Part shown: positions 1-64,000 of the stretch, one piece after another | How the letters are laid out: each line of letters begins with the position of its first letter | Position numbering within the stretch: position 1 is the stretch's first letter | Assembly (NCBI GenBank): GCA_026391675.1 | Contig: JAPLDQ010000021.1 | Coordinates: 1 to 64,000, forward strand | Direction: 5' to 3' | Source of the DNA: Bacteroidota bacterium | GTDB taxonomy: Bacteria; Bacteroidota; Bacteroidia; Bacteroidales; JACABE01 | Length of the DNA: 64,000 nucleotides | Position numbers and translations under genes: made by a program | The notes under the pieces: generated by a model | Database searches by the model: none | Seen by the model: only the letters and a program-made list of their open reading frames with translations | Told to the model about the DNA's origin: nothing

Positions 1-48
1 TTATTTATAGACAATTAAACGCATTATTTCAAAGAACTTTTCTAGTTT

Positions 49-129
49 TGTAAACGAACTTGTGACACAGTTTTGATAATTAAATGTAAACGAACTTGTG
101 AAACAAATTTGTAAACGAACTTATGAAAC
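49..129. repeat. Three spaced copies of a 20-bp repeat
   Basis: The unit TGTAAACGAACTTGTGAAAC occurs at 49-68 (last bases GACAC), 85-104 (exact) and 110-129 (one change). The copies are separated by 16 bp and 5 bp of AT-rich sequence. The unequal, very short gaps are not CRISPR-like. No open frame runs through the copies. Function is unknown. Confidence 0.8.
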
Positions 130-132
130 TTA

Positions 133-260
133 TCAATTAGGCATTAGGAAAAAAGAATTAGGAATTAGGAATTAGGAAATAGGCATTACATATATAAATT
201 CACAACATTTCATAACTCATAACTCATAACTCATAACTTATAACTTATAACTATAAGCTT
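133..260. repeat. Heptamer tandem repeats (ATTAGGA and CATAACT families)
   Basis: From about 136 to 188 the sequence is built from ATTAGGA/ATTAGGC heptamers. From about 206 to 254 it is built from CATAACT and the variant TATAACT. Related heptamers recur at 2026-2071, around 28690-28720 and at 53320-53395. No coding potential is visible. These look like expandable intergenic simple repeats. Confidence 0.75.
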
Positions 261-280
261 TTCTAACTCCAAGGACTTAA

Positions 281-342
281 GGCACTCCAAGTAATTATGG
301 CACTCCAAGTAATCAAGGCACTCCAAGTAATCAAGGCACTTA
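281..342. repeat. 18-bp direct tandem repeat, three units plus a partial
   Basis: Units at 281-298, 299-316 and 317-334 read GGCACTCCAAGTAATCAA, the first ending TAT instead of CAA. A partial unit GGCACTTA follows at 335. The second and third units are identical. The repeats lie upstream of the YceI-family gene and of its probable promoter at 412. Confidence 0.85.
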
Positions 343-411
343 AAAGCAAACTCCCATGATTTTTACAATCGATACCTTTATTTTTACATTTCACAGCGTA
401 TGAAACCAATG

Positions 412-419
412 TAATTTTG
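412..419 (+). promoter_or_regulatory. Probable -7 element of the YceI-family gene
   Basis: TAATTTTG fits the Bacteroidota -7 consensus TAnnTTTG and lies 45 bp before the ATG at 464, giving a predicted leader of about 38 nt. No clear -33 TTTG was found at the usual spacing. Confidence 0.45.
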
Positions 420-463
420 CATCATAAAATATTATTAATAATTAAACTTTAAAAATTAAAAAA

Positions 464-1051
464 ATGAAAACAAAAATTTTATTATCAATTGCCTTATTCA
501 CATTAAGTATTGCATATGTGAATTCACAAACCGTATACAAAGCAGATTTAAACAATTCAAAACTTAGCTGGTTAGGTAAAAAAATTACCGGTGAACATCA
601 TGGAAGCATAAATTTATCAAGTGGTGAAATTACCGTTAAACAAGATATGATTACCAAAGCAGAGTTTAAAATTGATATGGCATCTTTAAAGGATTTGGAT
701 TTAACAGATGACGGCTACAAAGCAAAACTGGAAGGTCACTTAAAATCAGATGATTTCTTTGGTGTTGAAAAATTCCCTGTTGCAAGTTTTGTAATGGATA
801 AACTGGTAAAAATCCAGAAAGGTAATACTTTTATTACCGGTAAAATGACCATAAAAGGCGTAACTCAACCCATCACTTTTAAAGCAGTTATAACACAAAC
901 CGGCGACGAAGTAAAAGTTTATGCTAGTATTACCATCGACAGAACCAAATTCAACATTAAATATGGTTCAGGTTCTTTCTTTGACAACCTCGGTGATAAA
1001 ACCATCTATGATGAATTTACAGTTACCCTGAATCTTTCAATGAAGAAATAA
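464..1051 (+). CDS. YceI-family periplasmic lipid-binding protein
   Basis: The 195-residue protein begins with a signal peptide (about residues 1-21, ending YVNSQ) and is then a single YceI domain. The typical features are the start of the barrel at 'LSWLGKKITGEHHGSI' and the segment 'GKMTIKGVTQPITF'. YceI proteins are lipocalin-like barrels that bind polyisoprenoids or other amphiphiles in the periplasm. The physiological ligand is not known here. The gene stands alone between a repeat region and a strong terminator at 1080-1110. Length is normal for the family, so the family call is secure while the role is not. Confidence 0.9.
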   Translation: MKTKILLSIALFTLSIAYVNSQTVYKADLNNSKLSWLGKKITGEHHGSINLSSGEITVKQDMITKAEFKIDMASLKDLDLTDDGYKAKLEGHLKSDDFFGVEKFPVASFVMDKLVKIQKGNTFITGKMTIKGVTQPITFKAVITQTGDEVKVYASITIDRTKFNIKYGSGSFFDNLGDKTIYDEFTVTLNLSMKK

Positions 1052-1079
1052 AGACAAATTAATCTTTGACTTTTAAGAG

Positions 1080-1110
1080 CCACCGTAGCGTATTGCTATG
1101 GTGGTTTTTT
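1080..1110 (+). terminator. Rho-independent terminator after the YceI-family gene
   Basis: CCACCGTAGC and GCTATGGTGG form a stem with one G-T wobble around a short loop, followed by a run of six T (1105-1110). It begins 29 bp after the stop codon at 1051. Confidence 0.85.
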
Positions 1111-1239
1111 ATTTGAAGAAGGAAGAAGGTGTAATGTGCTGATGCTGTAATGTGGTGATTTTATTAGAAGTCAGCCAAAACGAAATGGCTAACCCACAAG
1201 ATATTGATAAATTGGGGGCTGTTTGCTCAATAGCAATCG

Positions 1240-1902
1240 TTATTTAATCATTATCTTTCTACTCAGGTTTGTATTATTTGTTTTTAAATTAAGAAGATAA
1301 AGCCCCGGAGAAAACTTGGAAATATCTATAGCTATATTTTTCTGATTCATTAATTTAAATTCAGAAGTTGACTGTCCTGACAAATTGGAAATTGTAATAT
1401 TTCCGCTTTCAACAGTCTTGTTTAATTCAATCATTAATGAAGCATTTTCCTGTGATATTCTGGAAATTGCAAGTTGCTCAGTTTTAATGTTCTCTTTTAT
1501 TCCTAAAGCAATCCCCTGATTGTAAATACTGTCGGTATATATTGATTCGATGTGATTATGGTTATATACAGCCGTAACGTGAATATAAAATTCTCCGATA
1601 AAAAAATGTCCCGTATAATTCAGAAAATCACAGAAAGGGTCATTTGGGCTACCATAATCACATGGGTTGCAGGAATGATAAAAATCTGTCGTAAACTTAT
1701 ACAGGCTATCGTCACGGTATATATTATAGCCTATTAAAGTATCATTCAGCGAAGAGTCCGGTTTAGCCCAGGATAAAGTAAAGCAATTTTTAGGTGTAAC
1801 ATACCAATGGTACCAATGTAAATTTTTTACAGGATTAATTTGTCCTTTTGCTGTCACTGCAATTAAGAGTGTCAAACAAAAAATAATAGATGCTTTTTTC
1901 AT
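1240..1902 (-). CDS. Secreted protein with T9SS C-terminal sorting domain
   Basis: This 220-residue protein has a signal peptide (residues 1-20, ending TAKG) and a middle region with a fibronectin-III-like look ('LSWAKPDSSLNDTLIGYNIY'). The middle also holds a Cys-rich patch (CNPCDY, PFCDF) that could form disulfides. The last 70 residues resemble a type A sorting domain, ending 'SPGLYLLNLKTNN' plus a basic tail. Such domains route proteins through the T9SS to the cell surface. No catalytic motif was recognised. The lone minus-strand gene is flanked by repeats downstream of its start. Confidence 0.7.
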   Translation of the reverse strand: MKKASIIFCLTLLIAVTAKGQINPVKNLHWYHWYVTPKNCFTLSWAKPDSSLNDTLIGYNIYRDDSLYKFTTDFYHSCNPCDYGSPNDPFCDFLNYTGHFFIGEFYIHVTAVYNHNHIESIYTDSIYNQGIALGIKENIKTEQLAISRISQENASLMIELNKTVESGNITISNLSGQSTSEFKLMNQKNIAIDISKFSPGLYLLNLKTNNTNLSRKIMIK

Positions 1903-2025
1903 GTGTTATTATTTTCACAACAAATATAAACATATAAATAATTATTTAATAATTATTTTTAAAAAAAGCATTGTTATGAATATGAAAATGCATAAGGAGG
2001 GGTACTTATGGTAAGGGGAATTTTT

Positions 2026-2071
2026 CGTTATAAGTTATGAGTTATGAATTATGAATTATAAGTTATAACTT
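2026..2071. repeat. Heptamer repeats, GTTATGA/ATTATGA
   Basis: The stretch is a run of 7-bp units (GTTATAA, GTTATGA, ATTATGA) that are the reverse complement of the CATAACT family seen at 206-254. It lies between the convergent-side ends of the T9SS gene and the CDP-alcohol phosphotransferase gene. It contains no gene. Confidence 0.75.
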
Positions 2072-2129
2072 ATTGTTGCTGTTTCCTGAACAGATATTTT
2101 GATAAAGTGGAAAGTTTGTAATTCCAGGT

Positions 2130-3005
2130 CTACTTAAACTGCTTATCAATATTTTTCTGAATCAGCCAGTTGATTAATGCAATCAAATTAAACCCAACGA
2201 TCATAATCCCGAAAAAGATGTCGAAACGATTAAAAATAGAGCAAAGGATAAGTGTGGTAACCTGTGAGGTAGGGCCGAGGAAAACCCAGGAACGGATGAT
2301 GTTCTTATTCTTATTGTAAAATTCCTGAGGCGTTGTTTTGAATAGTTTTTCATTGGCTTTCTTAGCCGCCAGATTATCCTGTAATCCCATGTATTTAATA
2401 TAGATTCCGATAATAGCCCTGTCGAACCATTTGGATTTAATGTCTTTGATGGTGTTATATTCCAAACGGAATTCTTCCAGGTCTTCTTCGAAAGTGCTTT
2501 TGCGTTCAAGTACATAATCCAGAAAACGGTTGCGGTAATAATCAACCAGAATGGCATGTATGGTATTGCTGGCACCTGTGAGAAAAAGCAAGAGCCACCA
2601 ATGCCAGGGTATTTCCATATTGTTGGCAAAACCTATTCCAATACCGATATAAATTGCTGTAACAGCAATATAATCAGCAACCCCGTCAATGATTCTGCCG
2701 GTACGGGTACCGTTTTTCTTCAGGCGTGCCAGTTGTCCGTCGCTGCAATCTAAGATATTGAACATCATAAAGAACAAAGCTCCTATAACAAAAGGCTGAG
2801 GGGCAAGGGGAGTGCCATGGGCATAAAAGAAACCACCGATAACTCCCATGATGATAGCTCCCATTGTAAGCTGGTTAGGAGTTATATTGGTTGGATAAAT
2901 GATTTTAACCAAAACAAAAGCAAGGGGACGATAAAAAAAGAGGTCGAATATTTCTTCAACCTCTACCATTTTTAATGATTTCTTATAATCAGAGTACCAG
3001 CTCAT
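2130..3005 (-). CDS. CDP-alcohol phosphatidyltransferase family membrane protein
   Basis: The 291-residue polytopic protein carries the complete family signature D86-x2-D89-G90-x2-A93-R94-x8-G103-x3-D107-x3-D111. These aspartates bind the metal ions and the CDP-alcohol. The family transfers a phosphoalcohol from a CDP-alcohol to an acceptor alcohol during phospholipid or polar-lipid synthesis. Hydrophobic segments flank the motif and recur at the C-terminus. The gene starts 3 bp after the stop of an HisC-like PLP enzyme, so the two are almost certainly co-transcribed and probably act in one pathway. The acceptor and the head group cannot be read from the sequence. Confidence 0.88.
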   Translation of the reverse strand: MSWYSDYKKSLKMVEVEEIFDLFFYRPLAFVLVKIIYPTNITPNQLTMGAIIMGVIGGFFYAHGTPLAPQPFVIGALFFMMFNILDCSDGQLARLKKNGTRTGRIIDGVADYIAVTAIYIGIGIGFANNMEIPWHWWLLLFLTGASNTIHAILVDYYRNRFLDYVLERKSTFEEDLEEFRLEYNTIKDIKSKWFDRAIIGIYIKYMGLQDNLAAKKANEKLFKTTPQEFYNKNKNIIRSWVFLGPTSQVTTLILCSIFNRFDIFFGIMIVGFNLIALINWLIQKNIDKQFK

Positions 3006-3008
3006 ATT

Positions 3009-4061
3009 TTAATTGTTTTCTTTCAGATAGTCTTTGATCATTTTCATCAGGAGTTTATTTTGCTCCTGTGTTCCGATAGTAATACGTAAATGTTTGAATA
3101 AACCATCTTCTGCCATGAATTTAACAATCATGTTGCGTTCGGTTAAATATTTCTTTAAGCCGTCTTTGATTTGTTCAGGAATTTCAACTAAAATAAAGTT
3201 GGAATAAGATTTGAATGCTTTGAAACCCGGCATAGCATTGAATTCATTAAAGAACATATCCATGTCAGCTGTCATTTTTTCTCTCATTTCGCTGTAATAA
3301 TCTGCAGAATCAAGGGCAGCTAGTCCGATAAGTTCAGTAAGCCTGTTATAACCCAAATAACGGGCAGAGAACATGTTAAAATCAGCATGATTATCTCCCA
3401 TTAAAGCAAAACCTATTCTGATACCGGCCAGACCATAATATTTAGAAAAAGTTCTGATAATAATGAGGTTGGGGTATTTCTCAACTAGTTTTTTCAAATG
3501 CGAATTGTCCTTATTATAGAAAAGGGTATAAGCTTCGTCCAGGATTACTACTGTATCTTTCATTTCTTCCAGAACATACATCAACTGTTCGATTTCCAGA
3601 CGGTTTCCTGTAGGGTTGTTGGGTGAACTTATCAAAACTAATTTTGGTTTTTCTTCTCGATAAACCTTTATCATTCCTTCAATGTCGTAATAAAAACTGT
3701 CCTTGCCTTCAACAATGGGATACTCAATTTTTATCCCGCCTTTTTCGTCGGATATTTTTTTATAATACCACCAGGAGTAAGCAGGAATCATGATTTTATC
3801 CCCTTTATGAATATAACAATGAACAGCTTGTTTAAGAATATCTTCTCCACCGTAACCTACCATTACATTTTTTTCGGCTATACCAAAGTCTTTGGCTAAT
3901 CTTTCTGATAAACGGCTTTTTACACCTCTTGCAAAATCGCGTGAATATTCGTAAAGTTCAACGCTGTCGATGTTTCTTAAAACATCAAAACATTTTGGTG
4001 CAGGACCGTATTGGTTTTCGTTTCTGTCTAAATAAATAATTGCTTTGTTATCTGTGCTCAT
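3009..4061 (-). CDS. Histidinol-phosphate aminotransferase-like PLP enzyme
   Basis: This fold-type I PLP enzyme has 350 residues when started at the ATG at 4061. It shows the N-terminal 'LDRNENQYGP', 'SSPNNPTGN' (about 145-153), 'DEAY' (D175 for the pyridine nitrogen), 'FSKYYGLAGIRIG' with the Schiff-base lysine near K207, and a conserved Arg near 215. An in-frame TTG at 4109 is a worse start because a promoter-like TACTTTTG overlaps it. The HisC likeness is clear. However, no other his genes are present and the partner is a CDP-alcohol phosphotransferase. A CobD-like phosphoamino-acid decarboxylase or lipid-head-group role is therefore as plausible as histidine synthesis. Confidence 0.8.
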   Translation of the reverse strand: MSTDNKAIIYLDRNENQYGPAPKCFDVLRNIDSVELYEYSRDFARGVKSRLSERLAKDFGIAEKNVMVGYGGEDILKQAVHCYIHKGDKIMIPAYSWWYYKKISDEKGGIKIEYPIVEGKDSFYYDIEGMIKVYREEKPKLVLISSPNNPTGNRLEIEQLMYVLEEMKDTVVILDEAYTLFYNKDNSHLKKLVEKYPNLIIIRTFSKYYGLAGIRIGFALMGDNHADFNMFSARYLGYNRLTELIGLAALDSADYYSEMREKMTADMDMFFNEFNAMPGFKAFKSYSNFILVEIPEQIKDGLKKYLTERNMIVKFMAEDGLFKHLRITIGTQEQNKLLMKMIKDYLKENN

Positions 4062-4106
4062 CTTATATATTACTATTGATTCTTTTTGGTTTTTATTTTG
4101 AGTTTG

Positions 4107-4114
4107 CAAAAGTA
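4107..4114 (-). promoter_or_regulatory. Probable -7 element for the aminotransferase operon
   Basis: Read on the minus strand the site is TACTTTTG, a match to TAnnTTTG. It lies 46 bp before the ATG at 4061, so the predicted leader is about 39 nt. It separates this two-gene unit from the M48 gene upstream and argues against the TTG start at 4109. Confidence 0.45.
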
Positions 4115-4137
4115 TAAAAATTATAATATTTTTATTA

Positions 4138-4935
4138 TCACTTTTTATAATAAGTCATTGCTTCGGGCAAATTCTTTTTCATTTCAGCAATTCTGTTGGC
4201 ATCATTAGGGTGAGTGCTGAGCAGTTCAGGAACTGCAGCGCTGCCATTCTGGCTCATTCTTTCCCAGAAATTAACTGCTTTATTGGGGTCGTAACCGGCC
4301 ATAGCCATAAAGAATAAACCCAGTTTATCAGCTTCGTATTCATGTTCGCGGGAGAAAGCCAGTGTTCCAAGGGTGGAACCTACACCAAAAACAGTATTGA
4401 AAAGGCTTTTGGTAGCTTCAGGTTTGTTTGCCAGGGCTGATTCCAACGTCATTCCGCCCAACTGCAGTATTAATTGCTGGCTCATTTGTTCGCTGCCATG
4501 TTTGGCAATGGCATGGGCTATTTCATGACCCATAACTACAGCTAATCCATCAGCATCAACGGCAACAGGCAATAAACCCGTATATACCACAACCTTGCCA
4601 CCGGGCATACACCATGCATTTACCTCATTACTTTTTACGAGGTTGAATTCCCATTGGTATTTGCTGACATCAGCACCCATACCTTTTGCATTCATAAAGC
4701 TGGTAACTGCAGCAGCCAGTTTCTGACCCACTTCCTTTACCATTTTTACATTATTATCAGTAGCCGGCAGCGGAGGGTTCTGGGTTAAAAAATCATTATA
4801 ATTGGTAAGACTCATGCTGAGCATGGTTTCATCCGGAACGATGTTGATACGTTTACGGTTTGAGAATGGTACTACTGAACAAGCTGCAAGTGTCAGCAGT
4901 AAAAAAAATGTAAAGAATTTTCTTGTTGTTTGCAT
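4138..4935 (-). CDS. M48-family zinc metalloprotease lipoprotein
   Basis: The 265-residue protein has a lipoprotein signal (LTLAAC, lipidated Cys at 19) and the zinc motif HEIAH at 137-141. The third-ligand glutamate lies in the segment 'SREHEYEADKLGL' around residue 200. This is the layout of BepA/YcaL/LoiP-like periplasmic M48 proteases, which act in outer-membrane protein quality control. There is no TPR region as in BepA, so it is the short type. The gene begins 2 bp after the clpS stop codon, so both are in one transcript, although one acts in the periplasm and the other in the cytoplasm. Confidence 0.92.
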   Translation of the reverse strand: MQTTRKFFTFFLLLTLAACSVVPFSNRKRINIVPDETMLSMSLTNYNDFLTQNPPLPATDNNVKMVKEVGQKLAAAVTSFMNAKGMGADVSKYQWEFNLVKSNEVNAWCMPGGKVVVYTGLLPVAVDADGLAVVMGHEIAHAIAKHGSEQMSQQLILQLGGMTLESALANKPEATKSLFNTVFGVGSTLGTLAFSREHEYEADKLGLFFMAMAGYDPNKAVNFWERMSQNGSAAVPELLSTHPNDANRIAEMKKNLPEAMTYYKK

Positions 4936-4937
4936 GA

Positions 4938-5210
4938 TTATTCAATTTCAGCGGTTAAATTACGGATTAACATTTCAGTACAAATTGGTTTAAGTTCAGT
5001 ATAACTACCAGATTTTACAGCACATTTACCTTTGTGATGTACTATTAATGCACATTGCTCTGCCTGTTCCAGGTCATGTTTGCAAAGATCCATCAGCGTG
5101 TCAATTACAAAATCAAAAGTGTTGAAATCATCGTTATATAAAATGATTTCTTTAACGTCGCTCAATACTTCGTCACTTTTATCAGCAGGGTGAATTTTTT
5201 CTTTAACCAT
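4938..5210 (-). CDS. clpS: ATP-dependent Clp protease adaptor ClpS
   Basis: The 90-residue protein matches the ClpS core: 'ILYNDDFNTFDFVIDTL' with the substrate-pocket NDD motif, then 'EQAEQCALIVHHKGKC'. ClpS delivers N-degron substrates, those with bulky hydrophobic N-terminal residues, to the ClpAP or ClpCP protease. The short N-terminal extension and total length fit the Bacteroidota form. No clpA or clpC is in the window. It sits 2 bp before the M48 protease gene and 59 bp after the YiiX-like gene. Confidence 0.93.
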   Translation of the reverse strand: MVKEKIHPADKSDEVLSDVKEIILYNDDFNTFDFVIDTLMDLCKHDLEQAEQCALIVHHKGKCAVKSGSYTELKPICTEMLIRNLTAEIE

Positions 5211-5269
5211 TTTATAATGAATTTTAAAGGGGCAAAATTAGCGAAAATTAGCGAAAATTGTATAAAAAA

Positions 5270-5917
5270 TTATCGTTTTCTTAATTGGTGATTGATAATT
5301 ATTTCAAAATGAGTGGTATCCCAAAGTGCATTAAACTTATAATGTGTTTTTTTATCACTGTCTTTCAGCTGGTCTTTAAAAATATCAACATTATAGCCAT
5401 CCTTTATTGCTCTCCAGATGAGTTCATTGCAATAGAAGCGGCTTGAATCCCTGATGTCAAAATCATTATCAAATGGTATTTTTTTGGAAAGATAATATTT
5501 GGCTCTTTCAGCTATGATATTGTTATTGGAATGCTGAGGGTTTTTATATCTTACAACGATAACGGTGTTGGTTTTGCAATCGCTGATAAAACGGCTTAGT
5601 GACTGGGTCTGTACGCCGTCGAAATCGGATAAGGATTGGGAAACACTGTGAATAACACTTATGTTGTCACTATCTTTGCACAGTATGGCACAATGGGAGA
5701 TGTCGTATTTTTCGTTCAGTGTTTTAACAATGATATCACTGGCCATACCGAAACCATGTCGTAAAATGATATCACCATTCTGTATTTTTTGTATTTCGGC
5801 TTTTGAAAGGGAATAGGTAGAAAACAAATGTTCCTGTTTTGCACGGTATTCGTACCAAAACAGGAACATTGCAAGACTTATTATAATTACAACTGAAACA
5901 ATGATAATTCTTTTCAA
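5270..5917 (-). CDS. YiiX/YebB-like permuted NlpC/P60 cysteine amidase
   Basis: The 215-residue protein opens with a hydrophobic helix (residues 2-20) that is either a membrane anchor or an uncleaved signal. Its fold signs are 'NGDIILRHG', catalytic-type His75 in 'YDISHCAI', and Cys163 in 'RFYCNELIW'. In this permuted papain-like group the His precedes the Cys, as seen here. Members cleave or bind peptide or lipid amides in the envelope. The start codon is TTG; the next Met (17) would destroy the hydrophobic helix. It follows the lipoprotein gene by 28 bp, which suggests co-transcription. Confidence 0.78.
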   Translation of the reverse strand: MKRIIIVSVVIIISLAMFLFWYEYRAKQEHLFSTYSLSKAEIQKIQNGDIILRHGFGMASDIIVKTLNEKYDISHCAILCKDSDNISVIHSVSQSLSDFDGVQTQSLSRFISDCKTNTVIVVRYKNPQHSNNNIIAERAKYYLSKKIPFDNDFDIRDSSRFYCNELIWRAIKDGYNVDIFKDQLKDSDKKTHYKFNALWDTTHFEIIINHQLRKR

Positions 5918-5945
5918 CCTAATTATATAAGTAATAATTCAGTGA

Positions 5946-6413
5946 TTATTTCATTACAGCAGTTGTGTCAACTTTTGTTGAATCAGCAGGAGCAATTGGT
6001 TCGCCACCCATACCTTCTTTTTTCCAGTTAACCAACCATTTTCCATTTCTTTTAACAAGGTCAATTTTATCTTCTTTTGCATCCTGACCTTCAATACCTG
6101 ATAATTTGTACTGGCAAACAGCAGTAGTATCAGCAATAATATCAGTTTTTAAAATTTCAACCTGAATTTTTTCAAATTTCTTTTTAGTTTCGGCTAATTT
6201 AGCTTCGTCGCCGCCCATAGCTGAAAAAGATTTCATCATGTCAATCATTTTGCCTGATTCTTCTGTTCCAAAAGTTTTAGCTTTATCATATTCCATTTTA
6301 TTTAAAGCAGTTAAAAATTCTTTTGCAACTGTTTCCGGTTTACCACCACCTTTACATGCACTCATAGCAACAACTACTAATAGTACTAATCCTAATTTTA
6401 AAATGTTTTTCAT
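5946..6413 (-). CDS. DUF4878-like lipoprotein
   Basis: The 155-residue protein has a lipoprotein signal (VVAMSAC, lipidated Cys near 20). The following 'PETVAKEFLTALNKMEYDKA' and the later 'NGKWLVNWKKE' are typical of the NTF2-like DUF4878 fold found in many Bacteroidota lipoproteins. No catalytic residues are evident, and proteins of this type are usually of unknown function. It is the first gene of the minus-strand series that runs down to 4138. Confidence 0.7.
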   Translation of the reverse strand: MKNILKLGLVLLVVVAMSACKGGGKPETVAKEFLTALNKMEYDKAKTFGTEESGKMIDMMKSFSAMGGDEAKLAETKKKFEKIQVEILKTDIIADTTAVCQYKLSGIEGQDAKEDKIDLVKRNGKWLVNWKKEGMGGEPIAPADSTKVDTTAVMK

Positions 6414-6506
6414 TTTTTATGGTTTAAGTTTATAATTGAGCACAAAATTATTTATAATTTTTTGTATTTAAGACTTTTTCTTTGTTTTTTTGTTGTATTT
6501 ATCAAC

Positions 6507-7139
6507 ATGTTTATCAACAAATACATAGAGAATCTTAGGTTGGGACTTACAAAGGCGCTGCCTTCAGCAGAAGCGCATCAAAAAATGATGCCCTCGAGCA
6601 GAAGGTCAGATTTAATTTCAAGACCAATAAACGCCAATACAAGGCAAAGCAGTGTTTTGATTCTTTTTTATCCTAAACAAAATGAACTTTATACCATATT
6701 TATCAAGCGTCAGGAATATGATGGTGTTCACAGTGGCCAGATAGCATTTCCGGGAGGAAAATATGAACCTGATGATAAAAATCTTATTTATACCGCACTC
6801 AGAGAAGCAAATGAAGAAGTAGGGATAGATATTTCCAGTATTGAGATACTGGGTGAATTGTCAGAGCTCTTTATCCCACCGAGTAATTATCTTGTTCTTC
6901 CTGTTGTTGCATATACTGAAAGAATACCTGAGTTTATACCAGATATCAAAGAAGTAAATCAAATCATAGAAGTCAGTTTGAATGAATTGTTATCAACTGC
7001 AAATATTTCATCATTTGAATTTAATGGAACAGGCAATAAAAAAATCATTGCTCCTTGTTATATTTTTAATGATCATAAAGTATGGGGAGCTACTGCAATG
7101 ATTGTTAGTGAGTTAACTGATGTTCTTCGAAATATCTGA
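6507..7139 (+). CDS. Nudix hydrolase, CoA-pyrophosphatase type
   Basis: With the ATG at 6507 the protein has 210 residues. An in-frame TTG at 6462 would add a hydrophobic stretch and is less likely. The Nudix box is 'GGKYEPDDKN...TALREANEEVGI', preceded by 'HSGQIAFPGG' and followed by 'LVLPVVAYTER'. These belong to the NudL/CoA diphosphatase group, which hydrolyses coenzyme A and its derivatives to 4'-phosphopantetheine and 3',5'-ADP. The Glu residues of REANEE bind the catalytic metal ions. The gene is divergent from the lipoprotein gene at 6413. Confidence 0.85.
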   Translation: MFINKYIENLRLGLTKALPSAEAHQKMMPSSRRSDLISRPINANTRQSSVLILFYPKQNELYTIFIKRQEYDGVHSGQIAFPGGKYEPDDKNLIYTALREANEEVGIDISSIEILGELSELFIPPSNYLVLPVVAYTERIPEFIPDIKEVNQIIEVSLNELLSTANISSFEFNGTGNKKIIAPCYIFNDHKVWGATAMIVSELTDVLRNI

Positions 7140-7262
7140 TTTTAAGTTGTTTAACATTTTTTAAGAAATTATTTTAAGCACTAATCTATTATCAAACAAT
7201 TTTTTACAAAAAACTGTTAATAAAAAAACATAATAAAAATGCATATTCTTTTTAATTAACAT

Positions 7263-7270
7263 TAATTTTG
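7263..7270 (+). promoter_or_regulatory. Probable -7 element of plsY
   Basis: TAATTTTG matches TAnnTTTG and lies 23 bp before the plsY ATG, giving a leader of about 17 nt. The region before it is extremely AT-rich. Confidence 0.5.
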
Positions 7271-7293
7271 CACATTATTTTATCCTTTCTAAA

Positions 7294-7938
7294 ATGATTA
7301 CATATAGTGTTATAATTGGTGTAATTACAGCATATCTGATTGGTTCTATTGCTACTTCGGTTTGGATTGGGCGGGTTTTCTTTGGGGTTGATATCCGGAA
7401 ATTAGGTAGTGGTAATGCCGGAGCAACCAATACAATCCGTGTTCTGGGAACAAAACAAGGTTTAATCGTTTTATTATTTGATACCTTTAAAGGCTGGTTC
7501 GCTGTATTTTTAGCGCAATTTTTTGCACCGGACTTTTATACTTATTCACAGGTAAGTAATCTGGAATTAGTGCATGCACTGGCAGCTGTTTTAGGTCATA
7601 TTTTCCCTATTTATGTTGGTTTTAAAGGAGGAAAAGGTGTAGCAACCCTTGTTGGCGTTATTATTGCTTTATATCCATCTTCATTTGTAGTATTATTGGG
7701 TGTTTTCTTAATTGTACTTATTACATCCGGATACGTATCACTCTCCTCAATAACAACTGCAGTGGTTTTCCCTTTTATTTATATTTTTATATTTAAGGAT
7801 TCCAACTCTCCGATTTCTTTAATAATTTTTGCCATTTTAATTGCTGTTTTTATTCCTTTTACCCATAAAAAGAATATTATCCGCCTTCTTAATGGTACTG
7901 AAAACAAATTCAGATTAAAGAAAAGAGAAAAGCATTGA
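7294..7938 (+). CDS. plsY: Acyl-phosphate:glycerol-3-phosphate acyltransferase PlsY
   Basis: The 214-residue integral membrane enzyme carries the PlsY signatures 'GSGNAGATNTIRVLG' (phosphate-binding loop) and 'GHIFPIYVGFKGGKGVAT' (active-site loop). It transfers an acyl group from acyl phosphate to glycerol 3-phosphate, the first committed step of phospholipid synthesis with PlsX. There are about five to seven membrane segments. No plsX is in the window. The gene is monocistronic, with its own -7 element and a strong terminator. Confidence 0.95.
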   Translation: MITYSVIIGVITAYLIGSIATSVWIGRVFFGVDIRKLGSGNAGATNTIRVLGTKQGLIVLLFDTFKGWFAVFLAQFFAPDFYTYSQVSNLELVHALAAVLGHIFPIYVGFKGGKGVATLVGVIIALYPSSFVVLLGVFLIVLITSGYVSLSSITTAVVFPFIYIFIFKDSNSPISLIIFAILIAVFIPFTHKKNIIRLLNGTENKFRLKKREKH

Positions 7939-7960
7939 TAAGAAACTTATTTTTTATATA

Positions 7961-8000
7961 AAAAACTGCCATTTTTCTGAAGAATCTGGCAGTTTTTTTT
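7961..8000 (+). terminator. Terminator after plsY
   Basis: AAAAACTGCC and GGCAGTTTTT form a perfect stem around a loop of about 17 nt, ending in a run of eight T. The symmetric A/T flanks could let it work in both directions. Confidence 0.85.
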
Positions 8001-8087
8001 GTTTCAGGATATCAAAGACCTAAATCAATCGGGGATTTAAAATAAAAAAGTATTTTTACCGTTTTGCAATTCTAAAAAATATTATTT

Positions 8088-8095
8088 TAACTTTG
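8088..8095 (+). promoter_or_regulatory. -7 element almost touching a start codon
   Basis: TAACTTTG fits TAnnTTTG, yet it ends only 7 bp before the ATG at 8103. Transcription would begin at or within a couple of bases of the start codon, implying a near-leaderless mRNA. The signal peptide begins right at this ATG, so the start itself looks correct. Confidence 0.4.
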
Positions 8096-8102
8096 CGTTG
8101 AA

Positions 8103-8744
8103 ATGAGAATTAACGCTTACTTTTTTGTTTTACTTGTTTTGCTGTTTACATTCAGTGATATAAAAGCACAGAAACACGAAAAGAAACCTGTTCAATTTTC
8201 AGGTGTAGTTGTATCTTCTGATAGTTTAAAACCAATTTCTTTTACAAATATTGTAATTGAAAGATTGCACAAAGGTACAACTGCTGATTATAACGGTTTT
8301 TTTTCGTTAATTGCTTATCCTGGGGATGTAATAATATTTTCAGCAATCAGTTATAAAAGAGTATATTTCAGAATACCTGACAGCCTTACAAGTGACCGGT
8401 ATTCATTGATACAGTCACTAACAGCAGATACTGTTATGCTTGCAGGAACTGTTATTCATCCCTGGCCTTCAAGAGAGCAGTTTAAGCAGGCTTTCATTGC
8501 ATTAAAAATGCCTAAGGATGATGATTTTCAGATTGCAATGAAAAACTTAGCCATCGAAGATTTAAAGATGAGAATAAGAGAATATAAAATGGACGGAAGT
8601 ATGAATTACAGGAATTATATTGATCAGCAGGTAAATAAGCTGTATTATGCCGGACAATTACCCCCGAATAATCTCCTGAATCCTATTGCCTGGGCTCAGT
8701 TTATTAAAGCATGGCAGAATGGTGATTTTAAAAAGAAAGATTAA
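8103..8744 (+). CDS. Secreted protein with carboxypeptidase-like regulatory domain
   Basis: This 213-residue protein has a signal peptide (residues 1-22, ending SDIKAQ). A CarboxypepD-regulatory-like beta-sandwich follows at about 30-110: 'FSGVVVSSDSLKPISFTNIV', 'KGTTADYNGFFSL', 'IIFSAISYK'. The C-terminal half is charged and helical, with no motif that I recognise. Such proteins are common exported partners of outer-membrane systems in Bacteroidota. It lies 14 bp upstream of the TonB-dependent receptor gene, whose N-terminus has the same kind of domain, so the two are probably co-expressed and both at the outer membrane. Confidence 0.75.
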   Translation: MRINAYFFVLLVLLFTFSDIKAQKHEKKPVQFSGVVVSSDSLKPISFTNIVIERLHKGTTADYNGFFSLIAYPGDVIIFSAISYKRVYFRIPDSLTSDRYSLIQSLTADTVMLAGTVIHPWPSREQFKQAFIALKMPKDDDFQIAMKNLAIEDLKMRIREYKMDGSMNYRNYIDQQVNKLYYAGQLPPNNLLNPIAWAQFIKAWQNGDFKKKD

Positions 8745-8758
8745 CTGAAAAATAAATA

Positions 8759-11248
8759 TTGAATTTGGTAAATAATTTAAAATATATAGTAACGCTTTGT
8801 TTATTTTTCGTTTTCTCCTATAGCATTGTTACAGCGCAAGATAAAGCAAAAATTACGGGTAAGGTTACTGACGAAAAAGGTAATTCCCTCGAATACGTTA
8901 ATGTTGGTGTTTTTGATAAAAAAACTCAGATAGGTGTTAATACAGATAAAAACGGTAACTATACCTTAACAATTCCGGCTAATATTCAGTTAATATTAAT
9001 TGTTTCATTTACAGGCTATGAACAACAAAAAATTAATCTGATACTTAAGGGCGGTGAAATAAAAGAACTTAATATTCGATTAAAGCAATCTACTACAGAA
9101 CTTCCTACCTTTGTTGTTCAGGATGTTTACTTGCGAAGCAGTAATTTTAAGCGGATAGATCCTAAAAATGTCACTCAAATTCCAAGTCCTTCAGGTGGAG
9201 TGGAAGCTTTAATTAAAACAATGCCGGGTGTAAGTTCGAACAATGAATTGAGCTCACAATATAATGTAAGAGGTGGAAATTATGATGAAAATTTAGTATA
9301 TGTCAATGATATCGAAATTTTTCGTCCTATGTTGGTTCGTTCAGGACAACAGGAGGGATTAAGTTTTGTAAATTCTGATTTAGTATCCTCAATTTTATTT
9401 TCAGCTGGTGGTTTCGATGCCAAATATGGCGATAAAATGTCATCGGTTTTAGATATTAAATATAAAAAGCCTTTAAGCTTTGGTGGAAGCGTTGCCATGA
9501 GCCTGTTGGGTGTTGAAGCTCATCTGGAAGGCAGAGCTATAAACTCTCGCTTTAGTTATTTAATAGGGGTAAGGCAAAAATCCAATCAGTATCTGTTAAA
9601 TTCATTACAGACCAAAGGAGAGTATCGTCCTTCATTTACCGATTTGCAAACGCTGCTGACTTATGATTTTGATGATAAATGGGAGCTGAGCTTTCTGGGA
9701 AATTATGCCAGAAATGTATATAATGTTGTTCCTGAAAACCGCGAAACTGATTTTGGAACTGTAAATAATGCCTTACGCTTAAAAATATATTTTGATGGTC
9801 AGGAACTGGATGATTTTGAAACCAGGTTCGGAGCATTATCTTTAAATTATAAACCCAATAAAAGGATAAGTATTAAAAATACAGTTTCTGCATTTCAATC
9901 CTATGAAAATGAAACTTTTGACATACAGGGAGAATACTGGTTATCGCAACTGGAGGCTGATTTAGGAAAGGATAATTTTGCACAGGAAGCCTATAACAAA
10001 GGCGTTGGCAGATATATTGACCATGCCAGAAATTATCTGAATTCCAGTATAATAAATTATGAAGCCAGGATTACTGCTTCAAAAACCAATCATCTTATTC
10101 AGGCTGGGATTAAATATCAAAGGGAAGAAATAGTAGATAAATTAAGTGAGTGGAAATACGTTGATTCTTCTGATTATTCCTTACCCAATCCTCCGGATTC
10201 TATTGGCAGTCAGAATCCACTGCATTATGCCCCTGAATTGCAGAATATATACCGTGCAAAGAATAATTTATCATCCAACCGTATTTCTGCTTTTATACAG
10301 GATAGCTGGGCTATTGATGGCGACAGCAGCAGGCTTTCGTTGACCACAGGCGTTAGAATCAGTTACTGGGATTTAAATAAGGAATTTTTGGTAAGTCCCC
10401 GGGCTACCATATCCTATCGTCCCAGATGGAAAAAAGATATTGTGCTGCGTTTTTCGACAGGTATTTATTACCAATCACCATTTTACAGAGAATTGCGGGA
10501 TATTGAAGGTAATCTGAATTTAGGAATTAAATCACAGCAATCCATACATTTTGTTACCGGAATGGACTGGAATCTGAAAATTTGGAACCGTCCGTTTAAA
10601 TTCGTATCAGAACTCTATTATAAATATTTAAATAATCTGATTCCCTACGAGATTGATAACGTAAGAATAAGATATTCAGCAAAAAATGAAGCCAAAGGTT
10701 ATGCCTGCGGTATTGATTTCAGGTTGAACGGCGAATTTGTAAAGGGAATTGAATCATGGGCAAGTTTATCCATCATGCAGACAGAAGAAGACCTTACCAA
10801 TGACAGCTATATGTTGAATGGTGTAAAAATTGAACCCGGATATATTCCCCGTCCTACCGATCAGCGGGTTGTTTTCAGTTTATTCTTTCAGGATTATCTG
10901 CCAAAAATGCCTAATCTAAAAATGCATCTGAACCTTGTTTTTGGCGCCAGTTTACCTTTTGGTCCGCCTAATTCTCAACGATATACACAGGTATTCAGAA
11001 TGCCGCCATACCGTAGAGTGGATATAGGCTCTTCCTATATGTTGAAAAGCAAGACCAGTAAGCTTTCCTCAAAAAATATCTTCAGAAAAGTTGATACGAT
11101 ATGGTTAAGTCTTGAAGTGTTTAACTTATTACAAATAAGTAATACCATTTCTTACCTTTGGGTAAAGGATATTAATAACAGACAATATGCTGTTCCTAAT
11201 TATCTTACACCCCGCCAACTGAATTTGAAACTGGTTGTAGAATTTTAA
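8759..11248 (+). CDS. TonB-dependent outer-membrane receptor
   Basis: The 829-residue protein has a signal peptide, a carboxypeptidase-like domain ('ITGKVTDEKGNSLEYVNV', about 30-120), a plug domain ('SGGVEALIKTMPGVSSNNEL', 'YNVRGGNYDENLVYVNDIEI') and a long beta-barrel ending in 'LNLKLVVEF' with a terminal Phe. TonB receptors import siderophores, cobalamin, oligosaccharides or peptides using energy from TonB-ExbBD. No SusD-like lipoprotein follows, so it is not a typical Sus-type glycan pair. The substrate cannot be read. It ends 3 bp from the convergent PhoH gene. Confidence 0.92.
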   Translation: MNLVNNLKYIVTLCLFFVFSYSIVTAQDKAKITGKVTDEKGNSLEYVNVGVFDKKTQIGVNTDKNGNYTLTIPANIQLILIVSFTGYEQQKINLILKGGEIKELNIRLKQSTTELPTFVVQDVYLRSSNFKRIDPKNVTQIPSPSGGVEALIKTMPGVSSNNELSSQYNVRGGNYDENLVYVNDIEIFRPMLVRSGQQEGLSFVNSDLVSSILFSAGGFDAKYGDKMSSVLDIKYKKPLSFGGSVAMSLLGVEAHLEGRAINSRFSYLIGVRQKSNQYLLNSLQTKGEYRPSFTDLQTLLTYDFDDKWELSFLGNYARNVYNVVPENRETDFGTVNNALRLKIYFDGQELDDFETRFGALSLNYKPNKRISIKNTVSAFQSYENETFDIQGEYWLSQLEADLGKDNFAQEAYNKGVGRYIDHARNYLNSSIINYEARITASKTNHLIQAGIKYQREEIVDKLSEWKYVDSSDYSLPNPPDSIGSQNPLHYAPELQNIYRAKNNLSSNRISAFIQDSWAIDGDSSRLSLTTGVRISYWDLNKEFLVSPRATISYRPRWKKDIVLRFSTGIYYQSPFYRELRDIEGNLNLGIKSQQSIHFVTGMDWNLKIWNRPFKFVSELYYKYLNNLIPYEIDNVRIRYSAKNEAKGYACGIDFRLNGEFVKGIESWASLSIMQTEEDLTNDSYMLNGVKIEPGYIPRPTDQRVVFSLFFQDYLPKMPNLKMHLNLVFGASLPFGPPNSQRYTQVFRMPPYRRVDIGSSYMLKSKTSKLSSKNIFRKVDTIWLSLEVFNLLQISNTISYLWVKDINNRQYAVPNYLTPRQLNLKLVVEF

Positions 11249-11251
11249 AAA

Positions 11252-12196
11252 TTATTTGTTGCTGTTTTCGTCGTAAGCATTAATAATCTTACTTACCAGT
11301 TTGTGTCTGATAATATCCTTTTCGTCCAGAAAGATAAAGGATAAACCATGTACATTTTGTAGTATCTTACTTGCTTGTATCAGCCCTGATGCCTGATTAC
11401 GGGGTAAATCTATCTGCGTGATATCACCTGTTACAATAAATTTAGCAGATTTTCCCATTCTGGTCAGAAACATTTTCAACTGACCTTCGGTTGCATTCTG
11501 TGCTTCGTCTAAAATAACAAAGGCATGGTCGAGTGTACGTCCGCGCATGAAGGCAAGGGGTGCAATTTCTATGGTTCCGTCTTCCCAGTAGGATAAGAGT
11601 TTTTGTGTCGGAATCATGTCGCGCAAAGCGTCATATAAAGGCTGTAAATAGGGGTCCAGCTTATCCCTGAGATCACCGGGTAAAAAACCCAGGTTTTCGC
11701 CTGCTTCCACTGCAGGTCGTGTTAAAACTATCCTTCTGACTTCTTTGTTTTTTAATGCCCTTACTGCCAATGCCACAGCGGTATAAGTTTTACCTGTTCC
11801 GGCAGGACCAATGGCAAAGACCAGGTCGTTCAGGTTACAGGCTTCAACCATTCTTATCTGGTTGGTTGTGCGGGCTTTTACAACTAATCCGTTTCTGCCA
11901 TGGACTAAAATATCATTTTGTTGTTCGGCCTGAAGAAAAAAATCGCCATTTTCCAATATTTCAAGAATATTGCTTTCATTAACTTTTCCAAATTTCTCGA
12001 AATGGGTTATAATTAAATGAAATTTTTCTTCGAAGTTTGCAATTTCTTCTTCATCTCCAAATACTTTAATTTCCTGACCTCTCGATACAATTTTTAATTT
12101 GGTGAAGATATGTTTTAATAATTCTATATTTATATTGTTAATGCCAAGAATATCAACGGGGTTTATGCTTTCAAATGTGAATGTCTTTTCGCTCAT
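11252..12196 (-). CDS. PhoH-family ATPase
   Basis: The 314-residue cytoplasmic protein has a short N-terminal domain (about 1-110) and then the PhoH P-loop domain. Walker A is 'GPAGTGKTYTAVALAVRALK', Walker B is 'HAFVILDEAQNAT', and the sensor-like segment is 'KFIVTGDITQIDLPR'. PhoH/YbeZ proteins are RNA-associated ATPases, often linked to YbeY and ribosome maturation. The length and domain order match this group. It has a divergent promoter region shared with the SAM-hydrolase-family gene at 12300. Confidence 0.93.
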   Translation of the reverse strand: MSEKTFTFESINPVDILGINNINIELLKHIFTKLKIVSRGQEIKVFGDEEEIANFEEKFHLIITHFEKFGKVNESNILEILENGDFFLQAEQQNDILVHGRNGLVVKARTTNQIRMVEACNLNDLVFAIGPAGTGKTYTAVALAVRALKNKEVRRIVLTRPAVEAGENLGFLPGDLRDKLDPYLQPLYDALRDMIPTQKLLSYWEDGTIEIAPLAFMRGRTLDHAFVILDEAQNATEGQLKMFLTRMGKSAKFIVTGDITQIDLPRNQASGLIQASKILQNVHGLSFIFLDEKDIIRHKLVSKIINAYDENSNK

Positions 12197-12231
12197 TATT
12201 ATTTATTAATGGAAGATTTAATTTTAAAATT

Positions 12232-12239
12232 CAAAATTA
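12232..12239 (-). promoter_or_regulatory. Probable -7 element of the PhoH-family gene
   Basis: On the minus strand this reads TAATTTTG, matching TAnnTTTG, 35 bp before the ATG at 12196. It forms a divergent pair with the + strand element at 12272. Confidence 0.45.
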
Positions 12240-12271
12240 TTAAATTTTCGTTTCAATTGCAGATAAATTAT

Positions 12272-12279
12272 TAATTTTG
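12272..12279 (+). promoter_or_regulatory. Probable -7 element of the SAM-hydrolase-family gene
   Basis: TAATTTTG lies 20 bp before the ATG at 12300, which gives a leader of about 14 nt. Confidence 0.45.
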
Positions 12280-12299
12280 GAGCAAATTAGTATTATAAT

Positions 12300-13073
12300 A
12301 TGCCGATAATTACACTTACAAGTGACTGGGGATTGAAAGATCATTATCTTGCTGTAGTAAAAGCAGTGATACATTCCCAACTTAAGGATGTTACTATTGT
12401 TGATATATCTCATTTGATTCCTCAGTATGATATTGGACAAGCTGCTTATGTTGTTAAAAATGCCTGTTCTTATTTTCCTGAAGGAACGATACATATTATT
12501 GGTGTTAATTCTGTTGCTTCAATAGAAACACCTCACATTGGTATTTTTAATAAAGGTCATTATTTTATTGGTGCTGACAATGGTTTGTTTTCGCTGATAT
12601 TTGATAAAAACCCTGAAAAAATAGTAGAACTTGAAATCACACAGGATTCTGATTATTTTACTTTCTCGACTAAAGATGTTTTTGTTAAAGCAGCCTGCTT
12701 TATTGCCAAGGGTGGTAAGCTTGAGGATTTAGGCCATATTAAAGACCATTTGCATGTTAAAAAGACATTACTTCCAATAATTAATGAAAATTCTATATCA
12801 GGCAATATTATCTATGTTGATGTATATGAGAATGTGATTACCAATATCGCTGAAGCTGATTTCAAAAAAGTACAGAAAGGAAGAAATTTCAGTATTGAAA
12901 TCAGAAGAAATACGGTTACTAAGTTGAGTAAATCATATCACGATGTACCTGAAGGTGATCTGCTTGCATTATTCGGCTCAAACGGCATGTTGCAGATAGC
13001 TTTGAATACTGATAAAGCCAAGAGTTTGCTGGGTCTTAATTATGATGATAGAATAATGATTACTTTCTCTTAA
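12300..13073 (+). CDS. SAM hydroxide adenosyltransferase (DUF62 family)
   Basis: The 257-residue protein matches the family from end to end. It starts 'ITLTSDWGLKDHYLAVVKAV', the Asp-rich SAM-binding start, followed by 'VDISHLIPQYDIGQAAYVV'. Mid-protein 'IGADNGLFSLIF' and C-terminal 'IYVDVYENVITNI' and 'LALFGSNGMLQIAL' are also typical. Enzymes of this family use water or hydroxide to split S-adenosylmethionine into adenosine and methionine. Relatives with chloride or fluoride specificity (SalL, fluorinase) are larger. The biological reason for SAM hydrolysis is unclear. Confidence 0.9.
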   Translation: MPIITLTSDWGLKDHYLAVVKAVIHSQLKDVTIVDISHLIPQYDIGQAAYVVKNACSYFPEGTIHIIGVNSVASIETPHIGIFNKGHYFIGADNGLFSLIFDKNPEKIVELEITQDSDYFTFSTKDVFVKAACFIAKGGKLEDLGHIKDHLHVKKTLLPIINENSISGNIIYVDVYENVITNIAEADFKKVQKGRNFSIEIRRNTVTKLSKSYHDVPEGDLLALFGSNGMLQIALNTDKAKSLLGLNYDDRIMITFS

Positions 13074-13179
13074 AGATTCAATGATTTCCTGCCTGTTTTC
13101 TATCTTAATTAATGTTAAGTTGGTTTATTATTCGTATAAAAATCTTAATTTCGCGTGCTAATTCAAAATCAGACAAATT

Positions 13180-13911
13180 ATGTTTGCATTGTTTAAAAAA
13201 GAAGTAAGTAATTTCCTGAATTCACTTATCGGGTTTGTCGTTATCATTGTGTTTTTGCTCATCAATGGCTTGTTCTTATGGGTGTTACCCCTTGATTTTA
13301 ATATTCTGGATTATGGCTATGCCGGATTAGACGGTCTTTTTCTGATTGCTCCCTTTGTATTTTTATTTTTAATTCCGGCTATTACCATGCGCTCATTTGC
13401 TGATGAAAAAAAGAGTGGAACCATTGAAATTTTACTGACAAAACCGTTAACTGATTTTCAGATTATTTTTGCTAAATTTATGGCAAGCAATGTATTGGTC
13501 ATATTCTCATTATTACCAACTCTTATTTATTTGTTCTCTGTCTATAAATTAGGGCTGCCTGTTGGAAATGTTGATATGGGCGGTACCTGGGGCTCATATA
13601 TTGGACTTTTGCTACTGGGTGCTTCATTTGCTTCTATCGGATTATTCAGTTCCTCAATTACCGATAATCAGATTGTTTCCTTTATCGTTGCCGTTTTCCT
13701 TTGTGGAGCAATCTATATTGGGTTTGAACTTATTTTTTCATTGGAACTCTTCGGCAAATTTGATTTATTTATCAAAACCCTCGGCATCAGCCATCATTAT
13801 TCTTCCATCAGCAGGGGAGTGGTTGATACAAGAGATCTTATCTATTATTTTAGCATTATAACTTTGTTTCTTTTGCTTACAAAACTGTCACTTCAAAGTC
13901 GTAAATGGTAA
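13180..13911 (+). CDS. gldF: Gliding-motility ABC transporter permease GldF
   Basis: This 243-residue ABC-2 type permease has about six membrane segments. It contains the family segment 'ITMRSFADEKKSGTIEILLT', conserved in GldF and NosY-like permeases, followed by 'KPLTDFQIIFAKF'. With GldG and the ATPase GldA it forms an ABC transporter associated with gliding motility in Bacteroidota. It is widespread in non-gliding species too. The gene is followed after 20 bp by gldG. No gldA is adjacent. Confidence 0.92.
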   Translation: MFALFKKEVSNFLNSLIGFVVIIVFLLINGLFLWVLPLDFNILDYGYAGLDGLFLIAPFVFLFLIPAITMRSFADEKKSGTIEILLTKPLTDFQIIFAKFMASNVLVIFSLLPTLIYLFSVYKLGLPVGNVDMGGTWGSYIGLLLLGASFASIGLFSSSITDNQIVSFIVAVFLCGAIYIGFELIFSLELFGKFDLFIKTLGISHHYSSISRGVVDTRDLIYYFSIITLFLLLTKLSLQSRKW

Positions 13912-13931
13912 TACTTTTTGAATAAAAACAT

Positions 13932-15665
13932 ATGGAAAATAAAAAAAGAAATTTAAAACGGAACAATATTATTCAAATTGTTTATAGTCTTATCATTCTT
14001 GTATTGCTTAATATTATCGGATCATACGTATATACACGTTTTGATTTAACAGCTGAAAAAAGATATTCGCTTTCACCGGCAACCAAAAACCTATTGAAAA
14101 ACCTGGATGATATTGTTTATTTCAAAGTTTATCTGGATGGTGAATTTCCTGCAGGGTTTAAACGGTTAAGCAATGCTACCAAAGAAATTTTAGATGAATT
14201 CAGAGCATACAACAGCAATATTCAGTATGAATTCGTCAATCCCAACGCAATAGCCGATAAAAAGCAAAGGAATGATTTGTATAAATTACTGGTTGAAAAG
14301 GGAATTCAGCCTACCAATCTTCAGGTTAAAGAAAAAGGAGGAACAACACAACAAATTATTTTCCCCGGTGCTGAAGTAACCTATAAAGCCCGTTCAATGC
14401 CTTTACAGTTACTTAAAAATCAAATGGGTATTGAATCAGAAAGTGTTTTAAACAATTCTATTCAGGCCTTGGAATATAATATTTCCAATACCATCAGAAA
14501 ACTAAGTGTAGGTTCAAAACCCAGTATTGCAATTATTGATGGTCACGGAGAATTGGGAAAATACCAGATGTTTGATATTACATCAGCTTTATCCGAATAT
14601 TATCAGGTTGAAAGGGTACGTATTGATGGCCAAATAAATGCACTAACTGAAAGACAGATTTCAGATTCTACAGCTACCAAAATCAAAAATAAATATAAAG
14701 CTATTATTATAGCCAAACCTGATTCAGCTTTTTCTGAAAAAGATAAATTTATCATCGATCAGTATATCATGTACGGCGGTAAAGTCCTTTGGCTGATTGA
14801 CCCGGTTTTAGCCAGTATGGATAGTTTGAAAGGTTCAGCTCAAACCGTTGGTATAACTAACGAAATTAACCTGACCGACCAGTTGTACCGTTATGGTGTG
14901 AGGCTTAATACGAATCTGATAATGGATATTGCAGCTTTACCAATACCTATTGTAACCGGTAAAGTAGGAAATCAACCCCAGACTAGTCTGTTACCCTGGT
15001 ATTTTTTCCCTATCATTACACCAACTGCTAATCATCCGATTGTTAAAAACTTAAATGCACTAAAAACTGAGTTTGTCAGCAGTATCGATACCATTGAGAA
15101 TGGCGTAAAGAAAACAATTTTACTTACCTCTTCAAAATATTCCAGGTTAGTAAATACACCTGTTATCATTGATCTGGGAATTCTCAGAAAAGAGCCTGAA
15201 GAAAGATTGTTTAACAAGCCATTTCAAACTATTGCTGTCCTGCTTGAAGGAGAATTTCAATCCAATTATGTTCACAGACTGACATCAGAAATATCACAGA
15301 GCGATAAAATTGCATTTCTTGAAAAGAGTAAACCTACCAGTATGATTGTTGTTTCTGATGGTGATATGATTAAAAGTCAGTACCATTATGCAAAAGGCTA
15401 CCCATTACCTTTGGGCTATGACCAATATACCGGTCAGATGTTTGGAAACAAAGAGTTTATCTTAAACTGTATGAATTACCTTTGTGATGACTCCGGTTTA
15501 ATTACTGTCCGTTCCCGCGAGTTAAAACTCAGAATGCTGGATAAAACTAAAATTGCTGAATCCAAACTGAACTTGCAACTGATAAATGTATTATTACCGG
15601 TTTTTCTTATTATACTGATTGGATTACTGATGTCTTATTTCAGAAAAAGAAAATATACGGCCTGA
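13932..15665 (+). CDS. gldG: Gliding-motility ABC transporter substrate-binding-like protein GldG
   Basis: The 577-residue protein has an N-terminal membrane helix (about 14-36, 'IIQIVYSLIILVLLNIIGSY'), then 'RFDLTAEKRYSLSPATKNLL', the hallmark opening of GldG. A large periplasmic domain follows (including 'IAIIDGHGELGKYQM' and 'VLWLIDPV'), and a C-terminal membrane helix at about 550-570. The architecture is that of the integral auxiliary subunit of the Gld ABC transporter. It is co-transcribed with gldF and is followed 69 bp later by a DUF4340 protein, the usual companion. Confidence 0.92.
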   Translation: MENKKRNLKRNNIIQIVYSLIILVLLNIIGSYVYTRFDLTAEKRYSLSPATKNLLKNLDDIVYFKVYLDGEFPAGFKRLSNATKEILDEFRAYNSNIQYEFVNPNAIADKKQRNDLYKLLVEKGIQPTNLQVKEKGGTTQQIIFPGAEVTYKARSMPLQLLKNQMGIESESVLNNSIQALEYNISNTIRKLSVGSKPSIAIIDGHGELGKYQMFDITSALSEYYQVERVRIDGQINALTERQISDSTATKIKNKYKAIIIAKPDSAFSEKDKFIIDQYIMYGGKVLWLIDPVLASMDSLKGSAQTVGITNEINLTDQLYRYGVRLNTNLIMDIAALPIPIVTGKVGNQPQTSLLPWYFFPIITPTANHPIVKNLNALKTEFVSSIDTIENGVKKTILLTSSKYSRLVNTPVIIDLGILRKEPEERLFNKPFQTIAVLLEGEFQSNYVHRLTSEISQSDKIAFLEKSKPTSMIVVSDGDMIKSQYHYAKGYPLPLGYDQYTGQMFGNKEFILNCMNYLCDDSGLITVRSRELKLRMLDKTKIAESKLNLQLINVLLPVFLIILIGLLMSYFRKRKYTA

Positions 15666-15734
15666 GTTGAAATTAATTAAATATTTAAGTTGTAATGTTC
15701 ATAATTTATATCCAATTTCAAAATTAAAAACAGC

Positions 15735-16799
15735 ATGCGAAAAAATAAAAATATTATTCTTTTTACTGTAATACTTGCCATTTTAGCTTTAATATTATTA
15801 TTAAGGAGTTCGAAATCAACTATAAAGGCAGATTTTGCTGTAGAGGATGTTTCGGCAATTACTAAAATATTCATGACCGATAAAAAAAATAATAGTGTTA
15901 CCTTAAAGAAAGTAGACGAAAAAAACTGGCTTTTGAATGATAAATATCCAGCCCGTATGGATGGAATGGAAATAATTTTGGAAACCATATCAAAGCTACA
16001 GGTCAGAGAGCCGGTTTCAAAGGCCGGAAGGAATAATGTTATAAAATGGCTTGCTTCAAAAAGTGTAAAAGTTGAGATTTACGAAATTGTTTACCGGATT
16101 GATCTGTTCAAAAAAATAAGACTATTTCCTCATGAGAAACTAACGAAAGTTTATTATGTAGGCGATGAAACACAGGATAATCAGGGTACATTCATGCTTA
16201 TTGAGGGATCTGATGAGCCCTTTATAGTATTGGTTCCCGGTTTCAGAGGCTATGTGTCACCTCAGTATTCAGCCCTGGAAAGCGACTGGCGCAGAAGAAC
16301 AATTTTTGAAACAAAAATCGGTGAAATAAAATCAGTAAGATTAGATTATCCTAATACTCCTGAAGCTTCATTTGAAATTTGCCGCAACGAAAAAAACTTT
16401 AGTTTAAAATTACTCAGGACAAACAGTTTTGTGGCTGATTTTGATACGATGAAAGTTATTCAGTATATGAGTTCATTTGCAAATTTAGGCATAGAAGCTT
16501 TTATGGATAAAATGGATAAACATGCTATTGATACGATTACATCCAAAACTCCTATTGCAATTCTAACTGTTACAGATATTACAGGTAAGTGTCAGAAACT
16601 GAAGGCATTTATGAAACCAGCTGATTTTGGTTCTGTTGACGATGTTAGCAATAAACCTTTAACAGTTGACAGGGATAGATTTTATGGCTTAATTAATGAT
16701 GACAAGGATTTTGCATTGATACAATATTTTGTTTTTAATTCAGTATTGCAGCCTGTCTCGATTTTCAGGAAGGATGTTGATAAAAAAACGAAAGAATAA
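15735..16799 (+). CDS. DUF4340 domain protein downstream of gldFG
   Basis: The 354-residue protein has one N-terminal membrane helix (about 7-24) and a periplasmic region. The features 'DAVSAITKIFMTDKKNN'-like start, 'NWLLNDKYPARMDGMEIIL' and 'YYVGDETQDNQGTFMLIEG' are those of DUF4340, which commonly sits next to GldG-like ABC genes. The function is unknown; an accessory role in the Gld transporter is inferred from gene order only. It ends 70 bp before dnaN. Confidence 0.8.
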   Translation: MRKNKNIILFTVILAILALILLLRSSKSTIKADFAVEDVSAITKIFMTDKKNNSVTLKKVDEKNWLLNDKYPARMDGMEIILETISKLQVREPVSKAGRNNVIKWLASKSVKVEIYEIVYRIDLFKKIRLFPHEKLTKVYYVGDETQDNQGTFMLIEGSDEPFIVLVPGFRGYVSPQYSALESDWRRRTIFETKIGEIKSVRLDYPNTPEASFEICRNEKNFSLKLLRTNSFVADFDTMKVIQYMSSFANLGIEAFMDKMDKHAIDTITSKTPIAILTVTDITGKCQKLKAFMKPADFGSVDDVSNKPLTVDRDRFYGLINDDKDFALIQYFVFNSVLQPVSIFRKDVDKKTKE

Positions 16800-16832
16800 T
16801 AAATAAAATTTCGATATAATTTATTTTTAATT

Positions 16833-16840
16833 TACATTTG
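16833..16840 (+). promoter_or_regulatory. Probable -7 element of dnaN
   Basis: TACATTTG matches TAnnTTTG and lies 29 bp before the dnaN ATG at 16870, indicating that dnaN can be transcribed apart from the gld genes. Confidence 0.5.
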
Positions 16841-16869
16841 CATTAATATTAATAAAAAATTTTAAAAAC

Positions 16870-18006
16870 ATGAGATTTATTGTACAAAGCCCACTGTTGT
16901 TAAGAAATTTACAAACTATCAGCGGCGTATTAAATTCAAACGCCACTTTACCCATACTCGAAAATTTTTTATTTGAACTTAAAGATGGAAAATTAGTAGT
17001 TACTGCTTCTGATCTGGAAACTACCATGACTGTAAATATTCCTTTGGACAGCGAAACAATTGGTAATTCTGAAGAAGGATTGATAGCTATCCCTGCAAAA
17101 AAGTTGCTGGAATCATTGAAAACTTTTCCTGATATTCCATTAATGTTTAATATCGACACAAAAACCTTTGCTATCGAAATTTCTGCCGGTGAAGGTAAAT
17201 ATAAATTAAGTGGTCAGAATGGTGATGAATTCCCACAATTACCTGTTTTAGAAGATGCAACTACCGTTGAAATCAAAGGTGAAGTTATAGCTACAGCCAT
17301 TAACAAAACACTTTTTGCATCAGGTAATGATGAGCTACGTCCTGTAATGCTTGGCGTTTTCTGCGAACTTACTCCTGATAATATTACATTTGTTGCCACT
17401 GATGCACACAAATTAGCCCGATACAGAAGAAATGATGTAAAAGCTGAAAATTCTGCTTCATTTATTATTCCAAAAAAACCACTGAATCAGTTAAAAAATT
17501 CTTTGTTAAACAAAGATTTTAATGTGAAAATAGAATACAATCAGCGTAATGCTTATTTTACATTTGATAATATTGAGTTGGTTTGCCGCTTAATTGACGG
17601 AAAATATCCAAACTACGAAGCCGTAATTCCAAAAGAAAATCCAAATAAACTGATTATTGACAGAATTTCTTTCCTGAATGCTATTCGTCGTGTTGCTATT
17701 TTTGCAAATCAGTCAACTCATCAGATCAGATTAAAAATCAGCGGACAGGAATTACATATTTCTGCTGAAGATATCGATTATTCAAACGAAGCAAAAGAAA
17801 GACTGGCCTGCAGCTATAGTGGCGAAGCAATGGAAATAGGCTTTAACTCAAAGTTTTTACAGGAAATGTTAAGCAATATCGACAGCGAAATGATAACCAT
17901 TGAAATGTCGCAGCCAAACAGAGCCGGTATTCTTATTCCTGTTGATAACGAAAATAAAGATGAAGATATATTAATGCTGGTAATGCCTGTTATGCTTAAC
18001 CAGTAA
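16870..18006 (+). CDS. dnaN: DNA polymerase III beta subunit (sliding clamp)
   Basis: The 378-residue protein has the three clamp domains. Landmarks are the opening 'MRFIVQSPLLLRNLQTISGV', the middle 'VATDAHKLARYRR' (conserved TDxHRL segment) and the C-terminal 'EDILMLVMPVML', next to the partner-binding pocket. It encircles DNA and tethers the replicative polymerase. Full length. It is not next to dnaA or recF, which is common in Bacteroidota, so the locus does not mark an origin by itself. A terminator follows at 18032. Confidence 0.97.
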   Translation: MRFIVQSPLLLRNLQTISGVLNSNATLPILENFLFELKDGKLVVTASDLETTMTVNIPLDSETIGNSEEGLIAIPAKKLLESLKTFPDIPLMFNIDTKTFAIEISAGEGKYKLSGQNGDEFPQLPVLEDATTVEIKGEVIATAINKTLFASGNDELRPVMLGVFCELTPDNITFVATDAHKLARYRRNDVKAENSASFIIPKKPLNQLKNSLLNKDFNVKIEYNQRNAYFTFDNIELVCRLIDGKYPNYEAVIPKENPNKLIIDRISFLNAIRRVAIFANQSTHQIRLKISGQELHISAEDIDYSNEAKERLACSYSGEAMEIGFNSKFLQEMLSNIDSEMITIEMSQPNRAGILIPVDNENKDEDILMLVMPVMLNQ

Positions 18007-18031
18007 GAAACAACTCAATAAAATAATAATT

Positions 18032-18088
18032 TTGCTTAACTTTGATGTCAGCTAACTGCCTGACTGATGGGTTAAGCAATTTTTTTTA
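18032..18088 (+). terminator. Terminator after dnaN
   Basis: TTGCTTAAC (18032-18040) pairs with GTTAAGCAA (18071-18079). The loop of about 30 nt contains a smaller possible stem, and eight T follow. The long loop makes it a little unusual. Confidence 0.65.
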
Positions 18089-18096
18089 AATAAAAT

Positions 18097-19296
18097 ATGT
18101 TTATGGATAATTTCAGAAAAAATATTGAAACGATAAATGAAAGCAAAGCCAGTTTGTTTGGTAAAGATTTTCTGTTGAGCTGGGATAAAACAGATGCTGA
18201 GCTTGAAATGCTGATACATGTGGCAGAAGCCTTAAAGAATCTGTATAATAATAATATTTCAACGCGATGTTTTGAAACAGGATTAGCTGTTTCTCAATTC
18301 AGGGATAATTCAACACGGACACGATTTTCATTTGCGTCGGCTGCCAATATGCTTGGTTTAACTGTCCAGGATTTGGATGAAGGTAAATCTCAGATTGCCC
18401 ATGGCGAAACGGTCAGAGAAACTTCAAATATGATTTCATTTTTAACTGAAATAATTGGTATCCGTGATGATATGTTTTTAGGGGCAGGTCATACCTATAT
18501 GAAAGAGGTAGCTCATTCGCTGGAAGAAGGTTATAATGAAGGCGTATTACCACAACGTCCAGCAGTAGTAAACCTTCAGTGTGATATTGATCATCCGACC
18601 CAGAGTATGGCCGATTTAATGCATCTTAAAAATTATTTTGGTTCATTAGAGAACTTAAAAGGTAAAAAAATAGCGATGTGCTGGGCGTATTCACCGAGTT
18701 ACGGTAAACCACTTTCAGTTCCACAGGGTATTATTGGCTTAATGACCCGATATGGAATGGAAGTGGAGTTGGCTTATCCTGAAGCATATGATTTAATTCC
18801 TGACGTAATAAATGTTGCTAAACAAAATGCAGCAAAAAGCGGGGGCGGTTTTAAAATTGTTAATTCAATGGAAGAAGCATTTAAAAATGCCGATATCGTT
18901 TACCCAAAAAGCTGGGCTCCTTATTCAGTTATGGAAAAACGTACTGAATTATTATATGCGAATGATAAGGATGGATTGAAAGAACTTGAAAAACATTGCC
19001 TGACTAATAATGCAAAATTTAAAAACTGGGAATGCGATGCTGCCAAAATGAAATTAACAAAAAATGAAGAAGCTTTGTATATGCATTGTCTTCCTGCTGA
19101 TATTTCAGGCGTTTCATGTGCTGAAGGTGAAGTTACAAAAGATGTTTTTGATAAGTATCGTATAGAAACCTATAAGGAAGCAGGCTTTAAACCCTATGTT
19201 ATCGCAGCTATGATGCTAAGCAGTCGTTTTAAAGATGCTGCAGCTTTGCTTAATTTTATGAAAGACAGAAATACAAAACGGATTTACGGTATTTAA
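18097..19296 (+). CDS. ygeW: Knotted carbamoyltransferase YgeW family
   Basis: The 399-residue protein belongs to the aspartate/ornithine carbamoyltransferase superfamily. It shows the carbamoyl-phosphate loop 'NSTRTRFSFASAANMLG' and the 'MHCLPADISG' motif. It is longer than OTCase (about 330), and 'LDEGKSQIAHGETVRETSNM' is typical of the YgeW group. YgeW proteins have a trefoil-knotted fold and no firmly assigned substrate. The first Met (18097) or the Met two codons later may be the start. It is not flanked by arginine, purine or carbamate-kinase genes, so the role stays open. Confidence 0.85.
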   Translation: MFMDNFRKNIETINESKASLFGKDFLLSWDKTDAELEMLIHVAEALKNLYNNNISTRCFETGLAVSQFRDNSTRTRFSFASAANMLGLTVQDLDEGKSQIAHGETVRETSNMISFLTEIIGIRDDMFLGAGHTYMKEVAHSLEEGYNEGVLPQRPAVVNLQCDIDHPTQSMADLMHLKNYFGSLENLKGKKIAMCWAYSPSYGKPLSVPQGIIGLMTRYGMEVELAYPEAYDLIPDVINVAKQNAAKSGGGFKIVNSMEEAFKNADIVYPKSWAPYSVMEKRTELLYANDKDGLKELEKHCLTNNAKFKNWECDAAKMKLTKNEEALYMHCLPADISGVSCAEGEVTKDVFDKYRIETYKEAGFKPYVIAAMMLSSRFKDAAALLNFMKDRNTKRIYGI

Positions 19297-19322
19297 TTCC
19301 CCACAATTAAATACATCTGCTT

Positions 19323-19706
19323 TTAATCAAGTATGATACTTGAGCTGTAGGCGGTTGGAAAGAGATACAAATAAGTAATGATAAGAATTGTAATATGAAC
19401 AATGTGATCAAGACTTATTGCAGCTATATATTTATTTTCATTTACTTCCCAATACATCTTTTTAAATTTCCCGGTAATAAAATCAACGATTAAGTGAGCT
19501 GCGCCGTTAATTAAACTGAAGATTAATCCCTGAACGAAAGTTAATGCTAATAATACCGGACTTAACACAATAAAAAATGCTGTGTAAATTCCAACATGCA
19601 GTAAAAGATATGTTATTTTTGATTGCTTGAGCTTACTAAATGAACTTCCCTGTAACAGGAAATCAGCAACAATATGCATAAAGATAAGGAAAATTATTCT
19701 AAACAT
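19323..19706 (-). CDS. DUF3307 family small membrane protein
   Basis: The 127-residue protein has four hydrophobic segments. Its opening 'IFMHIVADFLLQGSSFSKLK' and the later 'LINGAAHLIVDFITGKFKK' and 'ISLDHIVHITILI' contain the conserved His/Asp residues (H-x3-DFLLQ, H-x3-D, D-H) of DUF3307. In other bacteria this family is sometimes next to SatD-like proteins, which are not present here. Function unknown. The gene is convergent with ygeW and divergent from the peptide-binding lipoprotein gene. Confidence 0.75.
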   Translation of the reverse strand: MFRIIFLIFMHIVADFLLQGSSFSKLKQSKITYLLLHVGIYTAFFIVLSPVLLALTFVQGLIFSLINGAAHLIVDFITGKFKKMYWEVNENKYIAAISLDHIVHITILIITYLYLFPTAYSSSIILD

Positions 19707-19743
19707 AATTAAAAGTATTTACAAATTTGACGGTAAAATTAAT

Positions 19744-19751
19744 TATTTTTG
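19744..19751 (+). promoter_or_regulatory. Probable -7 element of the peptide-binding lipoprotein gene
   Basis: TATTTTTG matches TAnnTTTG, 16 bp before the ATG at 19768. The leader would be only about 10 nt. Confidence 0.4.
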
Positions 19752-19767
19752 AATCTTATTAATTTAT

Positions 19768-21399
19768 ATGAAGCGCATTTTTTTTATATATTTAAGTTTT
19801 TTTATGATTTTGTCATGCCACAGACATGATGACAATAATAATAAGCAGGTTTTCAGGTACAATGAATCTGCCGGTATTACTTCCCTTGACCCTGCATTTA
19901 CAAAAGATCAATCAAATATATGGGCTTGTAATCAGCTATACAACGGCTTGGTTCAACTGGATGATGCTTTAAAGATAAAACCTTGTATTGCTTGCAAATG
20001 GATAATTTCTGACGATGGGAAAACTTATACCTTTACATTGAGAAATGATGTCTGGTTTCATAAAAATGCGATTTTTAAAGATAGTTGCCGCAGAGTAGTT
20101 GCTCAGGATTTTGTTTATAGTTTTAACAGGATAGTCGATGAAAAGAATGCTTCTCCCGGAGCCTGGATTTTTAATTATGTAAAAAAGAATAAAGAAAATT
20201 ATGCTTTCAGGGCTATTAATGATTCCATATTTGAAATTCAGTTAAAACAAGCTTTTCCTCCATTTCTGGGATTGTTAAGTATGCTTTACTGCGCAGTTAT
20301 TCCATACGAAGCCATAGCATATTATGGTAAGGATTTTCGTAAAAACCCTGTTGGTACCGGTCCATTTCAGTTAAAATTATGGAAAGAAGGTGTAAAACTT
20401 GTTTTGCAAAAAAATGAAAAATATTTTGAATTTGATGGAAATCACCGCTTACCTTATCTCGATGCCATTTCCATTACTTTTATTATTGACAAACAATCTG
20501 TTTTTCTGGAATTTGTTAAAGGGAATATTGATTTTATGAGTGGTATTGATGCCAGTTATAAAGATGAATTATTAACAGTTAACGGTGAACTTAATCCGAA
20601 ATATAAAAACAAATTTCAATTAATCTCACAACCTTATTTAAATACTGAGTATCTTGCTTTCTTAATTGATACTGTTGATGCAAAATTAAAGAACAATCCA
20701 TTAAAAATCAAAGCTGTAAGACAGGCAATTAACTATGGTTTCGACAGGGTAAAAATGATGCGGTATTTACGTAATAATATCGGTTCACCTGCTTTGTACG
20801 GGTTTATTCCAAAAGGATTGCAGGGTTTTGATACCGTTAAACTCAAAGGCTATGATTATCAGCCGGATAAATCTAGAAAATTATTGGCTGAGGCAGGATT
20901 TCCTAACGGAGAAGGACTCGGTGATATAACGCTTTCAACTACAGCATCCTATCTTGATTTGTGTAAATACATTCAAAATCAGTTGGCTGAATTAGGGTTG
21001 AAAATTAAAATTGATGTAAATCCTCCTGCTACCTTGCGCGAAATGATCGCTAAATCAAAAATACCGTTTTTCAGGGGGTCATGGATAGCTGATTATCCTG
21101 ATGCAGAGAACTATTTATCCCTTTTTTATTCAGGAAATTTCTGTCCTGCAGGACCAAATTATACGCATTTCAGCAATAAAGAATTTGATAAATTATATCT
21201 GAAATCGCAGAATGAAATTAATGATACAGTCCGTTATAATTATTATACCCGTATGGACCAGATTATAACCAACGAAGCTGTAGTTGTGGTTTTATATTAT
21301 GATCAGGTTTTAAGATTTGTACAGAATAATATTCATGGATTAGGTTCTAATCCTATGAATTTACTCACATTGAAAAAAGTTAAAAAAATAAGATTATAA
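19768..21399 (+). CDS. Peptide/nickel-type ABC transporter substrate-binding lipoprotein
   Basis: This 543-residue family 5 solute-binding protein has a lipoprotein signal (FMILSC, Cys near 17) and the family start 'ITSLDPAFTKDQSN'. Family motifs include 'WACNQLYNGLVQLDD', 'NPVGTGPFQLKLWKEG' and 'KAVRQAINYGFDR'. It would bind oligopeptides outside the inner membrane. No permease or ATPase genes are adjacent, so it is an orphan of its transporter. In Bacteroidota such orphan OppA-like lipoproteins are frequent. It ends 13 bp before the YggS gene. Confidence 0.9.
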   Translation: MKRIFFIYLSFFMILSCHRHDDNNNKQVFRYNESAGITSLDPAFTKDQSNIWACNQLYNGLVQLDDALKIKPCIACKWIISDDGKTYTFTLRNDVWFHKNAIFKDSCRRVVAQDFVYSFNRIVDEKNASPGAWIFNYVKKNKENYAFRAINDSIFEIQLKQAFPPFLGLLSMLYCAVIPYEAIAYYGKDFRKNPVGTGPFQLKLWKEGVKLVLQKNEKYFEFDGNHRLPYLDAISITFIIDKQSVFLEFVKGNIDFMSGIDASYKDELLTVNGELNPKYKNKFQLISQPYLNTEYLAFLIDTVDAKLKNNPLKIKAVRQAINYGFDRVKMMRYLRNNIGSPALYGFIPKGLQGFDTVKLKGYDYQPDKSRKLLAEAGFPNGEGLGDITLSTTASYLDLCKYIQNQLAELGLKIKIDVNPPATLREMIAKSKIPFFRGSWIADYPDAENYLSLFYSGNFCPAGPNYTHFSNKEFDKLYLKSQNEINDTVRYNYYTRMDQIITNEAVVVVLYYDQVLRFVQNNIHGLGSNPMNLLTLKKVKKIRL

Positions 21400-21412
21400 A
21401 GTATTAATATTT

Positions 21413-22099
21413 ATGAGTATAAAACAAAATTTAGAAAAAATACTTTTAACAATACCGCAAAATGTTAGTTTAATTGCTGTTTCCAAAACCAAGCCTGTAT
21501 CATCAATTTTGGAAGCTTATCATGCGGGTCACCGTATATTTGGAGAAAACAAAGCACAGGAATTAGCTGATAAATATGAATTGTTGCCAAAGGATATCAA
21601 CTGGCATTTTATAGGTCATTTGCAAACGAATAAAGTAAAATATATTATACCTTTCGTGCATTTGATTCATAGCGTTGACAGTACAAAATTATTGGTATTC
21701 ATAAATAAGGAAGCTGTTAAACAAAACAGATGCATTGATTGCCTGTTACAGTTTTATATCGCAACAGAAGAATCAAAATTTGGCTTTGATTACAAAGAAG
21801 CAACTGACTTATTGGTTTCTGCTGAATATAAAGCTATGAAAAATATCAGAATTGTTGGTGTTATGGGCATGGCAACTTATACTGAAAATGAAAAACTCAT
21901 TGAAAAGGAATTTTCACAATTAATAACTTATTTTAATCAGTTAAAACAAAGTTTTTTTGCTGATAAGCCTTATTTTAAAGAAATTTCAATGGGGATGTCA
22001 GGCGATTATAAGATAGCTATTGAAAAAGGCAGCACAATGGTAAGGATAGGCAGTTCAATTTTTGGTGAAAGAAGTTCAGTTTATAAAGCTGATATTTAG
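21413..22099 (+). CDS. yggS: YggS/PROSC-family pyridoxal phosphate-binding protein
   Basis: The 228-residue single-domain alanine-racemase-fold protein carries the PLP lysine in 'LIAVSKTKPVSSI', then 'FGENKAQELADKYE', 'WHFIGHLQTNKVKYI', 'SVDSTKLL' and the C-terminal phosphate-binding 'SMGMSGDYKIAIEKGSTMVR'. YggS proteins keep PLP homeostasis and have no known catalytic reaction. Length is normal. It probably shares a transcript with the preceding substrate-binding lipoprotein gene. Confidence 0.94.
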   Translation: MSIKQNLEKILLTIPQNVSLIAVSKTKPVSSILEAYHAGHRIFGENKAQELADKYELLPKDINWHFIGHLQTNKVKYIIPFVHLIHSVDSTKLLVFINKEAVKQNRCIDCLLQFYIATEESKFGFDYKEATDLLVSAEYKAMKNIRIVGVMGMATYTENEKLIEKEFSQLITYFNQLKQSFFADKPYFKEISMGMSGDYKIAIEKGSTMVRIGSSIFGERSSVYKADI

Positions 22100-22167
22100 T
22101 TTTTTATATAATAAAGTTTATTTCTGTGTTTATTTTCTAATTATATCTTTTTCTATTTATAATCAAT

Positions 22168-24126
22168 TTGGATATTTTGAAATCGCATTTATTTAAAATA
22201 ATATCATTACTATTTATATTTAGTATTTTGCTGGATATTAATTATATACAGGCTCAGAATACGAAAGGAAATGATACGGTTGCCTTAAAAAAAGGTGATG
22301 AAATAAAAATAGGGAAAAAGATAATCAGAGCATATTCTGATACAACAGTTTTTGTTTCCAAAAAGAAATCATATAAAATAAGGTATAATAATGATATTAA
22401 ATCGGCTCAGTTTTATGATTCATTAAAAGTTAAATCAGCCAGAAATCCTATTACCAAAAGTCTTTATGAAATATTTGTTACTTCAGAAATAAGAGACTCT
22501 GCATCAGAAAGTGCTACAACCAAACAGAGTGAGCTGGAATATAAACATTTCAAAGGCAGGAAAATCAGGAATATTACCATAAAAAGGCTTGAACCTTTTG
22601 GTACTTCAGTAAGAGACACTTCATTAAATCCGGATTCCTGGTTTGCCATAGCTGGAAATGATATTCATATCAGAACATTTGAAAAAGTTGTTCAGGGCAA
22701 TCTGCTTATTAAAAAAGGAGATGTACTAAACCCATATTTATTGGCTGAAAATGAACGTATTTTGCGTAATTTACCGTATATGTATGATGCTAAAATATAT
22801 GTCAATAAAGCAAAAGATGATTCTGTCGATGTTTTTATCGTCACACGTGATTTATTTTCAATAGGTATAAAACCTGATTTAGGAAGCAGGGCAGGAAGTA
22901 TGGAATTATATGACCTTAATTTCATAGGTTTTGGTAATGAATTGAATAATAAATTGTTCTATGATATAGATTCTTCTCAGCATTATGGTTACAGAGGAGA
23001 ATATAAGATTAATAATATAAAGCGAAGTTTTATCAACGGAGGAATTTTTTATGAATCCATGTATGATATTGAAAAATATGGTATTTATATCAACAGAGAT
23101 TTCGTAACTTCTTTAACTAAATATGCAGGGGGTATTTCAACTACACAAACCAATGAAGTAATCCGACAACTCACATTGAATCAGAATAATTATAATCAGG
23201 AACTGAATTTTAATAAAACTGATTTCTGGATAGGCAGATCATTTGCTTTAAGTAAAGAACAAAAATATACCAATTCATTGCGATTTATTATTTCTGCAAG
23301 ATATTTAAGAACACATTTTAATGAAAGACCTGATGTAGCTCCTGAAATAAATAAAATTTACCATCAGTCTGATTTGCTATATGGAAAGATAGCTTTATCA
23401 AAGCGAAATTATTATAAAAGTAACCTGATTTATGCATTTGGAAATACTGAGGATATCCCTTATGGTTATCTTATGGAATTTACAACAGGAGCCGAAAACA
23501 GAGAATTCAGCAAGCGAACTTATTATGGATGGGAAATTTCTGCTGCCAATATGTTTGAAAACATTGGCTATATTTATGCTCAGATAGGCTTTGGTGGTTA
23601 TAACAACAGAAATAAACTGGAACAAAGTACTTTGCGATTTACTGTTAATACATTCAGTAATTTATATTTTCATAACAGGTACAAATTCCGTAATTTTTTT
23701 CATTTGAATTATGTTATGGGTATCAATCGGTTTGCAGGTGAATTTATCACTTTGGATCCATCGATAAAAGATATGCAGAGTGCTTTTTTGCTTGGAACAC
23801 AGAAACTCTCTGCAAAAATGGAAAGCGTTGCATTTACACCGGCTAATTTTTATGGATTTAAGATTGCATTATATGGTTTTTGGGATATTGGGGTAATAGG
23901 TTCAGGAGAACATTTTATTTTAACGGAAAAATACTTTTTAGGTATAGGTGCTGGCTTAAGAATACGTAATGATAATCTTGTTTTTCAGACTTTTCAGCTA
24001 AATATTGGTTATTATCCAATATTACCCAATGGAAAATCAACCTTTGTATTCAGTATTTCCGGACAGGATATTTTAAAACTGTTTGATTTTATTAGTAAAG
24101 CACCCAGTGAAGTTGCCTTTCAATAG
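22168..24126 (+). CDS. Outer-membrane protein with POTRA-like domain and barrel
   Basis: The 652-residue protein has a signal peptide ending near 'NYIQAQ'. At about 130-225 'IRNITIKRLEPFGTSVRD' and 'KGDVLNPYLLAENERILRNL', then 'DDSVDVFIVTRDLFS', have the look of a POTRA domain. The rest (about 230-640) alternates in the manner of a beta-barrel. This recalls BamA/TamA or a surface-antigen family, but it is too divergent for a firm name. The start codon is TTG, at 22168 or nine bases later at 22177; the latter gives a more typical signal peptide. No ATG is available upstream. Confidence 0.65.
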   Translation: MDILKSHLFKIISLLFIFSILLDINYIQAQNTKGNDTVALKKGDEIKIGKKIIRAYSDTTVFVSKKKSYKIRYNNDIKSAQFYDSLKVKSARNPITKSLYEIFVTSEIRDSASESATTKQSELEYKHFKGRKIRNITIKRLEPFGTSVRDTSLNPDSWFAIAGNDIHIRTFEKVVQGNLLIKKGDVLNPYLLAENERILRNLPYMYDAKIYVNKAKDDSVDVFIVTRDLFSIGIKPDLGSRAGSMELYDLNFIGFGNELNNKLFYDIDSSQHYGYRGEYKINNIKRSFINGGIFYESMYDIEKYGIYINRDFVTSLTKYAGGISTTQTNEVIRQLTLNQNNYNQELNFNKTDFWIGRSFALSKEQKYTNSLRFIISARYLRTHFNERPDVAPEINKIYHQSDLLYGKIALSKRNYYKSNLIYAFGNTEDIPYGYLMEFTTGAENREFSKRTYYGWEISAANMFENIGYIYAQIGFGGYNNRNKLEQSTLRFTVNTFSNLYFHNRYKFRNFFHLNYVMGINRFAGEFITLDPSIKDMQSAFLLGTQKLSAKMESVAFTPANFYGFKIALYGFWDIGVIGSGEHFILTEKYFLGIGAGLRIRNDNLVFQTFQLNIGYYPILPNGKSTFVFSISGQDILKLFDFISKAPSEVAFQ

Positions 24127-24141
24127 AAAATTTTTAAAAAA

Positions 24142-25173
24142 TTATTCTTTTTCTTTCAACTTACGCTCCAGTTCTTCAATTCGGGCTACCAACTTTGATA
24201 AATTCCTGAAATGTACCAGCGTTTTACGATATTCTCCAACATCATGTGCAGGCGAACCTAATAAAGCAGCACCTTCTTTTTTAACAGATGTATTAATCCC
24301 GGATTGTGCACCGATTTTTACATTATCAGCAATACTTATATGTCCGACAATCCCTACCTGACCGGCAATCATGCAGTTTTTCCCGATTTTTGTAGAACCG
24401 GCTATACCTGTTTGTGAAACGATAACAGTATTTTCACCCACAACAACATTATGCCCAATCTGAATCTGGTTGTCGAGTTTTACGCCTTTTTTAATGATGG
24501 TTGAACCCAATGTAGCTCTGTCGATGCTGGTATTGGCACCTATTTCTACATTATCTTCAATGATAACATTGCCTATCTGAGCAACTTTATTATATACATT
24601 ATCTGCCTGAGGGGCAAATCCAAATCCATCAGCACCCAAAACAACGCCGGCATGAATAATACAGTTTTTACCTATAATGGTATCGGAATATAATTTTGCA
24701 CCCGGAAATATGGTCGTATTATCTCCTATAACAGAATTATCGCCAACATATACCTGAGGATAAATTTTTACATTTTTACCTAATTTCACATTCTCACCAA
24801 TAAAGGCAAACTCACCAATATAATTATTTTCGCCTATTTCTGCATATAAAGAGATAAAAGCGAGTTGCGAAATTCCTGTTTTATTCAGTTTTACCTGATT
24901 GTAAAATTCAAGCAATTTGGCAAATGCGCTATAAGCATCTTCAACTCTTATTAGTGTAGTTTTTATAGGCTGTTCTGCAACAAAATCTTTATTGACAATA
25001 ACTGCAGAGGCTAAAGTTGTATAAATATAAGGAGTATATAATTTATTTGCCAGAAAAGAAAGACTGCCTTCAGTACCTTCCTCAATTTTTGACAGGGTAT
25101 TAACGCTGATTTCAGGATTTCCTTCTATCACACCGCCTAATGTTTCGGCTATTTGCTGAACTGTAAATTTCAT
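24142..25173 (-). CDS. lpxD: UDP-3-O-acylglucosamine N-acyltransferase LpxD
   Basis: The 343-residue protein has the LpxD N-terminal domain (about 1-95, '[20 protein letters not shown]'), then a left-handed beta-helix of hexapeptide repeats (about 100-310). The catalytic-type His lies in '[18 protein letters not shown]'. A C-terminal helix rich in Lys/Glu completes it. It adds the second 3-hydroxyacyl chain in lipid A synthesis. The HD phosphohydrolase upstream is its usual Bacteroidota neighbour, but lpxC and lpxA do not follow here. Confidence 0.95.
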
Positions 25174-25209
25174 TCAAAAATATATTTGTAACTGATAAAT
25201 ATCGATTTG

Positions 25210-25217
25210 CAAAAATA
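25210..25217 (-). promoter_or_regulatory. Possible -7 element of lpxD
   Basis: Minus-strand TATTTTTG lies 36 bp before the lpxD ATG, with a predicted leader of about 30 nt. No convincing -33 box was seen. Confidence 0.35.
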
Positions 25218-25258
25218 AGATATATTCTTAACAATTTCGCATATTTAACTCAAAAAAG

Positions 25259-26491
25259 CTAAACAAATTGCTTAGGGTATGAAATCAGATATTTCCTTAC
25301 TTCCTTGTTCAATAACATGGCATTCATCTGATCTGAAGCTATTAATATATCTTCAACACTATTGTTTTTGGCTAAAATTTTAATATTTTCATGATTTAAA
25401 TCGTAGGCACTGTTGGTTACATCTGCTGTAATAACAAAGTAATCTGCTTCCTGATTGTTGATTTTATAATATTCACAGGCTTTTTCCTTCAGTGCATTAA
25501 CACGCATCGTTTCAATGGGATTATTCTGTAATTCGATATGAAATAACTTCCTGTTTACTAAATTTTTAGATAATTCAGATAATATTTTATCCTCATGCAT
25601 TTGCCAAACTTTAATAGAAGCCATGATATCATAATCATCCAGTTGAGAGAAATTTTCAAGCACTTCATTGTTGTTAATAAAATCAATGGTTTGAAAATTA
25701 TGTTGTAAAAAATAGCTTAATGCAGGCGTTGCAAAAAGATTAATCCCTTTCTGGCTGAGCTGTTTGGCTCTTTTAAGAATATTAATAAGCAGTTGTTCAG
25801 CTGAAAGAACGGTTTTGTGAAGGTAAACCTGCCAGTACATCAGGCGGCGGGCAACCAGGAATTTTTCTATGGAGTATATCCCTTTACTATCAACAACCAG
25901 TTCATTGTTATAAACATTCAGCATTTTAATAATGCGTTCTGTACCGATTACACCTTCCGATACACCGGTAAAAAAACTGTCGCGGCTCAGATAATCAAGC
26001 CTGTCCACATCCAGTTGTCCTGACACCAGCTGATGTAAAAATATTTTAGGATATTTCCCCTGAAAAATTTCAATGGCAGTTGTTAATCTACCGTCAAAAT
26101 ATTCATTTAATTTTTGCATGAAAATCAAGGAAATATCTTCGTGTGAGGTATTCTCAACTATGGAATGTTCCAGGGCATGGGAAAATGGTCCGTGACCAAT
26201 ATCATGAAGTAATATGGCAATAGCTGCAGCTGTTGTTTCTTCTTCGGAAATATAGTGTCCTTTTTGTTTCAATACTTCGATGGCTTGCTGCATCAGGTGC
26301 ATACTGCCCAAAGCATGGTTGAAACGGGTATGCAGGGCTCCCGGATATACCAAATGGGTTAATCCCAGTTGTTTGATGCGTTGTAACCTTTGAAAGTATG
26401 GATGTTCAATAATGTCGTAAACCAAATCGTTTGGTATTACGATAAATCCATGAACAGGGTCATTTAATATTTTACGTTTATTGCTTGTCAT
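25259..26491 (-). CDS. HD-domain phosphohydrolase, dGTPase-like
   Basis: The 410-residue protein opens 'ILNDPVHGFIVIPNDLVYDI'. The HD metal site is spread over 'RFNHALGSMHL', 'AIAILLHDIGHGPFSHALEH' and 'LDVDRLDYLSRDSF'. This is the SAMHD1/dGTPase-like branch of HD enzymes, which hydrolyse nucleotides; relatives act as dNTP triphosphohydrolases. The exact substrate is unknown. It is transcribed with lpxD after an 85-bp gap. A GCCACTAAGG repeat lies just upstream of the start. Confidence 0.88.
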   Translation of the reverse strand: MTSNKRKILNDPVHGFIVIPNDLVYDIIEHPYFQRLQRIKQLGLTHLVYPGALHTRFNHALGSMHLMQQAIEVLKQKGHYISEEETTAAAIAILLHDIGHGPFSHALEHSIVENTSHEDISLIFMQKLNEYFDGRLTTAIEIFQGKYPKIFLHQLVSGQLDVDRLDYLSRDSFFTGVSEGVIGTERIIKMLNVYNNELVVDSKGIYSIEKFLVARRLMYWQVYLHKTVLSAEQLLINILKRAKQLSQKGINLFATPALSYFLQHNFQTIDFINNNEVLENFSQLDDYDIMASIKVWQMHEDKILSELSKNLVNRKLFHIELQNNPIETMRVNALKEKACEYYKINNQEADYFVITADVTNSAYDLNHENIKILAKNNSVEDILIASDQMNAMLLNKEVRKYLISYPKQFV

Positions 26492-26493
26492 GT

Positions 26494-26525
26494 TTTTGCC
26501 ACTAAGGCTTTTAAATAGTTCTCTA
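26494..26525. repeat. GCCACTAAGG-type dispersed repeat
   Basis: The sequence TTTTGCCACTAAGGCTTTT sits between the HD-domain and C1-peptidase genes. The same core recurs at 55188-55215 and, in reverse complement, at 49577-49603. Confidence 0.6.
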
Positions 26526-26530
26526 AGTAC

Positions 26531-27778
26531 TTATTTTATTATCTTATCCAGAAAAGCCCTTGCAGCGTCTCTGTGCATTAAAAGATTCATCATTTTTAAC
26601 TTAATATAGTCTTCATGATAAAAGCGGTAACCTTTATTTTTACCGTCAAATCCGCTGCTGCTTGAATCTTTAATTAAATACCAGTAAACATTATCAATTT
26701 TCTGATAACCTACAATATGAATACAATGATCATCTGTGGTAGTATTGTTTTCCAAGCGGTATTGACGGGCATCTTCATTAATATATTCAGCAGGAATGTC
26801 AAAGCTTGGAATAATAGCAACCTGTGTCTGTGCATTATAACCGGGTTCTGAAACATCACCGCAAATGGCAATCGTATAACCTTTACTTATTGCACTCTGC
26901 AGTAAATCCATATAATCTTTCAGGGAAAGATTATAGTAATCTTTAGCTTTCCACCAGTTGTCTGGTTCGTCAAGTAATCCTTTTTGATTGTAAGGGATAT
27001 CCCTGGTCGACATAAAACTAAAGTATTCATTGGGTTTAAATTGTAATATTTCAGTAAGATAAGAAACCGGAGTTATAGGTTTATTGTCATAATTAAATGT
27101 TGTGGGTGGTTCGCCCATATAGAAGTTCAGTATACTTTTTATTGTAGCAATAATGTTTTCCTCGTTCCATAAGTTACTTTGTTTAACTGATTCAAGATAA
27201 GCTTTCATCTCTTCAATCATTTTAGAATGATTATGGGTATATTTACCGGCTAATCTGCCTGTATAAACATAAGATGGAACGGCACCGTATTTGGCCATTT
27301 CACGGATTACGCCATTGGATTCAGAGCCTTCGTTAAAATACATATTTCCGCGTTTGGCAACAAAGAGTTTAGCGCGTTCAACATATTCCCAGTAAACAGT
27401 ATACATTTCGGAAAGTTTGACTTTTTTACCGCTTATTCTGGCTATTTCCGACTCTGCAAAAGATGTACCGGCAAAACACCAGCAGGTACCTGTTAAGCCT
27501 TGATTCAATGGATTATTATGCCAGTATTTTGTGTATTTTGACGTATCGTTAGGGAAACTGTCATTTGAAAAATCTACTGAAAAATAAACAGGTGTTTTCT
27601 TTATCTCTTCCTTGTTTTTCTCTTCAATTTCTATGTTTTTCAACACTACATTCTGATAATAACCGTTTTTTTTCTCAGCATAAATGGCTTTGTCTTTTTT
27701 TTGAGCAGGTTGGGCAAAAACACTTATTGTTGAAGATGTGATAATAATTAATAAGGTGAAAATAAGTCTATATTTCAT
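26531..27778 (-). CDS. Papain-family (C1) peptidase, bleomycin-hydrolase-like
   Basis: The 415-residue exported protein has a signal peptide (1-22, ending ISVFAQ). The catalytic Cys lies in 'NQGLTGTCWCFAGTSFAESE', with the oxyanion Gln before it, and the catalytic His in 'TDDHCIHIVGYQ'. In papain and PepC the third residue is Asn in an N-S-W-G context. Here the segment reads 'WYLIKDSSSSGFDG', so an Asp seems to take the Asn position. The long insertions resemble PepC/bleomycin hydrolase rather than papain. It probably acts in the periplasm or outside the cell. Confidence 0.85.
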   Translation of the reverse strand: MKYRLIFTLLIIITSSTISVFAQPAQKKDKAIYAEKKNGYYQNVVLKNIEIEEKNKEEIKKTPVYFSVDFSNDSFPNDTSKYTKYWHNNPLNQGLTGTCWCFAGTSFAESEIARISGKKVKLSEMYTVYWEYVERAKLFVAKRGNMYFNEGSESNGVIREMAKYGAVPSYVYTGRLAGKYTHNHSKMIEEMKAYLESVKQSNLWNEENIIATIKSILNFYMGEPPTTFNYDNKPITPVSYLTEILQFKPNEYFSFMSTRDIPYNQKGLLDEPDNWWKAKDYYNLSLKDYMDLLQSAISKGYTIAICGDVSEPGYNAQTQVAIIPSFDIPAEYINEDARQYRLENNTTTDDHCIHIVGYQKIDNVYWYLIKDSSSSGFDGKNKGYRFYHEDYIKLKMMNLLMHRDAARAFLDKIIK

Positions 27779-27862
27779 ATTTAATAATTTTAAAAAAGAT
27801 ATTTTGAATTTATAATATTTAAAGAGTTATCGATTTTAAGGAATTTATAGTCAATAATTTAA

Positions 27863-28276
27863 CTATTTATGAAGATTACTTAGTATTATTAAAAATACAT
27901 CAAAAGTTATAATTTTAGTATTTTTGAATTTCCCAAGAATCAGTAAATCTTTATCTCCTGTAATTAAAAAATCGGCATTTACATCTATAGAAAATCCTAA
28001 TAGAAAATCATCATTTTTATCCCTTGAAAGTTTAACTCTAGAGACTCTTTTTTTATTTATAGTTGATAATTTAATAATTTCAATAGTTTCTTTTATTCTT
28101 TGACTGGAAATATATTTTTTAATCTTTGGACGATAAACTACTTCTGTATATTCATTAATAATTTCATCACAAATAAATATTTGAATTTCAGGATTAATTA
28201 ATAATGACTTTAAATGTTTTAGTCTTTTCCCTATAGTAAAACTTATCCAAATATTTGTATCAATTATGATATTCAT
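27863..28276 (-). CDS. PIN-domain toxin (type II toxin-antitoxin)
   Basis: The 137-residue protein is a PIN-domain ribonuclease of the 'putative toxin component, PIN family' type. The acidic metal-binding residues are visible in 'MNIIIDTNIWISF' (Asp6), 'CDEIINEYTEVV' (Glu around 40), 'RDKNDDFLLGFSIDVNADF' and 'LITGDKDLL' near the C-terminus. PIN toxins cleave RNA, often tRNA or rRNA. It is preceded, after 15 bp, by a small gene with antitoxin features. All acidic positions appear intact, so it is probably active. Confidence 0.87.
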   Translation of the reverse strand: MNIIIDTNIWISFTIGKRLKHLKSLLINPEIQIFICDEIINEYTEVVYRPKIKKYISSQRIKETIEIIKLSTINKKRVSRVKLSRDKNDDFLLGFSIDVNADFLITGDKDLLILGKFKNTKIITFDVFLIILSNLHK

Positions 28277-28291
28277 GTGAAATTGAATGAG

Positions 28292-28480
28292 TTATTTCTT
28301 TGCTATCTTAATTTCATTCATAATGTCGTCATCAGTTAATGGGACATTTTTAGGACTTGTTTTGATATATCGTTTGATTTTTTCACTTAAAGTTTCTATT
28401 TCAAATCCCATTCTCTTTGATAAATCCAATAAAAACTTATAATCGCTTTTATTTCGTACTTTTATTAACAGACTTTCCAT
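28292..28480 (-). CDS. Putative antitoxin partner of the PIN toxin
   Basis: The 62-residue protein is small, charged and located immediately upstream of the PIN toxin gene in the usual antitoxin-toxin order. Residues 1-30 ('LIKVRNKSDYKFLLDLSKRM') look like a compact helical domain, and the tail 'LTDDDIMNEIKIAKK' is a typical toxin-wrapping extension. No clear AbrB, Phd or RHH signature is visible, so the antitoxin class is not assigned. Confidence 0.7.
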   Translation of the reverse strand: MESLLIKVRNKSDYKFLLDLSKRMGFEIETLSEKIKRYIKTSPKNVPLTDDDIMNEIKIAKK

Positions 28481-28557
28481 ATTAGTGTTTTTTACAAAAA
28501 TAATACAAATTTTGATTAATTGTATTGGATATAATAGAAATTATCTCTTTAAACTTA

Positions 28558-28591
28558 GTGCGACTCAAAGTCGCACCTTCGCTCAGCGAAG
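28558..28591. repeat. Two adjacent perfect hairpins
   Basis: GTGCGACT-CAA-AGTCGCAC (28558-28576) is followed directly by CTTCGCT-C-AGCGAAG (28577-28591). Both stems are GC-rich against an AT-rich background, and neither is followed by a T-run. They lie in the 224-bp gap between the antitoxin gene start and a T9SS gene end, together with AATTCGTAATT-type short repeats at 28685-28720. They may be a mobile-element end or an RNA-processing structure. Confidence 0.7.
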
Positions 28592-28704
28592 TCTTGTGCG
28601 TCAGCCAGTGTAGAAGCAGATTTCGTCGAAATAAAACGCCTGATTGATTGTTTAAACAAAATATAATTTCACAATTTCACAAAACATTCGTAATTCGTAA
28701 TTTC

Positions 28705-30213
28705 CTAATTCGTAATTAAAAACGATGCCTGCCCCCTTATTTCCTCTTTTTCTTTTACAACAATTTTATAAATACCATTATGGAATTTCATAGTATTAAT
28801 ATGTAGCTTATTAGTGGATGATTTTTTTTCTTCTGAATAAACCAATTGACCCAAATTAGAATAAATTTCTACCTGACATTTACCATAAAATTCAGGTAAT
28901 ATAATATTTATAAAGTCAGTTGCAGGATTTGGGAAGATTTTAATGGAAAGATTGCTTATTGAATGTTCCGAAACACTTATGTTTTGCGGACCGGGTGCAT
29001 AACCATTACTATCTGTTTTTAAGAGCCATATTTGCTGGGGTACTGTTAATTGATGACCGATAACAGCGCCACATGCAGTAATTCCTTTATCGGAATTCAG
29101 CACATTGTCATAAAGATAATTATTATCTATATCTGAAATACATAAGTAATAATTTTTACTCCATAAACTATCGCCATTATTATTAAATTTAAATAGAAAT
29201 GATTTATCAAAATCTGTATTACTGTTTGCTAATTTGATTCCCATTACAATAAAACAATTATCATATAGTATTTGTATTTTAGATATATCTAAATTTAAAT
29301 AGATTGAATCGTAAAATTTACTCCAAATTTGAGTACCGTTAAGTTTATATTTTATTATATTTAACTGGGCTCTCCAATAATCATTTTGAGGACTTGAATA
29401 AGTTGAATAGCCATATGCAACAAGAATATTACTGTCGTTGGTTAATGCAATTGCAGCACTTCCATCGTATTGATTTCCTCCAATATCTTTGTACCATTGT
29501 TGGTTTCCCAAACTATCTGTTTTAATCAAAAATGGGCCACCATTACCGGTAATTTGTGTGTCGTGGAATCCTTTTAGTAAAAATCCTCTATCAGGCATTT
29601 CAATAATTCTCGAAGCTCCACTGCGATCAGGCAAATTATAAGTTTTTCTCCAAATCTGATTTCCCAGACTATCAGTTTTAACTAATAAAACGCCCAAATT
29701 ATTTACACTCAATTCTATTGCACCAACAAAAATCAATCCTTTATCAGAAGTTTCTTTAACTTGTCCAAAAGCTTCCCATTCTGCATTATAATTATGAATT
29801 GTTTTTGTCCAAATTGTGTCCAAATTATCATCAAAACGAATTAATATATGTTCAGGATTATAGTTTAATGTATCTTTTTGCCCTAAATATAAAAAACCAC
29901 CATTTTTACATTTAATTAAAGTCTGAGCCTCAGGATAATAATTCCAACCTGTTTTTGTTAAAGTGAATTTTCTGGATACATCTCCTAATGAATCAATTTT
30001 ACAAAAAATAAGACTCTGAAAATTACTGTTTATAGTATCATTACCATAACCTACAAAAAAATAATGACTTCCTTCATTGATAATTGAAGATGCATTAAAA
30101 GTATTTATTGAGTTATTTGGGTATGGTGTATATAGTTTATTATACGTTAAGGTTTGGCAAATTATTGATTTTGCTAATAGAATAACAATAATTATTACTA
30201 ATATTTTTTTCAT
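28705..30213 (-). CDS. Secreted protein with beta-propeller-like repeats and T9SS sorting domain
   Basis: The 502-residue protein has a signal peptide (1-19) and then repeats of about 50-60 residues built on 'LIKTDSLGNQIWRKTYN', 'FLIKTDSLGNQQWYKDIGG', 'LFKFNNNGDSLWSKNYYL' and 'LLKTDSNGY'. Such D-x-x-G-N-x-x-W repeats resemble beta-propeller blades. The last 80 residues are a type A T9SS sorting domain ('KIFPNPATDFINIILPE', 'HNGIYKIVVKEKEE'). It is probably displayed at the cell surface. No enzyme motif was seen. The gene uses the ATG at 30213. Confidence 0.85.
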   Translation of the reverse strand: MKKILVIIIVILLAKSIICQTLTYNKLYTPYPNNSINTFNASSIINEGSHYFFVGYGNDTINSNFQSLIFCKIDSLGDVSRKFTLTKTGWNYYPEAQTLIKCKNGGFLYLGQKDTLNYNPEHILIRFDDNLDTIWTKTIHNYNAEWEAFGQVKETSDKGLIFVGAIELSVNNLGVLLVKTDSLGNQIWRKTYNLPDRSGASRIIEMPDRGFLLKGFHDTQITGNGGPFLIKTDSLGNQQWYKDIGGNQYDGSAAIALTNDSNILVAYGYSTYSSPQNDYWRAQLNIIKYKLNGTQIWSKFYDSIYLNLDISKIQILYDNCFIVMGIKLANSNTDFDKSFLFKFNNNGDSLWSKNYYLCISDIDNNYLYDNVLNSDKGITACGAVIGHQLTVPQQIWLLKTDSNGYAPGPQNISVSEHSISNLSIKIFPNPATDFINIILPEFYGKCQVEIYSNLGQLVYSEEKKSSTNKLHINTMKFHNGIYKIVVKEKEEIRGQASFLITN

Positions 30214-30232
30214 TTTAGAATTATTTATTTAA

Positions 30233-30267
30233 AAAGAACTCCTCCTATATCATTAGAGGAGTTCTTT
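30233..30267 (-). terminator. Hairpin with T-run on the minus strand
   Basis: AAAGAACTCCTC (30233-30244) and GAGGAGTTCTTT (30256-30267) form a perfect 12-bp stem with an 11-nt loop. Read on the minus strand, the stem is followed by TTTTT. It could insulate the T9SS gene from transcription coming from the uvrB side across the IS110 remnant. Confidence 0.6.
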
Positions 30268-30324
30268 ATTTACAAAATTAATGTTTTATTATTAATTTTT
30301 CAACAAATTGTTTTTTGCCATTAA

Positions 30325-30669
30325 CTAGCTCCTAATAATAAGATTTCTGGTGGAAGAATCTTAAGTAGTCGCATCCCAAAAAGGAAAAATAATGCAGGGC
30401 AAGTTTTTAAAATGGCAGCATTTTCAGTACAAAGAAGTGAAAACTGGTTAGCAATGTTTTTCCATCGGATTAAAGTAAAAAAAGGAACTGCAAAAGCAGT
30501 AGTAGCAACTGCAAGAAAAATTGCTGTAATATTTTATAAAATGATGCAAGATAAAGTATTATTTACACCAATTCCTATTGAAAAATACAATGAGGTATTT
30601 AAAGATAATCAAATAAAGTGATTAAAACGGAACGCTCAAAGACTTGGTTATCAGATTATAGGTGAGTAG
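30325..30669 (+). pseudogene. IS110-family transposase, C-terminal remnant
   Basis: In-frame sequence from 30325 reads 'LAPNNKISGGRILSSRIPKR', then 'QVFKMAAFSVQRSENWLAMF' and 'KGTAKAVVATARKIAVIFYK'. This is the conserved C-terminal domain of IS116/IS110/IS902 transposases. An in-frame TGA at 30619-30621 interrupts it. Reading through the stop continues 'LKRNAQRLGYQIIGE' to a TAG at 30667, the usual family ending. The N-terminal DEDD catalytic domain is absent: a stop lies at 30322 and only AT-rich sequence precedes it. This is a dead fragment, both 5'-truncated and carrying a nonsense change. Confidence 0.85.
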
Positions 30670-30831
30670 TTACTTAAGAGGGAAAAGTAATATATAAAAT
30701 AAAAACCAATTATATTGCATATATAATCTTACTATTACCGACGGAATATTGAACAAAAATCAGGAGTTTTTATAGCGACGAAGTCAGCCAATGCAATAGC
30801 TTACAAACAAGACTTTGCCGGGCGGGTTAAT
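30670..30831. other. Non-coding stretch between the IS110 remnant and uvrB
   Basis: About 160 bp of AT-rich sequence, turning GC-richer near 30775-30825 (GACTTTGCCGGGCGGG). It may contain the former right end of the IS110-type element, but no terminal repeats are expected for this family and no boundary can be fixed. No gene seen. Confidence 0.4.
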
Positions 30832-32868
30832 TTATTCCGATTTATAAGGATTCTGACTTTTTGTATCAATCAATTTCTCAATTTCAAACATTTCGTCCCT
30901 TAGTTTTGCAGCTTCAATAAAATCAAGTGCTTTAACAGCTTTATTCATATCTGATTTTAAGACTTGCAGACTCTTTTGCAATTGTTCTTTACTTAAATAT
31001 TTAAGCACAGGTTCAGCTGCCTGTCCGATAACATCACTTTCAATATACGGTCTGGGCTGATTGGCAGCGGTTTTACTTTGTCCGAATGCTTTATCTGCAG
31101 ATCTGAAAATGGTAGTAGGGGTGATGTTGTTTTCTAAATTGTATTTGATCTGCTTTTCACGTTTGCGATTGGTTGAATCTATTGTCATTTGCATGGAGTG
31201 GGTAATCTTATCTGCATACATAATAACAATACTGTTCACATTACGGGCCGCACGACCAGATGTCTGTGTCAGTGACCTTTCTGAACGGAGGAATCCTTCT
31301 TTATCCGCATCCAGTATGGCAACCAGTGAAACTTCCGGTAAATCAAGACCTTCACGTATGAGATTTACTCCAATCAATACATCAAAACTGCCGGCTCTCA
31401 GGTCATTCAGTATTTCAATCCTTTCCAGTGTATGCACTTCAGAATGGATATAACGACAACGGATGCCGATATTTGCAAAATACTTTGCCAGTTCTTCGGC
31501 CATTCTTTTGGTTAAAGTGGTAACCAGGGTCCGTTCATTGCGGGCTGTTACTTTTTCTATTTCATCCAGTAAATCATCCACCTGATTCAGACTGGGACGA
31601 ACCTCAATCATTGGATCCAAAAGGCCGGTCGGACGTATTAATTGCTCAACCACAACACCATCGGACAATTGTAGTTCATAATCAGCAGGAGTCGCACTTA
31701 CAAAAACAATCTGATTAATCATTGCCTCAAATTCATCGAATTTCAACGGCCGGTTATCCATGGCAGAAGGCAAACGGAATCCATATTCCACGAGATTTTG
31801 CTTACGCGAACGGTCACCGCCATACATGGCGCGAACCTGTGGAATGGTAGCATGGCTTTCATCCACAACCAACAGGAAATCATCAGGAAAATAGTCAATA
31901 AGGCAAAAAGGGCGGCTGCCTTGTGCTCTGCCATCGAAATAGCGGGAATAATTTTCAATGCCTGAGCAATAGCCTAATTCGCGCATCATTTCCATATCAT
32001 AAGTAACACGGTCTTCCAGCCTTTTAGCTTCCAGATGCTTGCCAGCATCTTTCAAAAAAGCAATCTGTTTTACCAGATCATCCTGAATATCATAAATGGC
32101 TTTTTTGATTTTATCAGGTGATGTTACGAAAATATTTGCAGGATAAACGATGATTTCATCATGGATATCAATAGTATATGCATTAATAACATCAAAAGAT
32201 TCAATACTTTCAATTTCATCACCAAAGAAAATAATGCGGAAAGCATAATCCAGATAAGCCGGATAAATTTCAACGGTATCGCCTTTTACCCTGAAATTAC
32301 CTCTGCTAAAATCGCCTTCAGTTCTTGAATATAAACTACCGACAAAACTTAGCAACAACTTGTTTCTGCTTAATTTCTCACCTTTCTTAATAGTGATGAT
32401 ATTGCTGTAAAAATCAGCAGGATTTCCAATTCCATAAATACAGGAAACAGAAGCCACAACAATTACATCTTTCCTGGCCGAAAGCAAGGCAGAAGAAGTA
32501 CTTAACCTGAATTTTTCAATTTCATCATTAATGGAAAGATCTTTTTCAATATAGGTATTGGTAGAAGGAATAAAAGCTTCGGGCTGGTAATAATCGTAAT
32601 AGGAAACAAAATATTCAACAGCATTTTCAGGGAAAAACAGTTTGAATTCGCTGTATAATTGTGCAGCTAATGTCTTGTTATGGCTAAGTATAAGTGTCGG
32701 TTTCTGAACCTGTTGAATGATGTTGGCTACAGTAAACGTTTTACCCGAGCCTGTAACACCAAGCAGGGTCTGGGCTTTGTCACCTCTGTTGATACCTTCA
32801 ACCAGTTGTTTGATGGCATCCGGCTGATCACCGGTGGGTATAAAATCTGATGTGAGTTTAAATTCCAT
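30832..32868 (-). CDS. uvrB: Excinuclease ABC subunit UvrB
   Basis: The 678-residue protein is full length. Walker A is 'LLGVTGSGKTFTVANI' (about 35-50). The beta-hairpin region follows as 'YFVSYYDYYQPEAFIPSTNT', and helicase motif II is 'LVVDESHAT'. The motif V/VI region includes 'LIGVNLIREGLDLPEVSLVA' and 'QTSGRAARN'. The C-terminal UVR domain (about 635-670) holds 'NKAVKALDFIEAAKLRDEM', the UvrC contact. It is the damage-verifying helicase-like subunit of nucleotide excision repair. The gene is monocistronic. Confidence 0.98.
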   Translation of the reverse strand: MEFKLTSDFIPTGDQPDAIKQLVEGINRGDKAQTLLGVTGSGKTFTVANIIQQVQKPTLILSHNKTLAAQLYSEFKLFFPENAVEYFVSYYDYYQPEAFIPSTNTYIEKDLSINDEIEKFRLSTSSALLSARKDVIVVASVSCIYGIGNPADFYSNIITIKKGEKLSRNKLLLSFVGSLYSRTEGDFSRGNFRVKGDTVEIYPAYLDYAFRIIFFGDEIESIESFDVINAYTIDIHDEIIVYPANIFVTSPDKIKKAIYDIQDDLVKQIAFLKDAGKHLEAKRLEDRVTYDMEMMRELGYCSGIENYSRYFDGRAQGSRPFCLIDYFPDDFLLVVDESHATIPQVRAMYGGDRSRKQNLVEYGFRLPSAMDNRPLKFDEFEAMINQIVFVSATPADYELQLSDGVVVEQLIRPTGLLDPMIEVRPSLNQVDDLLDEIEKVTARNERTLVTTLTKRMAEELAKYFANIGIRCRYIHSEVHTLERIEILNDLRAGSFDVLIGVNLIREGLDLPEVSLVAILDADKEGFLRSERSLTQTSGRAARNVNSIVIMYADKITHSMQMTIDSTNRKREKQIKYNLENNITPTTIFRSADKAFGQSKTAANQPRPYIESDVIGQAAEPVLKYLSKEQLQKSLQVLKSDMNKAVKALDFIEAAKLRDEMFEIEKLIDTKSQNPYKSE

Positions 32869-32884
32869 TTTTTACCAAAGCATG

Positions 32885-32957
32885 TTTTGTCATTCCGAAC
32901 GAAGTGAGGAATCTCATAAAAGAAGAAAGAGATGCTTCCTTCGTCAGCATGACAAAA
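32885..32957. repeat. Imperfect palindromic intergenic element (about 73 bp)
   Basis: The ends TTTTGTCAT and ATGACAAAA are exact inverted repeats. Inside them CGAACGAAGTGAGGAATCTC pairs imperfectly with GAGATGCTTCCTTCG. Sequences of the form 'GTCATTCCGAACGAAGTGAGGAATCTC' are familiar as dispersed intergenic elements in many Bacteroidota. This copy is just upstream of uvrB. Confidence 0.7.
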
Positions 32958-33042
32958 GAAAATAATGTGTATTAACTATGCAAAAATAATCAAAAAATCC
33001 CTAGTTTTTAGTATATTTATAAATGGGTGTTTTATTTTTTTT

Positions 33043-33090
33043 TAATCTTTGTGTCTTTGTGTCTTTGTGGCATAAAGACATTGTGGCAAT
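33043..33090. repeat. TCTTTGTG octamer repeats
   Basis: TCTTTGTGTCTTTGTGTCTT and a further TTGTGGC unit form a short tandem array. The same vocabulary (GTGTCTTTGTGCCTTAGTGG) recurs at 49577-49603. It lies upstream of the etf promoter. Confidence 0.65.
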
Positions 33091-33098
33091 AATTAAAA

Positions 33099-33130
33099 TT
33101 TGCTAAATTGAGCAGAATTATATAAATTTG
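33099..33130 (+). promoter_or_regulatory. Promoter of the etf operon (-33/-7)
   Basis: TTTG at 33099-33102 and TAAATTTG at 33123-33130 are separated by 20 bp, a near-ideal Bacteroidota -33/-7 pair. The etfB ATG is at 33163, giving a leader of about 26 nt. Confidence 0.65.
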
Positions 33131-33162
33131 CAAACTTTTACGGAAAAAATAAACCAAAATAT

Positions 33163-34035
33163 ATGAGTTTTAGAATTGTAGTTTTAGCAAAGCAGGTTCC
33201 AGATACACGCAATGTTGGGAAAGACGCTATGAAGGCTGATGGTACCGTTAACCGTGCTGCATTACCGGCTATTTACAACCCTGAAGATTTAAATGCCCTT
33301 GAAATGGCATTACACATCAAAAGTAAAATAAAAGGTGCTGAAGTAATTATTTTAACCATGGGGCCACCAAGAGCTGCAGAAATCATTCGCGAATCTATAT
33401 ACCGTGGTGCTGATGGTGGTTATCTGATTACCGACAGAAAATTTGCAGGTTCTGATACCCTGGCCACTTCTTATGCCATTTCTTTAGCAGTTAAAAAATT
33501 AGCACCTTATCATCTTGTGATCTCAGGCCGTCAGGCTATTGATGGTGATACTGCTCAGGTAGGACCACAGACTGCTGAAAAATTAGCTATTCCGCAAATT
33601 ACCTATGCCGAAGAAGTTGAATCCGTTGATGAAAAACAAATAACTATCAAACGAAGACTGGAAAGAGGAGTAGAAGTAGTAAGAACACCACTTCCTGCGC
33701 TAATCACCGTTCATAGTTCAGCTCCTGAATGCCGTCCGCGTCAGGCTAAATTACTGATGAAATTCAAACACGCACGTACGGTTACCGAATTACAGGAAGA
33801 AGTAAGGGATTATACCGAGTTGTATATTAAAAGGCCTTATCTTCAGATTGAAGAATGGACTGTAGCTGATTTGCATGCTGATGTTGAAATGCTTGGCCTT
33901 TCAGGTTCTCCGACAAAGGTTAAAAAAATAGAAAACGTGGTTTTACAGCAAAAAGAAACAGTATTGTTGACTGATGCTGATAAAGATATTGAAGGATTAA
34001 TGAAAGAACTCATTAGTGCCCACATTATAGGTTAA
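33163..34035 (+). CDS. etfB: Electron transfer flavoprotein subunit beta
   Basis: The 290-residue protein starts 'FRIVVLAKQVPDTRNVGKDA', followed by 'LPAIYNPEDLNALEMAL', 'DLVISGRQAIDGDTAQVGPQ'-type text and 'IKRRLERGVEVVRTPLPALI'. It binds AMP or a second flavin and, with EtfA, carries electrons between dehydrogenases and an acceptor. The KQVPDT motif and the 'DGTVNRAALPAIYNPED' stretch resemble the bifurcating-type EtfB of butyryl-CoA dehydrogenase complexes. First gene of a three-gene operon with etfA (31-bp gap) and an acyl-CoA dehydrogenase. Confidence 0.96.
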   Translation: MSFRIVVLAKQVPDTRNVGKDAMKADGTVNRAALPAIYNPEDLNALEMALHIKSKIKGAEVIILTMGPPRAAEIIRESIYRGADGGYLITDRKFAGSDTLATSYAISLAVKKLAPYHLVISGRQAIDGDTAQVGPQTAEKLAIPQITYAEEVESVDEKQITIKRRLERGVEVVRTPLPALITVHSSAPECRPRQAKLLMKFKHARTVTELQEEVRDYTELYIKRPYLQIEEWTVADLHADVEMLGLSGSPTKVKKIENVVLQQKETVLLTDADKDIEGLMKELISAHIIG

Positions 34036-34066
34036 TTTTTAAAATAAAGAATTTAATAAAATACAG

Positions 34067-35089
34067 ATGAATAATTTATTTGTTTATTGTGAAGTAAATG
34101 AAGACGGATTAGTTGCCGATGTGAGCCTTGAGTTATTATCCAAAGGTAAGAAACTGGCTAATGAGCTTAAAATTAAAATGGAGGCTGTTGTTATCGGGAA
34201 TGAAATTCATGATATTGAAGCCCAGTTGTATCCATACGGTGTTGATGTCATTCATTTGGCACAGGAAAAACGATTGTTCCCATACACAACTTTACCTCAT
34301 GCATCCATTGTGGTTAATCTTTTCAAAGAAGAAAAACCTGAGATAGCACTTTTTGGTGCTACTTCAGTTGGCCGTGACCTTGCTCCAAGAGTTGCTTCTG
34401 CATTACGTTGTGGTTTAACCGCTGATTGTACCAGTCTTGAAATTGGTAATCATACCGAAAACAAAACACAGAAAGAATATATAAACTTGTTATATCAGAT
34501 ACGTCCGGCTTTTGGTGGTAATATTATTGCTACCATTATCAATCCTGATACACGTCCTCAGATTGCAACCGTGAGAGAAGGCGTAATGAAACTTGAAATT
34601 TTTTCAAAGTCATTTAAAGGCAAACTGAAAAACTTAAGTCTGGATAAATACATGAAAGAAGATGATTTCATGGTTGAAATTCTGGAACGTCATATCGAAA
34701 AACAAAAAATCAATATTAAAGGTGCTCAGATTATTGTTGCAGGCGGCTATGGTGTTGGTACCAAAGAAAATTTCGCCTTATTGCATCAGTTAGCTGAAGT
34801 AATAGGTGGCGAAGTAGGCGCTTCAAGAGCAGCAGTTGATGCCGGTTTGGTTGACCATGCACGTCAGATAGGCCAGACAGGCGTTACCGTTCGCCCTAAA
34901 TTATATATTGCCTGCGGAATTTCAGGTGCTGTTCAGCATCGTGCCGGTATGGACCAGAGTGCAAAAATCATTTCTATCAATAATGACCCTAAAGCACCTA
35001 TAAACAAGATTGCTGACTATACGATTATTGGAAATGTTGGTGATATTCTACCAAAAATGATTAAGTTTTATAAAGAAAATTCTAAATAA
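34067..35089 (+). CDS. etfA: Electron transfer flavoprotein subunit alpha
   Basis: The 340-residue protein has the N-terminal domain I with 'VGRDLAPRVASALRCGLTAD' and 'PAFGGNIIATIINPDTRPQI'. The C-terminal FAD domain includes 'VGASRAAVDAGLVDHARQIG', 'YIACGISGAVQHRAGM' and 'IISINNDPKAPI'. It holds the FAD that shuttles electrons to or from the acyl-CoA dehydrogenase. The TADCT and RPAFGG motifs are those I associate with bifurcating ETFs. The extra ferredoxin domain found in some EtfA is absent. Confidence 0.96.
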   Translation: MNNLFVYCEVNEDGLVADVSLELLSKGKKLANELKIKMEAVVIGNEIHDIEAQLYPYGVDVIHLAQEKRLFPYTTLPHASIVVNLFKEEKPEIALFGATSVGRDLAPRVASALRCGLTADCTSLEIGNHTENKTQKEYINLLYQIRPAFGGNIIATIINPDTRPQIATVREGVMKLEIFSKSFKGKLKNLSLDKYMKEDDFMVEILERHIEKQKINIKGAQIIVAGGYGVGTKENFALLHQLAEVIGGEVGASRAAVDAGLVDHARQIGQTGVTVRPKLYIACGISGAVQHRAGMDQSAKIISINNDPKAPINKIADYTIIGNVGDILPKMIKFYKENSK

Positions 35090-35102
35090 TAAATAAAGAA
35101 TA

Positions 35103-36809
35103 ATGGCAAATTTTTATACCGATAACGAAGATTTAAAATTTCACCTTACACATCCTGCAATGGATAAAATCGTAAGCCTGAAAGAAAGAAATTTTGCTGA
35201 TAAAGAACAATATGATTATGCTCCTGTTGATTTTGAGGATTGCATGGATAATTATGATAAAATACTCGAAATTATCGGTGAAATTGCAGGCGATACCATA
35301 GCACCCAATGCTGAAGATGTTGATCATGATGGTCCTGAGCTGATTAATAATCAGGTAAACTATGCCAAAGGTACACGTCAGAACTATGATACACTGGTTC
35401 AGGCCGGTGTTGTTGGTATATCATTACCACGTAAATATGGCGGACTTAATTTTTCTTTCGTTCCTTATGTTATGTCAGCTGAACTGGTAGCCCGTGCTGA
35501 TGCAGGTTTTGCCAATATCTGGGGTTTGCAGGATTGTGCTGAAACGTTACACGAGTTTGCTTCTGATGAAATCAAAGATGAATTTTTACCACGCTTTAAC
35601 CGTGATGGTGCCACTGCAGCAATGGATTTAACCGAGCCTGATGCCGGTTCCGATTTGCAGGCTGTTCAACTTAAAGCCACTTATGATGAAAAAGCAGGTC
35701 TCTGGCGTTTAAACGGTGTAAAGCGTTTTATTACCAATGGTGATGCAGATGTATCACTGGTATTGGCCCGTTCCGAAGAAGGAACTTCTGATGCCCGTGG
35801 TCTTTCATTATTTGTTTATGATAGAAAAGACAATGCCATGACGGTACGCCGTATCGAAAATAAATTAGGAATTAAAGGTTCTCCAACCTGTGAACTTGTA
35901 TTTACCAATGCTCCTGCAAAACTTGTTGGCGATCGCAAAATGGGTCTTATTAAATATGTAATGTCACTGATGAACTCAGCCCGTTTGGGTGTTGGTGCTC
36001 AATCTGTTGGTATTGCTGAAGCTGCTTACCGTGAAGCTTTGAAATATGCTCATGAAAGAGAACAATTTGGTAAATCTATTATAGAGTATCCGGCAGTTTA
36101 TGAGATGCTTACCAATATGAAAGCCAAAACCGATGCAATTCGTACATTATTGTATGAAACTTCGAGATACGTTGATATTTACAAATCATACAATAATATT
36201 GCTGAAGACAGAACCCTTACTCCTGAAGAAAGAAACGATTTTAAACATCATCAGAGAATAGCAGATGTTTATACTCCTTTATTGAAATTATTCTCAAGCG
36301 AATATTGTAACCAGATTGCTTACGATTCTTTGCAGGTTCATGGTGGAACCGGTTTTATGAAAGATTTTCCAATCGAACGCATTTATCGTGATGCACGTAT
36401 TACTACTATTTATGAAGGAACATCACAATTACAGGTTGTTGCTGCAATCAAAGGTATTGGGAATGGTCTTTATATGAAAATATTACGTGATAACGAAAAA
36501 CTTTCTATAAAGCCTGAATTAGAATATCTGAAACATTCATTGGTGAAAATGACTGACCAGTTGGAAAAGACAATTGAAAAAGTTACTACTGCCGAAAGTG
36601 CTGAATTGTATGATTTCCATTCACGCCGTTTGGTGGAAATGGCCGGAAATACGCTGATAGGTTACTTATTGTTATTTGATGCCAACCGCAGTGATAAATA
36701 TAAAAAATCTGCAGAAATTTTTATTCGTTTGGGTAAAACTGAAAATACACAGAAAGTTAGCTTTATCAATAGCTTTGATGTTAAAGAACTCGGGAATTAC
36801 AAATACTAG
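35103..36809 (+). CDS. Acyl-CoA dehydrogenase family protein, long form
   Basis: The 568-residue FAD enzyme has the standard core: N-terminal helices, a beta domain with 'TAAMDLTEPDAGSDLQAVQL' and 'WRLNGVKRFITNGDADVSLV', and a C-terminal helical domain with 'VHGGTGFMKDFPIERIYRDA'. The likely catalytic Glu is in 'TTIYEGTSQLQVVAAIKG'. About 110 extra residues follow this, so it is longer than butyryl-CoA dehydrogenase (about 380). It is 13 bp after etfA and surely passes electrons to that ETF. Chain-length preference is unknown. A strong terminator follows. Confidence 0.93.
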   Translation: MANFYTDNEDLKFHLTHPAMDKIVSLKERNFADKEQYDYAPVDFEDCMDNYDKILEIIGEIAGDTIAPNAEDVDHDGPELINNQVNYAKGTRQNYDTLVQAGVVGISLPRKYGGLNFSFVPYVMSAELVARADAGFANIWGLQDCAETLHEFASDEIKDEFLPRFNRDGATAAMDLTEPDAGSDLQAVQLKATYDEKAGLWRLNGVKRFITNGDADVSLVLARSEEGTSDARGLSLFVYDRKDNAMTVRRIENKLGIKGSPTCELVFTNAPAKLVGDRKMGLIKYVMSLMNSARLGVGAQSVGIAEAAYREALKYAHEREQFGKSIIEYPAVYEMLTNMKAKTDAIRTLLYETSRYVDIYKSYNNIAEDRTLTPEERNDFKHHQRIADVYTPLLKLFSSEYCNQIAYDSLQVHGGTGFMKDFPIERIYRDARITTIYEGTSQLQVVAAIKGIGNGLYMKILRDNEKLSIKPELEYLKHSLVKMTDQLEKTIEKVTTAESAELYDFHSRRLVEMAGNTLIGYLLLFDANRSDKYKKSAEIFIRLGKTENTQKVSFINSFDVKELGNYKY

Positions 36810-36840
36810 AAAAAAAAGAGGCTTTTGCCTCTTTTTTTTT
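36810..36840 (+). terminator. Terminator of the etf operon
   Basis: AAAAAAAAGAGGC-TTTT-GCCTCTTTTTTTTTT is a perfect stem with a 4-nt loop and a long T-run, beginning directly after the TAG stop at 36807. Confidence 0.92.
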
Positions 36841-36868
36841 GCCTTAAAATTTATATGAAAAACATCCT

Positions 36869-36876
36869 TATATTTG
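36869..36876 (+). promoter_or_regulatory. Probable -7 element before the 36904 gene
   Basis: TATATTTG matches TAnnTTTG, 27 bp before the ATG at 36904, giving a leader of about 21 nt. Confidence 0.45.
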
Positions 36877-36903
36877 TGAATAATTTCTAAAAATCAATTA
36901 CCA

Positions 36904-37521
36904 ATGAAAAAGCTTGTAATTTTATTTATGTTCCTTCCCTTCTCACTGTTAGCCAAGTATTTTCCGGGAAGTGTAACCCTTAATAATGAAAAAGTCTTAA
37001 AAGGGAGTATTGAAATTCCTTCATATAATGATGATTATATTAAATTTAAAGACGAAAAGACCGGAAAGAAAGAGAAACTTAGTATTGATGATGTTAAAAG
37101 CTTTGAAATTACTGAGGATAATAAATTATATAAATATACAACACTTCGCTTATCAAATCCAAAGTTCTTAAAACCTAAAGATTTTAAAATTGATGATAAA
37201 AAATCTTGGGTCTGTATAATGAAAGAAGGTAAAATTACAGTTTATCAAACTTGTGAATCTGTTCGTGGTACACTTTATTATAGATATTATTTTACACAGT
37301 CAACTTCAGAAAAAGAAGATGAAATTGGTAAATATATTTATACCCTTTTAAGAGGTTGGGTAATTGGCGACAGGTATAAGGAATTAAAATATTATTTAAA
37401 TTTTTACTTCGATAAAACATGTCCGAAATTTGCAAAAGCTATTGTAAATGAAGATCTTGATAATATTGGTATGGAAAAGCTTGTTGATGTATATGATAAA
37501 ATATGTGGCGAAAACGAATAA
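36904..37521 (+). CDS. Secreted protein of unknown function
   Basis: This 205-residue protein has a signal peptide (1-17, 'LVILFMFLPFSLLAKYF'). The first half ('GSVTLNNEKVLKGSIEIPSY', 'KEKLSIDDVKSFEITEDN') looks like a small beta-sandwich of the type in which a stored response element is described by property and value. The second half ('YYRYYFTQSTSEKEDEIGKY', 'NFYFDKTCPKFAKAIVNEDL') is helical. I do not recognise a named family. It is 27 bp upstream of a cytoplasmic trypsin-like protease gene and may share its transcript. Confidence 0.6.
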   Translation: MKKLVILFMFLPFSLLAKYFPGSVTLNNEKVLKGSIEIPSYNDDYIKFKDEKTGKKEKLSIDDVKSFEITEDNKLYKYTTLRLSNPKFLKPKDFKIDDKKSWVCIMKEGKITVYQTCESVRGTLYYRYYFTQSTSEKEDEIGKYIYTLLRGWVIGDRYKELKYYLNFYFDKTCPKFAKAIVNEDLDNIGMEKLVDVYDKICGENE

Positions 37522-37548
37522 TTAATAAATTATTTTAATATTAATTTT

Positions 37549-38448
37549 ATGTTTGTAAAAGCAATTGAAGAAGTATCAAATTATACCAGACCCATACATT
37601 TTATATCAAGGAACTATAACGAAACAATAGTAAGACCTGGTTCTGCAACTTTATTTTTTGTTAATGAATTTGGATGTGCCGTAACGTGTAAGCATGTTGT
37701 TGATTTAATCAGCAAAAGAGATGCTATCAACCTGAATTATAATAATTTTCGTAACGAAAAAGCAGCTATCGGCATATATAATCATATTCAACAAATAAAG
37801 GAGTTAGAAAGTAAATATAAATACGTTGTAAATGAAGACAATCCAACCATTATTCAGCTTAAAGAAACCTTCGTTGGATGTATTGCAGAACCTTTAGTCA
37901 GATACAAATGGATCAATCATCCTAAATATGATTTATCAATTATCATTTTTGAAGATTTTAATCAACCCTTGTATAAATCATATGCCCGTTTTGTAAAAGA
38001 TAATACAACATTACAGCAGGGCAAATTCCTATGCAGATTAGGATATCCTTTCCCAGAGTTTAGTAATTTTAATTACAATAGTGAAATAGATGATATTGAG
38101 TGGACAACGACTGGTATTAAAGAAACACCACGTTTCCCGATTGAAGGAATGTTAACACGTCATTTAGGGGATGAGGGAAAAATTGTCGGACTTGAATTAA
38201 GTACTCCAGGCCTCAGAGGTCAAAGCGGTGGTCCACTTTTTAATGAAAAAGCAAATGTAGGTGGCATGCAATCCAGCACCAATCATTTACATCTTGGATT
38301 TGATATGAAAAACCATAATTATAATATTAACGGGGCATCAATAAAAATCAACAATCAGCCTTTTTTACACGTCGGTCATTGCATTCATGCTGATGTAATC
38401 AAAGATTTTCTGAAAGAGAACGGAATTAAATATTACGAAGAAGAATAA
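37549..38448 (+). CDS. Trypsin-like serine protease without signal peptide
   Basis: The 299-residue protein shows a chymotrypsin-fold triad: His49 in 'AVTCKHVVDL', Asp128 in 'NHPKYDLSIIIF' and Ser226 in 'GLRGQSGGPLF'. The N-terminus is hydrophilic and has no export signal. There is no PDZ domain and no membrane helix, unlike DegP/HtrA. A cytoplasmic S1-type protease of this kind is uncommon. Such domains are known as effectors in some bacterial conflict systems, but no sensor or NTPase gene is adjacent here. The neighbour is a secreted protein of unknown function. Confidence 0.8.
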   Translation: MFVKAIEEVSNYTRPIHFISRNYNETIVRPGSATLFFVNEFGCAVTCKHVVDLISKRDAINLNYNNFRNEKAAIGIYNHIQQIKELESKYKYVVNEDNPTIIQLKETFVGCIAEPLVRYKWINHPKYDLSIIIFEDFNQPLYKSYARFVKDNTTLQQGKFLCRLGYPFPEFSNFNYNSEIDDIEWTTTGIKETPRFPIEGMLTRHLGDEGKIVGLELSTPGLRGQSGGPLFNEKANVGGMQSSTNHLHLGFDMKNHNYNINGASIKINNQPFLHVGHCIHADVIKDFLKENGIKYYEEE

Positions 38449-38651
38449 TGATATAATATTTAGTTTAAAGTTTTAAAGATATGGATATTAAATAATTAAT
38501 TTAATAGATTCCATTTTAAAATATTGCAGTGAATTAAACATATTTTTAATTCTAATTTTCGCAATCCAAAAGTATAACAACCTAAAATAATAAATCATAA
38601 TTTATTCCTTTGATTTCCTGATTTAAAATTAAATTTTCAGAGAATATAATT
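38449..38651. other. AT-rich intergenic region
   Basis: About 200 bp of very AT-rich sequence between the protease gene and the FAD/Fe-S dehydrogenase gene. I see no gene, terminator or repeat in it apart from the -7 element that follows at 38652. Confidence 0.6.
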
Positions 38652-38659
38652 TAAATTTG
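38652..38659 (+). promoter_or_regulatory. Probable -7 element of the FAD/Fe-S dehydrogenase gene
   Basis: TAAATTTG matches TAnnTTTG, 40 bp before the ATG at 38700, with a leader of about 34 nt. Confidence 0.45.
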
Positions 38660-38699
38660 CAATAGAAATTTAAACTACTTACACTTTACTTTAGTAAAA

Positions 38700-41633
38700 A
38701 TGGATATTACAAGAGTACTAAAAGCTTTAGACGAATTAAAAGAACTGATTGAAGGGGAAATTTTTACAGATTATACCATGCGACTGTTATATGCTACAGA
38801 TGCTTCAGCATATCGTGAAATACCAATGGCTGTCTGCCGGCCAAAGCATAAACTGGATATTATCAGATTGATGGAACTGGCCAACCGTTATAAAGTCCCG
38901 TTAATTCCTCGGGCAGCAGGCACTTCTTTAGCCGGACAGGTTGTTGGAAATGGTATTATTATTGATGTCTCAAAATACATGAATAATATTATTGAAATTA
39001 ACGAAAAACAGCATTGGGTAAGGGTAGAATCCGGTGTTGTCCTGGACGAACTCAATAAAATATTGGCAGAAAAAGGCTTGTTTTTCGGACCTGAAACATC
39101 TACTTCCAATCGTTGTATGATGGGAGGAATGGTAGGAAATAATTCCTGTGGAGCTCATTCGCTGGTATATGGCAGTACACGTGATCATATAATTTCAATG
39201 AGAGTTATATTAAGTGATTCATCTGAAGTAGAATTTGCACCTCTCACAAATGCTGAGTTTGAAGCCAAACTTAAAGGTGATTTGCTGGAAAATAAGCTAT
39301 ACCGCCAAATTAATGAAGTCTTAAGCAATAAAGACAATCAGGCTGAGATATTGGCCCAATATCCTGATAAATCGCTGGAAAGACGCAATACAGGCTATGC
39401 TATTGATTTATTAATGGATATGCTGCCTTTTACAGCAAACGGTGCTCCATTTAATTTCTCAACTTTATTGGCTGGTTCAGAAGGTACGTTGGCTTTTACA
39501 ACTGAAATAAAGTTAAATCTTGTTCCTTTACCACCTAAATACAGTGCATTGGTCTGTATTCACTGCCATTCACTGGATGATGCCCTTAAAGGTAATATTA
39601 TAGCGCTTAAACATAAGCCAGTCGCCATCGAATTGATGGATGATATCATAATGAATTGTACCAAAGATAATATTGAACAACGTAAAAACCGCTTCTTCAT
39701 TGAAGGTGATCCTAAAGCCATGCTGATAGTTGAATTTGCTATGGATAATGAAGCAGATATTCTGGATGCCGCAAATAAACTGGAAGAGGAGATGAAAAAC
39801 CTGGGTTATGGCTATCATTTCCCTGTTATTTTAGGTGAAGATATTAAAAAAGTCTGGAATTTAAGAAAAGCCGGACTTGGAGTGTTGTCAAATATACCGG
39901 GCGATGCTAAACCTGTTCCTGTTATTGAGGATACTGCAGTAAATCCTGCTGTTTTACCCGAATATATTAATGAATTTCGTGCTGTACTGGATAAATACAA
40001 ATTAAGTTGTGTGTATTATGCGCATATAGCTACCGGCGAATTACACCTTCGGCCAGTACTGAATCTGAAAGATCCGGCTGATGTTGAGTTGTTTCATACA
40101 ATTGCTTTAGAAACAGCCAAACTCGTTAAAAAATATAAAGGTTCATTAAGCGGTGAACATGGTGATGGAAGGCTGAGGGGCGAATTTATCCCTTTAATGA
40201 TAGGTGAAAAAAATTATGAGATTTTAAAGCAAATTAAGCAATGCTGGGATCCTGACCATATCTTTAATCCCGGTAAAATAGTGGATACTCCTTCAATGAA
40301 CAGCTTTTTGCGTTATGAAGCTACAAAAAAAGTAAAAAATATTAAAACTATTTTTGATTTCTCTAAAGAAGACGGGATATTACGTGCTGCTGAAAAATGC
40401 AATGGTTCAGGCGATTGTCGTAAATCTGAAATTATTGGCGGTACCATGTGCCCAAGTTTTATGGCAACAAAAGACGAAAGTGCCTCAACCCGGGGCAGGG
40501 CAAATATCTTACGTGAGTTTTTAACCAATTCTCCTAAAAAAAATCCTTTTAATCATTATGAAATCTATAAGGTCTTCGATTTATGCCTCTCATGTAAAGC
40601 ATGTAAGTCTGAATGTCCCTCCAGTGTTGATGTAGCCAAATTAAAAGCAGAATTTCTCCAGCATTATTACGATGCCAATGGCATACCCTTGCGTACAAGA
40701 GCTATTGCTTATATTTCCCGGATAAATGCATTCGGTTCATTGTTTACATCCATTACCAATTTCTTTTTAAATAATAAAACTACATCAAATCTTCTTAAAA
40801 AGATATTAGGTTTTGCAAAAAAGCGTTCGATACCATTATTATCGAATATCACGTTAAAAAAATGGGCTTCAAAAAATATATCAAATCAAAATTTTCCAAA
40901 TGGTAAAGTTTATTTATTTGCAGATGAATTTACCAATTACAACGAATCTCATATCGGGATTAAAGCTATACAATTGCTCAATAAATTAGGCTATGAGGTA
41001 GTTATTCCAAGACATAAGGATAGTGGAAGAACTTTTCTTTCTAAAGGATTACTCAGAACTGCAAAAAAAATAGCCGTTAATAATACCCTGTTACTGAAAG
41101 ATATCATTACAGCAGAAACACCTTTAATTGGATTGGAACCTTCTGCTATTTTAAGTTTCAGGGATGAATACCCTGAATTAGTAGGCAAAGAGTTGCAGGA
41201 ATCTGCAATCAAGCTGGCTGCGTCTGCGTTTATGTTTGATGAGTTTTTCATGAAAGAAGTTGAAAAAGGTAAAATAAAGAAAGAAAGTTTTACAATTAGC
41301 TTACAACATATAAAATTACATGGACATTGTCAGCAGAAATCCATAGCTTCAACACTGCCAACAAAAAAAATGCTGGCATTTCCTGAAAATTTCAGTGTTG
41401 AAGAAATCCCTTCGGGTTGTTGCGGTATGGCAGGTAGTTTTGGCTATGAAAAAGAGCACTATTATATATCGATGAAAGTAGGAGAGATGGTTTTATTTCC
41501 TGCAATCAGAAATTCTTCAGAAGAAACAATTATCGCTGCTTTGGGTACAAGCTGCAGATGCCAGATAAAGGACGGAACTAAAAGAGAAGCTCTTCATCCG
41601 GTGGAAATTATGTATAATGCATTAAAAGACTAA
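38700..41633 (+). CDS. FAD- and Fe-S-binding 2-hydroxyacid dehydrogenase (YdiJ/GlcD-type)
   Basis: The 977-residue fusion has an FAD-binding PCMH domain ('PRAAGTSLAGQVVGNGIIID', 'ETSTSNRCMMGGMVGNNSCG'), an FAD-oxidase C-terminal domain ending 'DPDHIFNPGKIVDT', and a ferredoxin-like domain. The ferredoxin part holds 'CNGSGDC' and 'CLSCKACKSECPSSVDV'. A GlpC/CCG-type domain follows with 'LHGHCQQKS' and 'PSGCCGMAGSFGYEKEHY'. It resembles YdiJ, a D-2-hydroxyglutarate or D-lactate dehydrogenase that hands electrons to quinone or another carrier. The substrate is uncertain. The dihaem peroxidase gene follows after 25 bp. Confidence 0.9.
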   Translation: MDITRVLKALDELKELIEGEIFTDYTMRLLYATDASAYREIPMAVCRPKHKLDIIRLMELANRYKVPLIPRAAGTSLAGQVVGNGIIIDVSKYMNNIIEINEKQHWVRVESGVVLDELNKILAEKGLFFGPETSTSNRCMMGGMVGNNSCGAHSLVYGSTRDHIISMRVILSDSSEVEFAPLTNAEFEAKLKGDLLENKLYRQINEVLSNKDNQAEILAQYPDKSLERRNTGYAIDLLMDMLPFTANGAPFNFSTLLAGSEGTLAFTTEIKLNLVPLPPKYSALVCIHCHSLDDALKGNIIALKHKPVAIELMDDIIMNCTKDNIEQRKNRFFIEGDPKAMLIVEFAMDNEADILDAANKLEEEMKNLGYGYHFPVILGEDIKKVWNLRKAGLGVLSNIPGDAKPVPVIEDTAVNPAVLPEYINEFRAVLDKYKLSCVYYAHIATGELHLRPVLNLKDPADVELFHTIALETAKLVKKYKGSLSGEHGDGRLRGEFIPLMIGEKNYEILKQIKQCWDPDHIFNPGKIVDTPSMNSFLRYEATKKVKNIKTIFDFSKEDGILRAAEKCNGSGDCRKSEIIGGTMCPSFMATKDESASTRGRANILREFLTNSPKKNPFNHYEIYKVFDLCLSCKACKSECPSSVDVAKLKAEFLQHYYDANGIPLRTRAIAYISRINAFGSLFTSITNFFLNNKTTSNLLKKILGFAKKRSIPLLSNITLKKWASKNISNQNFPNGKVYLFADEFTNYNESHIGIKAIQLLNKLGYEVVIPRHKDSGRTFLSKGLLRTAKKIAVNNTLLLKDIITAETPLIGLEPSAILSFRDEYPELVGKELQESAIKLAASAFMFDEFFMKEVEKGKIKKESFTISLQHIKLHGHCQQKSIASTLPTKKMLAFPENFSVEEIPSGCCGMAGSFGYEKEHYYISMKVGEMVLFPAIRNSSEETIIAALGTSCRCQIKDGTKREALHPVEIMYNALKD

Positions 41634-41658
41634 AAATCAGATTTGTAATTTATTAATT

Positions 41659-42834
41659 TTGAAAAAACTGCTATATATTTTCTTCTTATTCGCTATCTTA
41701 ACTTCCTGCAAAAAAGACAGTGAACCGCAAGCTATTATTACAAATCCAACACCCTATACGATACAGATTCCTAAATATTTCCCTACTGCATTAAACATTC
41801 CAGCTGATAACCCTATGACAGTGGAAGGAGTAAGATTAGGCAGGTATTTGTTTTATGATGGAAGACTTTCAGGAAGAACTCAGTCTGACTCGTTGATGAG
41901 CTGTGCAACCTGTCATAATCAGGAGAATAGTTTTGAAGCAGGAATAAATAATCCCAGATTCCCAAACGGGCAAACGCATGGCTTAACCGGTATTCCTACA
42001 CCTCATTATATGCTGCCTATGATAAATCTGGTTTTTAATAGCAATGGCTACTTATGGAATGGTTTAATCAGTCAGAACAACACAAATCTGGGAAGTACAG
42101 CTTATAACGTGCCGGCATTGCCACAATACCACTATAAAAATATAGAGTCTGTAGTTTGGATGGCCATTACAGCACCTCATGAAATTAACGGTACAATAGA
42201 AAAGACTGTTCAAACAATAGCTTCTATCCAAATGTATCCTCCTCTGTTTAAAGCCGCTTTTGGTACAACTGAAGTAACGTATGACAGAATAAGCAAAGCT
42301 ATTGCCCAATTTGTAAGAACATTAATTTCAAGCAACAGCAAGTTTGATAAATATATGCGTGGTGAAGTAAACTTAAGCTCTGATGAATTGCAGGGATATG
42401 TTTTGTTTACAACAGAAAATGGTGCAGATTGTTTTCATTGTCATGGTGGTAGTGGAAACCCAATGTTTACTACAAATCTGTATTATAATAACGGGAAAGA
42501 TGTTAGTTTTACTGATACAAGAGATCGTTATGCAGTAACCCATAATACTGCTGATATAGGCGCTTATAAAGCACCCACATTAAGAAATATTATGCTGACC
42601 GCACCTTATATGCATGATGGAAGGTTTAAAACTATTGATGAAGTTATTAATTTTTATAGCGAAGGTGTTGTGATATCACCTTATATTAGTTCTTTGATGC
42701 ATCATTCAATCAATGGTGGTGCTCAGCTTACCGCTATAGAAAAGATGCAGCTGAAAGCTTTTCTGAATACTTTAACCGATTATGAATTCATTAATGATGT
42801 TCGTTTTTCAAGACCCGCTGATCTTGATAAATAA
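41659..42834 (+). CDS. Dihaem cytochrome c peroxidase / MauG-family lipoprotein
   Basis: The 391-residue protein has a lipoprotein signal (FAILTSC, lipidated Cys 17), so it is likely anchored to a membrane on the periplasmic side. It contains two c-type haem sites: C82-A-T-C85-H86 and C258-F-H-C261-H262. The intervening 'GTIEKTVQTIASI' and the distal 'NTADIGAYKAPTLRNI', 'PYMHDGRF' are typical of the CcpA/MauG family, which reduces hydrogen peroxide or oxidises other substrates. The start codon is TTG, with no ATG at a sensible place. It implies a cytochrome c maturation system elsewhere. Confidence 0.93.
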   Translation: MKKLLYIFFLFAILTSCKKDSEPQAIITNPTPYTIQIPKYFPTALNIPADNPMTVEGVRLGRYLFYDGRLSGRTQSDSLMSCATCHNQENSFEAGINNPRFPNGQTHGLTGIPTPHYMLPMINLVFNSNGYLWNGLISQNNTNLGSTAYNVPALPQYHYKNIESVVWMAITAPHEINGTIEKTVQTIASIQMYPPLFKAAFGTTEVTYDRISKAIAQFVRTLISSNSKFDKYMRGEVNLSSDELQGYVLFTTENGADCFHCHGGSGNPMFTTNLYYNNGKDVSFTDTRDRYAVTHNTADIGAYKAPTLRNIMLTAPYMHDGRFKTIDEVINFYSEGVVISPYISSLMHHSINGGAQLTAIEKMQLKAFLNTLTDYEFINDVRFSRPADLDK

Positions 42835-43048
42835 AGATTATCTTCATAAATCTGTAAAATTTTTAAAACCTTGATTTGCATCAGATATAAGAAATGTTAA
42901 AATATTATATTTTTTTTGAGCCTTTTTAATAAATTTGTTGTTATTATACTATATTGTAACAATTTTTAAACAAAATATAATAATATTATTTATTTTCGTT
43001 AAAATTTTATTATTTATATAATTTTTGAGTTAAACTTAAAGAAGGGGA
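42835..43048. other. Extremely AT-rich intergenic region
   Basis: About 210 bp with very few G or C bases, between the peroxidase gene and an outer-membrane protein gene. It likely carries the promoter of the latter. A clear TAnnTTTG match was not found, and there is no hairpin terminator. Confidence 0.5.
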
Positions 43049-43879
43049 ATGTATTTGAGAAAATATAAACTAATATTATTATTTTTAATATTATTATTTA
43101 GTAAGACTTTTGTAAGTGCACAATATGTATATCCATTGAGAGATGGATGGGGTATGGGTGCAAATTTTGGGTTAACTTATTTTTATGGTGATATTAATGA
43201 CAATAAAGGACGTATTTGGAATAATACACCTTTAAGCGGTTTTTATTATGACGATAAAAAAGGAATGCTAAGTCTTAGTTTAACTAAAAAAATTACAAAA
43301 ATATGGGGTTTAAGAGGCAATCTTACTTATGGTAAATTAAAAGGAACAAATGAATATATTAATTCCTATTTTACAGCTACCTTATTCGCTGGAGATATGG
43401 ATATTACATTTCAATTTCTTGATTATTTTATGGCAAGATCTGAATCCTGCAAGTTTAAATATTATTTGTTTGGTGGCCTTGGATTAACAAGTTTTGCTTC
43501 TATCAGAAATGATTTGCTTACCAATGCGTTTCAGAATGCTCAGGGTTACAGCAGTAAAGGAGAGTTTTTAAATTATACTACAGAATCATTTGGTAGAATT
43601 GGATTAGGAATTGCTTATCAATTTGATAAAAAATGGCAGGTAAATTTCGAAACATCATTAAATTATATAAATACAGATGATTTGGATGCCTTTCGTTCAA
43701 AAAGTGTTCCATTGGAAGGTTATGGATTTATGTCTTTTGGCTTAGTTTATAAATTTGATTTACATTTATTTAAGCGAAATGAAATGTCTATGAGATCATC
43801 TGGTGATAATAACCGTACACATAATTCAGGGCTTGTAAACAAAAAGAAAAAAAGCTTACACAATAAGTGGAAAGATTAA
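43049..43879 (+). CDS. Outer-membrane beta-barrel protein
   Basis: The 276-residue protein has a signal peptide (1-24, ending TFVSAQ). The mature part alternates like a barrel: 'GWGMGANFGLTYFYGDINDN', 'LSLSLTKKITKIWGLRGNLT', 'YYLFGGLGLTSFASIRN', 'SFGRIGLGIAYQFDKKWQVN', 'FMSFGLVYKFDLHLF'. The pattern 'Y-F-G-D-I-N' near the N-terminus is common in a family of Bacteroidota membrane proteins of unknown function. A charged, Ser- and Lys-rich tail of about 25 residues follows the barrel. The ATG is preceded by AAGGGG, an unusually good ribosome-binding site for this genome. Confidence 0.7.
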   Translation: MYLRKYKLILLFLILLFSKTFVSAQYVYPLRDGWGMGANFGLTYFYGDINDNKGRIWNNTPLSGFYYDDKKGMLSLSLTKKITKIWGLRGNLTYGKLKGTNEYINSYFTATLFAGDMDITFQFLDYFMARSESCKFKYYLFGGLGLTSFASIRNDLLTNAFQNAQGYSSKGEFLNYTTESFGRIGLGIAYQFDKKWQVNFETSLNYINTDDLDAFRSKSVPLEGYGFMSFGLVYKFDLHLFKRNEMSMRSSGDNNRTHNSGLVNKKKKSLHNKWKD

Positions 43880-43911
43880 TGCAAAATAAAATATAGATTC
43901 CGGTTTTTAAA

Positions 43912-44442
43912 ATGAGAATTATTTTAGTTGGGTTTATGTCAAGTGGAAAAACTACCGTAGGCAGATACCTTGCCCGTAAAGCCAATATGGAATTAATAGA
44001 TATTGATGAAGCATTCGAAAGCAGGTATAAAATGTCGATTACCAGTTTTTTTGATTTATTTGGCGAAGCCAAATTCAGGGAACTTGAACATCAGATATTA
44101 CTGGATAGTTTTAAACATGATAATTGTATTATAGCCACTGGTGGCGGTACGCCATGTTTTTTTGATAATATGAATCTTATCAAAGAAAATGGTATTTCAG
44201 TTTATTTAAAATTACATATCAATTCAATTGTTCACCGGTTATTACATACTAAAAAACAACGCCCTTTAATAAAAAATCTCAATCCTGAAGAATTAGTTGA
44301 ATATGTTAGCAAACAAATTAATTACAGGGAATCTTTTTATAATCAGGCTCAATTTATATATCACCTTGAAAATAAAAAGCCTAATGAAGTATACAGTTTA
44401 CTTAAAGAATGTTTAGCTGAAGCTGGAATTATTCTACCTTAG
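43912..44442 (+). CDS. aroK: Shikimate kinase
   Basis: The 176-residue protein has Walker A 'GFMSSGKTTVGRYLARKA', the shikimate-binding DxD region 'LIDIDEAFESRYKMSITSFF' with the adjacent 'GEAKFRELEHQ', and 'IATGGGTPCFFDN'. The lid region is 'LHTKKQRPLIKN'. It phosphorylates shikimate at O3 in aromatic amino acid synthesis. Length is standard. No other aro gene is in the window. The gene is 32 bp after the outer-membrane protein gene. Confidence 0.94.
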   Translation: MRIILVGFMSSGKTTVGRYLARKANMELIDIDEAFESRYKMSITSFFDLFGEAKFRELEHQILLDSFKHDNCIIATGGGTPCFFDNMNLIKENGISVYLKLHINSIVHRLLHTKKQRPLIKNLNPEELVEYVSKQINYRESFYNQAQFIYHLENKKPNEVYSLLKECLAEAGIILP

Positions 44443-44472
44443 TTCCGGTTTTTATACTTCTCAAACTTTTCT

Positions 44473-44480
44473 TACCTTTG
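44473..44480 (+). promoter_or_regulatory. Probable -7 element of ychF
   Basis: TACCTTTG matches TAnnTTTG and lies 19 bp before the ychF ATG at 44500, giving a leader of about 13 nt. Confidence 0.55.
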
Positions 44481-44499
44481 CAGCACAAAATCAGAAATT

Positions 44500-45597
44500 A
44501 TGGCATTAAAATGTGGTATTATTGGTTTGACCAATATCGGAAAAACAACCTTATTTAATTGTATCTCTAATACAAAAGCAGAAACAACCAGTTTTGCATA
44601 TAGTACTAATAAATCAAACATGGGAGTAGCCAGTGTTCCTGATATGCGTTTGTTGGAACTTGATAAGTTAATCAAAGCTGAGAAAGTTATTCCTGTTACA
44701 ATAGATATCGTTGATATTCCGGGCCTAGCCAAAGGTGCCAATCAGGGAGAAGGCGTTGGTAATGCTTTTCTTGCTGATATCCGCCAGACAGATGCTATAA
44801 TTCATGTGTTGCGTTGTTTTGATAACGAAAATCTGCCTCATGTGGAAGGTTCTGTAAATCCGGTGCGTGATAAGGAAATTGTTGATCTGGAATTACAGGT
44901 GAAAGATCTTGAACTGATTGAACGCAAGATACAGCGTACAGAAAAAGCTGCCAAAGCAGGGGATAAGGATGCCAAGCATGGTATTGATGTACTGACAAAA
45001 TATAAAAACCACCTGGAGAATTTTCAGAATGTTCGAACAATGGAAATATCGGAAGAGGATAAGAAATGGGTGACCGATATGTTTTTGTTGACCGACAAAC
45101 CTGTTATGTATATTTGTAATGTTGATGAAGCTTCGGCAATTAAAGGAAATAAATATGTTGATAGTTTCAAAGAAGCGGTTAAAGACGAAAATGCCGAAGT
45201 ATTGGTAATTGCAGCAGCGTTGGAAGCTGATATTGCAGCGCTGGATACAGAGGAAGACCGACTGGCTTTTTTGCAGGATTATGGATTAACTGAACCCGGT
45301 GTTAATAAATTAATCCGTTCGGCTTACCGTTTATTGAATTTAATTTCATTTTTTACTGTTGGTGGCAAAGAAAACCGTGCCTGGACCATACGTAAGGGTA
45401 TGACTGCACCTCAGGCTGCAGGTGCTATCCATAGTGATCTGGAAAGAGGATTTATCCGTGCTGAAGTCATTAAATATGACGATATGATAAAATATGCTAC
45501 AGAAGCCAAAGTAAAGGAAGCAGGCAAATTAGCTGTGGAAGGCAAATCTTATATAGTATGCGATGGAGATATATTGCATATCAGGTTTAATGTGTAA
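44500..45597 (+). CDS. ychF: Redox-regulated ATPase YchF/OLA1
   Basis: The 365-residue protein has an OBG-type G domain: 'GIIGLTNIGKTTLFNCISNT' (G1), 'VTIDIVDIPGLAKGANQGEG' (G3) and 'YICNVDEASA' (the N-x-x-E variant of G4 that favours ATP). It ends with the TGS domain: 'FFTVGGKENRAWTIRKGMTA', 'DLERGFIRAEVIKYDDM'. YchF binds ribosomes and is linked to oxidative-stress responses. Full length and conserved. It ends 10 bp from the convergent membrane protein gene. Confidence 0.97.
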   Translation: MALKCGIIGLTNIGKTTLFNCISNTKAETTSFAYSTNKSNMGVASVPDMRLLELDKLIKAEKVIPVTIDIVDIPGLAKGANQGEGVGNAFLADIRQTDAIIHVLRCFDNENLPHVEGSVNPVRDKEIVDLELQVKDLELIERKIQRTEKAAKAGDKDAKHGIDVLTKYKNHLENFQNVRTMEISEEDKKWVTDMFLLTDKPVMYICNVDEASAIKGNKYVDSFKEAVKDENAEVLVIAAALEADIAALDTEEDRLAFLQDYGLTEPGVNKLIRSAYRLLNLISFFTVGGKENRAWTIRKGMTAPQAAGAIHSDLERGFIRAEVIKYDDMIKYATEAKVKEAGKLAVEGKSYIVCDGDILHIRFNV

Positions 45598-45607
45598 GGA
45601 AAGGAAT

Positions 45608-46999
45608 TTATTTTCTTATATAAACTGAATAATATATTTCCCGGCTGTTTTCATTAACCTTTAAGTTGAGAAGATTTTCTAAAGATTTATTATTATCAAG
45701 GTCAGCTTTATTAATTTTCAGTTCAAATTCAGCAAACCAATTTTCCCAGATTACTATATCACCGAATTGTAATTGTTTGATATTGTCTTTGTTAAGTTCT
45801 TCCCATTTTAAATAATCAAAAAAATCAATATTAAATACTTCACATAAATAGGGGTGAGAACAAACAATGCGATGGCCGGTACCGAAAGTAGTTATTACAA
45901 AATTTGCTGATTTTACAGCCAGTTGCTGATCACGGCTTAACATCATATCTCTTTTCCAGTTTATGGCAGCAGGATTAGATGTAAATGGGAAAATAACAAT
46001 ATACAGCACAAATATTAGTTGAACTGATATTTTAATTTTTTTCTTATTCATAAGAAGTTCTTCTGTAATAAAGTTAAACCCATACAATGATATGACTGCT
46101 ATTATCGGCATTACTCCAATCAGGACCCTGTGTAACCCCATTGAATTAAAAATACCAAAATACCAAAACAATGTATGTGAAATAAAGAAGCACATAAAAC
46201 TGCATAATACTAATATTGATATTTCGGTTGTTATGTTCTTTTTAAGCGTTTTGTAGATTATGCTGATAACACCAGCCCAGAACAGAAGATAAATCGGGAT
46301 TCCTGTTACATAAATCATTTGTACAAAAAAATGAGTCAGGTTGCCACTACCATAAGGACTCCCAATATTAGCATACGGAATTTTATTAAGAACCCATAAA
46401 AAGTCATGATAAACAAAAAAACCTGCAATTGAATATACGAGATGACCAGATAAAAGCAATGGAAGAAACTTCCATTGTTTTATAAATAATAAGAATAAAG
46501 AAAATACACCCAATACGATAAGTCCTTCTGATCTGACAAATGGAAGGAATGAAATAAGAATACAACTAGCTATAAATTTTTTTTTGATTGATAAATAGAT
46601 GCCAATTATTAAAAATAAAGCAAATAAAGGCTCTGTTAAACCAGAAAATGTAAGTATATAGTAAAGTGGAGCAAACATCATAATAACAGCAACAATAATT
46701 GCATTTTTTATTTTTAATAACTCAGCACTTCTGTATGTAAAGAAAATACAAAAAACAGAAACGATTGCATTAAATATTTTTATTCCGGAAAAACCAAATT
46801 GAGCAAATGGGCAACTTAATAAAACAAAAACTGGTTTTGACCAATGGTTAAAAAAAAGTTCAGGATGAATTGGGGCGTATCTTGCATATAAATAATGTGT
46901 AATGCTGTCACTGGAATCACCGGTACCGTTAAAAAATACTATAGTAAGAACTGCAATGATTATATAAATGAATAATAACAGATTAATTGGTTTTTTCAT
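45608..46999 (-). CDS. Polytopic membrane protein, GT-C glycosyltransferase-like
   Basis: The 463-residue protein has about ten membrane segments followed by a soluble C-terminal domain of about 100 residues. The first loop 'GTGDSSDSITHYLYARYAPI' contains acidic residues in the position of the catalytic/metal site of GT-C mannosyltransferases (PMT/GT39-like). 'GLTEPLFALFLIIGIYLSIK' and 'FLPFVRSEGLIVLGVF' are also typical. It probably uses a lipid-phosphate sugar in envelope glycan synthesis. The donor and acceptor are unknown. A stand-alone gene on the minus strand. Confidence 0.65.
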   Translation of the reverse strand: MKKPINLLLFIYIIIAVLTIVFFNGTGDSSDSITHYLYARYAPIHPELFFNHWSKPVFVLLSCPFAQFGFSGIKIFNAIVSVFCIFFTYRSAELLKIKNAIIVAVIMMFAPLYYILTFSGLTEPLFALFLIIGIYLSIKKKFIASCILISFLPFVRSEGLIVLGVFSLFLLFIKQWKFLPLLLSGHLVYSIAGFFVYHDFLWVLNKIPYANIGSPYGSGNLTHFFVQMIYVTGIPIYLLFWAGVISIIYKTLKKNITTEISILVLCSFMCFFISHTLFWYFGIFNSMGLHRVLIGVMPIIAVISLYGFNFITEELLMNKKKIKISVQLIFVLYIVIFPFTSNPAAINWKRDMMLSRDQQLAVKSANFVITTFGTGHRIVCSHPYLCEVFNIDFFDYLKWEELNKDNIKQLQFGDIVIWENWFAEFELKINKADLDNNKSLENLLNLKVNENSREIYYSVYIRK

Positions 47000-47141
47000 A
47001 AATATCTGATTGATTTGTATTTGTTAATTGTACCCCTAATGTTTTTTATATGATATATTTTACATTTCATTATTTATATATAGGAAAATTAATTAAAACA
47101 CAATTTTTATAAAGCTGTTTTTTAATAAAACAATAGGAATA

Positions 47142-47996
47142 TTAATGGTGTAATCTAAATCTTATTGGTAAAAGAACACCACTCCGGTAAGGTTTTCCTT
47201 CTCTCTTAGCAGGGATCCAATCAGGCATCATACCGACAATTCTTAAAGCTTCTTCATTAAACCCGCCTGATAACCCTTTTACAATTGCTATCTTAGATAA
47301 TTTACCATCTATTTCGACTACAAAACGAACATATACGGTTCCTTGTATACCTTTTTCGGATGCAGAAAAAGGATAAATCATATTCTTGTCAATAAATTTC
47401 CATAATTCTTTATCTCCACCAGGGAAATCACTATTGAATTTTCTTGGTTTCCCATAATCATTATTCATTATTCTTGAGAAACAAAAATTATTTAATCTGT
47501 TAAAATACCATTCATCTTTTGTTGAGAAAACCCAGATAGCACAAAAGAAAGGTTCATCAGGAACATTTGTTTCAAAGAATCTGATATATAAATCCTTATA
47601 TTGAAAATCTTCGATACAGCTGTCAATCGAAAAAAAACTATTTTCTTTACAAAATTCTTTTTGGAAACTTTTTTTTAATGCTCTATAAACCAAAGAATCG
47701 CTGATAATAAAATTTATAATATTTTTATTGCAATTCTCATTTTGTAATGTAAATATGGCGTCAATTATGATGGAAGGAGATTGTTGTTTATGTATCCATT
47801 TTTTTTCAGTTTTATTGTCTTTTTCCCAGTTTTTATTTGATAAAAATTTATCAATTCCTTTTTTTGATTCCGTTTGTAGATTTAACAACTCGTCAAAACT
47901 GAGGTTTTGTGAAAAAATAAGACTATTATTCACGAATAGAATTAAGGAAAATACTAAGATTGTCAGCTTCAAAAAGTATCTTGATTTTAGTTTCAT
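47142..47996 (-). CDS. Secreted protein with TonB C-terminal domain (paralogue 1)
   Basis: The 284-residue protein has a signal peptide (1-29, ending SLIFSQ), a variable region of about 150 residues beginning 'LSFDELLNLQTESKKGID', and a TonB C-terminal domain (about 190-284). The latter includes 'FPGGDKELWKFIDKNMIYPF', 'QGTVYVRFVVEIDGKLSKIA' and 'MMPDWIPAKREGKPYRSGVL'. TonB normally has an uncleaved N-terminal helix and a Pro-rich linker. Both are missing here, so classical ExbB-ExbD coupling is doubtful. It is 22 bp downstream of its paralogue at 48019. Confidence 0.75.
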   Translation of the reverse strand: MKLKSRYFLKLTILVFSLILFVNNSLIFSQNLSFDELLNLQTESKKGIDKFLSNKNWEKDNKTEKKWIHKQQSPSIIIDAIFTLQNENCNKNIINFIISDSLVYRALKKSFQKEFCKENSFFSIDSCIEDFQYKDLYIRFFETNVPDEPFFCAIWVFSTKDEWYFNRLNNFCFSRIMNNDYGKPRKFNSDFPGGDKELWKFIDKNMIYPFSASEKGIQGTVYVRFVVEIDGKLSKIAIVKGLSGGFNEEALRIVGMMPDWIPAKREGKPYRSGVLLPIRFRLHH

Positions 47997-48018
47997 TTAA
48001 TTTTTTGTATAAATTATT

Positions 48019-48999
48019 TTATCTTGTAATAACAGGAGCATGCATATCTATTCCTGAAAATTTGGAGTATTCATTAATCATAAAGAATATTCCCATAATC
48101 AGTTCAACCCTTATTGGTTTATTGTTTTCGGTGGCTGGTCTCCAGCGGGGCATTATTTTTAAAGCTTTTTCTATTTCTTCATGATATCCCCATTCATCTA
48201 TAAAATAATTATTGTTAGATGTAACAGTACCATCTTTTTCAACAATAAAACTGAAATACCAACTGCCTCCGTAGGGATTTTTATTATGTCTGGCTTTAAG
48301 AGGTATTTTAATATTGTTCTCCATAAATTTAATTCTGGCAACATCTCCTCCCGGAAATTCAGGAAGGCTTATTTTTCTACTGGTATCACTTTGTTTTGCA
48401 AATAAAGTTTCTTTATCATCTTCAAAAGCATAAAACCAATCTAATCTTATTGGTTTTGAAACGGTATCAATTTCAAGTTTTTTAAGGCAGAATTTGTTTA
48501 ATTCTCCAAAATACCAACCGTCTTTATTTGAAAAGATCCAGCAGGAATAAGGAAGATCGTTTATTTCCTTATTTATATAAAATCTTACAAATAAATCTTT
48601 AAAATAAAAATCATAAATTATGCTGTTGTCGGGATAATTGATTTTTTTATTACTTAATGATAGCTTGCCGGCATCATTCTTTAATTCATTAAATAACATT
48701 GAATCATTAAATTTATAATAAAGAATAGCGTTGTTACAATTAAAGTCACGATAAACAAAAAGAGAATTATAAACAGATGAAGAGGAACTATCATTATATT
48801 CCCAAAGATAATCCAAGGCTGTATTGATTTGCCATTTTTTTTCTTTTAAAAATTTGGAAACATTATTTTTAGTCTCTTTTTGAAGTTTTATCAATTCATC
48901 AAAACTGAGATTTTGTGAAAAACAATTATTGGTAATAAATAATAAAAATAAGCCGAAATAAATAATTTTCGGCTTAAAAATTTGGTGAAATATGCGCAT
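48019..48999 (-). CDS. Secreted protein with TonB C-terminal domain (paralogue 2)
   Basis: The 326-residue protein starts with a signal peptide ending 'TNNCFSQ'. The opening 'LSFDELIKLQKETKNNVSKF' is shared with paralogue 1, so the two arose by tandem duplication. The TonB C-terminal part includes 'LPEFPGGDVARIKFMENNIK', 'WYFSFIVEKDGTVTSNNNYF' and 'MPRWRPATENNKPIRVELIM'. About 20-25 residues, 'NEYSKFSGIDMHAPVITR', extend beyond the usual domain end. It is co-directional with paralogue 1 and 6 bp after the rubrerythrin-like gene. Confidence 0.72.
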   Translation of the reverse strand: MRIFHQIFKPKIIYFGLFLLFITNNCFSQNLSFDELIKLQKETKNNVSKFLKEKKWQINTALDYLWEYNDSSSSSVYNSLFVYRDFNCNNAILYYKFNDSMLFNELKNDAGKLSLSNKKINYPDNSIIYDFYFKDLFVRFYINKEINDLPYSCWIFSNKDGWYFGELNKFCLKKLEIDTVSKPIRLDWFYAFEDDKETLFAKQSDTSRKISLPEFPGGDVARIKFMENNIKIPLKARHNKNPYGGSWYFSFIVEKDGTVTSNNNYFIDEWGYHEEIEKALKIMPRWRPATENNKPIRVELIMGIFFMINEYSKFSGIDMHAPVITR

Positions 49000-49005
49000 A
49001 AAATT

Positions 49006-49461
49006 TTAATTTTCCCTTAATATATGCTCATCATATTCAATTTCGAAGCTGAGCTTGTGCTTGGATTCTTCTGCGGCAAGGGCAAGGAAAATATTTTTCA
49101 GATTATCATTTGGGGCTCTTTCGGCCAGTTTGGTGTATAATTTATAAGCTGCTTTCTCCTTTTTCATGGCATAAACCAGGGCTTCAGCATAAGTCATAGT
49201 AGGAGAGGGGCTTACATTCAGCGTATAGTCACTGATTTTTAAATCAGTCACCGATTCTGCTTTCATATCAAATAACCCATTTTCCTTAATTTCCATCAAT
49301 CTTTTTTTATGATTGATTTCTTCCCTGGCAAAATCGGTAAATACTGTTTTTACATCAGATGATGATGCATTTTCTGCTAATTTGGTATATAAGTCAACAG
49401 CAGCCTGCTCTTCGTTAATAGCGAAATCTAAAATGTCGTTAATATTTTCAAATTCTTTCAT
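49006..49461 (-). CDS. Rubrerythrin/ferritin-like diiron protein
   Basis: The 151-residue protein is made of two similar halves. In the first, 'DFAINEEQAAVDLYTKLAEN' is followed by 'FAREEINHKKRLMEI'; in the second, 'YAMKKEKAAYKLYTKLAERA' is followed by 'LAAEESKHKLSFEIEYDEH'. The E-x-x-H pairs are those of a diiron four-helix bundle. The C-terminal rubredoxin domain of true rubrerythrin is absent. These proteins scavenge peroxide or handle iron. The gene lies between the TonB-domain pair and the flavin/Fe-S complex genes and may form an anaerobe oxidative-stress function. Confidence 0.85.
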   Translation of the reverse strand: MKEFENINDILDFAINEEQAAVDLYTKLAENASSSDVKTVFTDFAREEINHKKRLMEIKENGLFDMKAESVTDLKISDYTLNVSPSPTMTYAEALVYAMKKEKAAYKLYTKLAERAPNDNLKNIFLALAAEESKHKLSFEIEYDEHILREN

Positions 49462-49534
49462 ATTCTATTTTCTGTTTTTCAGGATTAAACAATTATTTGT
49501 TTTTTATTAAATGGTAATCGATTAATATAAAAGT

Positions 49535-49603
49535 ACTTAGAGTACTTAAAGTACTTAGAATACTTAGAGCTTTAAAAAGTGTCTTTGTGCCTTAGTGGCA
49601 AAA
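49535..49603. repeat. AGTACTT direct repeats and CCTTAGTGGC element
   Basis: AGTACTTAGAGTACTTAAAGTACTTAGAATACTTAGA (given in parts: AGTACTTAG, AGTACTTAA, AGTACTTAG) runs at 49534-49570, a 9-10 bp tandem repeat. It is followed at 49577-49603 by GTGTCTTTGTGCCTTAGTGG, the reverse complement of the GCCACTAAGG family. This is just downstream of the large complex subunit gene. Confidence 0.65.
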
Positions 49604-49604
49604 A

Positions 49605-52600
49605 TTAAAATTTATCTTCAAAATAATCATCAAAGTATTTTACTACATTATCGCAGGCATGATAGAATAAAGCCTGATAATTATTATCTTCAGTTTCAAT
49701 GAAACGGAATTTTCCTCTTTCTTCGGTTTCAAATTCCGGTAATAATGATATGGCTTCCATCATTACATCATTAACATCGGTTGTTGTTTTAACACCTAAT
49801 TTCTTAAGCAAAGCAAACAATTGCATATATGAATCTTCTGCTAACGGAGAAACTAAATTTTGATTCACCTTCTGAATGTGGCGTTGTGTATTGGTGAAAT
49901 GTCCGCCAATTTCGAATGGTAATGATGCCGGTAAAACAAGGTCAGCCAATTGGGCAGTTTCAGTCATGAAATAATCCTGAACAACGCCAAATCCACCTTT
50001 TGATGCCACTTCACGTATGTTTTCCTTATCAATTGCGCAACCAATTGGATCCTCACCAAAAATGAACACATTCTTTATCTTACCTTCACGTAATAATCTT
50101 TCCTGATCGCTGGTATAAGTTGTAGATAATTTACTTACTCCCCATATTTTTTCCATTTTCTTGATAAATGCCTTGTTATCCACTTCCTGATATCCAACAC
50201 CAAACTTAGGATAAGCGCCCATGTCAAATAATCCCTGAGAATTATTCTTGGTTTTTAATGCAATTAAACCATTGGATGTTTTTCCCAGTTTACCGGTAAT
50301 CATTGTTAAATTATATAATTCTGTGGACGCAGGTGCTGAGATTTCCTTTTCTGAAAACAACAGTATGGCATTCATTTGTTCATTATAATCATTGGCACAA
50401 CTGGCAATCTGTTCAGCAGTAATACCGGATAATTTAACTAAACCATCAAAATTTTCTTTTAATAATTTATCTTTATATGTTTCAAAATCAGAACAATTAT
50501 CTTTAATAAATAAAGCATTATACAATTTGTTTTTTACAAGGTAATGATTTACAGCTTTGATAAAATAATAGTAAGAATCAACTTTTATTACTTTGTCAAC
50601 TTTGTGTGCCATGGAATTATTTTCCAGTGTAGTAAGCACTTCAACTTCTATTTTCTTGGTAAAACGTGTATTACTAACCATATAGCCAACCACAGGATTG
50701 TCGTTGTTGATTTCTGAACCAAACAAATATATTTTACTTGCGCCTGCAATCTGACTAAATGGTGCATTATCAAAAGAAGTATTGATAAGATGAGCACCTC
50801 TCTTCATATAATGCATACTGGCAACATTGTTTGTTTTTGCACCGGCTCTGGCTAATTTCTGTATCAGATACATTTCTTCGTTGGTTAAACGGGCACCGGC
50901 AAAGAAAGCATTTTCGTCAGCATCTACACTTCTAATTTTATGTAAGATATAATCGTAAGCTTGATTAAAACTGATTTCTTCAAATTTTCCATCAGTTTTT
51001 AAGAGTGGTCTGGTAATCCGTTTTTTATCATTCAGATACTGGTAACCGAATTTGGCATATTTACAGATATTTCCGTCAGTATTTACTTCTCTATTGGCTC
51101 CGGTAACTTTCATTACAAATCCATTTTTATGATGAACTGTAATACTGCAACCGACAGAACAATAATTGCAAATGGTTTCAAAAGTATCGGCTTTTACAGG
51201 ACCTGGTTTAAAGTAAACATTTTCTGTAATGGCACCGGTTGGGCAGGTAGATATACACATTCCGCAGCTTTCGCAGCTTGTATCCTGCAGATTGTTTCCT
51301 AAACTTGGAGCAACATAGGTTTTAAATCCGCGTTCAACAAGACCAAGCGCATTTGCACCCACCACTTCCTTACAAATACGGACACATCTTGAACACAAAA
51401 TACATTTGTTATTGTCAATTTCAATAAAAGGATGCATGAAATTTACCTGATGTTCGTTGAATTCACCTTCAAAGTGTTTCTGTTCAGCATTATATTCTGT
51501 GGAATATTTCTTTAAATCACAGCTGAAATATTCTGTACAGCCACATTCAAGGCAACGGTTGACTTCATGTTTAGCAATTTCTTCGTTTTTATAGCCTAAT
51601 TCAACTTCGTTAAAGTTAATACGGTTTTTAGGATTGAGTGTAGGCATTTCTTCGCGCAATTGTTTTGGAAAACTATTTACATAATCTTCTTTTAATTGTG
51701 TTTTAAAATTTTCCTTTTTGCTTAAAAACTCTTTTTTAGCAGGTTCTACAGGCAATCCCATCATATACTGATGACACGACAATGCGGCAACTTTTGCCTG
51801 AGCTATGGCCTGAATTAGCGTAGCAGGACCAGTAACACCATCACCGGCTGCAAATATCGATTTTACGCCAGTTTGTAAGGTAGCACTGTTACAATCCAGG
51901 TCGCCCCATTTGTTTATTTTAACTTCACCTTTATCAACGTAGCTGTTTATATCTTCTAAAAATCCGGCTTCAGTTTTCTGCCCAATTGCAGCCAATACAT
52001 AATCTAATTTAAGTTCAAATTCAGAACCATCAACAGGAACAGGTCTTCTTCTTCCTGAAGCATCAGGTTCACCCAATTCCATTTTAATGCAAGTCATGGT
52101 TTTTAACTTGCCTTTTTTATCTTTTGTTATTTTGGTAGGATTACAAAGGAATAAATATTCAACACCTTCCAGTTTGGATTCATGAATTTCGATAGGATTG
52201 GCTGGCATTTCGTTTTCTGTACGACGGTAAACCACATACACTTTATTAGCACCACAGCGTATAGATGTTCTGCAACAATCCATGGCTGTATTTCCTCCAC
52301 CAACAACAGCAACAGTTTTACCGGCAAAATTATATTTTTGTCCGGTAATTTCCATTTTTTTCAAAAAATCAATGCCTGAGAATACATTTTCAGCATCATC
52401 ACCTTCGCAACCAACTGTTGTTCCTTTTTGAGAACCAATGGTTAGTATTGTAGCATCATATTTTTCTTTCAGCGTTTTGTAGCTGAGATTGCCTCCTAAA
52501 TTTTTGTTATAAAAAATATTTACGCCCAATTCAGTAATATTATCCACTTCGCTTTGCAATAAATCATTGGGTAAACGGTATTCAGGAATGCCATACCTTA

Positions 52601-53303
52601 ACCATCCACCTGCCTTAGGTGCAGCTTCATAAATATCAACCTGATGACCTTCAATCTGCAGAAAATAAGCAGCAGATAAACCACCGGGACCGGCGCCAAT
52701 GACAGCCACTTTTTTCTTTGTACTTTTCTTAATTTCAGGAATAAATTTGGTTGTAGATTCCAGATCTATATCAGATGCAAAACGCTTTAAATAATCAATA
52801 CCTACACCTGTGCCTTCATCGAGTAAATTTCTGCGACAAGCCACTTCACAGGGGCGTACACAAACTCTTCCGCAAATAGCAGGCAAAGGATTAACTTCTT
52901 TAATTAATGCAACAGCATCATTATATAAGCCTTTTTCTATCAATGAAATATAACCCTGTACATCAACACCGGCAGGACAAGTTTGCTTGCATGGACCGGC
53001 ACAATCAGCATAGTGATTGCTTAACAACAAATCCAGTGCTGTTTTGCGGGCTTTATACACTTTATCATTGTCGGTAGTAATTACCATTCCTTCCCTGACT
53101 CTTGTAGAACAGGAAGGTTGTAAGCCCTTTAAGCCTTCTACTTCCACAACACAAACATAACATGATGTGTAGGGCTCAATACGCGGATCATTGCAGAGCG
53201 TAGGAATATGGATCTTATTTCTGTTTGCTACATCTAAAATAGATTCGTTGGGATCTGCCTTGATAATGTTGCCGTTTAAAACGATATTTATGCTATTACT
53301 CAT
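49605..53303 (-). CDS. Large NuoG/GltD/molybdopterin-fold subunit, StnC-like
   Basis: The 1232-residue protein has these parts. Residues 1-85 form a [2Fe-2S] domain with C37, C48, C51, C65. At 100-160 is a Cys-rich Fer4_20 region. At 195-515 is a GltD/NfnB-like domain (FAD GAGPGG 203-208, NAD(P) GGGNTA 335-340). Two [4Fe-4S] motifs lie at C634-C644 and C677-C687. From 710 is a molybdopterin-oxidoreductase fold with C712, C715, C719, C747 and FDH-like 'NNSQGLFDMG'. The Cys/Sec active-site motif is missing at 824-836 (TNNVASMHYMKRG), so formate oxidation is unlikely. With the next two genes it forms a set matching the Stn-type bifurcating transhydrogenase. Confidence 0.8.
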   Translation of the reverse strand: MSNSINIVLNGNIIKADPNESILDVANRNKIHIPTLCNDPRIEPYTSCYVCVVEVEGLKGLQPSCSTRVREGMVITTDNDKVYKARKTALDLLLSNHYADCAGPCKQTCPAGVDVQGYISLIEKGLYNDAVALIKEVNPLPAICGRVCVRPCEVACRRNLLDEGTGVGIDYLKRFASDIDLESTTKFIPEIKKSTKKKVAVIGAGPGGLSAAYFLQIEGHQVDIYEAAPKAGGWLRYGIPEYRLPNDLLQSEVDNITELGVNIFYNKNLGGNLSYKTLKEKYDATILTIGSQKGTTVGCEGDDAENVFSGIDFLKKMEITGQKYNFAGKTVAVVGGGNTAMDCCRTSIRCGANKVYVVYRRTENEMPANPIEIHESKLEGVEYLFLCNPTKITKDKKGKLKTMTCIKMELGEPDASGRRRPVPVDGSEFELKLDYVLAAIGQKTEAGFLEDINSYVDKGEVKINKWGDLDCNSATLQTGVKSIFAAGDGVTGPATLIQAIAQAKVAALSCHQYMMGLPVEPAKKEFLSKKENFKTQLKEDYVNSFPKQLREEMPTLNPKNRINFNEVELGYKNEEIAKHEVNRCLECGCTEYFSCDLKKYSTEYNAEQKHFEGEFNEHQVNFMHPFIEIDNNKCILCSRCVRICKEVVGANALGLVERGFKTYVAPSLGNNLQDTSCESCGMCISTCPTGAITENVYFKPGPVKADTFETICNYCSVGCSITVHHKNGFVMKVTGANREVNTDGNICKYAKFGYQYLNDKKRITRPLLKTDGKFEEISFNQAYDYILHKIRSVDADENAFFAGARLTNEEMYLIQKLARAGAKTNNVASMHYMKRGAHLINTSFDNAPFSQIAGASKIYLFGSEINNDNPVVGYMVSNTRFTKKIEVEVLTTLENNSMAHKVDKVIKVDSYYYFIKAVNHYLVKNKLYNALFIKDNCSDFETYKDKLLKENFDGLVKLSGITAEQIASCANDYNEQMNAILLFSEKEISAPASTELYNLTMITGKLGKTSNGLIALKTKNNSQGLFDMGAYPKFGVGYQEVDNKAFIKKMEKIWGVSKLSTTYTSDQERLLREGKIKNVFIFGEDPIGCAIDKENIREVASKGGFGVVQDYFMTETAQLADLVLPASLPFEIGGHFTNTQRHIQKVNQNLVSPLAEDSYMQLFALLKKLGVKTTTDVNDVMMEAISLLPEFETEERGKFRFIETEDNNYQALFYHACDNVVKYFDDYFEDKF

Positions 53304-53319
53304 ATTGGGATGATATTTG

Positions 53320-53396
53320 GTCGTTAGTTATTAGTTATTAAGTTACTAAGTTATTGGTTAAAACTGATATTGTTCCTAATTCCTAATTAATTTTAA
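53320..53396. repeat. Heptamer repeats between subunit genes
   Basis: GTTAGTTATTAGTTATTAAG and TCCTAATTCCTAATT blocks fill the 93-bp gap between the two large subunit genes. They belong to the same vocabulary as the arrays at 136-254 and 28690-28720. No gene. Confidence 0.6.
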
Positions 53397-55175
53397 TTAC
53401 TGTAAAGAGATGGCGTCAAATTTACATCTTGCATAGCAATCACCACATTTAATGCACATTTCCTGATGAATAAAATGTACTTTTTTCTTTTCTCCGGTAA
53501 TGGCTTTAACAGGACATTTTACTGCACAAATCGTACATCCGGTACATTTATCTTCAATAATTTCGTAAGTTAATAATGCTTTACATGCTTTTGCAGGACA
53601 TTTTTTAGCAAAAATATGGGCTTCATACTCATCGCGGAAATATTTAAGTGTTGTTAGTACAGGATTAGGTGCTGTCTGTCCCAGACCGCATAATGAATTA
53701 TCTTTAATCTGTACTGCCAGTTCTTCCAGTTTTGCAATATCACTTTCTTCACCTTTACCTTCGGTTATTCTGTTTAAAATTTCAAGCATACGCTTTGTTC
53801 CAATCCGGCAGAAGGTACATTTACCACAGGATTCTTCCTGGGTAAAATTCAGGAAGAATTTAGCGATGTCAACCATACAGGTTGTTTCATCCATAACTAC
53901 CATACCACCTGAGCCCATAATGGCACCGGTTGCATTTACTGAATCATAATCAACAATAGTATCAGCAAGGAATTCAGGGATACAACCACCTGAAGGGCCA
54001 CCCAACTGAACAGCCTTGAACTTTTTCCCATTGGGAATGCCACCGCCGAGTTTAAAAATAATATCACGAATTGTAATTCCCATCGGTACTTCAACTAAAC
54101 CTGAATGATTGATTTTTCCGGCCAGTGCAAATACTTTGGTGCCTTTGCTTTTTTCTGTACCATATTTGGAATAAGCTGCAGCACCATTATAAATTATCCA
54201 TGGAATATTGGCAAAGGTTTCAACATTGTTGATGTTGGTTGGCTTGCGCCATAAACCTGATTCAGCAGGAAAGGGTGGACGCTTGCGGGGCATACCTCTT
54301 TCTCCTTCCACTGAAGCAATTAATGCTGTTTCTTCACCACAAACAAAAGCACCTGCACCTTCCTTAATATGAATGTCGAAATTAAAATCTTTAATTCCTA
54401 AAATGTTTTTTCCAAGATAAGCTTTTTCTCTTGCCTGATCAATGGCTATATTCAAACGTTTAATAGCCAGCGGATATTCAGCCCGGCAATAGATAACACC
54501 ATCAGTTGCACCTATGGCATAAGCACCGATTATCATGCCTTCCAATACTGCATGAGGGTCACCTTCCAGTAATGAGCGGTCCATAAATGCACCGGGGTCA
54601 CCTTCATCGGCATTACAAATGATGAATTTCTCATCTGATTTGTTATTCCGGGCAAATCTCCATTTCATTCCGGTAGAAAAACCACCGCCACCACGACCCC
54701 TTAATCCTGAATCGAGTATGCATTGTATAACATCCTCATAACTGATTTTTTCTTTAGCAATTTTTCTGATAGACGCATAACCCAGTTGTGATTCATAATC
54801 TTCAATGGATTCAGGGTCTATCATACCACAATGGCGTAAAGCAATCTTTACCTGATCATCAAAGAATTTATTATCAACGGTATCAAACAAAGCGGTTTTT
54901 ACAACATATTCCTTAACAGGCTCCTGTTTAACAACATGTTTTTCTATTATTTCCAGGGCCCGTTTCTCATCCACATTCCCATAAATGTAAGAACCTGTTG
55001 CATCAATGATTTCTACCAATGGCTCACGAAAACACATACCGATACAACTGGTTTTCCCTAATTCAAAATCCAGTTTATCAGCTGTTTTCAGTGCTTCCAG
55101 TTTTTGATAGGTTTTAAAGGCACCGGCAGCTATTCCGCAACTGCCCAATCCTACTATAACTTTAGTTTTTTCCAT
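53397..55175 (-). CDS. HydB/NuoF-like flavoprotein subunit, StnB-like
   Basis: Started at the ATG at 55175, the protein has 592 residues. A GTG at 55193 lies inside a GCCACTAAGG repeat and is less likely. The N-terminal thioredoxin-like region has C13, C44, C48. The FMN/NADH site is 'GLRGRGGGGFSTGMKWRF' (157) with 'CNADEGDPGAFMDRSLLEGD'. C450, C453, C456, C496 hold a [4Fe-4S] cluster, and 'CPAKAC' (526-531) matches the HydB metal site. Two ferredoxin motifs end it (C544-C554, C574-C584). This is the HydB/StnB architecture, the site of flavin-based bifurcation in HydBC-type modules. Confidence 0.9.
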   Translation of the reverse strand: MEKTKVIVGLGSCGIAAGAFKTYQKLEALKTADKLDFELGKTSCIGMCFREPLVEIIDATGSYIYGNVDEKRALEIIEKHVVKQEPVKEYVVKTALFDTVDNKFFDDQVKIALRHCGMIDPESIEDYESQLGYASIRKIAKEKISYEDVIQCILDSGLRGRGGGGFSTGMKWRFARNNKSDEKFIICNADEGDPGAFMDRSLLEGDPHAVLEGMIIGAYAIGATDGVIYCRAEYPLAIKRLNIAIDQAREKAYLGKNILGIKDFNFDIHIKEGAGAFVCGEETALIASVEGERGMPRKRPPFPAESGLWRKPTNINNVETFANIPWIIYNGAAAYSKYGTEKSKGTKVFALAGKINHSGLVEVPMGITIRDIIFKLGGGIPNGKKFKAVQLGGPSGGCIPEFLADTIVDYDSVNATGAIMGSGGMVVMDETTCMVDIAKFFLNFTQEESCGKCTFCRIGTKRMLEILNRITEGKGEESDIAKLEELAVQIKDNSLCGLGQTAPNPVLTTLKYFRDEYEAHIFAKKCPAKACKALLTYEIIEDKCTGCTICAVKCPVKAITGEKKKVHFIHQEMCIKCGDCYARCKFDAISLQ

Positions 55176-55187
55176 AATTTCTATATT

Positions 55188-55282
55188 TGCCACTAAGGCA
55201 CTAAGACACTAAGTTTTATACTATTTCAATTTTTTTTAAACACCAAGTACTTTAAGTTTTCCAGGTACTCAAGGCACTTTTT
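55188..55282. repeat. GCCACTAAGG and AAGTACTTTAAG repeats at a subunit-gene junction
   Basis: TTTGCCACTAAGGCACTAAG (55187-55206) and then AGTACTTTAAGTTTTCCAGG and CTCAAGGCAC (about 55244-55277) occupy the gap between the NuoE-like and HydB-like genes. They use the same words as the arrays at 281-342 and 49535-49603. Confidence 0.65.
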
Positions 55283-55284
55283 TA

Positions 55285-55803
55285 TTAATTGCTTTCTTTT
55301 ATCCTGATATTTTTAATGATATTAACTGCCTCTTTACCGGTAAGCTTAGCAAAAGTGTCATCACCTATCATCATGGCAGGAGCAAGTGAACAGCATCCCA
55401 GGCAAGCCACTGATTCCAAAGTAAACAGACGATCCTTTGTGGTTTCTCCATCCAAAACTTCCAGTGATTCCTGTATGGCTTCAGTGATGAGATTGGCATT
55501 TTGAACATGGCAGGCTGTTCCGTGACAAACTTTAATGATATGTTTACCAACCGGTTTTAAACGGAATTGAGCATAAAATGTAGCTACACCGTACATATCG
55601 CTTAATTTCAGGCCGGTTACTTCCGAAATTTTAATAAAGGCATCAGTCGGAATATAACCAAATGTATGTTGGCATCCTTGTAAAATAGGTATTAAATTAC
55701 CTTTTTTACCTTTATACTTAGCTAACAACGGGTCAATTAAGCTCAGATCAACCTTGTCATTGTCCTGATATTCCTGATTTTTTTTAATTCTTTCTATACG
55801 CAT
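55285..55803 (-). CDS. NuoE/HydC-like [2Fe-2S] subunit, StnA-like
   Basis: The 172-residue thioredoxin-like protein has the NuoE cysteines C93, C98, C134 and C138 in 'HIIKVCHGTACHVQNANLI' and 'ESVACLGCCSLAPAMMIGDD'. The N-terminal helical region is 'LIPILQGCQHTFGYIPTDAF'. In complex I it pairs with NuoF and holds the N1a cluster; in HydABC and Stn complexes the equivalent subunit completes the bifurcating flavin module. It is the first gene of the set, and the HydB-like gene follows at a distance of about 110 bp. Confidence 0.92.
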   Translation of the reverse strand: MRIERIKKNQEYQDNDKVDLSLIDPLLAKYKGKKGNLIPILQGCQHTFGYIPTDAFIKISEVTGLKLSDMYGVATFYAQFRLKPVGKHIIKVCHGTACHVQNANLITEAIQESLEVLDGETTKDRLFTLESVACLGCCSLAPAMMIGDDTFAKLTGKEAVNIIKNIRIKESN

Positions 55804-55807
55804 ACTG

Positions 55808-55825
55808 CTGTATTATTTATTACAG
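55808..55825 (-). other. Short hairpin just upstream of the NuoE-like gene
   Basis: CTGTA and TACAG around an AT loop lie in the mRNA leader immediately before the ATG at 55803. The stem is only 5 bp, so it may be without meaning, but it would sit next to the ribosome-binding region. Confidence 0.3.
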
Positions 55826-56011
55826 CTAAAATATAAATTATTTTTTAGTTTGCAAGTTTTTATAAAAAATATTTTTTTATTTATAAAACTTATTCAGAAA
55901 GGATTAAGCTGAAAACAAAATAGCCATTGTTCAAAGACATAAAGGTTTTTTTTATTTTTGACTTTCGTGGTATTAGAATAATTGAATAAACAGGTTTTTA
56001 TTGAAAATGAA

Positions 56012-56019
56012 TATATTTG
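56012..56019 (+). promoter_or_regulatory. Probable -7 element of the 56040 gene
   Basis: TATATTTG matches TAnnTTTG. It lies 21 bp before the ATG at 56040 and inside the longer reading frame that begins at 56007, so it favours the downstream start. Confidence 0.5.
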
Positions 56020-56039
56020 CAAAAGGAAATTTAATAATT

Positions 56040-56558
56040 ATGGAAATTATTAGTAATGCACAATTAACAGAAGAAGACATAAAGGAATTAAAATATAATT
56101 GCAGAGCAGGAATTGCTGTTCCTGTCTTAATGTTTTTAATAGGTTCAAGTCTTACTGTTTTTATTGAATTTTTTAATCTGGCCAATACTGTTATGTTTAT
56201 TACAAAATTCCAGGTTATTATGTTATCTGAAGTATTTATCTTAATAATTTGTTCTTTAACCAGTTATCTGATGCTTCGTAAGCTGGTAACTGATATAAGA
56301 AATGGTGAAAAAATTGTTGAAAAACGAATTGTAAGTCAGAAAGATGAAATGGAAGATTATGAAGCAGGTAGTGCTACATTATATATAGGGCAGGAAATGA
56401 ATCCTTTTGAAAAATATTCGATAGTGGTTGAGGGTAGTTTGTACAGGGTTGATAAAGAACTTTATAATGCGGTTGAAATCGGCGATAATGTTTATTTTCA
56501 TTATGCTCCGGTAAGTAAGTACCGGATAAAAATTACTGCAAAAAAGACAGATTATTAA
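56040..56558 (+). CDS. Small membrane protein of unknown function
   Basis: With the ATG at 56040 the protein has 172 residues. It has two membrane helices (about 22-45 'AVPVLMFLIGSSLTVFIEFF' and 58-78 'VIMLSEVFILIICSLTSYLM'). A soluble C-terminal part of about 85 residues follows, with 'FEKYSIVVEGSLYRVDKELY' and 'EIGDNVYFHYAPVSKYRIKI', which looks like a small beta-domain. I do not recognise the family. An upstream in-frame ATG at 56001 is disfavoured because a promoter element lies between the two. Confidence 0.55.
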   Translation: MEIISNAQLTEEDIKELKYNCRAGIAVPVLMFLIGSSLTVFIEFFNLANTVMFITKFQVIMLSEVFILIICSLTSYLMLRKLVTDIRNGEKIVEKRIVSQKDEMEDYEAGSATLYIGQEMNPFEKYSIVVEGSLYRVDKELYNAVEIGDNVYFHYAPVSKYRIKITAKKTDY

Positions 56559-56695
56559 AAGATAAAGCGTTTAAAACAATTTTACTTCTTACATTTGCCA
56601 TTAATTATTATAATAATGTTGAATTTTCTTTGAAGCAAATGAATACATTTATTATAGCAAAATAATTTAAATTATTAAAATATAAAATGAACTAA
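56559..56695. other. AT-rich gap without gene
   Basis: 137 bp of AT-rich sequence between two small plus-strand genes. No hairpin terminator or repeat could be made out. Confidence 0.5.
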
Positions 56696-57082
56696 ATGAG
56701 TGAAAACAATAAATTATCAGAAAAATTTTTAGAAGTTTTACAGCACGAAGGTGTTGTAACAATCGTATCATGGGGTATTGAAACCCATGTGGCAAATACA
56801 TGGAATTCATACCTTGTAGTAACAGAAGATGAGCGTATTCTGATTCCGGCTTATGGTTTCAGAAAGACCGAGAAAAACGTAGATGTAAATAATAAAGTTA
56901 AAATAACGTTGGGTAGTAAAGATGTGTTGGGATATAAGGATTATCCCGGAACAGGTTTTGTAATCGATGGAACTGCCAGATATATCAGTGAAGGCAGCGA
57001 ATATGATTTTATGAAAGAGAAATTCTCTTTTCTTACCAGGGTATTGGAGATTACAGTAGATACAGCAAAGCAAATGCTTTAG
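56696..57082 (+). CDS. Pyridoxamine 5'-phosphate oxidase-family flavoprotein
   Basis: The 128-residue protein has the split-barrel FMN-binding fold: 'FLEVLQHEGVVTIVSWGIET', 'HVANTWNSYLVVTEDERILI', 'NKVKITLGSKDVLGYKDYPG' and 'GTGFVIDGTARYISEGSEYD'. Small proteins of this kind bind FMN or F420-like cofactors and reduce varied substrates. The substrate here is unknown. It is co-directional with the membrane protein gene upstream and is followed by two strong hairpins. Confidence 0.8.
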   Translation: MSENNKLSEKFLEVLQHEGVVTIVSWGIETHVANTWNSYLVVTEDERILIPAYGFRKTEKNVDVNNKVKITLGSKDVLGYKDYPGTGFVIDGTARYISEGSEYDFMKEKFSFLTRVLEITVDTAKQML

Positions 57083-57116
57083 ATAAAGAGATTATCTTTT
57101 TATATAATAGTCCTTC

Positions 57117-57148
57117 AACCCGTCGGGTTTTTAAGAACCCGACGGGTT
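57117..57148. terminator. Perfect 13-bp hairpin, probable terminator
   Basis: AACCCGTCGGGTT (57117-57129) and AACCCGACGGGTT (57136-57148) form a GC-rich stem with a 6-nt loop. It ends 66 bp after the stop at 57082. There is no T-run of its own after the stem on the plus strand. Confidence 0.6.
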
Positions 57149-57167
57149 ATTGCACTAAAATCCAAAT

Positions 57168-57205
57168 AAAATCCCGATAGTGATAAAAATACTATCGGGA
57201 TTTTT
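57168..57205. terminator. Bidirectional terminator between the flavoprotein gene and ppdK
   Basis: AAAATCCCGATAGT and ACTATCGGGATTTTT form a perfect stem of about 14 bp with an 8-nt loop. T-runs occur on both strands, so it can end transcripts from both convergent genes (57082 and ppdK at 57248). Confidence 0.88.
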
Positions 57206-57247
57206 ATGTAAATATTCAAAAATAGCGAAGCTACTTCGGACTTCAAA

Positions 57248-59983
57248 CTATTTTTTAGCCTTTATCGAAGCATGAGCAGCAGCCAAACGTGCAATTGGCA
57301 CGCGGAATGGAGAGCAGCTTACATAGCTTAATCCTGTTCTGAAACAGAATTCAACTGATGCAGGGTCACCACCCTGTTCGCCGCAAATACCTACTTTAAG
57401 GTCGGGGCGGGTAGCACGTCCTTTGGTTACAGCCATTTCTATCAGTTGGCCGATACCTTCCTGATCAATGGTCTGGAATGGATCATTGGCTAATATTTTA
57501 TTATCCAGATAATCCTGCATAAATGCACCGGTATCATCGCGGCTGAATCCAAAACCCATCTGGGTTAAATCGTTGGTTCCGAATGAGAAGAACTGTGCTG
57601 TTTTAGCCATTTTGTTAGCCAGTAAACAGGCACGTGGAATTTCAATCATTGTACCATATAAATAGTCAATTTTTGCAACGCCAAACTTGGCACAAACTTC
57701 AGCATAAACTCTGTCAACGATAACTTTGGTAAAATCCAGTTCAGTAACATCGCAGGTAACAGGAACCATAATTTCTGGTTTTGGAGTTTTTCCTTCTTTT
57801 ACCAGTTCTACAGTAGCTTCAAATAAAGCACGGATCTGCATTTCAGTAACTTCAGGATAAGTAATACCCAAACGTACACCACGGTGTCCCATCATTGGAT
57901 TGGATTCGTGTAAAGCTTCACCACGTTTTGCAATAGCATCTGCACTAATACCTAATGCATTTGCCAGCTCAGCCTGATTTTCAGCGCCTTGTGGAACAAA
58001 CTCATGCAAAGGAGGATCCAGCAAACGGAAAGTTACAGGTAGAGTATCCATAGCTTCCAGTGTACCTTTATAATCTCTTTTTACATAAGATGCTAATTCA
58101 TCCAGAGCAATTCTGCGTTCGGCAACACCTTCGCTTAAAATCATTTTACGTAATAAGAATAAGGCTTTTTCAGTTCCTTTACCATAGAACATGTGTTCGG
58201 TACGGAAAAGACCGATACCTTCAGCGCCAAAACTGCGTGCAATTGCTGCATCAGCAGGAGTATCAGCATTGGTTCTTACACCCATGGTACGGAATTTATC
58301 AGCAATTTTCATGAACTGCTGGAAACGTGGATTTTCAGAAGCATCCATTAAATCAAGTGCTCCCAAATAAGCATAACCTTTGGTTCCGTCTAAAGTTAAG
58401 ACATCACCTTCTTTTATAACAACACCACTTTCTTTAATGCTAGCTTTTTTACCTTCAACATCAACATGTAAAGCGCCTGCACCAACGATACAGCATTTTC
58501 CCCAACCACGGGCTACAAGAGCAGCGTGAGAAGTCATACCACCACGGGCGGTTAAAATACCATCAGCAGCACGCATACCTTCAACATCTTCAGGATTGGT
58601 TTCTTCGCGGACCAGTAATACTTTTTCGCCTCTGCGTTGCCATTCAACAGCATCTTCAGCGGTAAATACCACTTTACCAACAGCAGCACCGGGACCGGCA
58701 GGTAAACCTTTTACAAAAGGCTGAGCACCTTTAAGCATGGCAGGATTAATGATAGGGTGTAATAATTCGTCTAATTGTGCAGGATCCAGACGTAAAACAG
58801 CAGTTTTTTCGTCGATGCGGCCTTCAGCCAACATATCCATAGCCATATTTAAAGCAGCAGTACCGGTACGTTTACCAACACGGCACTGTAACATGTATAA
58901 TTTACCTTCCTGTATGGTGAATTCGATATCAAGCATATCGTGGAATGCATCTTCCAGACGGTTACGGATTTCAAATAATTCTTTATATGTATCTGACCAG
59001 ATTTCCTGCATGCTGTGCATGTGTTTGTTCTGTTCATTTTTTGTATCGTCATTCAAAGGATTTGGTGTACGGATACCAGCAACTACGTCTTCGCCCTGAG
59101 CATTGATTAACCATTCTCCATAGAAGAAGTTATCTCCGGTTGCAGGATTACGTGTAAAAGCAACACCTGTAGCAGATGTATCACCCATATTACCAAAAAC
59201 CATGGCCTGTACGTTCACAGCAGTACCCCAATCATCAGGAATACCTTCGATACGGCGGTAAGAAATGGCTTTTTTGCCGTTCCAGCTTTTGAAAACAGCT
59301 TTTATACCACCAAATAACTGTGCTTCTGCATCGTCAGGAAAATCTTGTCCCAATGATTTTTTAACTGCTTTTTTGAATTCTTCAGCCAGGAACTGTAAAT
59401 CTTCAGCTGATAAATCTGTATCTGATTTTACGCCTTTTTTATGTTTGTATTCATCCAGCATTTCATCCAGTAACTTACGGATACCTTTACCATCAGCAGG
59501 TTCCATACCTTCGGCTTTTTCCATAACCACATCGGCATACATCATAATTAAACGACGGTATGAATCCCAAACAAAACGAGGATTATTGGTTTTCTTTAAT
59601 AATGCTGGCAGTGTTTTTGAACTTAATCCGATGTTTAAAACGGTGTCCATCATACCCGGCATAGAAGAGCGGGCGCCTGAACGGCATGATAACAATAATG
59701 GATTTTCTGTATCACCATATTTCATTCCCATAGCTGCTTCAACTTTCTTCATGGCAGACCATACTTCTTCGGTTAATGAAGCCGGTAACTGGCAATCGTT
59801 TTCGTAATAAGCAGTACAGCATTCGGTAGAAATTGTAAAACCTGCAGGAACAGGTAATTCCAATAAACACATTTCGGCTAAGTTAGCACCTTTACCACCC
59901 AGCAAATTTTTCATGTCAGCTTTTCCATCGGCTTGTTTATTGCCAAAATAGTAGACATACTTTTGATTTTTTTCTGTAGACAT
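57248..59983 (-). CDS. ppdK: Pyruvate, phosphate dikinase
   Basis: The 911-residue protein is a full PpdK. The N-terminal ATP-grasp part contains 'KNLLGGKGANLAEMCLLELP' and 'SCRSGARSSMPGMMDTVLNI'. The central phosphohistidine domain has the catalytic His in 'GGMTSHAALVARGWGKCCIV'. The C-terminal PEP/pyruvate barrel includes 'FGAEGIGLFRTEHMF', 'SNPMMGHRGVRLGI' and 'GICGEQGGDPASVEFC' with the catalytic Cys. It converts pyruvate, ATP and phosphate to PEP, AMP and pyrophosphate, reversibly. It is used by many anaerobes in glycolysis or gluconeogenesis. Confidence 0.98.
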   Translation of the reverse strand: MSTEKNQKYVYYFGNKQADGKADMKNLLGGKGANLAEMCLLELPVPAGFTISTECCTAYYENDCQLPASLTEEVWSAMKKVEAAMGMKYGDTENPLLLSCRSGARSSMPGMMDTVLNIGLSSKTLPALLKKTNNPRFVWDSYRRLIMMYADVVMEKAEGMEPADGKGIRKLLDEMLDEYKHKKGVKSDTDLSAEDLQFLAEEFKKAVKKSLGQDFPDDAEAQLFGGIKAVFKSWNGKKAISYRRIEGIPDDWGTAVNVQAMVFGNMGDTSATGVAFTRNPATGDNFFYGEWLINAQGEDVVAGIRTPNPLNDDTKNEQNKHMHSMQEIWSDTYKELFEIRNRLEDAFHDMLDIEFTIQEGKLYMLQCRVGKRTGTAALNMAMDMLAEGRIDEKTAVLRLDPAQLDELLHPIINPAMLKGAQPFVKGLPAGPGAAVGKVVFTAEDAVEWQRRGEKVLLVREETNPEDVEGMRAADGILTARGGMTSHAALVARGWGKCCIVGAGALHVDVEGKKASIKESGVVIKEGDVLTLDGTKGYAYLGALDLMDASENPRFQQFMKIADKFRTMGVRTNADTPADAAIARSFGAEGIGLFRTEHMFYGKGTEKALFLLRKMILSEGVAERRIALDELASYVKRDYKGTLEAMDTLPVTFRLLDPPLHEFVPQGAENQAELANALGISADAIAKRGEALHESNPMMGHRGVRLGITYPEVTEMQIRALFEATVELVKEGKTPKPEIMVPVTCDVTELDFTKVIVDRVYAEVCAKFGVAKIDYLYGTMIEIPRACLLANKMAKTAQFFSFGTNDLTQMGFGFSRDDTGAFMQDYLDNKILANDPFQTIDQEGIGQLIEMAVTKGRATRPDLKVGICGEQGGDPASVEFCFRTGLSYVSCSPFRVPIARLAAAHASIKAKK

Positions 59984-60052
59984 AGTAAATATCCTTTTTA
60001 AGATTTATAATAAGTTGATTATATGTACTTTTCGAAAATTATAATGAATATG

Positions 60053-60083
60053 CAAATTTATGTTTTATTATCTAATTTTCAAA
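60053..60083 (-). promoter_or_regulatory. ppdK promoter (-33/-7)
   Basis: On the minus strand TTTG (60080-60083) and TAAATTTG (60053-60060) are separated by 19 bp, the ideal spacing. The predicted leader is about 62 nt, and AAAAAGGA lies just before the ATG at 59983. Confidence 0.7.
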
Positions 60084-60228
60084 AGGCATTTGTTAATTTA
60101 TTATCAATTATTTTAAATTATTTTATAGAAATATGTTTATTAGTCAATTATAGAGATAATGCTATTAAAATCTAAGGATAAAATAAATTATTGCTACTTC
60201 TGTTTTTATTATTAATTCTGTTTCTTGC
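60084..60228. other. Divergent intergenic region of ppdK and the HAD gene
   Basis: About 145 bp of AT-rich sequence between the two divergent promoters. I see no repeat or hairpin in it. Confidence 0.5.
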
Positions 60229-60236
60229 TATCTTTG
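60229..60236 (+). promoter_or_regulatory. Probable -7 element of the HAD hydrolase gene
   Basis: TATCTTTG matches TAnnTTTG, 29 bp before the ATG at 60266. It forms a divergent pair with the ppdK promoter. Confidence 0.55.
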
Positions 60237-60265
60237 TATAATTATGATAAAATTGAAAATCATTT

Positions 60266-60766
60266 ATGATAAAAGCCATTATTTTTGACTGGGGCGATAC
60301 GGTAATGCGTGATTTCCCTGAACTGAAAACGCCAATGTTTAGCTGGGAAAAAGTGGAGTATATTCCTGATGTTGAGCAAGCTTTAGAAATATTAATGAAC
60401 AAATATATATTGGTAATTGCCACCAATGCAGGCCAATCGGATACCAATGCCATGATTAAAGCATTGAAAAGAGTTGCTGCCGATAAATATTTCAGCTACT
60501 TCTTTTCTTCTAAAGACCTGGGTTTTGAGAAACCTGATATCCGCTTTTTTACCAGCATTGCATTAACTATTGAAATTAAACCTGAAGATTGTATTATGAT
60601 TGGCAATTTATACGAAAAAGATATATGCGGTGCAAAGGATGCAGGTATGTATACCATATTATATGATGAAAAATCTGTTGAAAATGCATTTCCAAAAGCT
60701 GACAGGATAATCCATTCCATGAAAACTTTAACTGATGCAATTAAATCCTTATCAATAAATGAATAA
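60266..60766 (+). CDS. HAD-family hydrolase
   Basis: The 166-residue protein opens with HAD motif I 'IKAIIFDWGDTVMRDFPE' (nucleophile Asp8, acid/base Asp12 in DxxxT form). Motif II lies in 'LVIATNAGQSDTNAMIKA' and motif III/IV in 'FEKPDIRFFTSI' and 'MIGNLYEKDICGAKDAGMYT'. It has no large cap domain, being shorter than typical subfamily I enzymes. It probably is a small-molecule phosphatase. It is followed by a secreted sialidase-like gene after 23 bp, with no obvious functional tie. Confidence 0.85.
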   Translation: MIKAIIFDWGDTVMRDFPELKTPMFSWEKVEYIPDVEQALEILMNKYILVIATNAGQSDTNAMIKALKRVAADKYFSYFFSSKDLGFEKPDIRFFTSIALTIEIKPEDCIMIGNLYEKDICGAKDAGMYTILYDEKSVENAFPKADRIIHSMKTLTDAIKSLSINE

Positions 60767-60789
60767 TCTAAAGAAGAAATTTTATTAAA

Positions 60790-61845
60790 ATGAAGATAAA
60801 ACTTTTTAATTTGCTTTTTCTATTATGTTTTTTAATAATAAATGTAATATCTCCTTGCATACAGGCTCAGGAAAAACCTTTATTTAACGTGCTGTCAAAT
60901 GAAACAATCTTTACTAATCCGGCATTTGCCCAATGCCATGCATCTACTCTTATTGAATTAAAAAAGGATAAATACATGGTTGCCTGGTTCGAAGGAAGTT
61001 ATGAAGGGTCCAAAGATGTTTGTATATGGGCTGCAATAAAGCATAAAGGAAAATGGAGTAATCCAAAAAAAATAGTTTGTGGTGATGTTTCTGATACACT
61101 TCACTATGCCTGCTGGAATCCGGTTTTGTTCAGAAGTGGAAAGAATGAAATCATTCTCTATTATAAGGTTGGCCCGTCACCCAGGGAATGGTGGGGGATG
61201 CAGCTGCATTCTTTTGATAATGGGGAAACCTGGGGTAAAGCACAAAGATTAAATAGCATTTTAGGACCTGTTAAAAATAAGCCTGTTACATCAACTAATG
61301 GATGTTGGTTAAATCCAACGAGTATTGAAACGATGGATAGATGGCAGGTATTTATTGAACGGTCAATAGATAAAGGTAAAACATGGCAGAATATAGCTGT
61401 CGATACTGCTAATCCTGCAAAAGTTATCCAACCCTGCCTGCTGCTTTATCCAAATGGGAAAATACAGGCTTTATGCCGCAGCAATCAGAACTATATTATG
61501 GAAAGCTGGTCAACAGATGATGGAAAAAGCTGGAGTCCACTGCAAAAAACGGATATTCTCAATCCAAATTCAGGAATTGATGCCATAACACTTACATCTG
61601 GTTTGCATCTCCTGGTTTATAATCCTATGATAAGCGGAAAAGATTGGGTGAACGGACGTAACAAATTATACCTTGCTTATTCAATAGATGGCAAAACCTG
61701 GATAGAATTTTATAAACTGGAAGATCAGCCTGAAGGAGAGTACAGTTATCCTGCTATTATTCAATCATCGGATGAAATAGTTCATATCATTTATACTTAC
61801 AATCGTAAAACAATTAAATATGTTTCTATAAAATTAATTCACTAA
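60790..61845 (+). CDS. Secreted sialidase-like BNR-repeat protein
   Basis: The 351-residue protein has a signal peptide (1-27, ending PCIQAQ). It carries the BNR_2-type opening 'AQCHASTLIELKKDKYMVAW' and 'FEGSYEGSKDVCIWAAIKHK', then 'NPVLFRSGKNEIILYYKVGP'. Four Asp-box-like motifs occur: 'SFDNGETW' (141), 'SIDKGKTW' (192), 'STDDGKSW' (241) and 'SIDGKTW' (near 301). This is the six-blade propeller of sialidases and relatives. Many members act on other glycans, so the substrate is not certain. It has no T9SS sorting domain. Confidence 0.8.
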   Translation: MKIKLFNLLFLLCFLIINVISPCIQAQEKPLFNVLSNETIFTNPAFAQCHASTLIELKKDKYMVAWFEGSYEGSKDVCIWAAIKHKGKWSNPKKIVCGDVSDTLHYACWNPVLFRSGKNEIILYYKVGPSPREWWGMQLHSFDNGETWGKAQRLNSILGPVKNKPVTSTNGCWLNPTSIETMDRWQVFIERSIDKGKTWQNIAVDTANPAKVIQPCLLLYPNGKIQALCRSNQNYIMESWSTDDGKSWSPLQKTDILNPNSGIDAITLTSGLHLLVYNPMISGKDWVNGRNKLYLAYSIDGKTWIEFYKLEDQPEGEYSYPAIIQSSDEIVHIIYTYNRKTIKYVSIKLIH

Positions 61846-62006
61846 AACTATTTTTCCCTTCATTAATATTATACGACCGTTAACTTAAATAAAACTACCG
61901 TTAACTGATTTTTTAAAAATGTCTGACTATTAAGATTATTTTAACTTATCTTTGGGTTTGTTAAATAATTAACAAATTAGTTCCGGTATTAATTTAACCA
62001 ACTAAT
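61846..62006. other. Intergenic region before a T9SS protein gene
   Basis: About 160 bp. It contains TACCGTTAAC/CGTTAACTT related words (ACCGTTAACT twice, 61873-61904) and the -7 element TATCTTTG at 61947. The two ACCGTTAACT copies about 25 bp apart could be an operator. No gene seen. Confidence 0.4.
61947..61954 (+). promoter_or_regulatory. Probable -7 element of the 62007 gene
   Basis: TATCTTTG matches TAnnTTTG, 52 bp before the ATG at 62007, which gives a leader of about 46 nt. Confidence 0.45.
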
Positions 62007-63197
62007 ATGATGAAAAAAATTACTATATTCTCTTTTATTCTGGTTTTATTCTATTTATCATTAAATGCTCAAAATCAGATGCAGTTTAATCAATTATCAA
62101 TGATTGATGCATATTCGCAAATTCCTCTGGGTCAGAATATTCCTTTTGGTTTTGAGGCGCAAATTGTAAATAATGGAAGTATAAATCAGACAAATGTCAA
62201 GCTTCACATTAAAGAATTAACGACACAAACTGATTATGTCTCTGCAACCATTTCCAGCTTGATTTCAGGAAGATTGGATACATTATTAATTAATTCTATT
62301 CTATTGCCAAATATAGTTGGAAATTATAAACTCATAGCCTGGTTAAGTTCAGATTTATTAACCCAGGTTTTATACAGCGATACCTTTAAAATTACTATCA
62401 ATAATAACAGCATTATTTCGAGGGATAATAATACTTATACCGGCGAAAGGTGGGCAGGAACAACGAACGGATTATGTGATCCATATACTGCATCAAATGT
62501 TTTTCAAGTTAAACATGCTGCATATGCATTAAATGTAAATTTTGTTGTAAGTTCTTCTACAAAAGCAAACTCAAGAGTTAAAGCTGTATTATACAAATAT
62601 GCTGCATCAATCGATACATCTATAATTGTTGCACAATCTATACCTTATTATATTCAATCTATATACATTCCAACAACAACAGGAGTAAATCCGCCATCAA
62701 TAACTTTAGCATTTAATGCACCTTATTTAATGCAAGCTGATACTGTTTATTTAGTTGGAATACAAGTCACTGGAGGTGCTGATACTGTAAAAATAGCAAC
62801 AGATAATACAGCTACACCTCAGGATCCGCAAAATTGTCCTTATTTTGATCCTGCTATGAATACCTGGTATATTTGGGCTTATGGTCCGGCTCCGGCCATG
62901 ATGATCCGTTTAAATGCTTCAACATCTCTTTCTGTTGAAGATAAATATAAAACATCGCTGACTATTTTTCCCGTTCCTGCTTCATCCATATTAAATCTTG
63001 ATTTTGGAGACTGGAAACTAAATAATGCCAGTTTGATTATTTATTCTGTTTCCTGTATTGAAGTATTGAAACAGGAATTAAAATCAATTAATAAAAATTC
63101 TTATGAGATTGATATTTCAAAATTACCGAAAGGCATGTATTTCTTAAAAGTAAATGACAACAAGCAATCTATTGTCAAAAAGTTTATTAAGGAATAA
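62007..63197 (+). CDS. Secreted protein with T9SS C-terminal sorting domain
   Basis: The 396-residue protein has a signal peptide (1-22, ending LNAQ). The N-terminal region ('IPFGFEAQIVNNGSINQTNV', 'VGNYKLIAWLSSDLLTQVLY') looks like one immunoglobulin-like domain. A second beta-rich domain follows (about 150-305). The last 80 residues are a type A T9SS sorting domain with 'LTIFPVPASSILNLDFGDWK', 'YEIDISKLPKGMYFLKVND' and a basic end. No catalytic motif seen. It is probably a surface adhesin or structural protein. A strong terminator separates it from argS. Confidence 0.85.
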   Translation: MMKKITIFSFILVLFYLSLNAQNQMQFNQLSMIDAYSQIPLGQNIPFGFEAQIVNNGSINQTNVKLHIKELTTQTDYVSATISSLISGRLDTLLINSILLPNIVGNYKLIAWLSSDLLTQVLYSDTFKITINNNSIISRDNNTYTGERWAGTTNGLCDPYTASNVFQVKHAAYALNVNFVVSSSTKANSRVKAVLYKYAASIDTSIIVAQSIPYYIQSIYIPTTTGVNPPSITLAFNAPYLMQADTVYLVGIQVTGGADTVKIATDNTATPQDPQNCPYFDPAMNTWYIWAYGPAPAMMIRLNASTSLSVEDKYKTSLTIFPVPASSILNLDFGDWKLNNASLIIYSVSCIEVLKQELKSINKNSYEIDISKLPKGMYFLKVNDNKQSIVKKFIKE

Positions 63198-63217
63198 CAA
63201 AAACCCCTGAATGATAG

Positions 63218-63250
63218 CCCACCGGAATGAATATACGGTGGGTTTTTTTT
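63218..63250 (+). terminator. Terminator before argS
   Basis: CCCACCG (63218-63224) and CGGTGGG (63236-63242) form the stem, with an 11-nt loop and eight T after it. It ends the T9SS gene transcript. Confidence 0.88.
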
Positions 63251-63266
63251 ATCCCTTTATTTATCG

Positions 63267-63274
63267 TAAATTTG
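63267..63274 (+). promoter_or_regulatory. Probable -7 element of argS
   Basis: TAAATTTG matches TAnnTTTG and lies 24 bp before the argS ATG at 63299, giving a leader of about 18 nt. Confidence 0.5.
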
Positions 63275-63298
63275 CACTTTCAATATCATTTTAAATTT

Positions 63299-64000
63299 AT
63301 GTTAGAATCAAAACTATGTCAGGCTGTTATAAAGGCTGTACATGCATTGTATGGACTCGAATTAGCTGAAAAAGATATTACTTTACAAAAAACCCGCAGG
63401 GAATTTACAGGCGATTTCACCGTTGCTGTATTTCCATTTGTCCGTGCTTCCAGAAAATCTCCTGAAATTACAGCTGCTGAAATTGGTCAGCATATAAAGG
63501 ATAATATTGAAGAAGTTTTTGATTTTAATGTGATTAAAGGTTTTTTAAACCTTTCTCTTTCTAAAATTTACTGGCTGCAGTTTTTAAATAATAACTTCCG
63601 TCAAACAGATTTTGGCTTTACAACTTCAAAGGAAAATGAAGTCGTAATGATAGAATATTCGTCGCCAAATACAAATAAACCTTTACATTTAGGCCATATC
63701 CGTAACAATTTACTGGGTTGGTCAGTGGCTGAAATACTGAAAGCCAATGGTAAAAATGTGGTTAAGGTAAATCTGGTAAACGACCGAGGCATTCATATCT
63801 GCAAATCAATGCTGGCATGGCAGAAATGGGGGAATGGCGAAACACCGGAAACTTCAGGAATAAAAGGTGATCATCTGGCCGGTAAATACTATGTTTTGTT
63901 TGATAAAAATTATAAGACAGAAATAGCTGATTTGATTGCAAACGGCATGGAAAAGGAAAGCGCTGAAAAGCAAGCTCCATTGATACTTGAAGCGCAGGAA
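63299..64000 (+). CDS. argS: Arginyl-tRNA synthetase, 5' part (cut by window edge)
   Basis: From the ATG at 63299 an open frame of 234 codons runs off the window without a stop. The N-terminal tRNA-contacting domain (about 1-110) includes 'REFTGDFTVAVFPFVRASRK'. The class I signature is 'SSPNTNKPLHLGHIRNNLLG' with the HIGH-type motif HLGH. It is followed by 'VNLVNDRGIHICKSMLAWQK', typical of ArgRS. The enzyme charges tRNA-Arg with arginine. The KMSKS-type region and anticodon-binding domain lie beyond the edge. Only the 5' third of the usual 590-600 residues is present. Confidence 0.96.
   Translation, partial: MLESKLCQAVIKAVHALYGLELAEKDITLQKTRREFTGDFTVAVFPFVRASRKSPEITAAEIGQHIKDNIEEVFDFNVIKGFLNLSLSKIYWLQFLNNNFRQTDFGFTTSKENEVVMIEYSSPNTNKPLHLGHIRNNLLGWSVAEILKANGKNVVKVNLVNDRGIHICKSMLAWQKWGNGETPETSGIKGDHLAGKYYVLFDKNYKTEIADLIANGMEKESAEKQAPLILEAQE

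Follow-up and report, generated by a model that had tools for sequence, protein, structure and literature searches.

StnC of a Bacteroidota Stn-type transhydrogenase has a probably inactive formate dehydrogenase-like domain and, in many relatives, a ferritin-like gene beside it

The stn locus and its predicted enzyme

The gene at positions 49605-53303 (minus strand) of the window, by which we mean the whole analysed stretch of 64,000 nucleotides of Bacteroidota DNA, encodes the StnC subunit of a Stn-type (Nfn-Bfu) NADH/ferredoxin:NADP+ transhydrogenase, an activity predicted from its sequence. Very probably, the formate dehydrogenase (FDH)-like domain of this StnC has lost its cofactor and the capacity to oxidize formate and would now serve as a structural or assembly domain. 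In addition, stnC is accompanied in the window and in many relatives by a gene for a ferritin-like protein; this conserved neighbour and its fusion to the dead domain in one genome look new, and it is on them, and not on the missing catalytic Cys, that the novelty of the system rests. The genes and domains of the locus are the following.

55285..55803, minus strand: stnA (bfuC), 172 aa, thioredoxin-like 2Fe-2S protein
53397..55193, minus strand: stnB (bfuB), 598 aa, with FMN domain, SLBB, NADH 4Fe-4S and a C-terminal 4Fe-4S dicluster
49605..53303, minus strand: stnC (Nfn-bfuA), 1232 aa, with 2Fe-2S, GltD-like FAD/NADPH, 4Fe-4S dicluster and dead FDH-like domain
53067..53297, minus strand: 2Fe-2S domain of stnC, PF13510 (Pfam), residues 3-79
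51795..53003, minus strand: GltD/NfnB-like region of stnC, PF14691 and PF07992 (Pfam), residues 101-503
51225..51431, minus strand: 4Fe-4S dicluster of stnC, PF22117, residues 625-693, with two CxxCxxCxxxC motifs
49608..51182, minus strand: dead FDH-like domain of stnC, residues 708-1232, with cluster Cys C712, C715, C719 and C747 retained and catalytic residues and domain IV gone

Both stnA and stnB lie upstream of stnC on the same strand, and their products have the defining domains of the bifurcating BfuBC core. Under a Pfam-to-InterPro mapping that we assume to hold, the domains of the published Bfu subunits are all present, with PF01512, PF10531, PF10589 and PF00037 in BfuB, PF01257 in BfuC, and PF13510 and PF22117 in BfuA. 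According to that definition, as given in the accessible part of the source, BfuB combines FMN, SLBB, NADH_4Fe-4S and 4Fe-4S domains, BfuC is of the NuoE type and BfuA contributes 2Fe-2S and 4Fe-4S domains (PMC9304861). The GltD/NfnB-like NADPH domain that marks Nfn-Bfu enzymes is found within BfuA (PF14691 and PF07992, residues 101-503), and the protein is StnC-like over its full length, its best PDB relatives by sequence being 9bov_A (E 1.4e-230) and the Sporomusa ovata StnC 8oh5_C (E 6.6e-225). The pair of dicluster motifs, read as a position-bound pattern, is kept in 100 of 101 StnC relatives, the exception (L134) having a longer predicted N-terminus. By analogy with S. ovata, electrons would be exchanged among the NADPH site of the GltD-like FAD domain, the StnC Fe-S clusters and the bifurcating core formed by StnAB. 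The presence of Nfn-Bfu enzymes in Bacteroidetes has already been noted in the available text of PMC9304861.

StnC is found in 5/5 genomes of the window's family at E values up to 1e-100, and matches occur in 111 of 295 genomes of its order, of which 101 were counted as StnC; the ten left uncounted are standalone FDH-like domains (G560, G444, G691, G600, G511, G584, G473), hits confined to the GltD part (G676, G591) and a piece at a contig end (G576). The order of G184 contributes a StnC match in 11 of 44 genomes, and a sample of the phylum in 87 of 395, most of these being shorter proteins of about 650 aa from one family that lack the FDH part.

Other loci of the same genome and the surroundings of stn in relatives yielded several side observations. 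On contig C22 of the window's own genome, a second StnC-like protein of 509 aa (L005:1462-2991, plus strand) is encoded beside a BfuB gene and contains 2Fe-2S, Fer4_20 and a first Rossmann motif; no match to PF07992 and no FDH-like domain was detected in it. On contig C7, a Cys-type FDH gene adjoins a BfuB-like gene whose product carries a 4Fe-4S dicluster at its C-terminus (L002:976-3654 and 3706-4848, minus strand), and the pair is a candidate for a bifurcating formate dehydrogenase. A histidine-kinase-type gene follows stnC at 7 of the 8 stn loci of f18/f47 (L048-L055) and a sigma-54 response-regulator gene at 5 of the 8. The fetched stretches of ten stn loci include a glutamate dehydrogenase gene (L097, L119, L127, L128, L129, L138, L141, L142, L147, L152), a family that also adjoins the ferritin-like gene elsewhere. 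In-frame stops were reported in the stnC frames of L123 and L124, one in G504 and three in G616.

Loss of the catalytic site in the FDH-like domain

The original prediction held that the TNNV motif of the FDH-like domain (residues 824-827) is followed by a loop without Cys or Sec while other FDH features such as NNSQGLFDMG persist, and both statements are borne out: the segment TNNVASMHYMKRG contains 0 Cys, and NNSQGLFDMG is present at residues 1020-1029.

50796..50834, minus strand: residues 824-836 of StnC, TNNVASMHYMKRG, with Lys834 and Arg835 where FDHs have Sec/Cys and His
50217..50246, minus strand: NNSQGLFDMG motif, residues 1020-1029, with Lys1017 ahead of it at the Arg333 position

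The FDH consensus that had been quoted for comparison, D-H-C-A-R-x-C/U-H, fits Escherichia coli FdhF and both FDHs encoded in the same genome, its second and fourth letters being variable. Alignment with FdhF (TNNVDCCARVUHG) places Sec140 at Lys834 (codon 50802-50804), His141 at Arg835, Lys44 at Tyr749 and Arg333 at Lys1017; U140, H141, K44 and R333 are the residues that we take to be the catalytic ones. Both FDHs of the genome keep the ligand Cys, in the segments NNIDHCARLCHA and NNVDYCTRLCHA.

This loss extends well beyond the window. Among 102 StnC (the window protein and 101 relatives picked for full length), the ligand column holds G in 41, N in 27, E and F in 8 each, D in 6, K in 5, Q, S and L in 2 each and A in 1, and neither C nor U is aligned there in any of the 102 or in any of 7 standalone FDH-like-domain proteins; within the order sample, this column was read for all but 18 of the 101 genomes with StnC, most of the 18 being truncated matches. 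A Cys elsewhere that fills the ligand position, named beforehand as the result that would count against the prediction, is likewise absent from all 102 aligned StnC, with L109 and L055 having a Cys close to the column and yet outside it. The missing Cys is therefore neither a chance event nor a frame error, and the inactive FDH domain is widened to 102/102 StnC, including distant ones of about 40% overall identity. The His141 column is Arg in 77 of 102. Arg333 survives in 13 of the proteins, with Lys in the other 89, and Lys44 survives in 11, with Tyr or Phe in 76, so the loss of the catalytic site has not been uniform. A StnC relative with an intact active site was sought among the 102, and the count was 0.

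StnC falls outside the FDHs by model score, active site and domain content. The FDH alpha model TIGR01591 gives it 301.8 bits, below the cut-off of 666.25 and against 872.3 and 777.1 for the two FDHs of the genome; the site formed by Cys/Sec, His, Lys and Arg is missing; and domain IV (PF01568, molybdopterin-dinucleotide-binding) is absent by Pfam from the window StnC and present in both FDHs. By sequence, the window's dead domain is closer to active FDHs than to S. ovata StnC (203 vs 147 bits), with about 26% identity to an active FDH and 16.7% to E. coli NuoG. The parallel with NuoG that had been drawn in the original prediction is fair in kind, the region being called NuoG-like in the available text on the S. 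ovata enzyme, and less so in degree, the E. coli protein being longer C-terminally and more distant than an active FDH. An AlphaFold2 model of the domain built from four sequences reached a mean pLDDT of 34.5.

Iron-sulfur cluster, selection and the role of the dead domain

The FDH-type cluster has its full set of four Cys in 89 of 102 StnC. One has lost a single Cys (L080) and 12 have lost all four (L110, L118, L119, L122, L124, L126, L131, L136, L137, L146, L149, L150); the FDH-type cluster is therefore dispensable in nature, and these 13 proteins offer natural tests of its purpose. A use of the cluster as a wire to the ferritin-like protein described below was considered and is not supported, the ferritin-like gene accompanying 10 of 13 StnC without an intact cluster and 57 of 70 with one (Fisher p 0.71).

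Despite its dead catalysis, the FDH-like domain is held by purifying selection like the rest of StnC: dN/dS of the FDH-like part against three relatives is 0.064, 0.070 and 0.044, with 0.053-0.061 for residues 1-620, figures that are rough because dS is saturated at 1.5-2.2. Catalytic and cluster Cys can be lost, yet the window's domain is under purifying selection, which argues for a scaffold and not for an enzyme. The proposal that the domain is a former oxidoreductase now used as a scaffold thus gains support, with the four compared catalytic residues replaced, domain IV gone and the FDH model failed.

The same reading is already known for the family, because it has been published for S. 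ovata. In the accessible text on that enzyme, the FdhF-like domain of StnC (residues 683-1172) is termed catalytically inactive and is needed for tetramer formation, and a functional complex or tetramer is no longer obtained when the domain is deleted or the Cys of cluster C1 or C2 are changed (PMC10482914). These two branch clusters are described there as lying off the electron path, and in the part available the authors state that their exact role is not clearly understood (PMC10482914). Formate oxidation by the S. ovata enzyme was looked for and none was detected, as reported in the accessible part of PMC7483475. By analogy with this system, the one from which the tetramer role comes, the dead domain most likely serves assembly in the window's enzyme too. 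Catalytic Mo/W-bispterin binding and formate oxidation would have been lost, the cofactor being presumably absent, and the domain would be kept for structure or assembly, with a 4Fe-4S cluster of its own in most members that is dispensable in some.

A pure role in Stn assembly leaves unexplained seven proteins of 521-553 aa (L153-L159) that contain the dead FDH domain and nothing else; no other StnC match was obtained in the genomes that encode them. Beside them stand an alanine dehydrogenase/PNT-type gene in L155 and L156 (with PNTB too in L155) and a CinA-type gene in L153. In a tree of 28 rows without outgroup, the standalone domains nest inside the main StnC group, so more than one change is needed to account for them; the tree is compatible with one loss of activity and with two, in f18 and in the main group.

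A ferritin-like gene linked to stnC

The presumed operon ends with a further gene on the same strand.

49006..49461, minus strand: ferritin-like protein of the rubrerythrin Pfam family, 151 aa, with ligands E18, E48xxH51, E102 and E132xxH135; last gene of the presumed operon
48949..48976, minus strand: terminator-like hairpin with T tail, just past the ferritin-like gene

None of the terminator-like sites listed lies between stnC and this gene; the region has five such sites in total, a number equal to that in shuffled sequences. The product is a ferritin-like di-iron four-helix bundle of the rubrerythrin family by its Pfam match (PF02915, 62.3 bits against a cut-off of 22.8), its model (pLDDT 83.4, four long helices) and its ligands, the six positions E18, E48, H51, E102, E132 and H135 being each kept in 95 or 96 of 96 proteins, the G004 fusion described below included. 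Its best fold match is TM1526, an uncharacterised ferritin-like di-iron carboxylate protein (TM-score 0.82). It scores 21.9 bits with the rubrerythrin equivalog NF045767, against a cut-off of 200, and no Pfam family match to a rubredoxin domain was obtained. Position 105, which we take to correspond to Glu97, the extra Glu of rubrerythrin, is Ala in 93 of 96. Since rubredoxin domain and extra Glu are both missing, ferroxidase activity or iron storage is just as probable as peroxidase activity. The protein most likely has a role in iron or peroxide handling.

Linkage to stnC recurs across the relatives. Within 1.5 kb past stnC, and on its strand, the gene is found in all 11 rows of f42 (the order of G184) and in 40 of 80 rows of the order sample, where 16 of the 40 without it had less than 1.6 kb of readable downstream DNA. 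It is also downstream in 4 of 5 rows of f1, from which the window itself is excluded, that is, after stnC in 3 of 4 genomes and, in the fourth, G004, after the fusion gene. Near stnC in f18/f47 it was found at 0 of 8 loci within the 2.0-3.5 kb read downstream. Among the 295 genomes of the order, the ferritin-like gene is present in 78 of 101 with StnC vs 10 of 194 without (Fisher p 9e-39, a value that ignores relatedness), and in 49 of those 78 it lies directly downstream of stnC. These counts draw on 94 genomes with a ferritin-like match at an E value of 1e-15 or better, less six whose match was weaker than 4.3e-36, and the count of 78 is if anything low because the excluded match of G534 sits just downstream of its stnC. 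Where the gene is found away from stnC, the immediate neighbours at 39 loci include NfnAB-type genes (8), glutamate dehydrogenase genes (8), flavodiiron-type (metallo-beta-lactamase-flavodoxin) genes (3) and BatA-domain genes (5), other neighbours being unrelated to redox; 39 of 40 loci were counted, L195 being left out as its ferritin-like gene was missed by the script.

In G004, a genome of the same family, a frame of 757 aa joins three parts: a ferritin-like domain (residues 9-140), a 4Fe-4S dicluster, and a dead FDH domain whose loop, TSMHYIKRGAH, is of the same kind as in the window. The fusion gene lies between a gene for a 151-aa ferritin-like protein and an NfnB-like gene, and the stnABC genes of G004 are on the same contig; a rubredoxin domain was not detected in the fusion protein. 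In the 28-row tree without outgroup, the dead domain of the fusion pairs with the StnC of the window's genus as its sister (100/100), not with the StnC of G004 itself. No second fusion was found in 393 genomes of the order (G004 being 1/393) or in 149 genomes of another class (0/149). The name of NCBIfam NF009413 joins a ferritin domain with NfnAB-like parts in a different fusion. A literature search, with most subscription papers and supplements outside its scope, returned no description of a Stn-linked ferritin-like gene.

Alternative readings of the dead domain

Some Mo-bispterin enzymes of the wider superfamily have a Ser or Asp ligand, or none, and on this precedent the domain could bind Mo or W through a non-Cys ligand and work as an oxidoreductase of another kind. 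The ten different residues at the ligand column of the 102 StnC, the lack of domain IV and the replacement of Lys44 and Arg333 in the window make this very improbable. Retention of a binding pocket for a nucleotide, a pterin or another small molecule, which would give the domain a sensory or regulatory role in the complex, is improbable too, if better founded, as near-invariant pocket-type residues persist despite the lost catalytic ones: N1021, G1024, G1029, GEDP 1083-1086 and D1110, with N1021 and G1029 in 94/94 of the main StnC group and GEDP kept there at 98% for G and 100% for E, D and P. The replacements themselves are conserved: within the main group, 99% of the proteins have Y832 and 82% have R835, and counted over all 102 StnC, 77 have an R835-type and 89 a K1017-type residue. 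Such residues may, however, merely hold the fold, domain IV is missing, and the available text on the S. ovata structure mentions no ligand of the FdhF domain (PMC10482914). That the domain is a functionless, decaying relic would agree with the vanished catalytic residues and with the FDH-type cluster lost in 13 of 102, and it is the reading that we find hardest to credit: purifying selection matches that on the catalytic part, the S. ovata complex needs the domain according to the accessible text (PMC10482914), and the domain is full length in 102/102 StnC, though these were chosen for full length.

A more substantial rival, which we regard as tentative and somewhat doubtful, has the ferritin-like di-iron protein dock on the dead domain with its Fe-S branch and reduce H2O2 or O2 with Stn electrons drawn from NAD(P)H or ferredoxin; in this reading the dead domain may dock or wire a peroxide-reducing partner. 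It would account for the ferritin-like gene placed directly downstream of stnC on the same strand in the window and many relatives, for the co-occurrence (78/101 vs 10/194, 49 adjacent), for the natural fusion in G004 and for the di-iron ligands, none of whose six positions is kept in fewer than 95 of 96, and the NfnAB-type, glutamate dehydrogenase, flavodiiron-type and BatA-domain genes next to the gene elsewhere may be counted on its side. Precedents are found in Rub-Bfu, which is predicted (accessible text of PMC9304861), and in a hydrogenase-rubrerythrin chimera that reduces H2O2 (accessible text of PMC11926857). Against it, loss of the FDH-type cluster is unlinked to the partner (10/13 vs 57/70, p 0.71), the gene is nearby at 0/8 loci of f18/f47 and absent from 23 of the 101 genomes of the order that have StnC, just one fusion was found (1/393 and 0/149), and the ferritin-like protein has neither rubredoxin domain nor extra Glu, its nearest fold match TM1526 being uncharacterised. 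Taken at its widest, Stn would in many Bacteroidota be a four-gene system whose dead domain and Fe-S branch dock a di-iron peroxide or oxygen reductase, one lineage having merged both in one polypeptide without the NADPH domain, a view that we put forward with the same reserve. If docking is true, Stn gains a side exit into oxidative defence, and if the four-gene reading is, the NADPH, NADH and ferredoxin pools are tied to that defence. The natural cluster loss in 12 of 102 plus one and the ferritin-like neighbour as a candidate partner give two handles on the role of C1 and C2.

Comparison with known systems

The closest known system is StnABC of S. ovata (PDB 8OH5, 8OH9), which, in the accessible description, shares the subunit set, the domain order of StnC, a ligand-loop segment without Cys and an inactive FdhF-like domain; Bacteroidota relatives often have a ferritin-like gene after stnC, whereas none is mentioned for S. 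ovata in the part of the literature available. The closest solved sequence is 9BOV/9BP5, named 'Molybdopterin oxidoreductase' in the PDB, which has the same architecture over residues 9-1030 and a ligand segment that likewise lacks Cys. NuoG of complex I also carries a dead molybdopterin-fold domain on an Fe-S subunit, and the E. coli protein keeps the FDH-type cluster Cys, but it differs from StnC in having no GltD domain, a longer C-terminal part and only 16.7% identity to the window's domain.

On the side of the ferritin-like protein, Rub-Bfu (Type 4 Bfu) combines a BfuBC core with an adjacent rubrerythrin-type gene and is predicted to reduce peroxide, according to the accessible text of PMC9304861. 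It has no BfuA, and its rubrerythrin gene follows bfuB directly, whereas in the window stnC stands between stnB and the ferritin-like gene, an order outside the Rub-Bfu type. HydR of Clostridium perfringens, an [FeFe]-hydrogenase-rubrerythrin chimera, resembles the G004 fusion in joining a di-iron domain to an Fe-S redox module, and its reduction of H2O2 has been demonstrated, as the accessible part of PMC11926857 reports. The G004 protein, in which no rubredoxin domain was detected, is built around a dead FDH domain, whereas HydR combines an active hydrogenase with rubredoxin centres.
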